From: Favolaschia claudopus
Lineage: Eukaryota; Basidiomycota; Agaricomycetes; Agaricales; Mycenaceae
Assembly: GCA_037176885.1 (NCBI GenBank)
Contig: JAWWNJ010000033.1
Coordinates: 248,001 to 312,000 of the forward strand
Direction of reading: 5' to 3'
Length of the DNA stretch: 64,000 nt
The notes beneath the pieces are model-generated. The model was not told where the DNA came from. It saw only the letters and a program-made list of their open reading frames with translations, and made no database searches. The translations under genes and the position numbers were made by a program. Of this stretch, positions 1-64,000 are shown piece by piece; the stretch's first letter is position 1; each line of letters begins with the position of its first letter.

Positions 1-32
1 CGCATCCGCGCCCGGTCCCCGCCGCAAGGGGT

Positions 33-82
33 TTGATAGGAAGTTCCATATTTGGTAAGTAAATTGATTTCGCCGCAACTGT
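33..82. repeat. Terminal inverted repeat remnant of a MITE
   Basis: This stretch matches the right-hand terminus of the TA-type MITEs at 25337-25723 and 62516-62897. It shares the core CCATATTTGGTAAGTAA followed by GCCGCAACTGT. Only one end is present, so it is a solo terminus or a copy truncated near the window edge. Confidence 0.6.
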
Positions 83-668
83 CGGAAGCGCTAATGTCTT
101 ACCTTGAAGGAATCGCAACCGCAAGGGTGCTGTGAACGTCGAGATGGACGAGATTGAAGCCGCGCGCGCAGAGCACCACGTTTGCGTGATGGGTCGCGCG
201 ACGACCTTTTTGACGACCCTGCTGACGAGAATACTGGCCCCAGCGTCTTTCAAGTTTCCCGTGGGCCGTGAGTATGCCCCAAGTACCTTCCAGGCCCGAC
301 GCTGTACATAACGACCTGAGGCTCGTAAAGGTGATGTGGGCCGGCCCAATCTTACAAATCCGATTTAATACTCTATCTGCGAATGGTGAACGGTAGGGTT
401 GTCACTGAGGCCTGCGACCGCTGGCATGTTAAATTCGGCCATTACAGAAACCAATCACTTGACTCATAACTCGAGCACTTTCGACAAGACAAGAAGCTCT
501 GGTACGAATCCATTCTAACCACGGGAATGTGTACACTGTAAAAGCATTTTTCGTTGTTTGTTTTCTGGTGCTGCTCCTTGAATCTTTGTCCATAGTTTGG
601 GCTGTCGTGGTTTGAGGTTTCAGGTACTGATGGAGGTTGAGGTCTGAAGTCTCCGGTTAGCCGATCAT
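83..668. other. No recognisable gene
   Basis: I see no coding pattern, RNA gene or clear repeat here. The sequence is mixed-composition DNA leading into the dispersed repeat at 669. Confidence 0.4.
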
Positions 669-1284
669 CGAGTATATACTAGAAACGAAAACGAAAACGA
701 CTATATATAGAATAGCGTATAGATGGCCGGCGGTGCCCGTCGGCAGCAGGTTCAGAAACGAAAATGAAACAGTCGGCACGGAACAAGTCAAGGTCGGCTC
801 TATGATGTCATCACGCCAAGGGTCACGGTCACGTACATGCTTGCTCGATCGAAACGTTGAGCACCACTCAATCAAAACCCGTATATTGTTTCCAAAACGG
901 CTGTATGTTGGTTCCGATTCTCCGCTTTTGTACTCGCAGCTACCAAAAGTACCCGAAATTGCCGTTTTTCCCCGCAAATTGATATGCTCGTGCAACTTAG
1001 CTACTGCCGGCAGCCAACACAAATTAACCAAAATATAAAATAATAATATTTGTTTACTTTATGTAGTCCATTCTTGTTTCCTGTTTGCCTTTAGTGTTCG
1101 TCTATATCATGTTTGCCACGAATGGGTGTCGTAAAAAATTTCTATTTTATGATTCTGAAGTGCAGAGCGCACTGAGTCTTGCACTGAGTGATCTTCACTC
1201 TTAAATCAATTGATAATTTAGAGTGCTAAAGCACGCCGTGTGCGTGACCTGGTACAGCCACTCGGACACGTTCGGCAAGCACGA
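669..1284. repeat. Dispersed repeat R1, copy 1
   Basis: A block of about 600 bp recurs at 10342-10853 in the same orientation. Shared stretches include the GAGTATATACTAG start, ATGGCCGG followed by TGCCCGTCGGCAGCAGG, the AACTTAGCTACTGCCGGCAG segment, and the TGTGCGTGACCTGGTACAGC end. This copy is longer because a 47-bp piece of a MITE terminus (859-905, the family of 1285-1652) sits inside it. That piece is absent from the other copy. No protein domain is recognisable. Confidence 0.8.
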
Positions 1285-1652
1285 TACAGCCGTTTTGGAA
1301 ACAATATACGGGTTTTGATTGAGTGGTGCTCGTTCGTTAACGTTTGTGCTTACGTTTGTTGACCACTCTGTCATCGGCAAAGCCGGGAGCACCACTCTGT
1401 GGGGGCGTTGCCGTACCGCACCAATTGCCGTTGGTCCCTTGTTTTGGCCCTTGCTCGCAAGTCATGGCCGTGTCGAGCTCTGGGCAAGTAGCAGCCGAGT
1501 CTTGATCCTCAGTTCTGTTAACCCCCTGTTTTTTCCCGGTGTTCTCTGGGTGGCGGAAGCAAAGACTCAAATTCGGCCGAAGTGGAGCTGGTCATGGGAA
1601 GCAAGACAAAGGTAAGCACAAACGAACGAGCACCACTCAATCAAAACCCGTA
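1285..1652. mobile_element. TA-flanked MITE with about 40-bp TIRs (family B)
   Basis: The ends are inverted copies of TACGGGTTTTGATTGAGTGG and its neighbouring GTGCTCGTTCG segment, at about 1307-1350 and 1612-1652. TA lies at each outer edge, as in Tc1/mariner-type elements. The left side carries an extra outer arm (TACAGCCGTTTTGGAAACAA) that is missing on the right. Related copies occur at 16477-16642 (left half), 25848-26502 (complete, inverted) and 859-905 (one end). No transposase is present, so it is non-autonomous. Confidence 0.75.
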
Positions 1653-1689
1653 AGCTGTTTTACGGTTTTTGTCCGGTTTTTTATGTATC

Positions 1690-2052
1690 AGCTCATTCGG
1701 CGGTTGTTCAGTTGTATGCCCGGTCCGGACAACTGCCCACTGCGGAAGCCCTGGCATCAAGAGGAAAGCTCCCATCCAGCTTGTGTAGATTGGGGTGCAA
1801 TGCTGTCGAGAGCATGCAGCACATATTTGTGGACTGCACCCATTTTTCTCAGTGGCGCATCGACACGGCTAGCGAGCTTGTCGCGCGAACCGCTGTGAGG
1901 CTGAACGAGGCTGGACTTTCCGATGAAGAACAAGGATCTGTTTTGCTCGCAGCTAAGTCCCTCTTTTCTGATAATGCTGTGACTTGGCCGCTGAGAATGT
2001 CACAGTATTTTCTCTTTCCTTCTTTTGGGTTCATCGAGGTACTCGTACCTAA
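1690..2052 (+). pseudogene. LINE (non-LTR) reverse transcriptase C-terminal remnant
   Basis: The reading frame beginning near 1712 has LYARSGQLPTAEALASRGK, then LPSSLCRLGCN, VESMQHIFVDC and SQWRIDTASEL. This Cys-x3-Cys ... His-x4-Cys pattern after a LxxLRSGxLPT-type segment is typical of the zinc-binding region near the C terminus of non-LTR retrotransposon ORF2 proteins (zf-RVT type). The endonuclease and RT core are absent. The frame runs into the MITE at 2053, which terminates the homology. It is a dead 3' fragment, and the parent clade cannot be set from this piece. Confidence 0.65.
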
Positions 2053-2447
2053 GAGCCTGTTCGGATGCACAATAGGAATCCTATTGCTATTATTCTTCCT
2101 TTTACAGCAATCGAATTGTTGAGAATTGTCGTGATGGATACTGTCACTCGTCACTTGATGCCGAACTGCTCGGCGCGTGGGTGGACATTCTTGCTACATG
2201 GACGAGTCTTAGAAACAGAGGCATCATTAAGTCTGCCAGATTTTACGCGCCACCGACAGCCCCAGAACTCGGCCAACGCGCTTGAAGTCGGCGGGAACTA
2301 CGCATCAAATCACAGGTCGGGTCACAGGCGATGAGTTCCGTCACGACAATTCCAGACAATTCCGCGGACAAGTGCGGACAATAAAATTACTGTAAAAGGC
2401 AATACAATAGCAATAGGATTTAATTCATTGTGCATCCGAACAGGCTC
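2053..2447. mobile_element. PIF/Harbinger-type MITE, 395 bp, TAA target duplication
   Basis: The ends are inverted copies of GAGCCTGTTCGGATGCACAA. The arms continue imperfectly through CCTATTGCTATT to CTTTTACAG. TAA directly flanks both sides (2050-2052 and 2448-2450), the 3-bp TWA duplication typical of PIF/Harbinger elements. The interior has a short protein-like frame (LLGAWVDILATW) that could be captured LINE tail sequence, but no transposase. It is inserted at the end of the LINE remnant. Confidence 0.8.
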
Positions 2448-2699
2448 TAAGTAGATTCGCTACGTAGATGAATAACACATGTTAAATAGTCCGAATTTTT
2501 GCTTGTTTGTTTGTATGTGTTTGTATTTGACGGGTATCACATTTTCCGTTCAACTCCAGCTCAGTCAAGTACTGCGCACAACTGGTAAGCTGCGCTTGCA
2601 AAGGTACCATTTCGTCCCGCTGTCCTCATTCTTTTCTATCGCCTGGTTACACGGGAAGAGTCATTCATTTGCCCTTTGCAACTCTTTGCTAGTGATTTT

Positions 2700-3133
2700 A
2701 CTGACCTCTACTCTATACAGAGAAGCTCGCGGAGAAAGCGAACAGGACTACAGTTGCGGGCAATGCTGTGGAACATGCAGACTCGCTCGAGACGCTGCCA
2801 ACCCAAAGGTCGAGCGGGGGTGCCATCCGCCAAGGCAAAAAGTATCATGTGAGATGGTCTTCTCTGCAGTCCTTGGGCAAAGATTACAGCCCACAGCAGA
2901 GCCAAAGGAAATGCCGCAGCCGTGCAAGAGTCAATGGAGGCATTGGCCAACTCGCGCGGATTGTTCCTGGCGGCTCTGAGGAACGAAGCCTAGCGGCCAT
3001 CGTGTCACGGGCAGCTCAGTACATCCAGTATCTCGAGGAGAATGAGGCACGTATGACTGAACTAATGACGTTGGAAAGGTTGTTGAGGGACGATGAGATT
3101 GAGAGGCTGAAGGCGCAGTTGAAGTACTACTGA
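2700..3133 (+). pseudogene. bHLH transcription factor fragment
   Basis: The frame ending at 3133 contains RARVNGGIGQLARIVPGG, then AAIVSRAAQYIQYLEENEAR, then a leucine-rich tail finishing ERLKAQLKYY. This matches helix 1, loop and helix 2 of a basic helix-loop-helix domain followed by a short leucine-zipper-like helix, as in fungal bHLH regulators. The basic DNA-contacting region before helix 1 is poor, without a clear ERRRR motif. A splice-acceptor-like ACAG at about 2720 may start this exon, and no upstream exons are recognisable. The stop codon lies in TGACGTCA, which begins the MITE-like terminus at 3131. It may be a gene tail left by rearrangement or a captured fragment. Confidence 0.5.
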
Positions 3134-3176
3134 CGTCACTTCATCAGCGGGAATTTTTTTTCGGAACGCTCCACAC
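3131..3176. repeat. Solo MITE terminus abutting the bHLH stop codon
   Basis: TGACGTCA, a T-run and TCGGAACGCTCCACACTGT here parallel the right end of the inverted-repeat element at 26501-26849 (TGACGTCA, T-run, TCGGAGCGCTCCAGTGTT). Only one end is found, so this is a truncated copy. Confidence 0.55.
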
Positions 3177-3184
3177 TGTGAAGA

Positions 3185-3420
3185 TGCGGGCACATGAAAA
3201 TCGTGTACCTTGGTACCCCGATTTTCATGTACCCACGCTCTGAAAATCAGTCGTCCCCGGATTTTCATGTACCTAGCGCTCAGATAAAATCATATTCTTT
3301 TTTGACGTTTTCATGTGCCATTTTAATGTGCTCAGTACATGAAAATCATTTAAAAGTTCAGAGCACCGTCTCAAATCATGGGCATCGTACATTAAAATCG
3401 AGGGAGGGCGAATTAAATTT
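3185..3420. repeat. Cluster of ATGAAAATC / GATTTTCAT inverted motifs
   Basis: The motif GATTTTCATGTACC and its complement occur repeatedly in about 200 bp. The pair around 3194-3230 can fold into a hairpin with arms CATGAAAATC and GATTTTCATG. A further CATGAAAATC lies near 3340 and ACATTAAAATCG near 3391. No ORF or known element explains it. Confidence 0.6.
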
Positions 3421-4299
3421 ATAGGAAAAATATATGATATTGAGACTATACAAATGGTACAGTACGGCAGCTACGATTCAGATTGCACTCGACACCCTTG
3501 CTCGGCGCTCAACGGCGACACTTTTCGCCTATCAGACCGGAGAGAGAGAGAGCTAACGTCCTGCGACTAGATGGTGTCAATGAAGATATAGACATAAATC
3601 AATACACATCGACACAGCAATGACGCCCGCTCCTGGCCATCCGTCTCGTCATACTATCCTATCATCGTGTTGATCTTCGTTGCTGGAATCGTTGTAGCTG
3701 TCGCGACAAGTGCCTGAGATCACGACAAGCAGTCAGTGCAAGTTTGAAGACCATCCACTTTGTTGACGTACCACGGTTCCCAAATACAGCCCACCCCTCT
3801 CCGCATGTCTAACCAACTTGTGCGGGCGTTGTTGCTGGCGGGATCTGCTACGTCAGTGTTGACTCTAGCAAGAGAGAGAGGGATAGAGCGGGGGCGGTGA
3901 CAGCGACGGCGACGGCGACGGCGACAACGGCAACGACAGCGATGGCGATGCCGACGACGAGTTGGCGAGATGGTGGTGGTGGTGGTAGGGCGACAAGAGA
4001 GTGTGAGAGCGTCCGCAGCATATGTGCTGCGGATGTGGAGCTCTGACCTCACTGTCCGGCAACTCGGCATTTGGACTTGGACGTGCTTTTTTTGCCCTGG
4101 ACGGCGCTGTGATGGGGAAGCTTGCTTCCCCATCCATCGGTACTTATAGGGCTCCAGAATGCAGATGCTTACAAATGTCCGTCCGGATGCTTTGTAAGCA
4201 CTGTCCTGGAGTCCTGAGTCCGGACTTCGGGAATGACCGTCACTGTCATTGTCATGTGACTTCGGACTGCACACCGAATTGGCGCCGAAACATGTTGGG
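3421..4299. other. No supported gene; short microsatellites
   Basis: A GCGACG-type triplet run lies near 3898-3930 and a GGTGGT run near 3972-3987. The minus-strand Ser/Pro-rich open frames over them are products of the simple repeats. A palindrome (TGGGGAAGC TTGC TTCCCCA type) sits at 4113-4132. It resembles those at 5225-5242 and 60259-60276. Confidence 0.5.
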
Positions 4300-4321
4300 T
4301 ATGTGGACAATGGTCCACATA
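4300..4321. repeat. 22-bp hairpin, copy 1 of 3
   Basis: Arms TATGTGGAC and GTCCACATA flank the loop AATG. The same 22 bp occurs at 20339-20360 and 48724-48745. AGGAG follows each copy, and copies 1 and 3 are preceded by ACATGTT(G/A)G. It looks like the end of a short mobile element or a protein-binding palindrome. Confidence 0.7.
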
Positions 4322-5990
4322 GGAGGGTAAGCTTGCTTCAGTGCGAATGGGAATTCAATATCCTAGTTGAATACTTACGTCCAATTCATCCATATACAGT
4401 AGCTAATCTTGCTGAATTAATTCGGGCAACATTACTGGCTCGAGCAGTTTTTCGCCCGATTTGGGTAACCAACTTATTCAGTTGATGAACCTCAAAACCG
4501 CCTCAGTAACCGCCCTCATATTCACCTTCAAAACTCTTCTGCTCCTGATGAATCTGGTTGCAGTGACTCAGCGGCCCTGTTTTTTTCCGGATTATTGATT
4601 TTGACAGCTAAAGCTTGGCTAAAGCTTATACTCACTGGATAGTGGTAAGTATATCCAAGACACTGGGACTCTGGTAGTAGCACAAAGTCTGGTAATTTTT
4701 TTGAAGTTGCTCAAAGCATTCCCTGAGCCCCGGCACTTGTGACAAAGTGCTTCAAGTGCTTGTAACTTGAGGAGACTCAGTGTTACAAAACTGGATGCTT
4801 ACTGAATTCTTTCTCAATGAGCAAGCAACCATTGAGTATATAAATGTTGGTAAGGTACTGTACATATATTGATCACAGCACATGAGGTTCAAACAGGCCA
4901 ATTGAACTTGAGCTGAGCAAGAGTTGAACCAAAGTTGAGCACTCGGAGTCGGAAACATTTGTGATTGCCTCATAATGAGCTAGCAAAGCGTTATGCTCTG
5001 TTGGTTCATAAACATCCAGGAACTTAACACAAACAGAATTCAGACACGGAATTTAGGGTCAGATGTGTATTGACATTCACATATATTTGAATGGTGAGCA
5101 CAACAAAGTGGCTCCAGGGCCTCAAGCCTGGTACTTGAAAGGCCTCTTGAGTCAGTAGATCTGCAAAAAGAAAAACTCTTTGAGGTTCCGAAGGACTCAA
5201 AATCGCAAAGAGAACAAGTTGATTGGGGGAGCTTGCTCCCCCCTTTTGTCTGGTTCCCGAAAAGTGGATGGCTGTGCAATGTGCCTACTCTCCCACGGGT
5301 ACGCCATCAGTACGTGATGTTAAACAGAGCCTTATAGAGACAAGTGGCCTACTGTACAGCGGCGCAATCAGGGGAAAGTGCAATAAAGAAATACTCTCAG
5401 CCTAGGGGTCGCATCAATAGGGAATTACTCCCGACTTTCGAAGAAACCACAAAAGCAGGAATACCATCAACTTCAGTTCACACGGTTCCGAGTCCATCAA
5501 TTCCATTGCCCCCCAACAAAAATCAGAACCATTAGCCTGGGCAGCAGTCAAAATTGCACAAATTCCTGAATTCAGCTCTATGGTAGCAGGTTTTACCGGG
5601 ACTGCGGCACTAAGACAAGAAGTATGGCTTGAGTTGTGTATGTAAGGCTGATTTAACGAAACTTTGCCTTTGCTTTGCCTCTCACAAGATCCTTTCTGTT
5701 CAGGCTGGACGGAATTAGCGCAAGCTCCCCCTTTTCTGTAAGCCGGGCACCGGCATTACAATACATAGTTTTTTTGAACTTCCAAGATTTGGCGGGTGGC
5801 TGTGCTAAACGTAATGCTTATATAAGGGTGCCGGATTGGCGTGACGCCTATCTTATAAGGTAGTGAGGGGATGGTGATGGCGATGCGACGGTACGGGTGC
5901 AAAGGATGATGAAACGACGAAAAGAAATCGGAACGGAGTGGAAGCTCACGGATCAATCCTACAACACTTTTGTCAATACCGAGTACAATA
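4322..5990. other. No supported gene; possible ORF fragment at 5344-5637
   Basis: Most of this stretch is AT-rich and featureless. A perfect palindrome GGGGGAGCTTGCTCCCCC lies at 5225-5242. Downstream, a frame from about 5344 reads protein-like (RINRELLPTFEETTKAGIP). After a one-base shift it continues as PLAWAAVKIAQIPEF to a stop near 5637. I do not recognise it, and it could be chance or a degraded exon. Confidence 0.3.
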
Positions 5991-6168
5991 GTGCGTTATG
6001 CATTATGAGATCGCAAAATTGATACAATTTGGCCGCTTGTGGCGCTCTTCTAACGCATATGGGTACTATTCACGTCAAAAACACCAGTTTATAACATGTT
6101 ACAGCTAAATCCAAGATTTTGACCGCTTTTACGACAACTGGTGGACAATCCGGCATCTGCCGCACTTC

Positions 6169-6289
6169 CATATATAGTAAATTCGTGACAATGTCACATA
6201 TGTCACCCGGTGTGACAGTATGCAGGAATGCATATTGCTCATAATGCATAGCGCTTGGAGGTCCACGGACGCTTTGCATTATGAGATGT
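6169..6289. repeat. Dispersed repeat R2, copy 1
   Basis: This block recurs in inverted orientation at 11769-11891. Shared parts include the CATATATAGTA segment, the TGACAATGTCACA palindrome and GTATGCAGGAATGCATAT. The inner 50 bp is a hairpin with ends CTCATAATGCAT and ATGCATTATGAG. Similar CATAATGCAT palindromes lie near 5998, 13490 and 15160-15190. Confidence 0.7.
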
Positions 6290-7154
6290 TCAACTGTATC
6301 TCCAAGTGTAATTCACTTCAAAACCAAGTGACTCAATGTCGTGGAATGTTCCACTCACATAATTGGACCCCATGAAATTTTCTATGATGAATTTCACAAT
6401 TTTGTCGTGAAATCCACATGATTACCTTGTGACTTTTCACAGCAAAAAGGCATGAATGGGCTATGGGAATTTCAGGGGGTTTGCCGACCACCCGTTACGA
6501 CTGAAACGAAACGCGTCGACCGTTACACGTTACGTTTCAGTCATTCAGAGCTTTAACAGTTTAACAGTGTGATATACTTGTGATATTCGTCTACGTGATT
6601 AAACACTTGGGTACATGTACCTCGACGAACCCAAAGATGAAAAGCGGTATTTAGAGGGAAAGAATAATCCGTTCAACTCGTCAGCTGAGACAAAGTTAGG
6701 CAAGGCGCATAATTGGACAGCTAAACCGGCCGGGATTGTTGCGGCGACTTCTTGTGGGGCGTGGTGATATCCGGGTGATCCGCGAAGCCGATCATTATGT
6801 AATACCAAACTGTGCAGGGGCACCCTGGCGCAGGACGGAGGATAAGTGGCGTGTTGGGTATCCTGCGGTCCTGTAGGGGAGCCAAATGGCCGTGGGCACG
6901 AATGGGAATGCTATGATGCTGGTTATGAGCCTCGAATGGGCGGGATGAACTGGATGTGCAGTGTGAAGTGCGGATGACGATGATCAACGCAAATGAGCGG
7001 TGGACGTGGGCAACAGCGTGGGGCGTGGGTAGCGGGCGTGGTCAGGACGATGGACTGTCGTCCCTACAGAGTGCCTGGAGCTCAGTAGGAACGGAACATG
7101 AAACCGGAAACCGGGGGTGGTGGTGGTACGGGTTGTAGTTGTTGTAGCTCTACA
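6290..7154. other. No recognisable gene
   Basis: Two minus-strand frames (6599-6823 and 6721-6987) are open, but they show no domain, splice structure or codon pattern I can support. An inverted GACTGAAACG / CGTTTCAGTC pair sits near 6499-6542. Confidence 0.35.
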
Positions 7155-7323
7155 GTAGAGCTTATTTGCAACCGGTGAAAAATAGGAATTACCCTACCTA
7201 GATGTCAATCAATTCTCACATGTGGAGCGGAAATTTGTGCCAGTACGCGCCTCTCACTTTTCACAATTCTCGCTTAGCTTTGTACTTGAAAATCTGCTTC
7301 TCACCGGTTGCAAATAAGCTCTA
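7155..7323. mobile_element. TA-flanked MITE, 169 bp
   Basis: Perfect inverted ends TAGAGCTTATTTGCAACCGG (arms about 23 bp) lie at both termini, with TA at each outer edge. There is no ORF of note inside. This is the structure of a Tc1/mariner-type MITE. Confidence 0.8.
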
Positions 7324-8399
7324 GTATGTGTTCCGAGATCCAGAAATCACTCTTGGTCCATGACGGCGGCAATTGTGACTGTGACTGCTGAGATAAGGAT
7401 GCAAACTTCCCACGCCTTCCATCTTACAAAAGGCCAAATTGAAATCCGGGACGGGGAACAGTAAGTTATAAGAAGGAGATATTGAAGAAGTGGGAAAGGC
7501 TACATGGCCAATGCAGCTCGCACCCACAGAAAGGGGGGTAAGAAGCGCCGAGAGCGATGGAAAACCCCGTGTGCCGACGCACACCGCAATTTGGTACGTG
7601 ACTTTCTTTACGATGTACTGAAGCAATACTGAAGCGACTTCTTACCAATACCAATCAGTCACCACCCGCGCTGAACAGGCAGCTGCCACCTAGGAAACGG
7701 CGCGGACTAGCGGATGTGAGCAGAGACTTGGCCTCAAAATTTGAATCCATGCGGGAGTCCATGACCTGTCCAAGTGACGTCGGCAGAATGGTATTAGGTC
7801 CTCCGTTCCAGGAAAAGAACATCACCCACCTTACAGAATGGTGCGTTGGCCTCTGATTTTCGAAGCCTTTGAGACATCCCTACTTATCGCTAATCGGCTG
7901 CTGTTTATTAGTGCGGTCAGGCAGGGATAGTGGTCCTTATTCGTGATGTACGAGGTCGATTTGGCAAAAGGTGTGGTAGCATGGCTCACCATTCATTGTC
8001 GCAAAAATCAAAAGTCCAAGATAACTTAAGATGACAGTTACTTACAGCCCAGGCGATAGCTCAAACATTGTTTCATCTGTTGTTCGTGAGCTTGATTCTC
8101 ACTTGGGAGCTTGAGGAGTATTGGAATCCCACCAATTGCGTGCCACAAGAACTTTGGTTTGCTTTCGTAGTGAGCAAAGACATTGATATTCGACCGAACC
8201 CAATGTGAACCCATACCCGTTTTGACGTTCAAATTTAACGTGCTCTTCCCGATCTTGACTCTCCTCTGGTATGCCTGTTAATCTTAGCATCTGTCTGTGC
8301 TCGCAGAGTAAAAATTTACCGTCTTACCTATCAATTGCCCGGGTTTTCATTTCAAGGAAGGAGATGGCAATGTACTGTCGGTGGATGGAGATGGAAAGA
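7324..8399. other. No recognisable gene
   Basis: Minus-strand frames at 7321-7654 and 8038-8290 are short, lack domains and are not supported. Nothing else stands out before the Copia LTR. Confidence 0.35.
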
Positions 8400-8715
8400 T
8401 ATCAGGGTAACCGGCAAGTGGGGAAAGTCGAGGTTGTAATCTAGGATGCATGACATTTTAGCAGATAGAACGAATTTGAGAGCGAGAAAGAAGAAGAGAA
8501 TTGATAATTTGGTAGGTAAATTGTTACAGCTTTTATACTCTACAAAATATACTAGAATGTTCTGAATAATGAGTCAAACTGAGTCAAGTAGGAGTAGGAA
8601 ACTATCTAGAGAGTAAACTGGAAAGTTCGCGTTCGGGCGTGCTTAGTAAAGATCCGTACCGAAGGCGGTGATGCGCCTCGGCATGGTTCGGCTTGGTTAG
8701 CCAATTATTCCAACA
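8400..8715 (-). repeat. Copia 3' LTR (minus orientation)
   Basis: Read on the minus strand, a polypurine tract (CTTGAGGGGGAG, about 8716-8727) is followed at 8715 by TGTTGGAATAATTGG. This is the standard start of a Copia LTR. A TATA-like AGAGTATAAAAG lies inside at about 8533. The far edge is not defined by a second copy, so 8400 is approximate. Confidence 0.75.
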
Positions 8716-8722
8716 CTCCCCC

Positions 8723-9593
8723 TCAAGCCGAACTCAATCCCAGCGCCTGAACCATCGGCTTGAATTTGAACGACGCGAGAGATTTGGTGAGCACATCTGC
8801 TGTCATGAACATGTTTGGCTGCATGCCAGTGTGGTAGTCCGGGATTGTCGACAAAACGGGAAAGGGTACATGATGCAAACGCGATGTCGGGACGGGTGGT
8901 GGAGCAAAGCCAGATGAGACCGCCAATCAACTCGCGGTAAGGATATTTCTTCATCTCGGCAATTGCCTCTGGTGTCGTAGGGCATTGTTCGCGGGTAAGT
9001 TGAACCGTGGGATCCAGAGGTACTGAAACTGCTTTACAGTTTTCCATGTTGAATTTGCGTAGCAGGGAGTCGATGTAGGTCGTCTGAGACAACGCCAAGG
9101 TGCGTTTCTCCCTGTCGCGGGTAACCTCCATCCCAAGGAGCCAACTAATCGGTCCCAGCATCGTGATTTTAAAGATGCGACCAATCTCCTCCTGGATTTC
9201 ATCAATCAGCGCGGGGGAATTTCCCGTGATGGTGCTGTCGTCGATATGGATGGCCATGAAGATGACCTGGCTGCCTCGAATGAGGCGGAAGACAGCGTAG
9301 TCGGAGCGCAGGGGATAGATGCCGAGTTTAGCGAGTGCAGCAGTTAAGGTCTCGTACCATTTTCTGCTGGCTTGCTTGAGTCCGTAGATTGTTCGGCATA
9401 GTCGTATGACTTCGTTTAGATTGCCGTTGGTGAAATGCGGCGGTTGCTCCATGAAGATCTCTTCGTCATTGACATGACAGGACTGTGGTCGCCCCAACTT
9501 ATCTACGATGTCCAGGGCTTCCCTGATGTTGACCTTCTCCACCGTCCCCACTACGGCGCACCACCTCTCATCGCAGGGGATCCATCCCATCAC
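8723..9593 (-). pseudogene. Copia reverse transcriptase fragment with RNase H deleted
   Basis: The minus frame shows Ty1/copia RT landmarks: DEEIFMEQPPHF, IYGLKQASRKWYE, the catalytic IHIDDSTITG, LGPISWLLGMEVTRD, then RELIGGLIWLCSTTRPDIAF. After LSRFVDNPG the frame shifts at about 8810. The other frame supplies the pol C terminus, MTADVLTKSLASFKF, and a stop just before the polypurine tract. The whole RNase H domain that normally lies between these parts is missing. Gag, protease, integrase and the 5' LTR are also absent. It is a 3' end of a dead Copia element, and it differs from the Copia fragments at 16643 and 22180, which retain 5' regions. Confidence 0.85.
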
Positions 9594-9944
9594 TCCTGAG
9601 ACGAGATTCTACTGTCCGGCCACACTGAATCAGACGGCACGTTTAGATTCGTTTCTCAATTTATACCTCAATCCAACGAACACATAGTTGATGTAAACTA
9701 CCGGTGCACCGGATATGGTTCGTCTACCGTTTCCCGTCTCTGCGTTTAACTGGCTCTTGACACATTCATTAGTCAATACGAATGAAGACTCAGCCCTAGC
9801 CTTAAGCTCATCCCCAGTCTCCTCATGGGGACTTCCAATGTCGTACGATCCTTATATGGGTTATCATGAGACAAACGGTCCAGGTAATACGGCAGCACTC
9901 ATGATGAGGTTGGTGAGGTTTAACTGACAATCGGCCGACCGAAT
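9594..9944. other. No recognisable gene
   Basis: I see no domain, splice pattern or repeat between the Copia fragment and the next MITE. Confidence 0.35.
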
Positions 9945-10114
9945 TACAGTCGAAGCTGTCGTAACCCATAGGTCTCGGTGGAGCCCCAAAGGTATGGGGT
10001 ATAACAAAGTTATGGGTTATCCCAGCCAAAAGTCAGTAAAAATCCTTTAAATATGTATGGGTTAAAGCAGATTATGGGTTAGGAGAGCTATGGATTATGA
10101 CAGCTTCGACTGTA
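9945..10114. mobile_element. TA-flanked MITE, 170 bp, CAGTCGAAGC ends
   Basis: The ends are inverted copies of TACAGTCGAAGCTGTC, continuing into TAACCCATAG (27-bp arms with two mismatches). TA lies at both edges and the element starts CAGTC, as in Tc1/mariner elements. The interior repeats ATGGGTTA motifs. Single ends of the same family occur at 48566-48592 and 49376-49402. Confidence 0.8.
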
Positions 10115-10341
10115 GTGTCATTCGAACCTGTTGCCGATCCTTACGAAGATATTCTCATCTCTTGTTTGACCGGCAAGGGAATTCAGGTCCCCCCAACCAG
10201 CCGGAATCTGGGCTTTGGTGCTTACATATCTTCCTTGATAACTTACCATTGTTTCTCACTTTTGCCAGGCTGGTGCCGCTCCTCGCGAATGACTCTAAAC
10301 CCAATCTGCCCTTTCGTTTGCTGATCGCATTGGCAATACAT

Positions 10342-10853
10342 TGAGTATATACTAGAAAACGACTATATATAGAATATCCGATAGATGGCCGGTGGTGCCC
10401 GTCGGCAGCAGGTTCAGAAACGAAAATGAAGCAGTCGGCACGGAACAAGTCAAGGTCGGCTCTATGACGCCAAGGGTCACGGTCACGTACATGCTTGATC
10501 GATCGAGTTACGTTGGTCCCGTTCCGATGCTCGGCTACTACTTAAAAGTAACCGAACTTGCCGTTTTTTCTTGGTTTTTTCCCGTGCTCGTGCAACTTAG
10601 CTACTGCCGGCAGCCAACACAAATTAAGAGATAAATATAAAATAATAATATTTGTTTACTTTATGTAGTCCATTCTTGTTTCCTATTTACTTTTAGTGTT
10701 CGTCTATATCACGTTTGCCACGAATCTCATACTTGGGTATCGTAAAAATTTCTATTTTATGATTTTGAAGTGGAGTGATCTTCACTCTTCAATTAATTTA
10801 TAAAACACGTCGTGTGCGTGACCTGGTACAGCCACTCGGACGCGTTCGGCAAG
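10342..10853. repeat. Dispersed repeat R1, copy 2
   Basis: This is the partner of 669-1284, in the same orientation and colinear with small indels. It lacks the 47-bp MITE piece of copy 1, so it shows the empty site of that insertion. Confidence 0.8.
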
Positions 10854-10995
10854 CGGCCGATGACACAATAGACCACGTACATTGATATTGTGTGTGGAAG
10901 TAATAAATCTGGTGTTTGTGTGTGTATTCAGAGAAATTTGTCTCTTTTGTGTAAGAAATGAGGTCTGGCTCGCTGTGTGTGTGTGTGTGAAATAT

Positions 10996-11746
10996 TACAG
11001 GGAATCCTGAAAATAATGACAATCACAAATAAAAATGTTTGCGATTCCCGAAAAGGAAATTCGTGCTCGCTGCGCTCCTTCTCCTCTTTTTCCGGCCACA
11101 GAAGCTTTCAGGCACTACAGGAGGTCGTGAATATGCTTATAATATGCTATTCTATGTATTTTGGTGGTACAAACTCGAGGCAAGACCAACGGAAGCTAAG
11201 CCAGCAATGCATCCACTAGTTGGACCGACTACACAGGAAAATAACGCCAGATAGATAGCTACCGGAAAAAGGTGGAATATAACAATAAGAGAACATGATA
11301 CTCTACTCTTCCCCAAAGCTTGGGTTGAAAACAGAGCTCAAACGAAGTTGTTGCGAGTCCCATTGACTGAGGCAATACAAGGGCAATAAGAACTGGAAGA
11401 GAGTACACATTTGCAGCCCCCCAGTGGTAGTATTATCTTCTAAATCCTCTTCGACTCTTCTTCATAGCGAGAAAGACCATCCAACTCGATGTAACGGGCA
11501 CTAGATAGTTCACATCACTCTGCTGTTGATGCATCAAATTGCGAGCACAGAAAGGCACAGGTGAGGGCGGATTGAACTCTAAGACCTCCAGAATGACCAT
11601 AGGCACGGTGCAGGACGTCAGAAGAAGGATTGCCGTGAGTTGAGAGCTCAAAAACGAGGAGAAGGAAAGGGAAGAACCCAAATTTCCTTTTTGGGAAACA
11701 CAATTTTTTTTATTCGTGATTGTCATTATTTTCAGGATTCCCTGTA
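10996..11746. mobile_element. TA-flanked TIR element, 751 bp
   Basis: Inverted arms of about 70 bp begin TACAGGGAATCCTGAAAATA and continue through ATGACAATCAC, with TA at both edges. The interior has only weak open frames and no transposase motifs. It is a long non-autonomous Tc1/mariner-like element. Confidence 0.8.
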
Positions 11747-11768
11747 AATGTACAGTCGGATAGGGATA

Positions 11769-11891
11769 GCTCATGATGCATAAGGCCCGTGGACCCCCAA
11801 GGCCTATGCATTATGAGTGATATGCATTTCTGCATACCGTCACGCTTGGTGACATGTGTGACATTGTCACGGACATACTATATATGGTAGT
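11769..11891. repeat. Dispersed repeat R2, copy 2 (inverted)
   Basis: This is the inverted partner of 6169-6289, with the same GCATTATGAG hairpin arms and GTGACATTGTCA segment. Confidence 0.7.
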
Positions 11892-12147
11892 CCGGCGAAC
11901 ACCGGATCACGCGGAAGTAGCCGGGAGCCTGTCGAAATCATTTACCAACTTTCCGCCGCCAGGGGCTATCCCAGAAAGGCGATGTTTGATGGCGGCAATG
12001 TTTCGGCCAACATCACGGCAATCTCGGCATTGCCTCAACTTGGCGTGAAATTTGCGCGAAATTGTTGCAACTATCTCGCCAAGAAGCAAGTCCCAAGTGC
12101 TTTGGAGACACAGTTAATATACCTTGATCGGATATTATGAGAGCTAA

Positions 12148-12796
12148 CAGTCCGTTGGGATCAGTTCTCCAGAGAGTCTCCAGAGAATCTCTAGAGAAAA
12201 TGATAGCGCCGGCTACGGCCGGTGAGAGAAATTGATGTGTCGGCTGTTTTTGACGGATGACAGCTTGCCGTTAAATCAAGGCCTTTTCATGAGTAACGCT
12301 AGAGAGTCGTCGTCGGGGGAGGGGGCTTAAAGCTTAAGCAGCCTTTTTATGATTGACTTGAAAAAAAAGCGGAAGAAAAACGGTAAAGATTTGAAGAATC
12401 CCGACCTCAACACGAATTTTGATTGTTGATCTGGTTGACGGTGCTGCCGACAATGCCGTACACCTGTCAATGGCAATATGCCGGCAAGGAGCGGCAAGGA
12501 CTTTGACTTGACTGGTAGAACCATGCGATTCAGCCAAAAAAAAAACTCTCTAAGCAAGCTTTCGACGAGGGTAACTCTCCATGCAACTTGAAAGACAAAG
12601 TTTGGGCTTTCACCAAACTCCAGTTGACTATAATGATTTTTTTTTTTATTCCGCACACAGATGCACCAACAAGCCCGACGCTGCCGACATACTGTACCCA
12701 ATTCGGATGTGGTCCGTCTCTGGAGAATATGATGGGTCCATCATTTCTCTATCAATTCTCTGGAGAGCTCTCTAGAGAATTGATCCCAGCGGGCTC
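12148..12796. mobile_element. TIR element related to that at 14498-15135
   Basis: The outer ends are inverted: GTCCGTTGGGATCAGTTCTC on the left against GCCCGCTGGGATCAATTCTC on the right. Runs of CTCCAGAGA / TCTCTAGAG follow on each side. No clean target duplication is visible. An open frame on the minus strand (12327-12701) has no recognisable domain. Confidence 0.55.
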
Positions 12797-13506
12797 GAAC
12801 TTCTGGATATTATGCTGTCCACATCTATTGGTCCACATGGGGGGTCCGGGGTCTGCCGGGGGTCCCTGTATCAAATGTAGTTCTACCACTGCAACACATT
12901 GAATACCAAGCCAAAATGTGCGTGTTGACAACTCAGGATAAGTAGATGATCACAGTGAAGAGAGGGCCAGACGGAGTACCATCAATTCTCCAAGTGCTCA
13001 GAAACAAAGTAAAATATATGTTCAATGCCAGAACTACGGCGTGTTTCGTATCATCCAATTGCAACACCCGAGTCTCGATTTGGTCTCGATAATTTGTCTG
13101 CGGCAGTCATTGAAAAAAAATGATGGCAGGCGGAATCGAACTGAAAAAGCTCAGGTAAACAACGCGAAAAAAGAATATAAACTCATTACAGCCACTACAC
13201 TAACCAGGCTTCCTGCATACCATACTTTGCTTTGATATACTACAGAGACCCTTTGCCCGACCAGAACAAATGATCGCCGAGGTTCTGGCCGCCATCAAAA
13301 ATCGCCTTTTTGGGACAACCCCTGGCGGCGGAATTCGTCGAATGGTTCAAGGAACTTGGCTAGATTTTGGGTTAAAATGGCACAGCCGTGTATTCAGGGT
13401 GCGGAACATGCTCTGAGAGCGGTAAAAGTTACCAATTGGCAATGTCAAAATGCATAAATGCACTCTTGACCCTGTGCAATAGGCATTATGAAGATAATGC
13501 ATAAGG
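12797..13506. other. No recognisable gene
   Basis: This stretch contains short open frames without domains. I see no clear repeat boundary until the inverted repeat at 13507. Confidence 0.35.
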
Positions 13507-13750
13507 GTTACTCCGGCAGCGGAGCAGGATCTGGATTTGATGGGATTTGGATTTGATGGTGGAACTGATGTCCGTATGTAACGTGGTCCGCGGAATGTCC
13601 GATGCGACATGCCTGCTCGTCGGCGACGACGACGAGCTCCTTCATTGAGCCCATTGCTTGCCTCCAGAACGGCGCACTTAAGCTTTTTGAGAACGGTGTG
13701 CTTTGATTACTATATGTTGCCTGCCCGATTTTATTGCTATAGCAGACCTA

Positions 13751-13769
13751 TAATAATAATAATAATAAA
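13751..13769. repeat. (TAA)n microsatellite
   Basis: Six tandem TAA units. Confidence 0.9.
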
Positions 13770-13877
13770 GTTCCAATTTTATAGTAACTGGACGCCGTTT
13801 ACGGCGTATGATGCTACTCTAAACATGAGATTCTACTATTGATTGCATTTATATGGGTGGGAGTGGTTTTCATGGGT

Positions 13878-14366
13878 TCAGTAGGAGTAATCCCGGGGGT
13901 GAGGGAGAGCAGGGAATTTGTGAATACGTGAGGGGTGTGGGAGCAAGAGGAAGGGGCAGGGATTGGCATTGGGGGAATTAATCCGTGGGGAAAACGGCCC
14001 CGATGCATGGTGCTCGGCCGCGATGCGTCGAAGAATCGACTGACGGACGGGACATGCAGGATCGGTGGATCGGTGCTGCCCGCCGCATCCCCGGAGGGCG
14101 CATTTGAGCACGATATGGGTGCATCCAGAGGAATTGGCACGACAGGGAGTCTTGTGGGGGCAGCGGCAGTTCGAAGTGGGGTGGTCAGAAGCGCAGGTGC
14201 CGCAAACAGAAGGTCGTTTGCACTGCGCGGCTATATGTCCAAAAACGATAGCAGACCTCTTAAGTGCCAGCGCAGGCACGGCGGAAATGGAGCGGGATGG
14301 CGGGAAAATGCCGACGAGACAATGCGCTGGCAGTTTGGCGGGAACAGTCCCGTCATCAGTTGGCAA
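13878..14366 (-). pseudogene. LINE ORF1 (Gag-like) zinc-knuckle remnant
   Basis: The minus frame contains GHIAAQCKRPSVCGTCASDH followed by TSNCRCPHKTPC and LRGCGGQHRSTDPACP. This succession of CCHC/CCHC-like knuckles, ending in a Q-S-I-L-R-R helix, is typical of ORF1 proteins of Tad/Jockey-type non-LTR retrotransposons. The N-terminal part and all of ORF2 are missing. Its relation to the LINE tail at 1690-2052 is unknown. Confidence 0.7.
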
Positions 14367-14497
14367 CGGTGACTGATTGGTGACTGATCGTCACCCATCA
14401 GCTCCAAATCCCATCAAATCCAAAATCCAAATCCGCTGCCGGAGTGACTCTAAAATCCTAGCCTACCAAGTCGGTGGACACCAAAAGTGAGAAGACT

Positions 14498-15135
14498 GAG
14501 TCCGTTGGGAACAATTCTCTCTGAGAATTCGCGTAGAATTCGGGTAGAATTGATGCGAGGCTACAACCGAGCAAATGATGGGAGAATTCGGCTAGACTCT
14601 CGATTCCCGCGCTATTTGACGCGTCACTGCTCTGCGTTCCACCACTACTTATCGTGCACGGTACATGCCCAGCGTCGACGACCCGTGAAAAAGGAGCATG
14701 TAAGACTCGTCGCTCTGAATCTCACAAAGCCACAAGTCGATAATACTGTATTCAATTCCAGATAATATTTGCGGAGTGTACTCCGAGTCAACCGCCCACT
14801 GGAACAGTGGAACGCGCTTTTTGATTTGCATGGAGCTTTGAGATTTAGTGCTATGTAGTAGCAACCGGGCAGGGCAAGCCAATAAGCCCAAAAAAAACTG
14901 TTGTTGATATGTACCCCAGCGAGCTCGAGCCTGCAAATTTCGGACCTCCTGGAGCAGTTTGCAGACTCGGGAGTCGGCCTCCAGGCTGACGGGAGAGGCG
15001 CCATCGCCTCGCCTTTAGGCTTTGGCACCGAAAATGATGAGTGATACGAGAGAAGGGAGAAAACATTTGATATGCGGCCTCATTCTACCCGAATTCTACG
15101 CGAGATTCTCAGAGAGAATTGTTCCCAACGGACTC
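14498..15135. mobile_element. TIR element, 638 bp, AGACT flanks
   Basis: Inverted arms of about 55 bp begin GAGTCCGTTGGGAACAATTC. They continue through TCTGAGAAT, GCGTAGAATTCGGGTAGAAT with one indel between arms. AGACT directly flanks both sides (14493-14497 and 15136-15140). Minus-strand open frames inside (14645-15028) have no known domain. A 5-bp duplication is unusual for the common MITE superfamilies, so classification is open. Confidence 0.75.
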
Positions 15136-15489
15136 AGACTTCTGCCAAAAGTCGATGCATAATGAGGTTATGACCTCATGCATTATGAGATATCCTACTG
15201 TAGAAAGTGAACCTGTAGAATCCAAGTAGATTCGGGTATTTGACTCAACATTCACCGCGAAAGTTAGTGTGGAACATAGTCTGAAATTGTTGGCGGGGTT
15301 CGACCCGGCAAACCTTAGTTTTGTCACGGCTGTAACATCATGTGCATTTCACCCACGCCCCAATGGGGCATGACACGTATGCGCGTCGGGGCTGTGGTAC
15401 GCCCCATTGTGAAGGCTTCGTAAGCCTAGGGAAACAGTTGTCGCGGCCCGCTGCTGCCGGTTAAGTCATCGCTTTAATCATCCGTTGAC

Positions 15490-16476
15490 TACTGTAGCAC
15501 TTTGTATGGGTGAAACATAACGCGTAACGCCCGCCCTGTTTCGTTTCAACGGTAACGCATAACGGTCGGGTGGTTTCCCTGAGGACTGCGTGACATACAA
15601 AGATGTCGAATTATCATGTTTGTGGCTGTAAAATCTAGCTGAATCTACTGCTATAACCCTCCTCCTCCTCACTGCACTCAATCAGTCTCTACAATCTTCG
15701 TCAAGATAGAACCGTTACGGTGCATCGGAGACCACGGGCGAGGTGCTGGGAAGGTGTACCAGAAGCTGGCCGAGGTAGTTTAACTAGTCGCTCGAAGAGG
15801 GCTTGTGGTGGACCCGTCGCTGGTTTAGGTGTCTGACTGAGCGTGCGCCACGGCGCAGTGTTCATGAAAAAGAAAGTAGGTGTATTACGGAGTCCGTAAC
15901 AGGAGAAATGCAATCACAAAGGGCTATGGATACAAAGAAAGCATAAACGAGGGCTAAAAATTGCCCAGAATCCGTTCAACGTTTGGAAATAGATTTTATC
16001 GGTGTTTGCCAGGGCCAATGATAATGCCCCCAAAGGCCTGATGAAAATCCTGACGGGAATCGGAAATTTTGACGATTTGGGCTGTCCAAAATCCTGACTT
16101 TTCGACCCATTTTGGTGGGAAGGGCTGGTCTGAATCCTGACGAAAACGGCGGCAGCTGAAGAAAATTTTCGGAAAATGACGCCGAAATGGCAGAATTTGG
16201 GCCGAAAAGTAGGCGTGATCGGAAAATCCTGACCGGTCCGACAAAATTTTGGGTTCAGGCCTGTGTAAATCCTGACTTTTCGAGCCAAAAAAATTCCTGA
16301 CTTTTTGCCTCCCAAAAAAACAGGCCTTTATGGGGATTATCATTGGCCCTTGTTTGCCCGCCCGTTTCCAAAATTCTATGATGTCACGCATAACGCTGAG
16401 GCCGTTTTTGGTTTCCATGCGTAGCGTTTCCAGTCACGCTCGAGGGTCTGTTTCACCCATACAAAGTGCTACAGTA
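15490..16476. mobile_element. TA-flanked TIR element, about 987 bp
   Basis: Inverted ends TACTGTAGCACTTTGTATGG, continuing GTGAAACA, lie at both edges. Near both ends the interior also has TAACGC-rich stretches (15518-15565 and 16386-16395). A 340-bp hAT-type MITE (16011-16350) is nested inside. The right edge directly abuts the family B MITE at 16477. Confidence 0.7.
16011..16350. mobile_element. hAT-type MITE, 340 bp, 8-bp target duplication
   Basis: Inverted ends AGGGCCAATGATAAT are followed by CCCC and AAAGGCCTG. The perfect 8-bp duplication TGTTTGCC flanks it (16003-16010 and 16351-16358), diagnostic of hAT-like transposition. The interior carries at least six copies of AAATCCTGAC or close variants (near 16043, 16090, 16131, 16226, 16267, 16294), reminiscent of subterminal transposase sites. 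It has no transposase. Confidence 0.85.
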
Positions 16477-16642
16477 TACGGGTTTTGATTGAGTGGTGCT
16501 CTTTCGTTTGTGCTTACGTTTGTTGACGATTCTGTCATCGGCAAAGCCGGGGGCACCACTTTTTGGGGCGTTGCCGTACCACATCAAGTGCCGCTGGTCC
16601 CTTGTTTTGGCCCTTGCCCGCAAGTCATGGCCCTCTCGAGCT
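16477..16642. mobile_element. Left half of a family B MITE
   Basis: It starts TACGGGTTTTGATTG and follows the 1307-1470 copy closely, through the GCCGTACC and CTTGTTTTGGCCCTTG segments. Similarity ends near 16642, where Copia coding sequence begins. The right half is absent, so the junction is a truncation or recombination. Confidence 0.75.
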
Positions 16643-17287
16643 ATCTGCCAAGGGCGATAAACATTGCCTTATACATGGACAAAACAAATCCCATACTTCC
16701 GATAACTGCTATCAGTTGAAGAATCTAGCGCAGGGATCAAAGGACTCCAAGAAGAATGACAAGCAGAAGTCTGAGAAAGCGAGACCTAGAAAGCGCCGTG
16801 ACAAGGCAAATGCCTCTGCTACTACAGATTCTGAATCTGATTCCGATGACTCTGAACATGGACATTTAGCTGTACCTGTTGTTTCCCAGAAATCTTATGC
16901 TGCTATGTCTGCTTATCTTTTGAGTGATGCAAACCCTTCATCCAAAGCTGTGGTAATTGACTCTGGAGCTTCTACCACCATGACACCAAATGAGGCATGG
17001 TTTGAGACAGGTTCTTATAAAGTACTCACTCCACCAAAAAGGGTGCGGCTTGGTAATGATACATATTGTGATGCAGTTGGAACTGGAACCATCCGTCTAT
17101 CTTGCAAAACAAAGCGAGGGATGTCTGATGTCTCTCTACGTGCATTACATGTCCCATCCTTTGGTATCACACTTGTCTCAGTGCAACAAATGGCTAAAAA
17201 GGGATACAATTGCATGTTCGAAGCAGATGTCTGCATTGTTCGAAACCCAAAAGGGCAAAGAATGATTGAAGCCAAGCATCGGAAGGG

Positions 17288-17472
17288 TGTAAGGGGAGAA
17301 GGGCCCAGGAGCCAAGTCGATAACAAACCTGGGGATCAGAGATCCCCAGCGGACTACTTATATACAAGAGGTGACGTAAGATATGACATAAGTGAGCACA
17401 CAGCATGATGTCTTGGAGACAGAGAACTTCTGCCCAAGTCAAAGGACGTCATAGCTGTGGAGTCCCCTGACA
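17288..17472 (-). repeat. 3' LTR of KH element copy 1
   Basis: 185 bp, TGTAAGGGGA...CCCCTGACA on the plus strand. It carries the complement of the TATA box and the R/U5 segment found in copy 2. Confidence 0.9.
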
Positions 17473-17535
17473 TCACCCCCTCTGCAAGATTCGTCGCCTC
17501 GACGAAGACCAAAGCCCAGTAGAATGAACGATCTT

Positions 17536-18582
17536 TCAAAATCCTGGATCGCCACGGAAGAGTAGGTTGCCCTGGGAGTCAATCCGCGAATCTGACGCAG
17601 ACACTGCACCACCTCGCCGTGCCGTCTGTGGTCGACGCCCCCTTTCAGGTCGAATAGCATCAATGGCCATAGGCGAAGGAGCTACTGAACGTGGAGAGGG
17701 GGACGGGACGGCAGTGGGCATGGCCACCGAGGGGGCATAAGGAGTAGAGCTGGGGCGGGGAGTAGGAATTGGGGACGTCATTACCTGCGTAGGAATAGAG
17801 ATGATGGCAGGGTTATGGGGTAGGGAGTGAGAGGCGGGGTAGGAAGACTCCTGTGGTGCAAATCGCACCCCAGACTTCCTTGGCTGTGTAGCGGCACCTG
17901 GGTGCGGCTGAGCACTGGCCGCTGGAGGGGGTGGAACCGGAGCCGGTGGCTGAGACGGATGGACGGGGTGTGCGCGCTTCTTCAGCGGGCGAGCGCCCTC
18001 GCCAGAAGCGTTCGGCAAAACTGGCACCGGGCCAGGAGGGGGAGGGGCAGGGTCCCCGGAAAGGCGTGACGGACCTTTCTTCTTAGAGCGGATACGCTTA
18101 CGCATGAAACGCTTCCCAAGCGCAATTAGCGCTTCACCGATTTGCTGGTCGGTACCACGGATAGATACACGGCGCTCCAAGGGGGAAGCCTTATCAGTAT
18201 AGGCTCGAAGTTGGGCGCCGGAGATGTCGTGCGACTGATGAAGACCCTTACCACCACGGCCAACGATATGCCCGACGACCGAGTCAGGCACCACAAGCGT
18301 ACACGAGTAGCGGGACGGTGCGTCCTGTGCAGTAGGGAGGGTTTCGGCGAGTGGTATGGTGGTGTGGCCGACAGCGATGATGGCAGGGGTAGGGGCTGGG
18401 GTTGAAGGTTCAGAGCCCCAGCGAGCGCCATCCCAGGAGAAGCGCCAGGCATGCCCTCGGGGAGTAGAGGCTGCAGTGTCCCCAAACTCAAGACGATCAA
18501 GACGGTCGTGGACGCGCTGTAGTTCGCTTCGAAGGAGAGTGCAGTAGGAATAAAGGTCCTGAGGAACTGCGGGGGTTGCCAT
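17536..18582 (-). CDS. KH-domain Gag-like protein of the LTR element, copy 1
   Basis: An intact frame of 348 residues is the only gene of the element. Residues about 10-33 form a heptad-like helix (YCTLLRSELQRVHDRLDRLE). Residues about 92-160 are a KH RNA-binding domain: CTLVVPDSVVGHIVGRGGKG carries the GXXG loop (GRGG, 108-111), and later RRVSIRGTDQQIGEAL supplies the second half. A basic stretch (RKRIRSKKKG) follows, then a long Pro/Ser-rich tail. KH domains bind single-stranded RNA, so packaging of the element's RNA is a reasonable inference, but no CCHC knuckle or classical Gag motif is seen. It differs from copy 2 at seven residues by eye, and both frames are open. It could also be a captured host KH protein. 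Confidence 0.85.
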   Translation of the reverse strand: MATPAVPQDLYSYCTLLRSELQRVHDRLDRLEFGDTAASTPRGHAWRFSWDGARWGSEPSTPAPTPAIIAVGHTTIPLAETLPTAQDAPSRYSCTLVVPDSVVGHIVGRGGKGLHQSHDISGAQLRAYTDKASPLERRVSIRGTDQQIGEALIALGKRFMRKRIRSKKKGPSRLSGDPAPPPPGPVPVLPNASGEGARPLKKRAHPVHPSQPPAPVPPPPAASAQPHPGAATQPRKSGVRFAPQESSYPASHSLPHNPAIISIPTQVMTSPIPTPRPSSTPYAPSVAMPTAVPSPSPRSVAPSPMAIDAIRPERGRRPQTARRGGAVSASDSRIDSQGNLLFRGDPGF

Positions 18583-18687
18583 AGCAAGGGAGGTGTAAGG
18601 TCGATGGTAGGATGAGGGCAGAGTAGGAAGTAGGGTGGTCGGCTGGGGCTAGGAGAGTGCCAGAGTCGAATAGAAGGTTTGTTATGC

Positions 18688-18872
18688 TGTAAGGGGAGGA
18701 GGGCCCAGGAGCCAAGTCGATAACAAACCTGGGGATCAGAGATCCCCAGTGAACTACTTATATACAAGAGGTGACGTAAGATATGACATAAGTGAGCACA
18801 CAGCATGATGTCTTGGAGACAGAGAACTTCTGCCCAAGTCAAAGGACGTCATAGCTGTGGAGTCCCCTGACA
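18688..18872 (-). repeat. 5' LTR of KH element copy 1
   Basis: 185 bp, nearly identical to 17288-17472. The segment 18720-18730 is the complement of the putative transcript 5' end and matches the primer site at 18675-18685 in inverted orientation. Confidence 0.9.
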
Positions 18873-19487
18873 AAGGGACTGTACCACATTGTCTATACTC
18901 CTTTGAGTGAAGATCCACATGCACTATTTGCTATGGATATCAATCATCTTCATCGAATATCTGGTCATACAAATTTCCAACTATTACAGAAATCTGTTGC
19001 TAAAGGCCGACTTGGTGAAATTACATCCTTGACAGGAATCCCCAAATTCTGTGAACCCTGTGTTCTTGGGAAAATGAAGAAATTACCATTTTCCAAAAGT
19101 CAAACCAAAGCTCGTGGTCCTTTAGATATTGTATCATCTGATGTTGGTGGTCCAGTAACACCTGAAGGCCCCGGTGGAATACGCTACTGGGTGGTCCTTA
19201 TAGATCATCATTCCTCTGAGGTGTGGATTCTATTTGCCCAAAAGAAATCCCAAGTCTATTCAAAACTCAAAGAATGGCGAAAATCTACTGAGGCTCATTT
19301 TCGTGCTCAAATTGCTAATTGGGAATTCTGTGAGGGCTGGACTCGATTCTTTCGCACAGATGGGGGTGGTGAATTCACGTCTCATCAAATGGAAACAGAA
19401 TTCAAACGTCTAGGCATCATCCATGAAACAACAGCACCTTACACTCCAGAGCAAAACGGAGTAGCAGAGCGAATGAATCAACGGGTA

Positions 19488-20491
19488 GGGCGTCGTGGCA
19501 GAATCAGTCTTCTGTCACTGATCGGGCTTCAATAATTCAGCGCGTGCAGATTTCGGGTCAAATTTTTGTATATCAAAAGATCATGTCTATATTAGTGAAG
19601 TTACGTAGAAAAATTGAGGGTGGATGGCCCCGATTGGATGTAAAGACGCGTTTGATCGTGATTTTGCTGTAATGATTCCAATTATGGTCTGTCACGCTGG
19701 ATCACGTGGGGTAGGTTGCTGATGAATGAGATCTACCTTATTAGAATATCAAGGTAATAAAATCTCAACATCTCATCCATGGTCATTGCATGCTCGAGAT
19801 CAGGCAAAATCGGCCATCATGCATCCATCACCCATGAACATTCGAGTTCATGCATGACCATGGGCACACATGCATGACCACGCACTGTCATGCATGATCA
19901 TGCAGGCTCACGCTACTTTTGTCCAGTAACTCCAGCCATAGAGAAAGGCATCGGTTTATGGCTTAAAGTTAGCCAGTACATAGCTCACCCCTGACCTAGC
20001 AAACATCCATAACAAGAATTTCTTGGTGTTGATTGAGATTTGGTCAAGGTTCAATGGTGCGGCAGACATTTGATGCGCTGATGGAATCGTACAGCCACCG
20101 GCTATGTCTCGGCCCGTACCAAGAGCGCGAAATCCGTGGGAGAAAAAAAATATTTTGTAAATTTTGAGACTTTTGACCCGGGGAATCTCTAGTCTTCCTT
20201 CTTATAGTGATTTCTGCACAGTTTCAATCCCACTGGGTAAAAAGTGAGTGCACATGTACAGTAACAATTTCCAAGTGTATCTGCCTTGTCACGAAGTTGA
20301 CAAGTAGACCACGTACATTGAATATGATTTATGTGGAGTATGTGGACAATGGTCCACATAGGAGGGGAAGCTCGCTACAATCCATTCAAAGCACAAATTA
20401 AATATACATTCAGTCTACTTATTCTAAGCAATTATACAGCTGTTCCGAGTCCGAGACATATATAAGGCCCAACAAAACTGAATTCTGTAAG
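19488..20491. other. No gene; cluster of CATGCATGA-type palindromes
   Basis: Copia homology ends at 19487. Between about 19780 and 19905 the words ATGCATGACCATG, TGCATGATCATGCA and TTCATGCATG recur, giving overlapping palindromes. A related short stretch lies near 49218-49250. The remainder is featureless apart from the 22-bp hairpin at 20339. Confidence 0.45.
20339..20360. repeat. 22-bp hairpin, copy 2 of 3
   Basis: Identical to 4300-4321 and 48724-48745 (arms TATGTGGAC / GTCCACATA). Confidence 0.7.
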
Positions 20492-20771
20492 TACTGTATC
20501 TCCGCAACCGCCAAGCGACCGTGACAAAACGGTTGCCTTATTTCAAGGCAACCGACCCTCCGTGAGCCGTGACCGTTGCCAAAAGAGGCAACGGGCGTCC
20601 AAGGCGCCCAAGGCGCTTACTGATTTTTTTGGGCCTTTAAACCATATTTTTCGATGTCACGATTTTTTCAAGGAAATGACCCTCACCGTGACCGTGACCA
20701 CGTCAAAAAGAGGCAACGCAACCGACCCCACCGTTACCGTGACGGTTGCCTCCATACAGGGAGATACAGTA
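20492..20771. mobile_element. TA-flanked MITE, 280 bp, rich in GGTTGCC motifs
   Basis: The outer ends are inverted TACTGTATCTCC, with TA at each edge. Inside are several GGTTGCC / GGCAACC words and CCGTGACCGT repeats that can pair across the element, for example AAACGGTTGCC with GGCAACCG near 20530-20555. There is no transposase. Confidence 0.6.
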
Positions 20772-22176
20772 TCTCCTGTATGACATTGTGGCAAAGCCAT
20801 AGGTGTTTTCGAAACCAAGAATCTCTCTACGGCAACTCTACGGTCCATATCAGCCCTAAGCATCTGACGAACCGCAGTCTCATTTGGTCGCTGCAATCTT
20901 TCCACAACAAAAGGTGAACGAAAACTGACGAAAACTTATTCCCTTCAATGTTTTTGCCCCTGAGATTGCAACAAATGACAGGGCAGGAGCAAAGTCTTGT
21001 TTACCCAGATCAATCACTGCTGACTTTTGTAAATGGTATTTGCCCAGGCTAGAGTCAGAGGGAACGTTCGTGATAATGGCAGTCCATTAGATTCCCATTC
21101 CACTGTTCTCGGAAGAATAGGAAAACCCTGAGTTCCATTGACCAGCCCTTTTGATGTCCACAGGTCGCAAGTGATTATGATATGAGCACCTTCTGCTAAA
21201 AAGATCTCTGCCTACAATTGTCCAACAACCTCCATATCCTCAGCTGATGCTTATCTAGAAATTCTAGAGTTTGCTCCGTTAACACGGTGATGCTTAGCTC
21301 TGCAGCAAGTCCCAGGCTTATTGAGTGCTGCTAACTATGTTTTGTTTACCATATCAACCGCTTCGTTGGTGGCAAGCAAGTCGGAAGTAAATGCAAGACT
21401 TCAAATTCGTCTTGCTTTAAAGGAGACAATTTCTGCCAAAAACAGTGAATACATCTCGTGATCCTCTGCAGTCGTTTCGTAAGTTTGAAGCCTGCAGTAT
21501 ATAGCAGGGACTATCTATCCATCCATCAGAGATAAGGTTCAAGCAAGCAAGCGCTGCTGCTGCAAGGTTTTCACAGATCGAAGAGTCCCCGAAAATCACG
21601 TGTACAGATTTCCACGGACTCGGCACTCTCCGAAACCGCGGAAAACGTGCGTGTGCTGCTGTGTGCTGACAAACCCACAACAAAGCCGGGTGACTCCACG
21701 GCGGCTGCCCGATAACATATACAAACAACATAGCCACAATTCTCGGATGTTGCCGGGAGGAGGCAACAAAGGGTAGTGTACGTACTCTTGTCCAAGGGCT
21801 GAATAAATAATCTGAGGCACGGAAGCAGCTAATTTACTGTTTCTGTAATGTATTTCTGACAAAAAACCCTGAGAGCAGCTGTTTTGGGAGTATTTCACCG
21901 GCTGTGGGGTGTAGACTCAAATTTTAGCCCTAGCATTTTTACTACATACTCTCCAGTGCGAAGTACATTTCCTCAGGCACTAGAATGGTTTTTTGAGACG
22001 AGGACCAATGCATACGAATATTTTCTACACTTTGATCCCATTTGTGGCTATGTTGTTTGTATATGTTATCGGGCAGCCGCCGTGGAGAACTTGTGCGCAT
22101 TCGCACCCAATATGGTAATTTGATGCGGGCTGTGTTGATGGTAAATCATTCGGCGAGACTCGGCACCCGCCAAATC
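20772..22176. other. No supported gene
   Basis: Several short minus-strand frames (21417-21898) are open. They show no domain, and a phrase resembling CGYVVCICYRAAAVE appears on both strands at 21700 and 22040. This reflects an inverted duplication of about 45 bp (around 21705-21740 and 22036-22085). It may be the trace of another small TIR element. Confidence 0.35.
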
Positions 22177-22592
22177 CTAGTTGCCTGTACCAAGAGAGGA
22201 CACAATGTTCCCTTTAATGCCTGTCCAGTAGCTATCATCTGGTAGAGTGCTGAGAAGAATGAGAGGCTGAAGCTCGGGGGGAAATGGAAATTCCAGGCGT
22301 GCAAGCCTATCAAAACAGGTCTTGATAGCAGCTACATGAGAAAGAATCTTGTTGCGATCCATGAGCTCTGGTTCGCCTTCAATAACGAGCTTGGTGCTAA
22401 AAAGTTCTGCTAGAACACCCATTGCGGAATCGGCACGATTTTTTGCTTCAAAGCGCTGGCGCAGTTTGGCCCAGAGAATTCCAGCATTAGATTCGTTGAC
22501 ATACTCTGTGTGCAGTTCTGCTGAAAGAAGCTTCTGAATGACACCTAAAGCACGGCTATTACGTTCGCCAGGGGTATCCTTGAAAGCTACGC

Positions 22593-22777
22593 TGTCAGGG
22601 GATTCCACAGCTATGACATCTTCTGACTTGGGCAGAAGTTCTCTGTCTCCAAGACATCATGCTGTGTGCTCACTTATGTCATATCTTACGTCACCTCTTG
22701 TATATAAGTAGTTCACTGGGGATCTCTGATCCCCAGGTTTGTTATCGACTTGGCTCCTGGGCCCTCCTCCCCTTACA
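22593..22777 (+). repeat. 5' LTR of KH element copy 2
   Basis: 185 bp, TGTCAGGGGA...CCTTACA. It contains a TATA box at 22701 and, 34 bp downstream, AGGTTTGTTAT (22735-22745), the complement of the primer site. Confidence 0.9.
22701..22708 (+). promoter_or_regulatory. TATA box of the KH element
   Basis: TATATAAG lies inside the LTR. A start about 30-35 bp downstream would place the RNA 5' end at or next to 22735, exactly where the self-complementary 11-mer begins. The same box is present in all four LTRs. Confidence 0.6.
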
Positions 22778-22779
22778 GC

Positions 22780-22790
22780 ATAACAAACCT
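22780..22790 (+). other. Putative primer-binding site, self-complementary to the RNA 5' end
   Basis: ATAACAAACCT lies two bases after the 5' LTR and is the exact reverse complement of AGGTTTGTTAT at 22735-22745 within the LTR. The same pair is conserved in copy 1 (18675-18685 and 18720-18730). Tf1-type elements prime reverse transcription with the first 11 nt of their own RNA, and this geometry is what that mechanism needs. Confidence 0.65.
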
Positions 22791-22882
22791 TCTATTCGAC
22801 TCTGGCACTCTCCTAGCCCCAGCCGACCACCCTACTTCCTACTCTGCCCTCATCCTACCATCGACCTTACACCTCCCTTGCT

Positions 22883-23929
22883 ATGGCAACCCCCGCAGTT
22901 CCTCAGGACCTTTATTCCTACTGCACTCTCCTTCGAAGCGAACTACAGCGCGTCCACGACCGTCTTGATCGTCTTGAGTTTGGGGACACTGCAGCCTCTA
23001 CTCCCCGAGGGCATGCCTGGCGCTTCTCCTGGGATGGCGCTCGCTGGGGCTCTGAACCATCAACCCCAGCCCCTACCCCTGCCATCATCGCTGTCGGCCA
23101 CACCGCCATACCACTCGCCGAAACCCTCCCTACTGCACAGGACGCACCGTCCCGCTACTCGTGTACGCTTGTGGTGCCTGACTCGGTCGTCGGGCATATC
23201 GTTGGCCGTGGTGGTAAGGGTCTTCATCAGTCGCACGACATCTCCGGCGCCCAACTTCGAGCCTATACTGATAAGGCTTCCCCCTTGGAGCGCCGTGTAT
23301 CTATCCGTGGTACCGACCAGCAAATCGGTGAAGCGCTAATTGCGCTTGGGAAGCGTTTCATGCGTAAGCGTATCCGCTCTAAGAAGAAAGGTCCGTCACG
23401 CCTTTCCGGGGACCCTGCCCCTCCCCCTCCTGGCCCGGTGCCAGTTTTGCCGAACGCTTCTGGCGAGGGCGCTCGCCCGCTGAAGAAGCGCGCACACCCC
23501 GTCCATCCGTCTCAGCCACCGGCTCCGGTTCCACCCCCTCCAGCGGCCAGTGCTCAGCCGCACCCAGGTGCCGCTACACAGCCAAGGAAGTCTGGGGTGC
23601 GATTTGCACCACAGGAGTCTTCCTACCCCGCCTCTAACTCCCTACCCCATAACCCTGCCGCCATCTCTATTCCTACGCAGGTAATGGCGTCCCCTATTCC
23701 TACTCCCCGCCCCAGCTCTACTCCTTATGCCCCCTCGGTGGCCATGCCCACTGCCATCCCGTCCCCCTCTCCACGTTCAGGTGCTCCTTCGCCTATGGCC
23801 ATTGATGCTATTCGACCTGAAAGGGGACGTCGACAACAGACGGCACGGCGAGGCGGTGCAGTGTCTGCGTCTGATTCGCGGATTGACTCCCAGGGCAACC
23901 TACTCTTCCGTGGCGATCCAGGATTTTGA
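22883..23929 (+). CDS. KH-domain Gag-like protein of the LTR element, copy 2
   Basis: 348 residues, starting at the first ATG about 105 bp after the LTR. The architecture matches copy 1: N-terminal helix, KH domain with GRGG at 108-111, basic patch at 160-169 (MRKRIRSKKK) and a Pro-rich tail ending SQGNLLFRGDPGF. Differences from copy 1 are mostly conservative (for example T75A, V-to-I and H-to-N changes in the tail). No stop or frame break is present, unlike most frames in this window. An RNA-binding structural role in a particle is inferred from the KH fold and the element context. The first 50 residues could mediate oligomerisation. Confidence 0.85.
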   Translation: MATPAVPQDLYSYCTLLRSELQRVHDRLDRLEFGDTAASTPRGHAWRFSWDGARWGSEPSTPAPTPAIIAVGHTAIPLAETLPTAQDAPSRYSCTLVVPDSVVGHIVGRGGKGLHQSHDISGAQLRAYTDKASPLERRVSIRGTDQQIGEALIALGKRFMRKRIRSKKKGPSRLSGDPAPPPPGPVPVLPNASGEGARPLKKRAHPVHPSQPPAPVPPPPAASAQPHPGAATQPRKSGVRFAPQESSYPASNSLPHNPAAISIPTQVMASPIPTPRPSSTPYAPSVAMPTAIPSPSPRSGAPSPMAIDAIRPERGRRQQTARRGGAVSASDSRIDSQGNLLFRGDPGF

Positions 23930-23980
23930 AGGATCGTTCATTCTACGGGGCTCTGGTCTTCGTCGAGGCGACGAATCTTG

Positions 23981-23992
23981 AAGAGGGGGTGA
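23981..23992 (+). other. Polypurine tract of KH element copy 2
   Basis: AAGAGGGGGTGA directly precedes the 3' LTR, as needed for plus-strand DNA priming. The equivalent tract is present in copy 1. Confidence 0.75.
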
Positions 23993-24224
23993 TGTCAGGG
24001 GATTCCACAGCTATGACATCTTCTGACTTGGGCAGAAGTTCTCTGTCTCCAAGACATCATGCTGTGTGCTCACTTATGTCATATCTTACGTCACCTCTTG
24101 TATATAAGTAGTTCACTGGGGATCTCTGATCCCCAGGTTTGTTATCGACTTGGCTCCTGGGCCCTTCTCCCAGAGATCCCCAGGTTTGTTATCGACTTGG
24201 CTCCTGGGCCCTCCTCCCCTTACA
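23993..24224 (+). repeat. 3' LTR of KH element copy 2 with internal duplication
   Basis: 232 bp. Relative to the 185-bp 5' LTR it carries an extra 47-bp tandem copy of the segment from GATCCCCAGG to GGGCCCTTCTCC (about 24130-24224). Confidence 0.85.
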
Positions 24225-24615
24225 TACGCCAGCAACAGGAGCTGCGGCAGGCAGAGGAGTAACAGCAGCAGCAGCAACAGTGGCATCAGCTGCATTTGCA
24301 GCGAGGATAACAGATTCAAGCAGAGTGTAGACTCCCTGTAGGCGCAGTTCCACTGTAGCATTAACATGAAAAATTGGCCAGTCTTCTGCTCCGGAAAGCT
24401 CAGAAGAAGCCGAGTTTGCCGCAGTTGACATTATGTGAGAAGTCCGAGGTGAGATAACCAGAGTCCGAGGGAATTTCGGCAACAGGTCGTGGGATTGATT
24501 GATTGATACAAGTCTGTGCTTGTGATGCTTCGAGCTCTGATGAGCGAGCAGGTGAGTCTTCCAATAGGTACGTCTTCAGAGAGCTAGCGCTCGGTGGCCC
24601 ATAACCTAACAGAAT

Positions 24616-24795
24616 CTGAAAATGCGCGGAAGGCGCAATAACCTCAGTCTCCCGCAATGTGGGATGAAAGACTGTATATTAAATACCTGAAAATGCGCGG
24701 AAGGCGCAATAACTACACAATGAGTAAGTAAATACAAGTAGGTAGATAGATAGAGAACTCACCCTCAGTCTCCCGCAATGTGGGATGAAAGACTG
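24616..24795. repeat. Local tandem duplication upstream of the Copia gag
   Basis: TGAAAATGCGCGGAAGGCGC occurs twice (about 24616 and 24688). CAGTCTCCCGCAATGTGGG also occurs twice (about 24644 and 24766), each followed by ATGAAAGACTG. It lies in what would be the 5' leader of the minus-strand Copia element. Confidence 0.7.
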
Positions 24796-24839
24796 AGGGT
24801 GGTGGACAGACGAGCGCAGTTTATATGTAAGAACAAGGC

Positions 24840-25043
24840 TGTATGATAAGTATCAGATATCTATCAAGGGCCGGAGCGGCGGGGCGGCTACCCGGAATAA
24901 TTCATATTCTGACAGCACTGCGCTCGCTGCACTCGCCAGCGCGCGTCGCCGCGGAGATCTCACGGTTTGACAGAAAGTCACGGGGTGAATTCCCTTTCCT
25001 GGAGCCGAGGCTGTGCCGTCGTCTTTTAAAGTATAGGATTTAG
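24840..25043. repeat. GC-rich palindromic module, copy 1
   Basis: It contains GCTCGCTGCACTCGCC flanked by GC-rich palindromes and ends TTTTAAAGTATAGGAT. A similar module ends TTTTCAAGTATAGGAT at 25912-26185. Shorter GCTCGCTGCGCTC-like words occur at about 11068 and 62330. Confidence 0.5.
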
Positions 25044-25336
25044 AGCTCAAATTTGTTTTGGAGCGTTTATCCGGCGTTTGAAACCAGCCAGAATTATGAC
25101 AGGGCGCTGCGGACAGTGGTTGAAAAAATGTGTTACCATTCTGTCACATCAGTCACAAGACAGAGCAAGGGCTCGGTAGACCCAGAAGATGCATCCAACT
25201 GCAATTTTTTTTCTAAGGAGTTAGATATGGCTCTATACATTGAGTGTATATGTGCCAGAGGGAGGGCGCGAAGCGAAATTGACGTAAGAAACACAGCCAC
25301 AATGATTGTATAATAAGGTTTAACCATTGACACACC

Positions 25337-25723
25337 TACAGTTGCGGCAAGATCAAATTACTTACCAAATAAGGAAATTCTCATCAGAACTGCCCGACCG
25401 CACAGAAAAACCATCCATACGTAGGCTGGAATGGCACAAAAGGCCTGGACTCCTTTGATTGAATACATCTAGGCACAAAAAATAACCAAATTCATCATAC
25501 TTCCAACTGATTTTGGCCGCACTTTGATACACAAACTTGGCGGCTATCCAGCCAACATCAATGCAAAGACACAAATTTTTCTACACCAGGCGTACAAGAT
25601 GGAGCCTCTCAGCAGTATTTCTGTCCGCTTATCGCATGAAACAACCATTCATCTGGGTGCAAAAGGAGGGGATTGATGAGAATTTCCATATTTGGTAAGT
25701 AATCTGATTTTGCCGCAACTGTA
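25337..25723. mobile_element. TA-flanked MITE, 387 bp (family A), copy 1
   Basis: Inverted arms of about 45 bp begin TACAGTTGCGGCAAGATCAA and run to GGAAATTCTCATCA, with TA at both edges. The whole unit recurs inverted at 62516-62897 (382 bp), and one end occurs at 33-82. The interior is AT-rich without a transposase. Confidence 0.85.
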
Positions 25724-25847
25724 TGAACTTAAAAACAGACTTTAACACATCGAGGTACGAGATCAACGGTGTTATGAGAGACTAGAAAAGACCTGTACTT
25801 CGGCTGTTTGCGGTTTGGGAAGCGGATGGAGAAAGGGGTATGACAGC

Positions 25848-26502
25848 TACAGCCGTTTTGGAAACAATATACGGGTTTTGATTGAGTGGTGCTCGTTCGT
25901 TTGTGCTTACAAGCTTAAGCACCCCGCCTTCGGCAGGGCCGGCTCGCTGCGCTCGCGTCCCTACCTACGGGGGGTACACAGCTTGTCGGGGCTCCGCCCC
26001 AAACCCCGCCTGGATTTTTTTTGCTGGATTCCTTGCCCGCGGCGCCGCACTGCCGCTCGCTGCACTCGCCGGCGCGCGGCGCCGGGGACCGCGTGTGAGT
26101 TTCAACATCTCGACAGCCGGTTGTGTTGTAGGACCCGTAAAGTCACGCGACTGATGGCCTGGCCCTCTTTTCAAGTATAGGATCTTTGTTTTGCTTCCCA
26201 TCACCAGCTCCACTTCAGCCGAATTTGAGTCTTTGCTTCCGCCACCCAGAGAACACCGGAAAAAACAGGGGGTTAACAGAACTGAGGATTAAGACTCAGC
26301 TGCTACTTGCCCAGAGCTCGACACGGCCATGACTTGCGAGCAAGGGCAAAAACAAGGGACCAACGGCAATTGATGCGGTACGGCAACGCCCCACAGAGTG
26401 GTGCTCCCGGTTTTGCCGATGACAGAATGGTCAACAAACGTAAGCACAAACGAACGAGCACCACTCAATCAAAACCCGTATATTGTTTCCAAAACGGCTG
26501 TA
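25848..26502. mobile_element. Family B MITE, complete copy with a nested insertion
   Basis: Both ends carry the full outer arm TACAGCCGTTTTGGAAACAA followed by the TACGGGTTTTGATTG arm, with TA at the edges. The interior is the reverse of 1307-1652 and is interrupted at about 25912-26185 by the GC-rich module. Its right TA is shared with the next element at 26501. Confidence 0.8.
25912..26185. repeat. GC-rich palindromic module, copy 2, inserted in a MITE
   Basis: Comparison with the uninterrupted MITE at 1307-1652 shows this about 274-bp block as an insertion between GTGCTTAC and TTTGTTTTGCTTCCC. It contains GGCTCGCTGCGCTCGCG, TCGGGGCTCCGCCCC and GCTCGCTGCACTCGCC palindromes and ends TTTTCAAGTATAGGAT. 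Confidence 0.65.
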
Positions 26503-26849
26503 TCTACAAAACACTGGAGCGCTCCGAAAAAAAGTTCACACAACGGTTTTCACAGCTCCTGCCTAATTCGGCCAGCACGCTCCACTCTCTCCAACGACAC
26601 TCGCCCTTTCGTCACTGCTCCTGGAACGTCTCTCTGGCCTACCATGCCCTACAATACCTTCCGCTACATCCCTCTTGCACACAAGCGGCTCCTGATTACC
26701 ATGGCCGCCTAGGCTGCAACACGAGGTCGCCCCGCCCTGACGCGCCAGCCGTCGACGCAATGGATCCGGCAGTGCCTACCTCATATGGTAATTGACGTCA
26801 TCGCATCAATGGGAACTTTTTTTCGGAGCGCTCCAGTGTTTTGTAGATA
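26501..26849. mobile_element. TA-flanked TIR element, 349 bp
   Basis: Inverted arms TATCTACAAAACACTGGAGC, then GCTCCG, an A-run and GTTC, lie at both ends. TA lies at each edge and is shared with the preceding MITE. A relative of its right end lies at 3131-3176. Confidence 0.75.
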
Positions 26850-27128
26850 GCTGGAAGGTCGAGAGCGCTGTGTGGGTTACGGTTTTTGACATAGACTGTC
26901 AGGGGAAGTCCCTCTTTTGGCACTACACAGCCACCTATGACGCAGGCCTCCTGCAGATTTCCCACTTTCCCGCAAGAGGTGACCGATCTCTGCATCGTTC
27001 AATTTGATCTGTAAATACGCGAGATCAATGATCGATGCCGGATCCGCGGAACAACACGTCCCGGAGCCCGGACCGCGTAGTCTGCAGCTTTCTTTTCTCC
27101 TTCCTTCGTGTCGCAAAGCCTATATACA
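26850..27128. other. No recognisable gene
   Basis: Short open frames on both strands show no domain. The minus strand leads into the zinc-finger frame at 27129-27506. Confidence 0.35.
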
Positions 27129-27506
27129 CTATACAAAAACGTCCACAGCCATTCCAACCTCGCTTTTGTCGACCACCTGCCGTTTGCTACCAGCTGCAGC
27201 TCCCGAACGCGCCGATTTCGCCACTCGTGTACGGCTTGGAGTGACTGTGTGGTCTTCTAAGCCTCGCTTCAAGTTCTGGCCGACGTTTTCCTGTTGTGAA
27301 TGTGTTATCTTCATCCGGGCCTCTTCTTCCTGTGAGATTGAGATGGCGGAAGCGAGAATATCGCGGTCGGGCAGGGGCACAGAAACCTTCCAAGACGGGT
27401 GCCGGTCTTGGAGGTGCTTTGGCATATTGTACTTCCAGTGAGTCTCCGTGCAGAGACTGCATTTCAACGGCGCATTTGTGCTTGGTTTTGTTGTGCTGCT
27501 CTTCAA
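27129..27506 (-). CDS. C2H2 zinc-finger hypothetical protein (partial?)
   Basis: The minus frame of 125 residues has one finger, CSLCTETHWKYNMPKHLQDR followed by HPSW (C-x2-C ... H-x4-H), near residues 16-40. A charged, low-complexity tail follows (ARMKITHSQQENVGQNLK and later SARSGAAAGSKRQ). Single fingers of the form CxLC..xxWKYNMxxHLxxxH occur in many basidiomycete proteins of unknown role, some next to transposons. No neighbouring exon is recognisable. It could be the C-terminal exon of a larger gene or a remnant, and no function is assigned. Confidence 0.4.
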   Translation of the reverse strand: MKSSTTKPSTNAPLKCSLCTETHWKYNMPKHLQDRHPSWKVSVPLPDRDILASAISISQEEEARMKITHSQQENVGQNLKRGLEDHTVTPSRTRVAKSARSGAAAGSKRQVVDKSEVGMAVDVFV

Positions 27507-27817
27507 TGCTGCGCTGACCTGGAACGGGTATCACTCCGAACACGATGAGCTGGCTTTTTTACCGCTGGCTATACTTATGCTGCATCCATTCTCCGACATC
27601 TCCTTCCCGCAAAATCCGCAGGGGTAGTCTTTCGCAACCTGTCGATGAATTAAGTGCCTGTTTCAATTCGGAGGATGCCATCGATCTACCTCCATCACAA
27701 TCTCAGGCTCAATTACCCCAAGTCTACAATTGAACAGCGACTTGAGACAAGTCAATTCAACCTCACGTTGACTTGCCTTCAAAAGGTAAGGCGATTTTTC
27801 ATTAAAGTCTACGCCCT

Positions 27818-27899
27818 CCCCGATCGTGCCCTATAACACACTATCGGGTGGTCGGGCACGATAATGTCCCGATAACACACGATCGGGCACGACCGGGCC
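27818..27899. repeat. GATCGGGCACGA hairpin cluster
   Basis: CGATCGTGCCC, GGGCACGATAATGTCCCGAT and GATCGGGCACGACCGGGCCC alternate within 80 bp, so two nested hairpins can form. Confidence 0.5.
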
Positions 27900-28099
27900 C
27901 AGTAATGATTTGCGACAGGACCCACAACCCAATTTCTACAATACATACATTGGAGGAAGATACCTGAGTGCTGAAGCCCAGTCAAAATCGGACATGCTGG
28001 ATTATGCTCCGATCGGCTCAATTCTGCCGGACCTGTTGAAAACTGCTGACATCTACTCCTCTACTTTTTTTCGTCCAACATTTCTCTGCGAAAACAGTG

Positions 28100-28640
28100 G
28101 AAGTTATTTCTGTCGCCGTGAGAATAAAAATTCATCATATTCATGACACAAAAAGTATGTTTGAACTTACTTCCACTACAGAACCTACTCTTGTCTCCAT
28201 CAAATCCCGGCTTCTAAAGGCTGCTCCCTCTGTTACAGTCAAGAAGGAGGAAAATGATGAAGACGAGACCCTTCTCGCTCCCCATTCCTCTCTCGCTGCG
28301 CGCACCTCTTCTTCCAAGGCCTCGCGCAAGCAGCCTTCCAAGGTTCTTAAATCCGGTGGGAGCAGTCGTTTTCATGGGTGCTCCGCCACTTCCAACGATC
28401 AATGCCGTCGATGTGGTATATCTGGACATGTTGCCGACCGATGTGTTCTTGATATGCCTTCCGACGTGAAGGATTTGGTTCTAGCTGGTCCGCCTGGCAA
28501 AAATAGCCGTGCCAGCGCCGCCTTTGCTTCAGATGACTCTGACAGTGAAGGCGCACATTATGCTTTGGGTGGATTTAGCGGATAAGATTGCTCTGGCACC
28601 GATAGCGAGGATGAACCTCGCACCCATTACAGTGTCATGA
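28100..28640 (+). pseudogene. Copia gag C-terminal remnant
   Basis: The frame 28097-28585 has a helix typical of the end of Copia Gag (LVSIKSRLLKAAPSVTVKKE). It also has a CCHC knuckle QCRRCGISGHVADRCVLDMP (C-x2-C-x4-H-x4-C) and an acidic tail (ASDDSDSEGAHYALGG). Upstream gag and downstream protease are missing. The hAT element begins about 150 bp downstream. It is a third independent Copia remnant in this window. Confidence 0.65.
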
Positions 28641-28752
28641 AGGCTTAGGAGTTTCCACTAGCTTCAGCGCATCTGGAGGACCAATCAAAGCAGGGCTGCG
28701 CATGCGGAGGTATTCAGCTTGTTCTCGCCAGCTTCGCTGTTGCTGTGCATCT

Positions 28753-28770
28753 GTTTTTTTTTTTTTTTTT
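28753..28770. repeat. Poly(T) tract
   Basis: A run of 18 T shortly before the left hAT terminus. It could be an old retroposon tail on the minus strand. Confidence 0.6.
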
Positions 28771-29095
28771 GACCTTTGGTGACGGGGAATCTTAATGTTA
28801 CCGCGACTTGGACTCAAGTCTCCCAAGTCGACTTACTCAAGTCGACAGGAGTCGAGTCAAGTCGGCTTACTAAGTCTGACTTCACCGGACTCGAGTTCAG
28901 CGTGAGTCGACTTGAAGTCACTTGAGTAGACTCACGCCGGGATAAATAATGAATTTCTTGTAATAGTGTAAAGAACTTTGTTTGCGGTCGATTGAAAGTG
29001 TTCAGACACGTTTAAAATTGGTTACTGGTACTGAATCCGGATTGACGGGAAGAAAACTGATTGGACGATGAAATACGGTGAACCAAAGGGATTTT

Positions 29096-29735
29096 CTACC
29101 AATATTCTGCTTCAACGAGATCCGGGATGTCCTCGGACTCGGAATCGGAGTCCTCGAGGCCATGGTTTGTGGTATATGTTATGCAGTAGGCGTAGTACAT
29201 TGCCTTCCCAGAGGGAGGCGACCAGATATCACAAGAGAGATTTGTTGAAGCTGAAGGCGGGTGGTGAGTGGTCCAAGAAGTCGTAGAAGCACGGGAAGCT
29301 GCTTCAAAAGCGGCGCGCTGAACGAGGAGACGATGTAGACTGTCGCAGAGTTGCTGTGTTTGATGTGAGTGATGTCATTGTTTGCGATCAGTGCTGAGGG
29401 GAAACTTACGTCAATCTGGAGCTCCGCACTCTCCCTCATCAACTGAATCTGGTCGGTGGAGACCTCGACCACAGCAATCTCATCTAGGAGGCGCTTATCG
29501 ACGGCCAATACGAGACTAAGGAGCCGTTGTATGTTTGGCTGTAGGTTCCGCCCCACACATCTTCGACGGAGCCAGCATTCGAATGAGACGCTCAGGGGCG
29601 GTAGCTTTGGTATGGTACTCATAAATCTCCGGGAGGAACACTACGACAGAAGAATAAGACTGGGTTTCAAATCTGTACTTCAACGGAACTCACCGCATTG
29701 TCAACCACAATGTATGGTACTGGCGGTCCTCGCAT
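29096..29735 (-). CDS. Spliced antisense gene inside the hAT element (hypothetical)
   Basis: Three phase-0 exons on the minus strand, 29694-29735, 29410-29640 and 29096-29353, total 531 nt, or 176 codons plus stop. The two introns (29641-29693, GTGAGT...CGTAG; 29354-29409, GTAAGT...ACAG) have good fungal borders. The protein starts MRGPPVPYIVVDNA and has a leucine-rich helical centre (LVLAVDKRLLDEIAVVEV, then LMRESAELQIDQLCDSLHRL). It ends acidic (GLEDSDSESEDIPDL). Upstream sequence stays open, so more N-terminal exons are possible. I recognise no family. Its position between the hAT end and the transposase suggests an accessory transposon gene or a captured host gene. Confidence 0.5.
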
Positions 29736-30247
29736 CGAAGTTCTCGGCAACTGGTTGTGTGCGCTCGGTTTACAATTGGAAGGCTCTTGGTAGCGTTGCA
29801 ACCTGCACAGTATGTCTATATGCTACTTACAAGCCGAATGGAAGCATCTTTTCATTATCTTCGGCGCCCTTGGTCTCATCTCTCAGTGCCTGATTCTGCC
29901 TTGGTTTCGCCGCATTCATCTCTCTTCACCAACTCTAAAGTTTCCGGGATTGAAGTCTAGCCAGTCATTACCGCTTCCAAATTCCTTTTTTTTTTTCACT
30001 CTGTCATTTTCCCCCGAACTTCGGCTGCTCAGATTCCAGAAGATCCTGACGAAGTCAGATTCCGCACGTCAAACACTTAATTTCGTGCTTTCCTTGGGGT
30101 AATTACTCATTTCTGGCAGCTTGCCGAGTGCCCTGAGATGCGCCTGTTCGGAAATGTGTTCATAAATTCAGCCTTTGCGCATCCAACATGTAATTTCGCA
30201 GTTTCTTTGGGTAAATTGTCTTGTTTTGTTCACCTGCTCTCGCGAAC

Positions 30248-30255
30248 TATATAAA
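30248..30255 (+). promoter_or_regulatory. TATA box upstream of the hAT transposase
   Basis: TATATAAA lies about 150 bp before the first protein-like exon of the transposase and is the best core promoter in this interval. Confidence 0.4.
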
Positions 30256-30399
30256 GACTCGACCGACATTAAACACAGCTGCCTTACTAATTATTCCGCA
30301 TTTACTGACTAGGCTTCGGATAGAGAACAGGAAAATACCAGCCAATCGTTGCCTGCAAGGACTCGAATAACACTCCAGTTGATGATCCTCCTGCAGCCT

Positions 30400-33300
30400 C
30401 TAGTCGGTCCAGGCGCATTGCCTCCCAGCCTGTAGGGGCAGATTCTGGTGCTGCTGGTGCCTCAAGGACGACTCGAGCTGGGAGTTCTGGACAACAAAAT
30501 CAGAGCCGAACATTACCATCGTTCAAACTCTTGTCGCTCACTCACGAACTCACCAACCAATAGTGACAACGGGTCCTCCACGGCCAACACCTCATTCTAC
30601 ACGGGCACCGTCGTCTGGTACGAATATTGAAACAGATTATTGCTACTTCTAAATGCTGACTTCGAGTTAATCTTCACCAGGGCCGCCTTCAATGCTTGGG
30701 ATCATTCCTGAGACGGTATGTTTTTTTGGAATTGAATGTGTCAGTGTATCTTATCCCACAACAGCCAACCGTGGCAGGGACTCAATCAAGTCCAATGTCA
30801 TATCATCCGCCACAAGGCCGTCCTGCTCAGACTCCGGCTCGACGGGTAGCCGATCGTTTGCTGACTGAGCTTGGAAATCGGTCCGCAATTGCGAGCCCGG
30901 GTCTTCGACAACCAGTTTTCAATTCTTCGGACTCTGACGACTCGGACCCCAAATTTCCAGTTCTTGCTGTGCGCCGACCACTTGCTAGGGCCCCTGGTCG
31001 TGCTTCTGTGTCTTCTGGCTTGGTGAGCCCCGAGTTTAGTCTCAATTCTGACGACGACGACGAGTCTTCGGGTTTTGATGAACCTGGGCCTGTGAATCGG
31101 CCTGCACCGGCTGCCTCCCACCCTTCGCGCTATGCACCTATACCACGAATAACGGCTACTGCTGTTCCCCCTACTGCTGCTCCTCCTCCCACGCGGCGCC
31201 GCCGAGAGAACCCTCTCAACCATTCAACGGTGGATGCCGAAGGGTATACTTGGTTGAATGAAGATAGCCTTGTGCACATGAAGACCGACGATACGGCTGA
31301 TTGCAAGTACTTTTATGGTCGAAGTACCACAGACTTGACTTGGAAGTGTCGCATTTGCCCGTGAGTACACACCGCTTTCAACAATATTGAACAGGGAAAC
31401 TGACTCGATTGTAGAAAGGTGTATGCGGGTGGCTCTAGTGTCACAACACGCGGAAACATCTTGAAGGTATTGTCTCAGGATCACTGCTTCCATTTTTACT
31501 CACTCTGAATATTGCAGCTCACACGCCTGAGTATCTCGGGATTATCACCAAGCACGGCTTAACCAACAAACTCCCCTCAGAACGGCTGAGACTGCGACTC
31601 GAGGAGCGTGCTGTTGCAATGCAGAGAATTCCTTTCTCCCCAGCAGGGTTCACTCAGCAGCTGATAAAGGTTATCGTTGGGAATGATCTATGTAGTGCGT
31701 GTCATTCACTCTGATTATGGCGCCTCATTAATAGCTTTCAAGTCGATCAATCTTATAGAGAATCGGGACTTTCGAGACCTTTTACTCCAGTTGCGCGAGA
31801 CCCTCAATGATGAGGACATCCAGCATCGCACGCTTCTCAGGGACACCATTATCGACACATGGCAACTCTATTATGTCGAGCTCAAATCTGCTCTTCAGGT
31901 GCGCAATGTCAGGCTTTCGGCTTTAAGTCTAATTTTAATCAACTCTCTAGGCATCGCTCGGAAAAATTAGTTTCACCGCCGACATTTGGAGCAGTCAGGG
32001 CTTGCATCCATATCTTGCTGTTACTGCCCATTGGCTTGCGGAAAAACCTCCTGATCAGCAGATTGTTCTTCGCCAGGCATTGCTGGCATTTCGACGGGTT
32101 CGTGGTGCACACAGCGGGCATCGAATGGCGCGAATTTTATTTGATATCTTGGACAATGCCGGTATATTGGAGAAGGTGAATCATGATTGTTATATTATGT
32201 CTGCGTACTGACCGCATAAAGATTGGGCACTTTACTTTGGATAATGCGTCAAACAATGCTTCAACAATGACAGCACTTGCTAAATTGCTTCTTGACGCGG
32301 GTGTCCTGATCGATGCGAAGCAAAATTATATTCGTTGCTTTGCACACGTCATTAACCTGTGTGCTCAAGCGTCCATCAAAGCCATGGAGAAAGACGACAA
32401 CGATCCTTATTTCTCAGACACGGCTACATCGGAAGCTACGGAAACCGAAGAAGAAGACTCCGATGCCCCCCGGGCCCGTGGTCGAGTTCATCCTCGTCGC
32501 ACTTGCACAACTCGCAAGGCGGGTCCAATTCGTCGGGCGCGGAAAACTGTCGCGTTCATTCGTAAATCTGGCCAGCGGCGCGATGAGCTTCAAGAGATTA
32601 TTTCTGATGGGAACCGGTATCGGCACTGGCTGTCGCCCCAGGATGGAGATCCGCCGCGCCAGCTGGCATTGATTACTGTACTGCCTGATGTGAGAACTCG
32701 TTGGGACTCGGTTTTCTTTATGCTGCGGCGTCTTCGGTATCTACAAGATGTGAGTTGATCAATCTCATGTCATTCAAGCTCAACTAAATGTTTTTGCAGC
32801 CGATAATCAGTTTTTTCGGCAAAAACTGGCACGCGTCCCGGATGCGCCACAAGTTGGAGGCACACCACTGGGAACGACTTGAGTTGATGGAGTTGATACT
32901 CGGCCGATCATTTGTAAGTTGGGCGTGTTAAACTCACTTCTGTTTTAGCAGCCACATAGTGTTCAAACAGCGATGTCTGCTGAGAATATGCCGATCTTGG
33001 CAGGTGCTATCCCTGCTTTTGAGGTTTTCATGGAGAATTGGAAGGCGATGCGAAACGATGTTGATTTACAGAGCGAGAACATTAAGAAATTCATCGACCC
33101 TGGGCTAGCAATTGCTAATAAGTACTATGGGCGCATGGATGATACTGATGCATATATAATTGCGATGTGTACGTGCCGATACCTCTTTCAATAATTGCTC
33201 ACTTTTTGACAGTTATCAATCCCTGTATTCGGTTGAGTGGATCAAGAAGAACTGGACTCCCGAGGAACGGGATGAGGCAAAACGAATTGTTATTGCGAAC

Positions 33301-34084
33301 GTTCGTCATTCTCAATTGCTTTCGGTGACAGGCAAATATCTTATTTATCTCCGCTCTGAAAGCTTCAATTGTATCACGACGCTGCGGACTCCGGCTCAAG
33401 TTCACCAGCGGATTCCGGATCCGACTCCCATCCAGCATCCCGGCCTCACTCTCGATCGCGATCTCGATCAAACACACCGGCAGCTCCTACTACCACCAAA
33501 ATAGCGCGTGTAGCAGGCCGATATCGTAACACTACACAATCTCTGGAGTTTTCTGCCGCTGCCGGCAGTTCTCGTGCTGCTGCGACATCCACTCGCTCTG
33601 TCGAACAAGAGTTCACGCACTATGTCAACAGCGAAATCTCCGCTCGTGCAACGACGGATATGCTTGGTTTTTGGGCGGTATGCTTCTGAAGTTATCTTTT
33701 AGCACATTAATTAATATTGTTTTAGAACCATGGACGCACTGTATGGCCGAAGATTTACCAACTCTTTCTGGACTATGCACCAATTCAGGCCACATCAGTA
33801 CCATCCGAGAGAGTTTTCTCATCATCGGCTCAGACAGACACCAGACGGCGCAATCGTATTAGTCTTGATACTCATGAAGCTTTGCAAATGCTGAAATTTA
33901 ACTTCAAAAAATCCCGCCCTCAATTTCACCTCAGGCTGGGCAGCGGAAGCAGCCCCGGATGACAACGAAGATTGGCTCCGAGACTTGCTGCCTCTATCGA
34001 CCCGACACTGCTCGTCGAGAGATCCGAGACAGTTTTGAGCTTGCCGACAGCGGCTGGGGCGAGGGAATGCCCGAGGATATTTGA
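30400..34084 (+). CDS. hAT superfamily transposase, multi-exon
   Basis: The N-terminal region is Ser/Pro-rich and disordered. A BED-type zinc finger follows, split by introns (WKCRICP, then after splicing RKHLEAH). The RNase H-like core comes next, with the first Asp in ISFTADIWSSQGLHPYLAVT and the second in FTLDNASNNASTM. A helical insertion with RTRWDSVFFMLRRLRYLQD follows, and the hAT dimerisation region PSERVFSSSAQTDTRRRNRI near the C terminus. The likely end is ELADSGWGEGMPEDI at 34084. Introns visible include 30716-30764, 31361-31414, 31467-31517, 31692-31734 and 31899-31950. One-base shifts in the BED exon (near 31447) and after the dimerisation region (near 33915) break the frame, so the copy is either just inactivated or affected by sequence errors. 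The start is uncertain. Confidence 0.8.
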
Positions 34085-34340
34085 TGGCTGCCGTTATACT
34101 GATCACTATGCTTTTATACGTGTTTCTCTTTGTTCTCTCCTATGCAACGTGTACCCGTATGCCTCTACCATTGTTCTATAGCTACCCTCTTATACTATGT
34201 GCTCAGACTCCATAGACTTCGCAGACCACAAGGAACTCGGAGTGACTCAATCAACCGCAAGTCGAGTCGAGTCGAGTCGATTCTTCAACTCAAGCCGACT
34301 CGTCGAGTCTAGACTCGACTTGCGAGTCACGACAACATTA

Positions 34341-34596
34341 ACGGGGATTGTAGCCATTGTGTTGAGTACAGTTTGTGCTGTCTCAGTTGTTGCTTGGTAT
34401 GACTGCTAGCTTAGGTTCTTTTCATCCTCTGGCTACAATGTTCGGTGGGAGCTCTCCGAGTCGCACGTTCATTTTTTATTTGTTACTTTCATTCCTCGGT
34501 ACAGACTATGTCTCGTTCTTTGCAAAGGTGATATGTGTTGCGTCAGTCCGAGTACAGATCTTATCATATCTTCGATATCTATCAGACATCTATATA
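34341..34596. other. No recognisable gene
   Basis: A short spacer between the hAT right end and the dispersed repeat R3. Confidence 0.4.
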
Positions 34597-35045
34597 AATA
34601 GCATTGCAAGAAGGTAATCTACAAACGTACTGGAGCAAAACTTCGAAAAAACGGGTTTTCCGTGTTTTGCACGACAATTTCGCGCTTTTGATTGCGGATC
34701 ACTCGGACCGGTGGCTGTGCAGCAGCATCAATGTCGCCTGGCCATTGCCGATTTTCTGGTTAGGAGATTTTTACTGTGGGGTCCGGAAGAAGGAGTCTGG
34801 GGTTGCAGAGGCAGAATGGCAGAGAAAGATTTGATTACCTGCCTCAAACTCGCGAGTTTAGTACACACAATTTTGGTTTTTCGCTGTTCAAATTTCGCGT
34901 TTTGTAACCCTAAGTTAGGAGTACCTCCGATTCCTCTGAAATAAAAATTTCGCCCATAAACCATACCCTTGTTCCGGCTAAATCTCGAATGCCGAAGGAT
35001 TTTGAGCAAAATTGGGACTGGTCATGAAGTTTTGGCCGCAACCAT
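34597..35045. repeat. Dispersed repeat R3, copy 1
   Basis: About 450 bp, from AATAGCATTGCAAGAAGGTA to TTGGCCGCAACCAT, recurs in the same orientation at 57481-58405. The chromovirus inserted at its last five bases (ACCAT). No protein domain is seen. Confidence 0.85.
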
Positions 35046-35648
35046 TGTGATGGATATCGGCAACTTTCGGCTTTGCCCGCAAGACTTCACGCGCGCTCGG
35101 CGCATTTTCGGCATTCCTTGATCATGGGACCGGCGTACATGATGTCAATGCTACTAAGTTCTTCTACTTAGCAGCAGAGCGTCATATCCTCCCTCTCAGA
35201 TCGACACCGATAAGCCTCAATATGACTCGGGACGTCTGTACGAGTCATTGAGAAGGTATAGTAGAATATTCTGCTACTTTCCTCAAGGTTCCATTGAGTT
35301 CTTGAATATTCTATAGTTGATCCTTGTAGATTATAAAAGGGAGTCGTTCCCTCATGTAACGACAGCTCTTTCTTACCTCTATTAATCTACGTAGATTTAC
35401 CGTAAACCTTGCGTGAACTTAAGTGAAGCCTCGCGCTCTCTTCAAGATCTATCGAGCTAGTCTCAGAGTTGTAAAGCCGCGCGCTTACTCCTCCAACTAG
35501 AAAGCAACTCATAACTGGTTGATATTCCCAGTTCGTCTTAAGAAGAATCAGATCTCTTACGACAGTTGTTCAGGTAAAAACACCTTGATTTATATAGAGA
35601 TTCATTGATACTCAAGTTACATTTCCGAACTAACCCGGATCTTCAACA
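35046..35648 (+). repeat. 5' LTR of the chromovirus
   Basis: 603 bp with a TATA box TATAAAAG at 35332-35339. It is over 99% identical to the 3' LTR. Visible differences are a G-run and one substitution near 35134, an A-run near 35575 and an A-run near 35625. Confidence 0.95.
35332..35339 (+). promoter_or_regulatory. TATA box in the chromovirus LTR
   Basis: TATAAAAG, mid-LTR, suited to start the genomic RNA in the following 30-40 bp. It is duplicated in the 3' LTR. Confidence 0.6.
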
Positions 35649-35665
35649 CTGGTGGACAAACTGGG
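35649..35665 (+). other. Probable primer-binding site region of the chromovirus
   Basis: CTGGTGGACAAACTGGG follows the 5' LTR. TGGTGG could pair with the CCA end of a tRNA. Unlike the KH element, it has no complement within the LTR that I can find, so tRNA priming is more likely. Confidence 0.45.
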
Positions 35666-35724
35666 AAATCTCTTGCTTAATCAGGTACGTTTGCCATTAA
35701 CTGTTCATTTCATTTCCCTATCCG

Positions 35725-38100
35725 ATGGCTACTACAACCCATCCTCCTACCACCGATCCTATGGATGCTTCTTCCAATCCGCAATCCCCTTCAAACTCTC
35801 ATCGCGATCCTCCGCCACATATGTCACCCAATCGCTCAGCAACTGGGAGTCCTTCATCGCAGCGCGAAGAAAGGACTGTCGAGGAGATCACCCTCGCTCC
35901 GCTGATCGATCTGCAACATGCAGTCGATGACGACTTGCTCAGCGACGATCCTCCTCAAATGGTCTCGATTGTATTCCCGACACTGAAGCCCCTTGGCCGA
36001 ATTGGAAGTAACACCTACAGTTCTCGCACGACGCTCAGAAGCACTTACCAAAGGTGCGCATGCTATCAATAAAGGTTTCTTGCATCACGCAATTAAGCTT
36101 TCTCGCAATATAGCGAATGATGACTTTCCAAAACAGTGGGAGGCTCTCATCGTACCTTGCGGGACTTGGAAAGGCTTACCTTGATCGATGGTACGTTTGC
36201 GTATCGTCTTCTTATAAAATTTTACTCCGTGCCTTGGAAACTATGCGCCGTGAATGTGAAAACTCGTTGTTTTAGAAGGAAAAACTCCGCCTGCCTTACC
36301 TCAATGGGGTGACCAGGATGACATCAACGATGTTTTTCGTCCCAACGACTTCGAGATTCTTGGTGTTTGCTTCAGAGTCGAGGTTGAGAATTTCCTGATG
36401 CTTGCACATAAGTATTATGACTTTCAAAGCCATCAACCACGCGATCGCGATCCTGATATTACCGAAGCTGCTTCAAGAATTTATTCTTCACAAGGGAACG
36501 TTACCGCTAAGCCTGAACCTCCGACTACTCCGACCCTACCTGAGAATAGGAGAGAGTCGCAGCAGTTTAATCCTTACGGTGTTCCAAGAATGGCTTCAAC
36601 GCCGCCGCAGCTTCGTGTTCCACGCCACTAGAAGTCAGCATACGATGAATCTACGACTTATCCACTTACTCAGGACACGAGTTTTCGAAATCCGCTTCCT
36701 ACCGGTTTGCCTAGAGGAAATCAGCGAATTTCTGAACTCTTCGAACCTATGGAAGGATTATTTCAATCCGATCGTTCTTATATTCCGACTATGGAGCTTG
36801 AGGAAGCTGACCAGATGCGTCGCATGCATCCTCAAGGAAATTCCGGTAATTTCCGTGAAGCTCGACAACCTAGTATGCCGAATGCTTACGGCGGAATTCG
36901 TTCTCAACCAGCTCAACCAACTCCGCTTCGGCAACCACCAGCCTCTGGAGCACCCCCTGGGGTGACACGGATGATGATGATCCTGATGGTGGAGATGGTC
37001 CTGGCCTTCCGAATGTTCCTCCTATACCTCCACCTCGACCGCCAAGAAATAATGCGACTCCTGGAGTAACTATATCTGGAGCCAACTTATACGGTCCGGG
37101 AGGAAGTAGGGAGCCTCATTTTGAATTCAAATTAAAAACTGAGAACGTACCAGCTTGGGACGGAAACGTGGATACAATTGTTCGGTGGATCCTCAAGGTT
37201 AATGACATTGCACGTGAATCGTCAACAGTATGGCGACAGCTTGGAAGAATTGCGCCTCGCCGACTTCAAGGCGAAGCTGAGACTTGGTACTGGTCCTTAC
37301 CGAAGGCCTATCGCAATACCATTGAAGCCAATTGGGATACATTGCGAAATGCATTCATGACTTACTTCATGAACCGCAACTGGCTTGACCGACAACGTTC
37401 TCGTGCCAATCAAGCATCGTACCGTGAAGCTGGACACGCTCGTGAGAAGCCGACTCAATATTTCATTCGTAAGACTGACCTGTTGAATACGGTTTACACA
37501 CTGAGTGATTCAGAAATTATTCTTCATGTGATGGATGGCGCACCTACGTTGTGGAATACAATTCTCACAACCCAACTGTATCAAGATGTAGTTGAGTTCC
37601 AGGCCGCTATCCGTTTCCATGAAGAGGCGTTAATGAAGCTTGATATGCGCGAACGGGATAACAGACCCTATCGCGAGTATGATAACTCGAATCGATCTTC
37701 GTTTCGATCTGCTCGTGCGAACCTAGTCGGTTGGTCTTCGAATCTTCCTGAACCAAAGTTTCCGAAAGATGATCGCAATGTTTCGAAGCGCGCAACTCCC
37801 GAATCGAAAGGTGCACGTCCTTGTCGTCACTGTGGAAGCGGTAAGCACTGGGATAATGAGTGTAAGCATTCCTTTAAAGGGAACCGTGCTGCACGCACTA
37901 ACCTGGCTTCCGCTACCCGTGAAGACTTGATGCGCAAGATCAATACGATGACCTATATTACGGGCTTGACAGTGACGAAGAAAGCGAACTTACCTCGATC
38001 AATGAACCCCAGTCGGGTTTGAAGAGTCCCCTCAGATTACTGAATCTACATCCAACGATGTGGATATGTCTTCAGCCCTGGGGGTAACATTGAGGAAATC
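35725..38100 (+). pseudogene. Chromovirus gag (frame-broken)
   Basis: It starts at an ATG at 35725 (MATTTHPPTTDPMDASS). The N-terminal third is disordered and split by several frame shifts. The capsid-like Retrotrans_gag region is intact at 37168-38022 (TWYWSLPKAYRNTIEANWDT, then a helical stretch ending SEIILHVMDGAPTLWNTI). A CCHC knuckle CRHCGSGKHWDNEC (C-x2-C-x4-H-x4-C) follows. Just before the stop, the true frame (DSDEESELTSINEPQSG) lies one base off, followed by further shifts up to 38100 where the protease frame begins. Whether gag and pol were one frame or separated by a programmed shift cannot be decided here. Confidence 0.85.
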
Positions 38101-41100
38101 TTGCCGTCTTCAGAACAAATCGAATCGGACGTACCTTTGAACGATGCTTCAAATGCTTCGGAAACTTCCTGTGGAAGTTATTATTCGAAGCCTTCGTTGA
38201 ATCGAAGATCTAGACGCCGTCTTGCTAGAGAAATAAAGGCCGTGAATTATCGAGTAATTCATACGGATGCGCGAGTCGCAGAACAACAGCCTTTGATTGA
38301 ATTGCGGAAGCATATGGCAAGGCCGGCGGGCTCTTCATTCCTTGGTTCCCTTGCTACTGAAGCCACTGCTACGATTGGAGGCCTAGAAACGGATCCTGTT
38401 CAAGTTATCATCGACTCTGGATCAGACATTACCTTGATCTCGCGAAGCACTCTTGATTCACTCACCCATCCCCGAAAGTAAAGTCAGGTCACGATGTGAA
38501 ATTGATCCAGGTAACAGGACGTTCGTCTATATCTGGATACGTTAATGTCGATTTGTACTTCCATACAAACGAGGGACCGGTGAAATTGAATGTTGAAGCA
38601 TATGTTGTTAGCGGTATGTCAACTCCGTTCATCCTAGGCAATGATTTTGCGGATCAGTATTCAATTTCTATAGTCAGAGAGGAAGGGAATACCTACTTGC
38701 GCTTCGGAAGTTCTGGGCGTCAATTGAAGGTTGAATCTTCGACTTCACCGAGTTTATTGGATGACGAAGGCCATGCCTTCAAAGTCAAAGTTCAATCTGA
38801 AGTAAAGCATTCTGGATCTTCGAAAGGAGTTCATCGTCGAAATCAGAAGCTAAAACGACGGGCTCATCAGCGTCAAAGAAATGCCGAAGTTTGGGCAACT
38901 GAACGTACTGTTATTGCCCCGGAATCAAGTAAAATTGTTCCAGTCGGTGCAAACTTTCCTAAAAATCAAGACTCGCTTTTTGTGGAAGAAAAATAGCTTC
39001 AAATGGCAATGAAGACGATTTTTATGGCGCTGCTGATACTCTCATTTCAAAGGAAAAACCGGTACTTCATGTTGCGAACTTTTCAAAGATGCCTGTAGTC
39101 ATTGCGGCTGGTCAAGTGCTTGGTACTGCCCGTAATCCGAAGTCCTGGCTAGACAAATTGAATAAGTTTAGTCCAGCACAGCAGCAGAAGATTAATGCTC
39201 ATGCTCACCTTATCCGCACACTTGTTGCTGAGCAGTCTGGCGAATCGACGGTGGTGGACGGAGGCAAAAGTGAGAATGATTGCCGACCGGAGACAGCGGG
39301 ATCTTCACCGGTGGCAGTACCTGTCATGCCGTCACCTCATCTCTCTTGCGCTGTGCGCTCAGAGACGGAAATTGCATCGAAGGCTCAACGCAATGCAACA
39401 GAACCAGACGATCCGCTGGCGGAAGAACCCCTAGAAGGTGGACCAAACACTGCTGAAGTTCCTCCAGAACCGGTGAGTTCGGCACAACTGCTGACAGAAA
39501 TCGACATCTCACCAGATGTTACGCCGGAGCAGCGGAAGCAGCTCGAAGAGGTTCTCATACGCAATAGTTCAGCATTCGGACTTGACGGTAGATTGGGAAA
39601 TTATGAAACAAAGGTTGAGATACCAATGAAGCCTGGTGCGGAAACCTGTATCTCTACCCCCGTTTCCCGTTTCTCCTGCTAACCGAGAAGTTATTGATAA
39701 ACAGATGGATTCTTGGCTCAAATTGGGTGTTATTGAACCATCTAAGAGTCCATGGGCTGCGCCCGTGTTTATTGTATATCGGAATGGTAAACCCCGAATG
39801 GTTATCGACCTTAGGAAATTAAACGAACAAGTTGTTGCAGACGAATTCGGTTTACCTCGTCAAGACGAGATTCTTCAAGCCTTATCTGGCTCTCAGTGGC
39901 TCACCACTCTCGACGCTCTCGCTGGATTCACTCAACTCACCATGGCGCCTGGTTCCGCTGAAAAACTCGCGTTCCGAACACATCGCGGACTTTTTCAATT
40001 CGCGCGAATGCCCTTTGGCTATCGAAACGGCCCCAGCGTCTTTCAACGCGTGATGCAGACGGTGCTGGCGCCATTCCTCTGGATTTTTGCACTAGTCTAC
40101 ATCGACGACATCGTGGTTTTCTCGCTCACCTTCGAAGACCACGTCAAACACCTCGACCTTGTCTTTGGCGCCATCGCCGCCGCCAACATTACCCTCTCCC
40201 CTCCGAAATGCCATCTGGCGTATCAATCACTACTACTGCTTGGTCAGAAGGTATCGCGCCTCGGTCTTTCTACTCATAAAGAAAAGGTTGACGCGATCCT
40301 TCAGCTTGCCGAACCGCGCAACACCCACGAACTTCAAACTTTTCTAGGAATGATGGTTTACTTCGCTGGGTATGTTCCATTCTTTGCCTGGATCGCGCAG
40401 CCTTTATTTGAGCTGTTGAAGAAGGGTGTAAAATGGAATTGGAACGAACTTCATCGTGAGGCTTTCGAGCTAAGTAAACAAGTTCTAACTAATGCACCGG
40501 TTCGCGGATACGCCATTGCAGGGAAACCATACCGTGTCTACACTGACGCGTGTGATTACGCACTCGCCGGAATCTGTCAACAAGTTCAACCGGTTCAAAT
40601 TCACGACCTTCGCGGTACTCGGTTGTATGAACGACTTGAACGCGCCTATAAAAACGGTGAGGACGTGCCAACTCTAGTTACAGTGATCAAAGGCATTGAC
40701 GATGTTCCAACGCCCGGTCCGTGGGCTGAGAATTTCGAAGATACTACAGTTCACGTCGAACGCGTCATTTGCTACTGGTCTCGGGTCCTCAAATCCCCGG
40801 AACGCAATTACTCGCCAACCGAACGCGAAGCCCTCGCTCTCAAGGAGGCACTCATTAAATTTCAACCATTCCTCGAAGGCGAGTCTATTGCTGGCATTAC
40901 CGACCATGCCGCGTTGACCTGGAGCCGAACATTCCAGAATGTTAACCGCCGCCTTCTCACATGGGGCACGATATTTGCGGCGTACCCCGGACTCAAAATC
41001 GTGCATCGTCCCCAAAGCTGGCCGCGTCCACTCAAACGTTGATCCGATCTCCCGACTTCGTCGTCGAGTCCCGCCTCAAGACAGTCCGAGTACGGAACAT

Positions 41101-42900
41101 ATTCCTATGTTAAACCTGACTGATTGTGATCCTCTCAAGAATATGTATGACGATTTGGGGCCTCGTTTAGAAGAGAAATTGCTTAACTTGGCAACGAAGG
41201 TTGTACGCACTGAGCAGGATTCAGGAACACCGGACATAGTCTCCGTTGGTGGGATTTCATTGGATCATGACGAGGAAGTCACTTCACTCTATACCACGGC
41301 CCGTTCTTATGCCGTATTAATAGGAATTTCAAAGGACGAAATCACAGAGTGGGCCGCAGCATACCAAGAAGACCCTCATTTTTCTAGGGTACTTCAGGGT
41401 TGGAAATCGGAGAAGGACTGGTCCAATCCTCTCTACCCACAGTATCATTACAGGGACAATGGATTGATCTTTTTCGAAGACTGGCAAGGTCTAAGTCGCC
41501 TCTGCGTTCCTGCAAGATTCCGCACCTCAATCATGGCCGAAATTCACGATACTCCCACAGAATCGGCCCACGCCGGCTACCATCGCTGTTATAATCGAAT
41601 TGCCGCAACTTATTACTGGCCTCGGATGTCGCGCGACGTTTAAACGCTACACTTCAACCTGCGATATTTGTCAAAAGAGTAAGCCTCGACGGCACGCTGG
41701 CATCGGCCTACTCCAACCCATTCCTATTCCAACACGCCCGTTCGAAGTCGTCTCAATGGACTTCATTCCCGAATTACCAAACTCAAACGGCTTTGATAAT
41801 GTTCTAGTGATCGTTGATAAGCTCACGAAATATGGTATATTCATTCCTTGCTCCGTAAAGATTTCTGAGGTGGAAACGGCTCAACTGTTTTTCAAGCATG
41901 TTGTGACGCACTTCGGTCTTCCGCGCCAAGTCATTACCGACCGCGACACTCGCTGGAAAAATGATTTTTGGGCGGAAATCTGCCGCCTGATGGAATGAAA
42001 CGAGCATTGACCACAGCTTACCATCCGCAAGCAGACGGACAGACTGAGATCCTCAATCAGACTTTAGAAATAGCACTGCGCGCTTATATTGGTCCATCAC
42101 GGGATGATTGGGCCAATTATCTGGATGCTCTGGCTCTATCCTACAATACGACAACACATTCTAGCTCAGGATTCACACCGGCATACTTGCTCTATGGCTT
42201 CCATCCAGTGACCGGAAGCTCTATGATTTTACCTGGTGACTCTATTCCACGTCCCATCGAATCCGTCGGCGAAACTGGTGGGGGAGATACTCCATTGGTA
42301 CGCAACGAAAAGGCCCAAAATTTCGCCGACGAATTTGAAACTTACCGCAGTCGCGCCAAGGAAGCTCTCCTTCTGGCTCAAATTTGGCAACGACACACTT
42401 ACAACAACGGACGCCTTCAAACTGAATTTGAGGAAGGTGACCTTGTTGTTCTTAATCCGCACTCACTCAAACTCTTACGCGATGAAAAAGGACGCGGTAA
42501 GAAGCTGCTCATGAAGTATGACGGTCCTTTTGAAATCATTCGAAAACTATCACCTGTCACCTACCAACTTCGACTTCCGGTCTCATACGGACTTCATCCA
42601 GTCCTGAACATTGCACATCTCGAATCGTATCGCAAATCCACTGATGATCTTGGCACAGATCGGCCCGCTAAGTCTCTTAATAGTGAGGACTTTGATTCCA
42701 AGCCCGAAGTAGGAATTGAAAGAATTCTCGCCGAACGCTGGCGGAAAATACGTGGCCGTAGAGTTCAACAATTCAAGGTACGATGGGAGGGATTTGACTC
42801 TGACCACGATGAATGGCTAACTAAACGAGCACTTCGTAATGCTCCCGCTATCCTCGAAGACTGGTCAAATTCAAATAAAGTGGAGACACCAAGTGCTTAG
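38101..42900 (+). pseudogene. Chromovirus pol: protease, RT, RNase H, integrase, chromodomain
   Basis: Protease: VQVIIDSGSDITLISRSTLD. RT (39636-41042): FRTHRGLFQFARMPFGYRNG, catalytic YIDDIVVFS. RNase H: YRVYTDACDYALAGICQ and the YSPTEREALALKEAL segment. Integrase: zinc region HAGYHRCYNRIAATYYWPRM with CDICQKSK. DDE core: D in VVSMDFIPELP, D in QVITDRDTRW, E in QADGQTEILNQTLE. The C-terminal chromodomain has IERILAERWRK, FKVRWEGFDSDHDEWL and RNAPAILEDW. Two of three aromatic cage positions (W, W) remain and the first is Val or Ile. Frame breaks occur near 38475, 38990, 39657, 41011, 41641 and 41993, nearly all within short homopolymers. The polyprotein is otherwise complete. Confidence 0.92.
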
Positions 42901-43000
42901 ACTCCTACGAAACTATCTCATGATTCTTTGCATCGGTCTGTACCTCCTTCGTGCGAATGTTTCTTCTACGCCACACCCGATATAGAGTATTTAAACACTA

Positions 43001-44233
43001 ATGGCTTGCCACGATTCCCTTAGCGCCTGGTTGCGTCCTCGTCTTTCCCACTTCCTCTTACCTCACAACATGTTCTCCAATTTCCGATTCCTCGGTCACC
43101 GCGACACCTACCACGTTCCTCCTCCTTCACCGTGTACTTGCTCGGATCTCGGTGAATACACCTTCCTGAATCAACCCTTCGGCCTCAAGCACGGTTCCCA
43201 GTGCCACGAGTGCCACCACTCCGAAAACGAGTCGACTTCCACTGCCGACTCCCTTCCGGGACTCCTCTCCGACAATGGCTCAGATTACCCCACGCAACAA
43301 GCTTCGGCACTTACCGTGCGAGACGCTAGCGATGTTACGTTCGCGGGACAATGTGACGTCCGGTCCCCAGTTAATGTCGTGGAGAATCTCCTTGGTATGT
43401 TGCTGAAATTCGACTCTAATTCATTTTGCTCAGCAAATATTGCATAGGCGGATGCGACAGAATTCTCTCGCGCTTCCAACGGCGTCTTCTCCTACCGCAT
43501 TCGGGAGACCATCACTCATACAACCACCCGCATCCTCCGTACCCTTGCGGTAGTCGTTTCTTGCGCAATCAACGACTACAACATCTTCACCCACGGCGAT
43601 GCGGGCGTTCCCTTGTCGTATCGGGAAGCCGCTCTCACTGAACTCGGTATCTCAATGCCGGCTCTTCCTCTTGTACTCGAGAATCGCGGCATCACTTACG
43701 AGCATCGCACATATGCTTCTCGCTCCGAGGCTTTGACGAGCCTTCAACTCATTTACGACATCTGCCGCCACTACATCCTCCTCATGGCATACGTGATGCT
43801 CGTGTCCTTCCACAACGGCCGTCGCTCTACCATCAATGTCGGTGCTTGTGTCGGCATGCGACCCAGCGAGTTCCTCGCTCTTGTTCTTGCTGGCTTCCCC
43901 TTCGGCAGCTTCACACAACTTTGGGGCTACATGGCAAACACTGAGTACTCAAACCAGATGGATTTTGGTTCGTCACTCAGCGTTCTGATTATTCTTCATC
44001 TCACAAGCCACAACTTAGCTCTTGTTCGACTGCTCAATCCCGACTGTGAGCATGTCCTCATCGGCAGCCATGATGATAGTTCATATATCACGACTTGGCC
44101 GGTGCCTCCCATCCGTGTTCCTCTCCTCGAGGCTGCACCCGTTCCCGCATCCGCAAATGATGTGCTGTCCCGCGGAATTCGGCGTCGTCAACTAAGGTCG
44201 GTTCAGGAATTATTGGCTGAGCTGATGGTTTAA
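43001..44233 (+). CDS. Extra ORF between pol and the 3' LTR of the chromovirus
   Basis: It starts at an ATG at 43001 (MACHDSLSAWLRPRL), 98 nt after the chromodomain stop. The frame runs to 43447, meets one TAG, and stays open in the same frame to 44233, about 410 codons overall. A sequence with intron-like borders (GTATGT at 43395, TAG at 43447, 53 nt) spans that stop, although its removal would shift the frame by one. The protein has paired cysteines (PCTCSDLGEY, QCHECHHSEN), then ICRHYILLMAYVMLVSF and later ALVLAGFPFGSFTQLWGYM, which could be membrane-associated or buried helices. I recognise no family. An envelope-like role is possible by position only, with no signal peptide or clear env motif. 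Confidence 0.55.
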
Positions 44234-44410
44234 AACATCGTATTTACGACGACCTCTTATATCCTTTCCTCATGATGTGCTGCGCTAGTCGCAAATATTG
44301 CATACTGTAGCTAGACTACTATGCGTCTGTACTTTTGGTTTCCGCGTTGAATCACTATCAGGCTGGCCCATTCGTGGAGTGATCTACTTCAGTCTTCTTC
44401 GCGCACATGA

Positions 44411-44425
44411 AGTCTGGGGGGGCTA
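44411..44425 (+). other. Polypurine tract of the chromovirus
   Basis: AGTCTGGGGGGGCTA directly precedes the 3' LTR. Confidence 0.7.
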
Positions 44426-45027
44426 TGTGATGGATATCGGCAACTTTCGGCTTTGCCCGCAAGACTTCACGCGCGCTCGGCGCATTTTCGGCATTCCTTG
44501 ATCATGGGACCGCGTCCATGATGTCAATGCTACTAAGTTCTTCTACTTAGCAGCAGAGCGTCATATCCTCCCTCTCAGATCGACACCGATAAGCCTCAAT
44601 ATGACTCGGGACGTCTGTACGAGTCATTGAGAAGGTATAGTAGAATATTCTGCTACTTTCCTCAAGGTTCCATTGAGTTCTTGAATATTCTATAGTTGAT
44701 CCTTGTAGATTATAAAAGGGAGTCGTTCCCTCATGTAACGACAGCTCTTTCTTACCTCTATTAATCTACGTAGATTTACCGTAAACCTTGCGTGAACTTA
44801 AGTGAAGCCTCGCGCTCTCTTCAAGATCTATCGAGCTAGTCTCAGAGTTGTAAAGCCGCGCGCTTACTCCTCCAACTAGAAAGCAACTCATAACTGGTTG
44901 ATATTCCCAGTTCGTCTTAAGAAGAATCAGATCTCTTACGACAGTTGTTCAGGTAAAACACCTTGATTTATATAGAGATTCATTGATACTCAAGTTACAT
45001 TTCCGAAACTAACCCGGATCTTCAACA
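44426..45027 (+). repeat. 3' LTR of the chromovirus
   Basis: 602 bp, partner of 35046-35648, followed by the ACCAT target duplication at 45028-45032. Confidence 0.95.
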
Positions 45028-45550
45028 ACCATACGGTGTCTATGGTGCGCATCGCTTAAACACCACCAAATAGGTCCCGTCATTGATGCGATCAATGATG
45101 TCTCAAATCGCCGGAGAGAATTCTTTTCAAAATATATATTGTCTTTCAGCGTCGGGTGGAAGTCAGGATCACTTTGTCAAGCTTGTTCAGCCTTCAACTA
45201 TGTAGCAGACACACATACCCTCTCTTAACCCATAGAATTTCTCAAAAACCGTGGTGGTTTGCGGAGAAATCACATACTTTTCCGGTAACCCATAACCCAT
45301 AGCCAGGGACGAAAACCCATAGCGAACATACCCCAAAATGGCAATTTTGGCTGCTCGGACATCGGATCTTGACAAATTATGTCAGCGGATTAGTCGACAA
45401 TGCTGGTTCCCCCCACGGCTATGAAGCCTCGGCTTGAGCGGAAACCTGCAAGATGACACAGAAATCCTTGCCGAAGCAACTCCGAGGTAGATTCAGGGAA
45501 CATGTCATGTTTACATATATTTATTTCAATAAAATATCGAATTACAGTAT
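45028..45550. other. No gene; TAACCCATA repeats
   Basis: Between 45225 and 45325, TAACCCATA and related words recur, as in the interior of the MITE at 9945-10114. It may be a degraded copy of that family. Confidence 0.4.
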
Positions 45551-46230
45551 TACTCGTGCTCACAAAAAGTGATGGCGTCGCTTTTCTTTCATATTTCTGG
45601 ACGCTGGATGAACGCCTTTGCCCAAATCAAAGTGCTAGGCAGTCTAGGAAGACTACGCGCATATTTCTAGCACCATGGTCTGAACAATAAATTGTGATGC
45701 GCGATCAAATGTCCGAAAAAGACAAAACACCGCAAATTCGGCTTGCCGTGGGATGTTTTCCATCAAAATTCAGATCCGCCAAATTGTAGCCCTAAGGGAG
45801 TAGACAGGCCTGGCACTTTGAATTATGCAAAAATGTGTATGCAATGCCGAGATATATGGACTTCAAAGTCGGGGAAAAATAGCAAAAATGGCCAAAATTG
45901 ACCAAAATCACAATATTGCGCGGGTTATAGCGAAAGAACCGATGCATATTTTTGCCCAATCCAAAATGCCGCATCTGTCTACTCATCATGGGCTACAATC
46001 TGCCCCATCCAGATTGTGATGATTGACATCTGGGCCAAGCTAGATTTTGGTGGTTTTGCCTTTTTCGGCCATTTGATGGCATATCATAATTGTTTGATCA
46101 TATCATTATCCTGAAAATATGCAGATAGTCATTCTGGCCCACGCAGCACTTTGTTTCATGAAACAGCCTCCGTCCAGCATCCAGAAATCCGAAAAAGAAG
46201 TGACGCCATCACTTTTCGTGATACCGAGTA
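45551..46230. mobile_element. TIR element, 680 bp, TACTCG ends
   Basis: Inverted arms of about 50 bp begin TACTCG and contain AAAAGTGATGGCGTC and ATTTCTGGA(C/T)GCTGGA. TA lies at both edges. The interior has short open frames (GKNMHRFFRYN on the minus strand) without transposase motifs. Confidence 0.7.
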
Positions 46231-46253
46231 TGTAATCACCCCCATCAACCCGT

Positions 46254-46358
46254 TGTTGAGCCTCGCGCCTTGCTGGCTGCGTATCACATTTATTTGTAGT
46301 TGTAGTTACGACCTGTGTTTGTATCTGTTTCTATAGATCACTCTTGCATTCCGCCTCC
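46254..46358 (+). repeat. 5' LTR of the Gag-only element
   Basis: 105 bp, differing from the 3' copy by a single visible change (GCTGGCTGCG against GCTGGCAGCG). Confidence 0.75.
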
Positions 46359-46697
46359 ATCTCTCGCTCCCTGCCTCCGTCGTAGCAGTGGACTCAGGCC
46401 CCAGCCCACGAGCAGCTTAGGACCTACTCGCACACACACGCCTTGTGTTGCCTTCCACGCCCGGAGGCTTCGCAGGTCTATCATTTTGGAGCCCACCGCG
46501 AGGGGTTTCAAGGTTTTGTCTTGTGTTTCTGTGGCCCACCGTGGTATCGTGAATTCAGTCGTGTTCGTTTCGGGTGTCTACGTTGACGCCAACGCCACCT
46601 CCGCCTTCGCATTCACGTATCTCGCCGCTGTCGCCTTCGTCGTGCGCAGCTCCTTTCTCTCCCATCTCAGACATCGCCGATTCACCCCGATCTCACT

Positions 46698-47441
46698 ATG
46701 ACCCACGTTCCCGACTCGCCCCCGACGCTCGCCAAGCTGTTAGAGCTCTTATCGAAGCTTATCGAGCTCATCTCTGCGTCGTTCCGCACTCCCGCTCCTG
46801 CACCACCGCCACGCCGTCCAGTCACGTGCAGTTATTGCAGTAGCCCCCGCCATCTTATCCGTCACTGCCCCCGCGTACTCGCCGACATCCGCAGCGGATT
46901 ATGCAAGCGTAATGCCCTTGGACGCGTTGTCCTTCCGTCTGGCTTATATGTCCCGCACACCGTCGTCGGTCCCAATCTCCGTGCTCGTTTCCTTGCACAC
47001 ACGCGTTCACAGCAGCTTCGGACGCCGCTCGTCGCGCGCCGTTCCGTTCCTACCGCCGCGCCGCGCCCTGTTCCCCCGTCCACAATTCCCTCTTCCTATA
47101 CGCCTTCTACAACGACATACCGCGCACCGATTATCTCGCCCACGCAGATTCCTGGCTACGCTCCGGCCCCTCGTTATGTTGTTCCCGGAATTTCCGACTC
47201 CTCGCATCGTAGTCCCAGCTCCATCGCCGTGATCGACGCCCCCACCGATCCCAAAGCTCCTGCGCATTTGCCGACCGCTACCAGCATTGAGGTTTCTTCG
47301 ACCGCTCCATCGCCACTGGCACCACCGCTTGATCCTCTTGAAGATGTCTTCCGCGAGCTTGCTCTGCTCCATCTTCACCCCGATCTGTTGCGTCTTTCAG
47401 CACTCGAGCATCGTATGGCTCAGCTCAGAGATTCGAGTTGA
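46698..47441 (+). CDS. CCHC Gag-like protein of the small LTR element
   Basis: 247 residues from an ATG at 46698. A short amphipathic helix (LAKLLELLSKLIELISASF) precedes a zinc knuckle CSYCSSPRHLIRHC (C44, C47, H52, C57; C-x2-C-x4-H-x4-C). After it comes LCKRNALGRVVLPSGLYVP, a continuation I associate with the C-terminal part of Gag in basidiomycete Ty3/gypsy elements. The rest is Pro/Ser-rich and ends with a leucine-rich helix (EDVFRELALLHLHPDLLRL). The usual capsid region is absent. It probably contributes RNA binding while other functions come from a full gypsy element. Confidence 0.7.
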   Translation: MTHVPDSPPTLAKLLELLSKLIELISASFRTPAPAPPPRRPVTCSYCSSPRHLIRHCPRVLADIRSGLCKRNALGRVVLPSGLYVPHTVVGPNLRARFLAHTRSQQLRTPLVARRSVPTAAPRPVPPSTIPSSYTPSTTTYRAPIISPTQIPGYAPAPRYVVPGISDSSHRSPSSIAVIDAPTDPKAPAHLPTATSIEVSSTAPSPLAPPLDPLEDVFRELALLHLHPDLLRLSALEHRMAQLRDSS

Positions 47442-47519
47442 TTCCTCTTCCCTTTTGCTTCTCTTCCTGCTGTAGTCGTCCAGTGACCGAGGACGGTCAC
47501 GTTTTCAGTTGGGAGGGGA

Positions 47520-47624
47520 TGTTGAGCCTCGCGCCTTGCTGGCAGCGTATCACATTTATTTGTAGTTGTAGTTACGACCTGTGTTTGTATCTGTTTCTAT
47601 AGATCACTCTTGCATTCCGCCTCC
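47520..47624 (+). repeat. 3' LTR of the Gag-only element
   Basis: 105 bp, following a purine tract, partner of 46254-46358. Confidence 0.75.
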
Positions 47625-48397
47625 CATCAGGAAAACCCCAATCTGGTAATTAGTGACAATCTGTGCTAATTACCGCTAATTGGCAGATTATCAAAAATTA
47701 CCAAATTCGAAAGGTACGATAATTTTAGTGATAATTTGCCGATAATTGGTGCCAATTATCACCGGATTATCGACGAATGTTGAAGCTTGTAAGAGAATAA
47801 CAGGTGCTTCAGATCCTTATTCCCACTTTGTTTGAGTGAAAACCATGTATTGAGACTGAAACTAGATACGACATGACAGGTATATACGAGTATATAATTT
47901 AGTACCGGGACCACCAAAAACCACCGACAGTCATTACTCGGCACCACAACATCTATCGTCCATCTGCAAACCGACACCGAAGGCAAACATGGACTTCCGG
48001 GAAAACAGCTATATCGGCAACGAATCAATATATATTACACTGCAGAACAAATTGACACGTACGGTGTGCCCTATCGGCGGCGAAGTCTGTACGAGGAACA
48101 GAACAACCGACACTGCGGCCATCATCAGCAAGAAAATAGATTTAGAGACGGGACAGCTACATACCTGACTGTCGAGGAGGGTAGCGTAGACGATGCTGAA
48201 TGACTGGACAGGACACTAAAAAGAAAGGGAAGGTCAATACGTACTGCCATCCCTGCGAGAGCTATGACGCACCCATGAACAAGGGAGAGGGGTCAAGAAT
48301 GGGTGGAACCAACGTCCGCAGCAGACCTCACCCCATGCGGCACTGTAGGTACTGAAGTCTTCGAGGTGGTGCTGAATGATTGTCGTCAAGGACGGCG
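47625..48397. other. No recognisable gene
   Basis: The start is AT-rich with GATAATT / AATTATC words (47650-47765) that can pair locally. The rest has no domain or repeat that I can identify. Confidence 0.35.
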
Positions 48398-48525
48398 CAT
48401 CTCTCGCTCCCTGCCTCCGTCGTAGCAGTGGACTCAGGCCCCCAGCCCAACGAGCAGCTTAGGACCTACTCGCACACACACGCCTTGTGTTGCCTTCCAC
48501 GCCCGGAGGCTTCGCAGGTCTATCA
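48398..48525. repeat. Detached leader fragment of the Gag-only LTR element
   Basis: About 128 bp starting ATCTCTCGCTCCCTGCC matches 46359-46486, the segment just inside the 5' LTR of the small element, with two single-base homopolymer differences. No LTR accompanies it. Confidence 0.8.
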
Positions 48526-48565
48526 CCATACCCTCATCCCACTAGCCTGGACCATCCACCGAGGG

Positions 48566-48592
48566 CTATGGGTTATGAGGGGTTCGACTGTA
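48566..48592. repeat. Solo end of the CAGTCGAA MITE family
   Basis: CTATGGGTTATGA followed by TTCGACTGTA matches the right end of 9945-10114. A similar end lies at 49376-49402. Confidence 0.6.
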
Positions 48593-48723
48593 CCGGTAAA
48601 TTCCACCGCCATCAGTATCGAGCCCGGAACATAAGGCGCTTTCTTTTCCGTTTTGGGAAACTTTTACTTAACAGAATCCGTTGCCCCCAGTTTCTCGCTC
48701 AATTCTCAACCAAACATGTTAGG

Positions 48724-48745
48724 TATGTGGACAATGGTCCACATA
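48724..48745. repeat. 22-bp hairpin, copy 3 of 3
   Basis: Identical to 4300-4321 and 20339-20360. Confidence 0.7.
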
Positions 48746-49375
48746 GGAGTAAGGGTGTGCGGAAACCTAAAAAAAAAAAAAATACCTCGGGCGGTTTTTT
48801 CCGACCCGACCTGCGATCTTTCCAACACAGACCTCCTTGAAGGGCCCCCCAAAACAGGCAGTCCGATAAAGGCCGACCGATTTTTACTTGCCAGAACTTT
48901 CGATTTCTTACTGTACCTCACACTCTTCCCCAATACCGCTGGGATTTTGGCTACCCCCCCATTCTTATATCCAAGCCTCGGTCCTACCGGCACAGATTAA
49001 TTTTATTCCTCATGTAGTGCATACAGTTGCATTTTCAATGAATTTCGGGTGAGCTTCGGCAGCCGTCGGCAAGAAGCTGGCATTGAGTGAAAGCGATGAC
49101 TCATTTCTTATCTTCTCGGGAATTTGTGTGTGCTCGGTTGACAGTTTGTAGCGACATGTAGAGATAGCCACCTCTACTGTAACTACCTATTTGTTTTCCG
49201 TAAACTCGTTGTTCAGGCATTCATGCACCTGGTCATGCACGATCATGGATGAGGTAAGTGTTCCCGCGCCCCATATATAGTAATATCTAACGGAAAACGT
49301 GACCTAACACTGCCTCTGATCCCCTTTGAAAGCCATACACTGTGATAACCCATACCCTGAGGTGTATCCCGAGGG
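48746..49375. other. No supported gene
   Basis: A 13-A run lies at 48769-48781. A CATGCACGATCATGGATG stretch near 49225-49243 resembles the CATGCATGA cluster at 19780-19905. Confidence 0.4.
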
Positions 49376-49402
49376 CTATGGGTTATGACAGTGACGACTG
49401 TA
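49376..49402. repeat. Solo MITE end at the 5' edge of the LRR gene fragment
   Basis: CTATGGGTTATGACAG and CGACTGTA match the right end of 9945-10114. It lies just upstream of the LRR-like coding fragment, so the element may have truncated that gene. Confidence 0.6.
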
Positions 49403-49424
49403 CTCGACTGACTGACGACTCAAG

Positions 49425-49905
49425 TCGGACCTTGACTTTTCTGATCCCCTGGACATTGTCCCGTTGCCAAACCTCCGGATCCTTCGTATTCGTCTAACGG
49501 ACAACACCATTGGTGTGTCGAACCTGGATTGTTTGGGTCCGATCATGGAGTTTTCTCCATATCTGCACACCATCATGATTGTGGTAACGCGCAGGTTCGA
49601 AGAAGACGAAGAGGATGAAAGTGGAATCCCAGCACTTGTCTCGGCGCTTCTATGTCTGGCATCGGGCTTGGTGACCCGGCCCCTCATCGAGTTGGAATAT
49701 GATTACGAGGAGTATACGGAGGATGAGGCGAGGGCTTTAGTTCCCAATTTGACTGAGAGAGACCTGGTATGCAGCTCCTTCACTGTGTCCCACATTTCTG
49801 AATACCCATGCAGCTGCATTTTGTTGGTTCGTCATTTGAAAGGAATAGGCCTGAGATGGAACAGAGTTGGTGGCGAGTGAGTCTGTGAGCGACAACATGC
49901 GCGTG
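49425..49905 (+). pseudogene. LRR / F-box-type gene fragment, 3' end
   Basis: The frame reads SDPLDIVPLPNLRILRIRLT then CLGPIMEFSPYLHTIMIV, a leucine-rich-repeat rhythm seen in the large basidiomycete F-box/LRR families. It continues through an acidic segment (EYDYEEYTEDEARALV) to LTERDL. A 47-nt intron (49767-49813, GTATGC...GCAG) probably joins to LHFVGSSFERNRPEME and a stop near 49905. The N-terminal part, including any F-box, is missing upstream of 49425, where MITE sequence lies. The assignment rests on pattern, not on a diagnostic motif. Confidence 0.5.
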
Positions 49906-50281
49906 AGCTAATTGTCCATTGCAGAGCGTTATCAGTCAATTTCTAATATCTCTGTTGCTCGCATCGGAAGTCTACAACCACTCAGCGCAGCAGAGCCAAT
50001 AGTGATTCGTCTCGATCTGATATAGTCTTTTCTGAGACAAAATACGACGGAAAGGATTTGTTGTGCCCGAATAACAAATGACGTGTACTTACATCGGTAA
50101 TCCTTTTCTTTGACACATCCTCGTTCAATTATCCCCACCGCATTCAACATTGCAGTCCCGAAAGTTGTATCAACATACCCATAATATAGTAGAGTCCATC
50201 GACCCCATACAACTGAGCCCAGGCTGTGAATGGCTCGTAGCCGTGACATATTTGCAACAAGAGTCTTGGCCAATTGGCGTG

Positions 50282-50300
50282 TCGAGGTTCGATTCCTCGC
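50282..50300. other. Isolated tRNA T-arm / B-box-like sequence
   Basis: CGAGGTTCGATTCCTCG forms a perfect five-base-pair T arm and matches the Pol III B-box consensus. No acceptor stem pairs around it, so it is not a complete tRNA gene. It could be a SINE or tRNA relic, or chance. Confidence 0.25.
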
Positions 50301-50569
50301 CGGTGGGTGTAGGTCGATTCAGGTTACTTTTTTATCTTCAAGTTATGTTCCCCAATGAGTTCATTAGTCACGAAGCTTTAAGAAGTTTGACCCCGTTCAA
50401 TACCTACCATCCACTTCCACCTCACCGCTACCCCCCCTCCTCCTCACTCTCCGCGCCGCGAACTCTTCGATTTCCACATCGCACAGCAAAATCATTCATT
50501 ATAATCATAATCATCCACCAAAAACGACAGCACATACTCAGTACAATCTAAAACCTAACATCACATATT

Positions 50570-50766
50570 AGAGACTTTGCGGAAGCCACCGGTGGCTATT
50601 TGTGGCTCTTCGTGTGCAATAGTTTTTTGAGCCTCCCGCTAGAGTTAGCCACCCTAGCATCCCGTAAATAGGTAGTACAAATAGTGGCTAATCCACCCAG
50701 AGGCTGTCATCCGGTCCCGAGAAAAATTAGCCACCAATAGCCACCAGTGGCTACCGCAAAGTCTCT
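50570..50766. mobile_element. 197-bp MITE, ATT target duplication, copy 1
   Basis: Inverted ends AGAGACTTTGCGG are followed by AGCCACCGGTGGCTATT-type palindromic arms. ATT flanks both sides (50567-50569 and 50767-50769). An inverted copy of equal length with the same ATT flanks lies at 55311-55507. Confidence 0.85.
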
Positions 50767-51315
50767 ATTGAGTACAACAACGGCAGCAGCAAGAAATCAA
50801 AGAGACACAATAAACGAGAAGAAAGAATCGTCATGATCAATAGTCGTCACAATAACTCAGTCTAGCTGAGACCCCCATCAGCATCACCTTCGCCCGACCA
50901 TGGATGCGGTCAAGAAAGCATCCCACTTCTTCATCTTCATCTTCATCTACCGCAGCTCTCTACCACCCGCCCCTCCAACGCAAATCACAAAGAAAGACAC
51001 GACACATCATGATCTCCCTCCTCCTGCTCCCCCACATCAGCCCAGCCAAATCGTCCCCCCGTCGGCACCATGAACGCCGCATGGCTCAGCGTAGCACCGA
51101 CCACCGCATGCACAACAACGACAACATCAAGCAGGTAGGTCGTCCATTCCCGCACGTTGGCTCCGAGGGCCGCGATCGTGGAGGCGGGGGTGGGGAACGT
51201 TGGGGAGGAGGGCTGAGAGCGCAGACTGAGGTGAGTAAGCGGGAAGAAAGAGAGGAGGGTAGTAGCAAAGACGTACCAGAAGGCTTATCTAACAAAGGCA
51301 CCGACTCGCCTCCCC
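50767..51315. other. No supported gene; Ser/Pro-rich open frame
   Basis: The plus-strand open frame at 50904-51629 is driven by TCT, CCT and CAC triplets and crosses the microsatellite, so I do not treat it as a gene. Confidence 0.4.
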
Positions 51316-51360
51316 CGTCCCCCCCTCCTCCTCCTCCTCCTCCTCCTCCTCCTCCTCCTC
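51316..51360. repeat. (CCT)n microsatellite
   Basis: About 14 tandem CCT units, translated as a proline run in one plus-strand frame. It lies antisense and downstream of the glycosyltransferase remnant. Confidence 0.9.
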
Positions 51361-51499
51361 ACGCTGCACCTTATCATCGCCACCACCATCTCCCACCTCC
51401 CCCCCTCACACCACCCCCAACAATCTGCGCCTCCACATCCCCGAGCGCCTTCTTCCCATTCTTCCTCTTCCCGCTGAAAATTCTACGGGGCGTCTGCGT

Positions 51500-53457
51500 C
51501 TCCGCCTTCGTCTTCCCGCCGTCATCGATGTCGAAGCACCAGCCGCCATCGACGAAGAGGCTTGGCCCCCCTCCGCCAGCACCTCCGCATACACATCCAC
51601 CATCCGCTGCGAACACGCTTCCCACGTAAACCGCTTGCTGCGCTCGTACGCGCGTTGTCCAAGGGTGGTCCCGCAGGTCGGGGTTCGTCTGTGAAAGACG
51701 GGGTTAGCGAGGTGGTCGACGTGAGATGAGGGACGAGGGCAGAGCGATGAAGGCGAAGGAAGGAAATACGAAGAAGGGGACGACAGCGAGAAAGAAGCAA
51801 GAAGGGGATACAAGCGAAAGGTACGAAGCGAAAGATATAAGAGCGAGAAGTACACAAGGGGAGGAAAGAAAAGATGGGAGAAGAACAAAGGAGGAGGGAA
51901 CGAGAAGAGAGAGAAGGGCGGGGGGGGAAGGATTTGACGCTCACCGCCAACACCCTCATCAACCCCGCATACGCCTCCATAATCTCCGGAAACTCAGGCG
52001 AGTCGACACGCAGAAGCGGCGCCAGCGCACGGTAGGATCGCGGGTGGGGTGGAGCTTGCGGGCTGCTCGAAGGCGAGCCGGAGGTCGATGTCGATGTCGA
52101 TATTGAAGGAGACGCATGGCGGCCCGAAGAACCAGCCAAGACAGATGACGAGCACTGAACATCCACATCCGCCGACGCGAGAAACCGTCGCCGACGACGC
52201 CGCAGACATCATCATCGTTGTCGGGACGCGGAAGAAGTCGTCGCCGTCTTCATCCCCATCTTCGCGCCGTTTTCCCCCGTCGTCTTCGGATTCATCTTCT
52301 GGAGCGGCATGAGTTTGAGAACCTGCTGATGCCGCTGCGGAGACAGGAAGGGACAAAGACGGGGAAGGGAGCTCCAATCTGCGGGTACGTTAGTATGGAA
52401 TCTACGGAGAACGAGAGGAAGACGACGGATGTCACTGGTGGCATCGGGGTATGCACAAAAAGGCCTGGGAGTATGCCAGAGCCCACGAAAGAAGGCGCCC
52501 AACGCCCCGCCGCCGCCAACCCAATAGTCGTTCATCTGGCGAATTAGCTCCTCCCCCCCGATGCCAGCTTACAGTACCCCACAAAGAAGAAAAAAACACC
52601 CACCTCAGGCATCTCCATCTCCATCTCCATCTCTCCCTCCCTCACTTCTCAGGAACGGGATCAAACGGCTTGAAACACACCCGCCGAGTCGGGAGTCGGG
52701 ATGTCTTCTTCTTCCTTCTTGCCCGCAGCGTACATCCCCTTCTATCTCGAGGATACTCAATCCCCAACGGCCGCGTGTGTCGGCGGCTTCGTTGTGTCCT
52801 CTACAGCTGAAGTGGAGGTGGAGGTGGAAGCGTGCGAGGAAGAGGCAGTGGCAGAGGAGGGTAGCGCACGAGCGGGTCGAGGAGTAGACCCATACGACAA
52901 ACGAAAACGATTGAGGGGGTCAGCGAGCGGATCATCGAAGGCACACAAGAAAGAAGAAAGAAGATTTCAATGACACCCCAATCGTGCCGCACCAACTCGA
53001 CGAAATCCAAATTGACTCCAATCCGAAGAAACAGCGAGAAACCAACTCACCACCCCCCCGCCTTCCCTTTCTTCCACCTTTCCTATCACTCACATCCACA
53101 CCGCCATCCCAGTGCCCAACCAAATTCGCCGTCCCCAAATCCGCCGTCCCCTCCGCATACACTCCCACGACGGCAGCCCCGCTGCCATCCCCTGCAGCGT
53201 CACCTGGCCGAAAGTTTCCGTGATAGAGGGCGAGCTGTAGGGGAATGAAAGAATTAGCCAATGAATGAAAAAAAAAACCCCGCCCCAAGGAGAGAGAAGA
53301 ACGCCGCACTCACCAAAAAACGTCCGCACTCCCCACCGCCTCGCCCAATCTCTCTCCCGTCAGCTGGCCCATAAAAATAGCATGCACGCCGAGCGAGGCA
53401 CAGAGCGTTTGGAGGGGGACGCGGTGCGGGCCGTCACCGATGAGGATTAGGTGTGTT
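51500..53457 (-). pseudogene. Family-4 glycosyltransferase, C-terminal half, frame-broken
   Basis: On the minus strand the exon 53457-53314 encodes THLILIGDGPHRVPLQTLCA and GVHAIFMGQLTGERL then AVGSADVF. A 79-nt intron (53235-53313) follows, then SPSITETFGQVTLQGMAAGLP. This is the classic GT-B C-terminal lobe of GT4 enzymes, with the E-x7-E-type region in ITETFGQVTLQGM. One base appears to be missing right after GLP (near 53170), and the frame resumes as VVGVYAEGTADL. Later pieces (DSPEFPEIMEAYAGLMRVLA near 51960, then SKRFTWEACSQRMVDVYAEV near 51640) match the C-terminal helices. The N-terminal acceptor lobe is absent, because homology stops at 53457 beside a tyrosine recombinase fragment. 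The substrate is unknown, and a cytosolic or membrane-bound glycolipid or glycoprotein role is typical of the family. Confidence 0.72.
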
Positions 53458-53467
53458 GTAGGTCTTC

Positions 53468-53797
53468 GTGGATTCAGGCTATGGAGCTTTTTCGCGGAAG
53501 CTTTTCATCGACTGTCTGAAGGCCTGTCTCACTCATGTCGGGATCTCATCGTCGGGATATTCAGGCCATAGTTTTCGCCGCGGCGCTGCCACTTGGGCTC
53601 GACTCATTGGTCTCTCCGACCTCGACATTCAGCGCCTGGGCCGTTGGACTTCCGACTGCTTCAAACTTTACATTGACACACCACCTGATGTCATCGCGGC
53701 GTTGAGCAAACGCCTTCTCTCCGACCCCCCGCTTATTCAACCAACCTCCATGGTTGTGGCCCCGGGATTGGTTTGGCGCGGCGACGATGCTCTCTAG
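53468..53797 (+). pseudogene. Tyrosine recombinase C-terminal fragment (Crypton/DIRS-like)
   Basis: The frame shows GYSGHSFRRGAATWARLIGL, then DIQRLGRWTSDCFKLYID and a stop after GDDAL. H-S-F-R is the catalytic HxxR box, the following G-R-W is conserved, and Y in KLYID is the nucleophile position of tyrosine recombinases. Fungal transposons with such enzymes are Cryptons and DIRS/Ngaro-type retroelements. No RT or N-terminal recombinase region is nearby, so the class is unresolved. It starts about 10 bp from the truncated edge of the glycosyltransferase remnant on the other strand, as if its insertion had removed the gene's 5' half. Confidence 0.7.
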
Positions 53798-55310
53798 CCG
53801 CACCCGTTTTCTTGCTCTCTTGGCCTCAACTCACCTTCCTCGCTGTCCCGGCAACCCCTCCTCCCTCGGGCTGCCTTGTCTTCCTGGGTTCCGGCCCGAG
53901 AGCGCTCGCTGCAAGGTCGTCCGGCGTCGGAAGCGTAGAATCGACGAGCGAGATGGTGGGGAAGAGAGACAAGAGACGCAGGGCCACGTCATTATCGACG
54001 GCGTGATAGGACAATGCGAATAATAGACGTGTTGCCGTGCACGGACGTTTGCGAACCGGAGCCGTGAGCCTAAATCCAAGGAATAACGTTCCAGACAGCT
54101 TGTATTGCGCAGAACGTAGTATCCAGCGACGCGCGAAGGCACATCCAGAACGGCGGCGAAGGTAGTGACGGATTTAGGCGCGTCGGATACAAGGGCGGCG
54201 CGTTGGCGCACGATGTCGTGAGTGGCGCAGGAGTGAGAATGGCGATGTCGCGTCGATCAGATCAGATCAGCGGTGAATCGAGGCATTGGCGATGCGCTGG
54301 AATTAGCGAACGAGAACGAGGAATCGTCGAGGTCGCAGCGAGCGTTGACGACGCGACGATGTTGACGACGCGAGCAGCTGAGGCGGCGGCGAGATGGACG
54401 ACTTGCAGAAGGTGCGTCAGAGTGCGTCCCCGTGAACAGCTCAGTCATGTAGCAGGGGCCTCGACGTTACGGTCCTTTGCAGTCCTTTGCAGACGGAGGT
54501 TGCCAGCGTGCTGAGGATGAACGAGATGGCGGAGGAGGACGTCGTTATCGACGGCGTGGGAGATCGCGCCGACAACGCGGACGGCAACTATTACTAATTG
54601 GCGCGCATAGAATGCGTCCAAGTAGTTTCAGCTTCTCAGTAGCAGTACATGATAACCACCGGAGAGTATTTGCTGACTCGATTTTCAAAAAACCTATCAC
54701 GCACTGCCCCCCAGGCAGCAAATGCTTCGATTTCCTCGTTTCCCTCTCTTGTACCTCTAATTCTCTCCAAGCATGTCCGAGTAAGTTGTAAAAAATAAAT
54801 TCTAATCATGATCTACTCGACCGAGCAAGGGAACTCAACGCATTCGGAGTTCACCTAGAGCTGCAGGTAAGAATAGATAAGAATAGACTATGAACCGAGT
54901 GCGACGCATCCAAGCGGAACGCGAGGTTTGAAGCTGCAGTCTGAGCTCACGCTCGACGGACTGCGCTGCCTACTATCTAGGCGTCTGACTTGGACAGAGG
55001 TGAGCGAAAGATCGTCAAGGTGGCGAGAGTATCCGAAGAGGAACCCGGACGGGACGAATTCTCGAAATGCGACGCATTGGTGTTATTGAGGTCGCAAGCC
55101 ACTCCAATCAGAAGTCTTCTTCCCTTCAAATGCATTTTTTCCTTCCGCAAAGTGTTACCAACCTCTTGACAAGTCAGACAAGCGACTTGCTCGAAGGCGG
55201 AAGTTGAGGACCCGAGCAGCGCGTAGGTGTACGCGAGCGATGAATCGAGGCGCATGCTAGCAGCCGACAGAGACGCACAGGCTGCGGCGACGTAGAAGAT
55301 CGCACACATT
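53798..55310. other. Possible degraded minus-strand exons; no assignable gene
   Basis: Minus-strand frames at 53826-54014 (YHAVDNDVALRLLSLFPTIS), 54060-54211 (VTTFAAVLDVPSRVAGYYVL) and 54977-55310 (AAACASLSAASMRLDSSLAY) read like exon pieces of one or two host genes. GT-AG borders are not clear enough to join them, and I recognise no domain. The last piece abuts the MITE at 55311. Confidence 0.3.
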
Positions 55311-55507
55311 AGAGGCTTTGCGGTAGCCACTGGTGGCTATTGGTGGCTAATTTTTCTCGGAACCAGACGACAGCCTCTGGGTAGATTAGCCACCATTTGT
55401 ACGTCCTATTGACAGGATGCAGTGGTGGCTACCTTGAGCCGGAGGCTCAAGAAACTATTGCACACGAGGAGCTACCAATAGCCACCGGTGGCTACCGCAA
55501 AGTCTCT
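55311..55507. mobile_element. 197-bp MITE, ATT target duplication, copy 2 (inverted)
   Basis: Same family and length as 50570-50766, in the opposite orientation. It is flanked by ATT at 55308-55310 and 55508-55510. Left end AGAGGCTTTGCGG, right end CCGCAAAGTCTCT. It may interrupt a minus-strand exon. Confidence 0.85.
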
Positions 55508-57001
55508 ATTGCGAGAGACGACGGCGGCAACGCTCGCCTCAACGTCTATCACAGACGGAGGCGAGGCGTCGTGAACATTGTCGGAGGGTCGGCGAGCGCA
55601 TCGCGCGTAAGGCGGAGACGGTGCTATTGCTGCTGATAAGGCAGAGGGAACGGAGATCAAGCTACTCACAGCGATCTCACGTTCCCATATAGTCTTTGGA
55701 TCCAAAACTCCGAGGGTCTATCCGCCTAGTTCTCCAACAAGCTGAATCCATCCCTATTCCTTCGCTTTCTCGTTCACAGTATAACGTAGAGCCCAGCGGG
55801 TTAGGATCCCGGTGTTGGAAACACTACCCCAACGTCTAATCCAGATGGAGGCGAGAAGGTATCCATCGCGCTGATATCGAGGAGGCTATGCCGGGCCTCG
55901 ACGTCTGGAAGAGGGAGGGCGTTCCACATGCCAACGAAAATGCGCTGAGATCCGAGATGGCGGCGTTCAGATGAGGAAGGCGACCAGCTGTAGACATCCA
56001 CGAAGTCATACAACAGCGGTGGCGAAGAGGGCGGCGCGAGGTCAAACGACATGCGAGTCCTTGAAACTCGAATTAGCGCGTTGACGATGGGGACGACTCT
56101 CGTGGTGGTGGCGCCGTTATCGGTGGACCTCCTACTCGTCAGATGGGTGAAGCGTCGCTAGATTCTGATCTGTGTTCCACAGAGATCTGAGCTACGGTGC
56201 ATCCCAGATGCTAGGCTCTGCTAACACTCTGCCAGCTATGAGTCACAGACTCAGGGGATGCACGCTGGGGGGGGACTAGCAGAGCTATGGCGGCATAGCC
56301 TTTAAGTATAGACTCTGTACTGCATCTGCAGTATTACCCTAACAGCGCTCCAGGGCTTCCCTCCAGTCAGCAACCTGTAGCTAGTCAGGCCAGCCTGTAT
56401 TACTCCTGTCTGGCCTGCGGGGTATGTTGAGTGCATCCCTGGCGCTATAGAGCTAACGCTCCAGCAGCCTCTGAGTCTACGCTATGCATAGACTCTAGGA
56501 TATGCACTCCGTATACATCCCCTACAGCCCCCCACTTTTTCTTCGTGTAGTCCATGCAAAGATGGCTGAGCAGGATCTGCACGACGAAAAATTATCACTC
56601 CTTGGTCGTAGGTTTGGGAGAGAAAAATTTTCCAGGAGGAAATGTGGGTGTCGTTGAGAAGCGGCAGAAATGTACTGGCCGGAATTCGTGTCCAGGAGCA
56701 GGAGAAATCGAATGGATGGTGAGGTTTCGGGCTGGATGATGATGAGGGAGGATGGGAACAGAACATAGTGGTATGGCGAGATGGTACGGGTGGAAGGGTT
56801 CATGAGCAAGGCGGAGGGGCGAAGGCAAAGCAGGATAGGATTTGAGTGTGGCGGTGTAGGCGATTGGGAAGCATATAACATAATTGACCGTCGAGATTGC
56901 GGCCAGTTGATAAGTAGGTAGATAGAATCAAAGGAAATAGCATAATTGGAAGCGGACAAAGGACTTAGCGACTAGCGCACAGACCCATGTCAGATAGTGT
57001 T
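55508..57001. other. Possible first exon at 55801-56052; otherwise no gene
   Basis: The minus frame 56052-55801 starts with an ATG (MSFDLAPPSSPPLLYDFVDV) and could be an exon of the degraded gene to its left, but has no known domain. From 56190 to 56520 several GTGCATCCC / GGGATGCAC words and nested hairpins occur without a clear element boundary. The minus-strand frames at 56482-56959 are unsupported. Confidence 0.3.
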
Positions 57002-57250
57002 GCATCTGCAGCTTCTGCTTGGGGTAGGATGAAGCTGCAGATGCAGATCCTTGATTGCACCTCCTTCAGAAGTCAAGGAAACACTGAGACATAGACCAGC
57101 GGCGGATAGACCGCGCTCGGTGTGAATAAGATTTGCAACTTCCGCTTGGGGTAAGATGAAGTTGCAAATACAGATCTTTGATTTTGCCTCCGTCGAAAGT
57201 AGACCAGCAGCGGATCGACCGCGCTCGGTGTGAATAAAAGAAGGACTTGT
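57002..57250. repeat. Two-unit tandem repeat with co-varying hairpins
   Basis: Two units with a period of 127 bp. Unit 1 has a perfect 14-bp stem (GCATCTGCAGCTTC at 57002-57015 with GAAGCTGCAGATGC at 57031-57044). Unit 2 has a 12-bp stem (ATTTGCAACTTC at 57131-57142 with GAAGTTGCAAAT at 57158-57169). The loops share GCTTGGGGTA(G/A)GAT. Where stem bases differ between units, both partners changed. Each unit ends ACCGCGCTCGGTGTGAATAA. Confidence 0.75.
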
Positions 57251-57759
57251 ATCTCACAAGTCTCCTCAGGGTTGTTGTGGAAGCACGGCCTCCTCGTATG
57301 AAGCATGGTTCAGATGTGCCCCATCAAGAGTTACAAACACGGTGACTCGTAAACGAGTGAGCACCGAAATGGGAGGTCGAAAGGTATGGTTGCAGACCGA
57401 ACTTCGTGACAAGTCGCAGTCCCAATTTGGTAATTGATACTGTCACGTCAGTTTTCATCGAGGCATCCTGGGATTGTGTAAATAGCATTGCAAGAAGGTA
57501 ATCTACAAACGGACTGGAGCAAAACCTCGAAAAATTGGGTTTCCGTGTTTTGCACAGCAATTTCGCGCTTTTTTTGCGGATCACTCGGACCGGTGGCTGT
57601 GCAGCAGCATCAATGTCGCCTGGTCATTGCCGATTTCTTGGTTAAGAGATTTCACTTTCACTGTAGGGTCCGGAAGAAGGGGTCCGGGGTTGCAGAGGCA
57701 GAATGGCAGAGAAAGACTTGATTACCTGCCTCAAATTCGTGAGTTTAGTACACACAATT

Positions 57760-58228
57760 AGAGCTTGATAGCAGCCGCCAGAAACCCACTTTCCTAATCA
57801 AAGAAAATAATTCGTTAAACTATTTTCGCTTAGAGTCGGTGCTCCACTTTTTGATGAGTCTCCGATATACAGCCGGATATTTGGGGAGAACGAGGTCGCG
57901 TTGTCTGGCTTTTCGATAAACCTTTCTACGCGGTCGATGACGCACAGATCCACCCCCCGAAACCATTGCGTATTTATGTGGGGCGGGGCCACTGGAGCCA
58001 TGATACGCGATAAGGAGCATTGGGCGAGGTCATCGTTGAGGGTGAAGACCAGAGTGGGTATGTCTGCGCTGGTAGTTAGCCGAGACATAGGACTTGTGTC
58101 AAACAACCCCACCGCATCCATCATTTTCTCATCGATTTCCTGCCTGATTAAAACAGCGACTTTCCGGTTTAAATTTGTTTTCAAGACTTTCAAATAGTAT
58201 TTCAGGCCGCTGCTAATAAGGTCTAATA
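57760..58228. mobile_element. TIR insertion, 469 bp, AATT flanks, carrying an ORF
   Basis: Comparison with the empty copy at 34597-35045 defines the insertion. AATT flanks it (57756-57759 and 58229-58232). The ends are imperfectly inverted: TTAGAGCTTGATAGCAGCCG on the left and TTAGACCTTATTAGCAGCGG read inwards on the right. An open frame of 131 codons fills most of it. The ATTAGAG start resembles the 197-bp MITEs. Confidence 0.75.
57798..58193 (-). CDS. ORF inside the 469-bp insertion, unknown function
   Basis: 131 residues, starting MKVLKTNLNRKVAVLIRQEI. Its composition looks like a folded protein (DIPTLVFTLNDDLAQCSL, FRGVDLCVIDRVERFIEKP), without simple repeats. I recognise no family. It is too short for a transposase, so it could be a captured gene fragment or an accessory gene. 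Confidence 0.35.
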   Translation of the reverse strand: MKVLKTNLNRKVAVLIRQEIDEKMMDAVGLFDTSPMSRLTTSADIPTLVFTLNDDLAQCSLSRIMAPVAPPHINTQWFRGVDLCVIDRVERFIEKPDNATSFSPNIRLYIGDSSKSGAPTLSENSLTNYFL

Positions 58229-58405
58229 AATTTTGGTTTTTCGCTGTTCAAATTTCGCGTTTGGTAACCCTAAGTTGGGAGTACCTCCGATTCCTCTGAA
58301 ATAAAAATTTCACCTATAAACCATACCCTAGTTCCTGCTAAATCTCGAATCCCGAAGGATTTTGAGCAAAATTGCGACTGGTCATGAAGTTTTGGCCGCA
58401 ACCAT

Positions 58406-59564
58406 ATATAGTCAACTAGTTTAGTAATCACTAATAGTGACGCCGGCGGCTTTAGTTAGCCGACTAATTGTTCCGACGACTGCCCTCGCTCATTGCTAGC
58501 CGCCACACCGTCCCAGGCTGGGCAGCCTAGCGCTGCGCCCCGGGACGCGTCGTTCGTGTTGAATCGCGTCCCTACTACCTCTTCTGTCTTCTACCATCAT
58601 GTCTACACCATTACAGCCTCTTTTGAACGAAACTCGGGCTCCCCCTTCTCCGCCAGCGAGTCCGATACTGTCCAGAAACGACCAGAATAGAGGCAGATTT
58701 GATGCAGATGCAGATGAAAATCTGATCTGCCTTATATAGTAGTCGTGTGAATATGCAGTAGATTTTGATCCACCAGCGTGACAGCCACCAATTTTCACTT
58801 TGACGTGTCGCGTCCGATTCCACCAGCGTGACATCAGCGCGTAGACGCGCGGTGAGGAGTTATCCAGACTCCGGCGAAGAATTTGAAGGATGAATGCAGC
58901 TCGCCGCGCGGATGTGTGCCGTCTGGAGAAGAATAGCATGGTACAGCTGGGGCAGCTAAGCGTAAAACGTATACGTGATACTTCGTACGCAGCGCTCCAC
59001 AGCCAACATTGGAGGAGAAGCAGACATCAAAACCGCGAATTCCTGCAGAAGCAGTGACGATGAGGAAGATAGAGATACGAGCCCCAGCAGCGTTCCAAAA
59101 CGCGCTAGACGTTGGCAAGGGGAGCAAGGAGAGCCGAAGATGAAGCGCGGAACACTTTCAAAGGCAGATGAATAGACGACTGACTACTAGCAACCTTGAC
59201 GGCGTAGCGTCGGCGCTTCAGGTCACAGTCGATGCAGGGAGTGAGAACGCGCCACGTCGTCAGCGTGGAGCGGGAGCAAGACCAGCTGTAAAACGCGCTC
59301 GAAGATTGGGTTAGGACTGCCCAGCCGGAAATGTTTTGAGAGTGAGGCCGTATTTGAGGATTACAGCTTGAAGCGAGGAGGCAGCCCGGGAGATGATATA
59401 AAAGGTTGTATTACAAGTTGTAGGTCTTGACTCCGGGCGACGTGAAGAGGAAGAGGAGAACAAGAGTGTGTGAATGGCATTCAAGACGTCGGACCCTAAA
59501 GCCTCCTTCCGCTTCGCACTCGTCAAGGTCTGTCGGCCGGAAGTTCATACACCTCACTGCGTTT
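58406..59564. other. No supported gene
   Basis: CCACCAGCGTGACA occurs twice (58771 and 58820). Open frames at 58496-58939 and 58975-59175 (an acidic and basic stretch, RSSDDEEDRDTSP) show no domain or splice structure that I trust. Confidence 0.35.
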
Positions 59565-59765
59565 TGCCCATCAAAAACGGCCAGCCGTCCATGGCCGTTT
59601 TGACGATGATCGGCCATGGCTGCCGCATGGACGGCCAAATGGACGGCCAGCGTCCCGTTGGCAGTTTTGTCTTCAGACGGCCATGAACGGCTCGCAATCG
59701 GCCACATATTCGGCCACTGCGTCGGCCGTTTCCTCGGCCACTGTTTTGGCCACATCCGTTTCAAA
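59565..59765. repeat. Cluster of CGGCC / GGCCG motifs
   Basis: About fifteen CGGCC or GGCCG words, many as ATGGCCG, CGGCCAT or GACGGCCA, lie within 200 bp in both orientations. Several can pair (for example CCATGGCCG with CGGCCATGG near 59588-59622). No known element explains it. Confidence 0.55.
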
Positions 59766-59942
59766 TAAAATATGATTTGTATGCCAGTTCCTGGCCTACA
59801 GTAGGGCGAGCTTGCGCAGATTACAGACGCAGATATTTTTTCGGCCGATTTTGCTGCAAATTGGAATTCAGAGTTTTTCAAATTGGAATTCAGAGTCTTC
59901 AGACTGTCTTGACTCTTCTACTGATCCTGCAATCAGAGAAGT

Positions 59943-59965
59943 ACATACATACATACATACATACT
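59943..59965. repeat. (CATA)n microsatellite
   Basis: Five CATA units. Confidence 0.85.
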
Positions 59966-60782
59966 GGGGAACAGGGCGGAAGAAATTGATGTAAAATTCT
60001 TGGTATGCTTGCTTATGATCCCGGCAAAGTAGACTGTAGTACATTGGTAGTACAACCCAGTGTCTATGCATGGGAGCAGTGCAGCACATGCTTCCATCAG
60101 ACAGGATCAAGCAGTGTTGCCAAAAGATCAGCAGGAACAGCGCGGCATTACACTGGAACAACAATTTATCACGGCTTCATCGATCACATCAGAAGTTACA
60201 ACACCCATCAAAAGCTCAACAGCACAGCTTATTGCTTTTCGGTGACGGCTCTGATAAAGGGGGAGCAAGCTCCCCCAATAATAAATTGTAGCCAATATTT
60301 CTTTTGCTCACTCCAGCCACCTGCGCGTAAAGCTAAAACAATCCATATTGCATGGGACGAAGAGTACAGGCAACGGGTCCACAAATATTCATGTCATAAT
60401 GATCAAAAATATGTAGCTAAATAACGAGCCTGAAGCGACGACGCCACAGACATTTCAGATAGCGAGAATCCGAATGAGGGAGGACTATGTCGTAGGTGAA
60501 GCTGCCGTCGTACCCATAGCTGACATCATTGACTTGCTGGTGAGTTTAGCGCAAGGCCTTCAAATAACTGGATTAATTCAAGCCGCAAGCAGAGAAGGAT
60601 CACAACACACTTAGGACTGGCGGTCGGAATGAAGCACGTCCATATGGGTTCGCATATGTCTTTAGTTAATCTGACACGCTGCTTTCAGCTGGGCGCTGGC
60701 GTCTGTGAAAAAGAAAGACATTAGGTCTTGACAGCGTAGGCATAAGCGAAAAGCGGGGGCGCACCAACACCGGTAGAGTCCG
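59966..60782. other. Possible ORF fragment; palindrome at 60259-60276
   Basis: The frame 60060-60245 reads protein-like (VLPKDQQEQRGITLEQQFIT), ending just before the perfect palindrome GGGGGAGCAAGCTCCCCC, a relative of 5225-5242. A possible downstream exon of the PRM1-like gene (ASAQLKAACQIN on the minus strand near 60690) is too weak to join. Confidence 0.3.
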
Positions 60783-61600
60783 TTACACCATTCCCGCGCA
60801 CCACAGCCCTCCACAAGCGTGTACTCGTTCCAGAGCCCAGATCAGGGTCTGAACCCCGACAAGCCCACATACTCCAGTGATCAGGAACGCAAAGGGAGCA
60901 GGTTGAAAGACATAGTATAGCAGCCATTCGAGGGGCGGGCAGAGACGCCAACTTCTGGATATAAACGCGAGGATCGGATGCGATACCTCTGCATTTAGAG
61001 ACAGTATGTCCCTATGAGGCGCGTCTTCACCAGTGATGATCCATCGGCCAACCGCTTCGTGAAGGTGTTCATTAAGGTATCGATTCCGATACCATAACCA
61101 GGAGCAGTTGATAAGGACAGTAAAGATTGCCATCATGCCGAGAGAAACGCTCCCCCACATTGCAAACTTGGTGAGATCCTGACTGAGATTGTCGATGACC
61201 GAAGTATCCAGCTTTTGGCAAAACGTCATGGGCAATGCAGCAGCTGGAATGGGAAAAGCTTCCCCACCCACTGGTCATCAGTGAGTCAAACGTGGTGTTG
61301 ATTTCCGCTTTCATCTTGCTAAAAGGTACATCAATACTACATAATCTCTGATCAGTCCGCAGGAAGTAGTGCCTGGAATGATCACTCACAAATTGTCCAC
61401 GATTTGTCTCAGCTCGTCAAGCTGCGGAAGCTGACTTTGCAGCTTGTGTAGCTGATCCTCAAATGTAGTTGGAAGTGACAGGCTTTGTAAACTGCTCAGT
61501 GTCACGGTGCTGGGTGCTCCGGGAGCTGAAAGCGGAGTCGGAGCTGGAACGAGGGGCGGAGCGGGCACCGGAAACTGGCGTTGATTCGACGAAGCGTACA
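60783..61600 (-). pseudogene. PRM1-like plasma membrane fusion protein fragment
   Basis: The minus strand carries LPTTFEDQLHKLQSQLPQLD and ELRQIVDN, then a 53-nt intron (61337-61389). It continues IDVPFSKMKAEINTTFDSL and, after a one-base shift near 61275, ALPMTFCQKLDTSVIDNLSQ. A membrane span follows (FAMWGSVSLGMMAIFTVLIN), then WYRNRYLNEHLHEAV. A second hydrophobic stretch (FQPAPFAFLITGVCGLVGVQ) com closes the recognisable part. The order of ectodomain, FC..LDTSVIDDL-type box, membrane span and W-Y-x-x-R-x-L fits fungal Prm1, a multi-pass protein that aids plasma membrane fusion in mating. The N-terminal span is missing because the gene meets an LTR at about 61585. The C terminus beyond 60783 is unclear. 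I compared from memory of the family, not by alignment. Confidence 0.6.
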
Positions 61601-61750
61601 ACGACGAACCAAGAGACTATAAACACAAGCGAGGCTGTACGATAACATAAACTACGGGGATCGGAGACCGGGAGTATCGTAAGTAGCGTAAAATATAGAA
61701 TATAAATGATGTAAGGGGCATGACTGGATTGATCCGTCATGCCTCTTACA
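61585..61750 (-). repeat. Candidate LTR interrupting the PRM1-like gene
   Basis: On the minus strand a purine tract (AAAAGTGGGGGTAA, about 61751-61764) is followed by TGTAAGAGGCATGAC, a typical LTR start. Within the first 45 bases GTCATGCCCCTTACA forms an inverted partner. The other edge (about 61585) is judged only by where PRM1-like coding begins. A second LTR was not found. Confidence 0.5.
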
Positions 61751-61765
61751 TTACCCCCACTTTTA

Positions 61766-62515
61766 GGCGGTGAGTCGGGGTACGCAAGGCAAGGTCGTAA
61801 GAATCGTAAGTATGAGCAATCGTGATGAGCATAAGTAGAGGAGAGCATAGGAGACCATCAAGGTCAAGGACAAAGCAAGAGCAAAACACAAGTAAGGGGA
61901 ACAAGGGATACGGGGGTGAGGTGGAGGAGGAAGAGTCAAGGAGTAGATGCCGCGGGATAGACTTCACGCTGATCGGGCGCGTCGCAAGGGGAGTGATTGT
62001 GGAGTGTGCAAGTTCCATCAATCCAAGAGCACAGACAAGGATAAGTAGTGAATGGCCGACACCAGACCGAAGCCTTGGGCCATCAATGCAAAACCAAAAC
62101 AAGAGTGCGAGCATCAAGGGAGAGGAACAACATCAAGTCAAGGAGGACAGAACGAGGGGTGAATGGCAGACACCAGACCGGAGCCTTGGGTCACCAATGC
62201 GACAAGGAGGATGGGGGGGTTCGAAAATGAGGTCGGAAACAAGGTAAAGAACAAAGTTTTAAAATTTTGAAAATTCTGCAAATTGAGAAATCGATCTGGC
62301 GCGCACGCGTTGCTTTCCATTCGGACAAGCTCCGCTCGTTGCGCTCCAGTCGTCGCCTCCCTCCGCACATCGGCGCGCTGCTTCGCTTCCGTTCGTGACC
62401 CTCACGGTAAGCTTTGCTGGATGCGCTCCGGTCATCACCTCCCTCCACGCATCTTTTACCGGAATCCACAGGTACCGTTCTATCTTCCTTTTTATGAAGC
62501 CCAGGAGGAGACACT
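61766..62515. other. LTR-element internal remnant; 111-bp tandem duplication
   Basis: Upstream of the LTR (minus orientation) lies non-coding or degraded sequence. GTGAATGGC(C/A)GACACCAGACC is repeated at about 62048 and 62159, each followed by G(A/G)AGCCTTGGG, giving a period of about 111 bp. A GCTCCGCTCGTTGCGCTCC word near 62329 resembles the GC-rich module at 24840. Confidence 0.45.
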
Positions 62516-62897
62516 TACAGTTGCGGCAAAATCAAATTACTTACCAAATATGGAAATTCTCATCAATCCCCTCCTTTTGCACCCAGATGAATGGTTGTTT
62601 CATGCGGTAAGCGGACAGAAATACTTAGAGGCTCCATCTTGTACGCCTGGCGTAGAAAAATTTGTGTCTTTGCATTGATGTTGGCTGGATAGCCGCCAAG
62701 TTTGTGTATATCAAAGTGCGGCCAAAATCAGTTGGAAGTATGATGAATTTGGTTATTTTTTGTGCCTAGATGTATTCAATCAAAGAAGTACAATCCTTCT
62801 GTGCCATTCCAGCCTACGTATGGTTTTTCTGTGCGGTCGGGCAGTTCTGATGAGAATTTCCTTATTTGGTAAGTAATTTGATCTTGCCGCAACTGTA
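62516..62897. mobile_element. TA-flanked MITE, 382 bp (family A), copy 2 (inverted)
   Basis: Same unit as 25337-25723 in the opposite orientation, with TA at both edges and arms TACAGTTGCGGCAAAATCAA / CCGCAACTGTA. Confidence 0.85.
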
Positions 62898-63156
62898 GTC
62901 TGTAGGTCGACGAAGGTGGTGTGGGTGGGAAGAAATGATAGAGAAAAGAATTTATCTTCCTTTTTGATGAAGGGGTGGGTGGGTGGGTGAGGAAAACGGG
63001 GATGCGGGTACGGGAGACGAAAAAAATTAATGAGGGAAAGGCAGGCAGGGAAGATGGAGGCCAGGGAAGAAGTTGGTACCACCGGTTTCTTGTGCTTCGC
63101 GTACCTCCGAATGTCGATGGAGGGTTACACAAGAGACGGGGCAAGGGTGAACAAGC
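62898..63156. other. No recognisable gene
   Basis: Purine-rich plus strand with a GGTGGGTGGGTG run near 62971-62986. The minus-strand Pro/Ser-rich frame that runs from 62776 to 63543 is not supported. Confidence 0.4.
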
Positions 63157-63467
63157 AGTGTGCAGGGGAAGCCCAAGGACGACCGAGGTGGTGACCTGCA
63201 CAAGCGCCTTTCGGCGTTTGGAGAGGGAGTGGAGGAGTGCGTAGGGGAAGCTCCCACTCAAGTGAGATGGTGACCTACACAAACGCCGCATGACGGCGCT
63301 CGAAAAGGGATAGGGAAAGAGTATGCAGGGGGAGCCGCCTTGGTGACCTGCATAAACACCGTACAACGGCGCTCGGAAAGGCGAGAAAGGAGTATACAGG
63401 GGAGGCCCCGCTCGAACGAGGTGATGACCTGTATAAACGCCCAAAAGGCGCTCGGAAAGAGGGGAGG
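63157..63467. repeat. Four-unit tandem array of structured repeats with compensatory changes
   Basis: Units start at 63157, 63236, 63320 and 63391 (spacings 79, 84 and 71). Each has an outer stem closing about 30 nt: TGTGCAGG/CCTGCACA, TGCGTAGG/CCTACACA, TATGCAGG/CCTGCATA and TATACAGG/CCTGTATA. Three are perfect and the second has one mismatch. A second hairpin follows in each (CGCC-TTTC-GGCG, CGCCG-CATGA-CGGCG, ACCGT-ACA-ACGGC, CGCC-CAAAA-GGCG). Stem bases differ between units in matched pairs, while the unpaired GGTGACC, or GATGACC in unit 4, next to the stem is conserved. Confidence 0.8.
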
Positions 63468-63713
63468 AATGACGCCACAGATGCAGGCGTTGATGTCCGA
63501 AGTGAGCAAACAGACAGAAGGGGAGTGTAGCGAACTCAAGCATTTAGGAAGAGGGCTAAAATCCCCACAGAACTCAAAAGCTCTGAACCTAATTCTACTG
63601 GTTGTAGACAAGTCCGCCGGAGAAGTGAGGAGCCGCAGAAAACCAAAAGAACACTAGACGGTGGCCGGGAGCATGGCCGAGAGCAAGTCGAAGGAACAGA
63701 CAACAGTGTTCGC

Positions 63714-63806
63714 CCTTAAGCCTTAAATTCGGGTCTGGCCGACCCTTAAGGCTTATTAAGCCTTATCCCTTAATAACCCTTAAGACCTTGAAGCCTTAAT
63801 TTCCTC
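63714..63806. repeat. CTTAAGCCTTAA motif cluster
   Basis: The words CCTTAA, CTTAAG and GCCTTAA occur about ten times in 90 bp on both strands (CCCTTAAGGCTTATTAAGCC and similar). No ORF or known element explains it. Confidence 0.6.
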
Positions 63807-64000
63807 TTTAGGTAGGTAGTTCCCACCCTCCAACAGGCGCAAAATTTCAGTGGAGTATATATATTAGACCATATCTGTGCACAAAGCACTTCAATCTTCA
63901 GTTGTTTCATGTTAAGGTCAGTTCCTTTGGATGTTACCAAATTCCTGAGCAGTTGGAGAGGATTGATGAATTTAATGACGCCCCCATCAATTATTTTATT
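63807..64000. other. No recognisable gene at the window edge
   Basis: A TATA-like GAGTATATATATTAG lies near 63853. A transcript or element could begin there and leave the window, but nothing further is visible. Confidence 0.3.

Follow-up and report, generated by a model that had tools for sequence, protein, structure and literature searches.

Two copies of a small LTR retrotransposon of 1.6 kb, each with a single open reading frame (ORF) for a KH-domain protein, lie in the window, i.e. the whole 64,000-nucleotide stretch of contig JAWWNJ010000033.1 of Favolaschia claudopus that was analysed. Copy 1, on the plus strand, is bounded by the target site duplication (TSD) TACGC (22588-22592 on the left, 24225-24229 on the right). 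Its 5' LTR (22593-22777, 185 bp, TGTCAGGGGA...CCCCTTACA) contains a putative TATA box, TATATAA (22701-22707), and, beginning 34 nt after the start of that box, the motif AGGTTTGTTAT (22735-22745), with which the RNA and its R region putatively begin and which would act as self-primer. The leader (22778-22882; 45% C, 10% G) includes the primer-binding site (PBS) ATAACAAACCT (22780-22790), 2 nt past the LTR, and is followed by the KH-protein ORF (22883-23929; 348 aa plus stop), which encodes a long N-terminal helix, probably a coiled coil (residues 10-39, 22910-22999), and a type I KH domain (residues 91-161, 23153-23365). The polypurine tract (PPT) GAAGAGGGGGTGA (23980-23992) directly precedes a 3' LTR of 232 bp (23993-24224). 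Copy 2, on the minus strand, has its 5' LTR at 18872-18688 (self-primer 18720-18730, PBS 18675-18685), its ORF at 17536-18582 and its 3' LTR at 17472-17288, between duplications of CCCTT, or AAGGG on the plus strand (17283-17287 and 18873-18877). The initial annotation had read perfect 5-bp duplications, 185-bp LTRs (232 bp in one case) and purine tracts in these copies, and all are borne out, the duplications being exact and the longer LTR being the 3' LTR of copy 1. With LTRs in direct repeat and ending in TG..CA, TSDs at many independent insertions, a PBS and a PPT, the element is, as proposed there, an LTR retrotransposon without pol.

When the flanks of each copy were joined, minus one TSD, a single open frame ran over the junction (253 and 399 codons), whereas the unjoined sides are open for 137/117 and 199/200 codons only; both copies are thus clean insertions. 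By eye, the interrupted frames read like Copia gag/pol.

The 47 extra bp in the 3' LTR of copy 1 repeat its U5-side end, starting 7 nt upstream of the predicted RNA start (24172-24224). The 3' side of another genomic copy (L050) measures 355 bp and has two adjacent LTR matches; as in copy 1, the extra length is confined to that side, and both may perhaps be template-switch products. A perfect inverted repeat, GGGGATC-TCT-GATCCCC, occupies 22718-22734, between the TATA box and the predicted RNA start. No Rfam family matched in 22400-24400, and a tRNA gene search of the window, run at a bacterial setting on this eukaryotic sequence, found none.

The KH protein and selection on its gene

Each copy holds one intact 348-aa ORF with GRGG at residues 108-111, and the two proteins differ at exactly seven residues, in agreement with the initial annotation. 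A Pfam search of the ORF returned KH_1 only (PF00013, residues 94-153, E 4.7e-6, 26.7 bits against a Pfam cut-off of 21.5) and no reverse transcriptase, integrase or protease. In sequence and in fold, residues about 87-161 have the KH domains of PCBP2 and hnRNP K among their best matches, and the beta-alpha-alpha-beta-beta-alpha order with a GxxG loop identifies the domain as type I; together with the AlphaFold2 model, these matches confirm the KH domain first recognised from the letters. The predicted layout of N-terminal helix, KH domain, basic patch and Pro-rich tail, without pol, likewise holds. In the AlphaFold2 model the helix has a pLDDT of 78-81 at residues 11-30 and of 64 at residues 31-40, residues 170-328 lie nearly all below 50, and there is no capsid-like fold. 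Going by PDB titles, the KH domains closest in fold bind C-rich sequences. The second internal ORF of at least 150 aa (226 aa) overlaps the KH ORF in another frame.

The best match of the protein, at 99% identity and with 60 member sequences, is annotated in Favolaschia claudopus. Furthermore, proteins of the same layout occur in several genera, including other Agaricales, and in many environmental contigs (median 1.6 kb). All 31 relatives compared match KH_1 and none matches a Gag family at E 0.01. Profile scans of viral contigs and genome contigs found no relative; the sole viral-contig match (L055) lies in a phage-like contig and, by reading, is a chance match.

Purifying selection acts on the KH gene. 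Among 28 complete genomic copies, 25 with the ORF in register were compared (three whose ORF differs in length internally were excluded), and the ORF is open in all 25, with a pN/pS of 0.38. Nonsynonymous changes make up 44 of all 79 polymorphisms, against 55.7 expected (P 0.003), 13 of the 28 common to at least two copies, against 19.2 expected (P 0.011), and 31 of the 51 singletons, against 36.5 expected (P 0.06); the KH domain has no shared nonsynonymous change, but just one shared synonymous change. Against a diverged copy (L093, 85% identical) dN/dS is 0.357 (bootstrap 0.24-0.54), with 0.195 in the N-terminal part, 0.071 in the KH domain and 0.633 in the tail, and against another (L094) it is 0.457 (0.30-0.69; KH domain 0.202), these ratios being biased downward because the copies are mostly best protein matches and both diverged copies were picked for their open frames. 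Selection had been offered as one reading of the two open frames in the window, and the dN/dS check agrees with it.

A young family with a putative self-priming layout

The KH family is large and young. In the assembly of 264.6 Mb (460 contigs), the primer-site pattern with at most two mismatches has 157 matches (84+73), fragments included, against 1+0 for the reversed pattern. In a tblastn search with the KH protein, 116 of 1746 candidates were scored; among the 120 matches listed, some of which may be allelic or duplicate contigs, 58 cover residues 1-348 without a stop (counted by hand), five have one TGA and two have several stops. From 51 records, merging those with identical flanks left the 28 distinct complete copies. 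Exact 5-bp TSDs flank 26 of these and all 28 upstream 5-mers differ, which, with the open frames restored at the empty sites, rules out segmental duplication as the source of the copies. LTR pairs are free of substitutions in 22 of 28 copies, four of these differing in length, so that 18 pairs are fully identical; the remaining pairs carry one to four substitutions. Over 185 bp, the lack of substitutions indicates recent insertion without saying how recent, and the recent activity suggested from the two window copies therefore extends to the family.

The PPT/LTR-start pattern of the element, with at most three mismatches, has 508 matches (control 5), sister families included. An excess of 5'-truncated copies cannot be read from 508 against 157, because 15 of 16 sister-family sites fall within three mismatches and chromoviruses are counted too. 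Five KH copies (L062, L064, L067, L068, L074) have a complete 3' LTR and internal breakpoints that are all different, as if they were unfinished reverse transcripts or had suffered later loss. Three fragments (L056, L058, L059) consist of an LTR plus about 107 bp, each broken at the ATG of the KH ORF; an alternative internal region was considered for them and rejected, the downstream sequences showing no mutual similarity.

The PBS is exactly complementary, over 11 nt, to AGGTTTGTTAT in the element's own LTR, and none of 2000 LTR shuffles contained such a complement. All 28 complete copies have an intact PBS and, in the 5' LTR, the TATA box; 27 carry AGGTTTGTTAT in both LTRs. No tRNA-type PBS was recognised by eye, the own-LTR complement being present instead. 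Structure prediction pairs the initial 11 nt of the RNA with the PBS, although the 166-nt leader as a whole gains no stability over shuffled sequences (z -0.19, with 87 of 200 shuffles equally or more stable). The RNA would start at AGGTTTGTTAT, whose complementarity to the PBS suggests priming of the Tf1 type. Tf1 was the first element in which self-priming was demonstrated, and the mechanism has been proposed for Tj1 as well (PMC4600332).

A probable chromovirus partner and a second family

The initial annotation had called for a search for an autonomous relative with the LTR ends in common, and one was found, a Ty3/gypsy chromovirus that agrees with the KH element at its LTR ends and at the end of its PPT, e.g. 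GGGGGGGGTGA followed directly by TGTCAGGGGA at the PPT junction. The pattern TGATGTCAGGGGAA, a PPT end plus LTR start absent from KH elements, has 331 genome matches (control 1); of 16 sites examined, with frames read by eye, 14 contain the terminal part of chromovirus pol and two (L078, L082) belong to a second family, which shows no long ORF. In one whole chromovirus (L092) the two LTRs are identical (385 bp, TGTCAGGGGA...CCCTTACA), the gag frame is open (Retrotrans_gag, 2e-7), and so is the pol frame, which matches RVT_1, two RNase H models, Integrase_H2C2, SH3_Tf2-1 and Chromo, with rve below its cut-off. By eye, its Gag has a zinc knuckle, CX2CX3HX4C, of the usual spacing minus one residue; the Pfam knuckle model is unmatched there, yet it is listed for many relatives of this copy.

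The PBS of this chromovirus, also at +2, complements 12 nt within the LTR of the same element (1 of 2000 shuffles); the corresponding PBS pattern has 258 matches (control 0). The second family has a 10-nt self-complement at +2 (L061; 11 of 2000 shuffles). The same layout at the same offset hence occurs in three families, and the letters of the three pairs differ while complementarity is kept, which is the expected mark of self-priming. A genome-wide search for the KH PBS followed by a base other than that of KH elements gave no match (reversed control 2), so that the exact KH PBS was not found in any further family. The LTR bodies of the KH element and the chromovirus share only the first 10 bp and a 36-bp inverted stretch (78%, E 0.002); being so little alike, they leave the partnership to rest on termini, PPT end and priming layout. 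Judged from the shared termini, the chromovirus is likely the autonomous helper. In a second chromovirus clade (C7), the stretch examined contains neither LTR end nor PBS.

The second family (L061, about 4 kb; L078; L082) appears as a further satellite, with TGTCAGGGGA...CCCTTACA ends and its own self-priming pair, and no long ORF was seen in the one whole copy and two 3' ends read. An 861-bp solo LTR of this family sits inside a KH element (L075). Within the window, 26897-26970 (plus strand) is an LTR start of the partner lineage, 96% identical over the 74 bp compared and matching 3' LTR starts at three other loci (L079, L088, L090). Position 39642-42819 holds a different Ty3/gypsy element, whose pol pieces are about 29-40% identical to the partner pol, and 46698-47441 a Pro-rich ORF with a zinc-knuckle-like CSYCSSPRHLIRHC motif (by eye), possibly a retrotransposon Gag remnant.

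Proposed cycle and alternative explanations

Our preferred explanation, to which we give a probability of about 60%, is that the KH element is a coding satellite of a Tf1/sushi-like Ty3/gypsy chromovirus, and that its protein coats its own C-rich RNA and gives it an advantage in cis. The satellite status is well supported by the sequences compared; the part of the KH protein in coating or selecting its own RNA is inferred. The RNA would begin at AGGTTTGTTAT, and its first 11 nt would fold back onto the PBS and prime minus-strand synthesis, with the chromovirus providing particle, reverse transcriptase and integrase. In this scheme, the KH protein would self-associate through its N-terminal helix and bind the C-rich RNA from which it was translated, which would thereby gain a place in the partner's particles; it would work more like LINE-1 ORF1p or a nucleocapsid than like a capsid Gag. 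Binding of its own RNA is the simplest idea given the C-rich leader and the C-rich-binding nearest folds. Judging by the selection observed, copies whose protein works seem to have left more descendants; in an element moved in trans, this implies a benefit acting in cis. Since no long ORF was seen in the second family, mobilisation may not require a protein from the satellite.

The same satellite could instead carry a KH protein acting outside packaging, shielding the RNA from silencing or decay or aiding its export or translation. KH proteins of related fold, such as PCBP and hnRNP K, act on the stability and translation of RNAs, and such a role explains the selection equally well. Nothing specific speaks against it, but the N-terminal helix with an RNA-binding domain suits a ribonucleoprotein coat at least as well; we consider this alternative unlikely.

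A much smaller probability falls to the KH protein being a genuine structural Gag, able to assemble particles itself and borrowing reverse transcriptase and integrase alone. Its helix, basic region and Pro-rich tail resemble many Gags in make-up, and the initial annotation had called it Gag-like. This is not upheld: profile comparison with the partner Gag aligned 15 or 26 columns at probabilities below 2% (hhalign, 1.2 and 1.8%), and the modelled protein, nearly all below pLDDT 50 at residues 170-328, has no capsid-like fold. The KH tail motif SPM-x-(I/V)D..R resembles PMDVDR ahead of the zinc knuckle of the partner Gag, and a similar short motif, PM-x-(V/I)-D with an Arg-rich stretch after it, is found at the C-termini of both the KH proteins and the partner Gag, where hhalign aligns them without significance; despite this resemblance, descent of the KH protein from a Gag is not claimed.

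Scarcely any weight remains for a captured host KH gene travelling as a passenger with no part in the element's cycle. LTR elements can carry transduced host genes and KH is a common host domain, but the 58 stop-free matches among the 120 listed, a dN/dS of 0.36 (KH domain 0.07) and the same-layout proteins in several genera and environmental contigs all argue against it. Tf1 and Tf2 are close relatives, and the partner pol matches SH3_Tf2-1. Least probable is that the complementarity arose by chance and a tRNA or half-tRNA primes as in other LTR elements, for although self-priming is read here from sequence alone, three families share a +2 complement in different letters, and Tf1 is the element in which self-priming was first shown (PMC4600332).

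Several known systems share parts of this organisation. Like the proposed KH satellite, TR-GAG and other gag-only LTR elements are non-autonomous, with LTRs, one ORF and no pol, but their ORF is Gag, to which the KH protein has no significant profile match. LINE-1 ORF1p combines a coiled coil, an RNA-binding domain and action in cis, as proposed for the KH protein, whereas its fold is an unrelated RRM and it belongs to a non-LTR element encoding its own polymerase in cis. PCBP2 and hnRNP K are cellular proteins with several KH domains; the KH protein has one, in a mobile element.

The view that no LTR family with a KH protein had been described stands for the open-licence papers retrieved, where none appears at the level of titles and abstract starts; the repeat catalogues Repbase and Dfam lie outside this comparison. 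Where the accessible portions of papers join 'KH domain', 'LTR retrotransposon' and 'non-autonomous', KH refers to host proteins or reference titles only. TRIMs, reported from basidiomycetes, resemble the KH element in short LTRs, small size, lack of pol and presumed movement in trans, and differ in that their internal region is non-coding, while the KH element has a conserved 348-aa ORF under selection and a putative self-priming site (PMC5689174). The KH element resembles chromoviruses of the Tf1/Tj1/sushi type in its putative self-priming layout and its 5-bp TSD, both given for Tj1 (PMC4600332), and its likely partner has SH3_Tf2-1 and Chromo; the KH element itself lacks gag, protease, reverse transcriptase, integrase and chromodomain. 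Bdelloid LTR elements capture extra ORFs, and 'KH domain' has no mention in the available part of that report (PMC5408684), nor in PMC4905642.

Non-autonomous LTR elements are usually regarded as non-coding or as Gag remnants. We tentatively suggest, at a little under even odds, that the KH element represents a widespread Agaricales class of coding LTR satellites, which would use chromovirus enzymes, carry their own cis-acting, RNA-selecting KH protein in place of the RNA-binding part of Gag, and keep their own self-priming pair, drifting yet complementary. A satellite that retains one RNA-binding gene under purifying selection would imply that parasites of retrotransposons bring their own proteins into the contest for the machinery of their partner. 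With a small, abundant element and its likely partner in one genome, selection of RNA in cis becomes testable, as does whether self-priming frees a parasite from copying the PBS of its partner.
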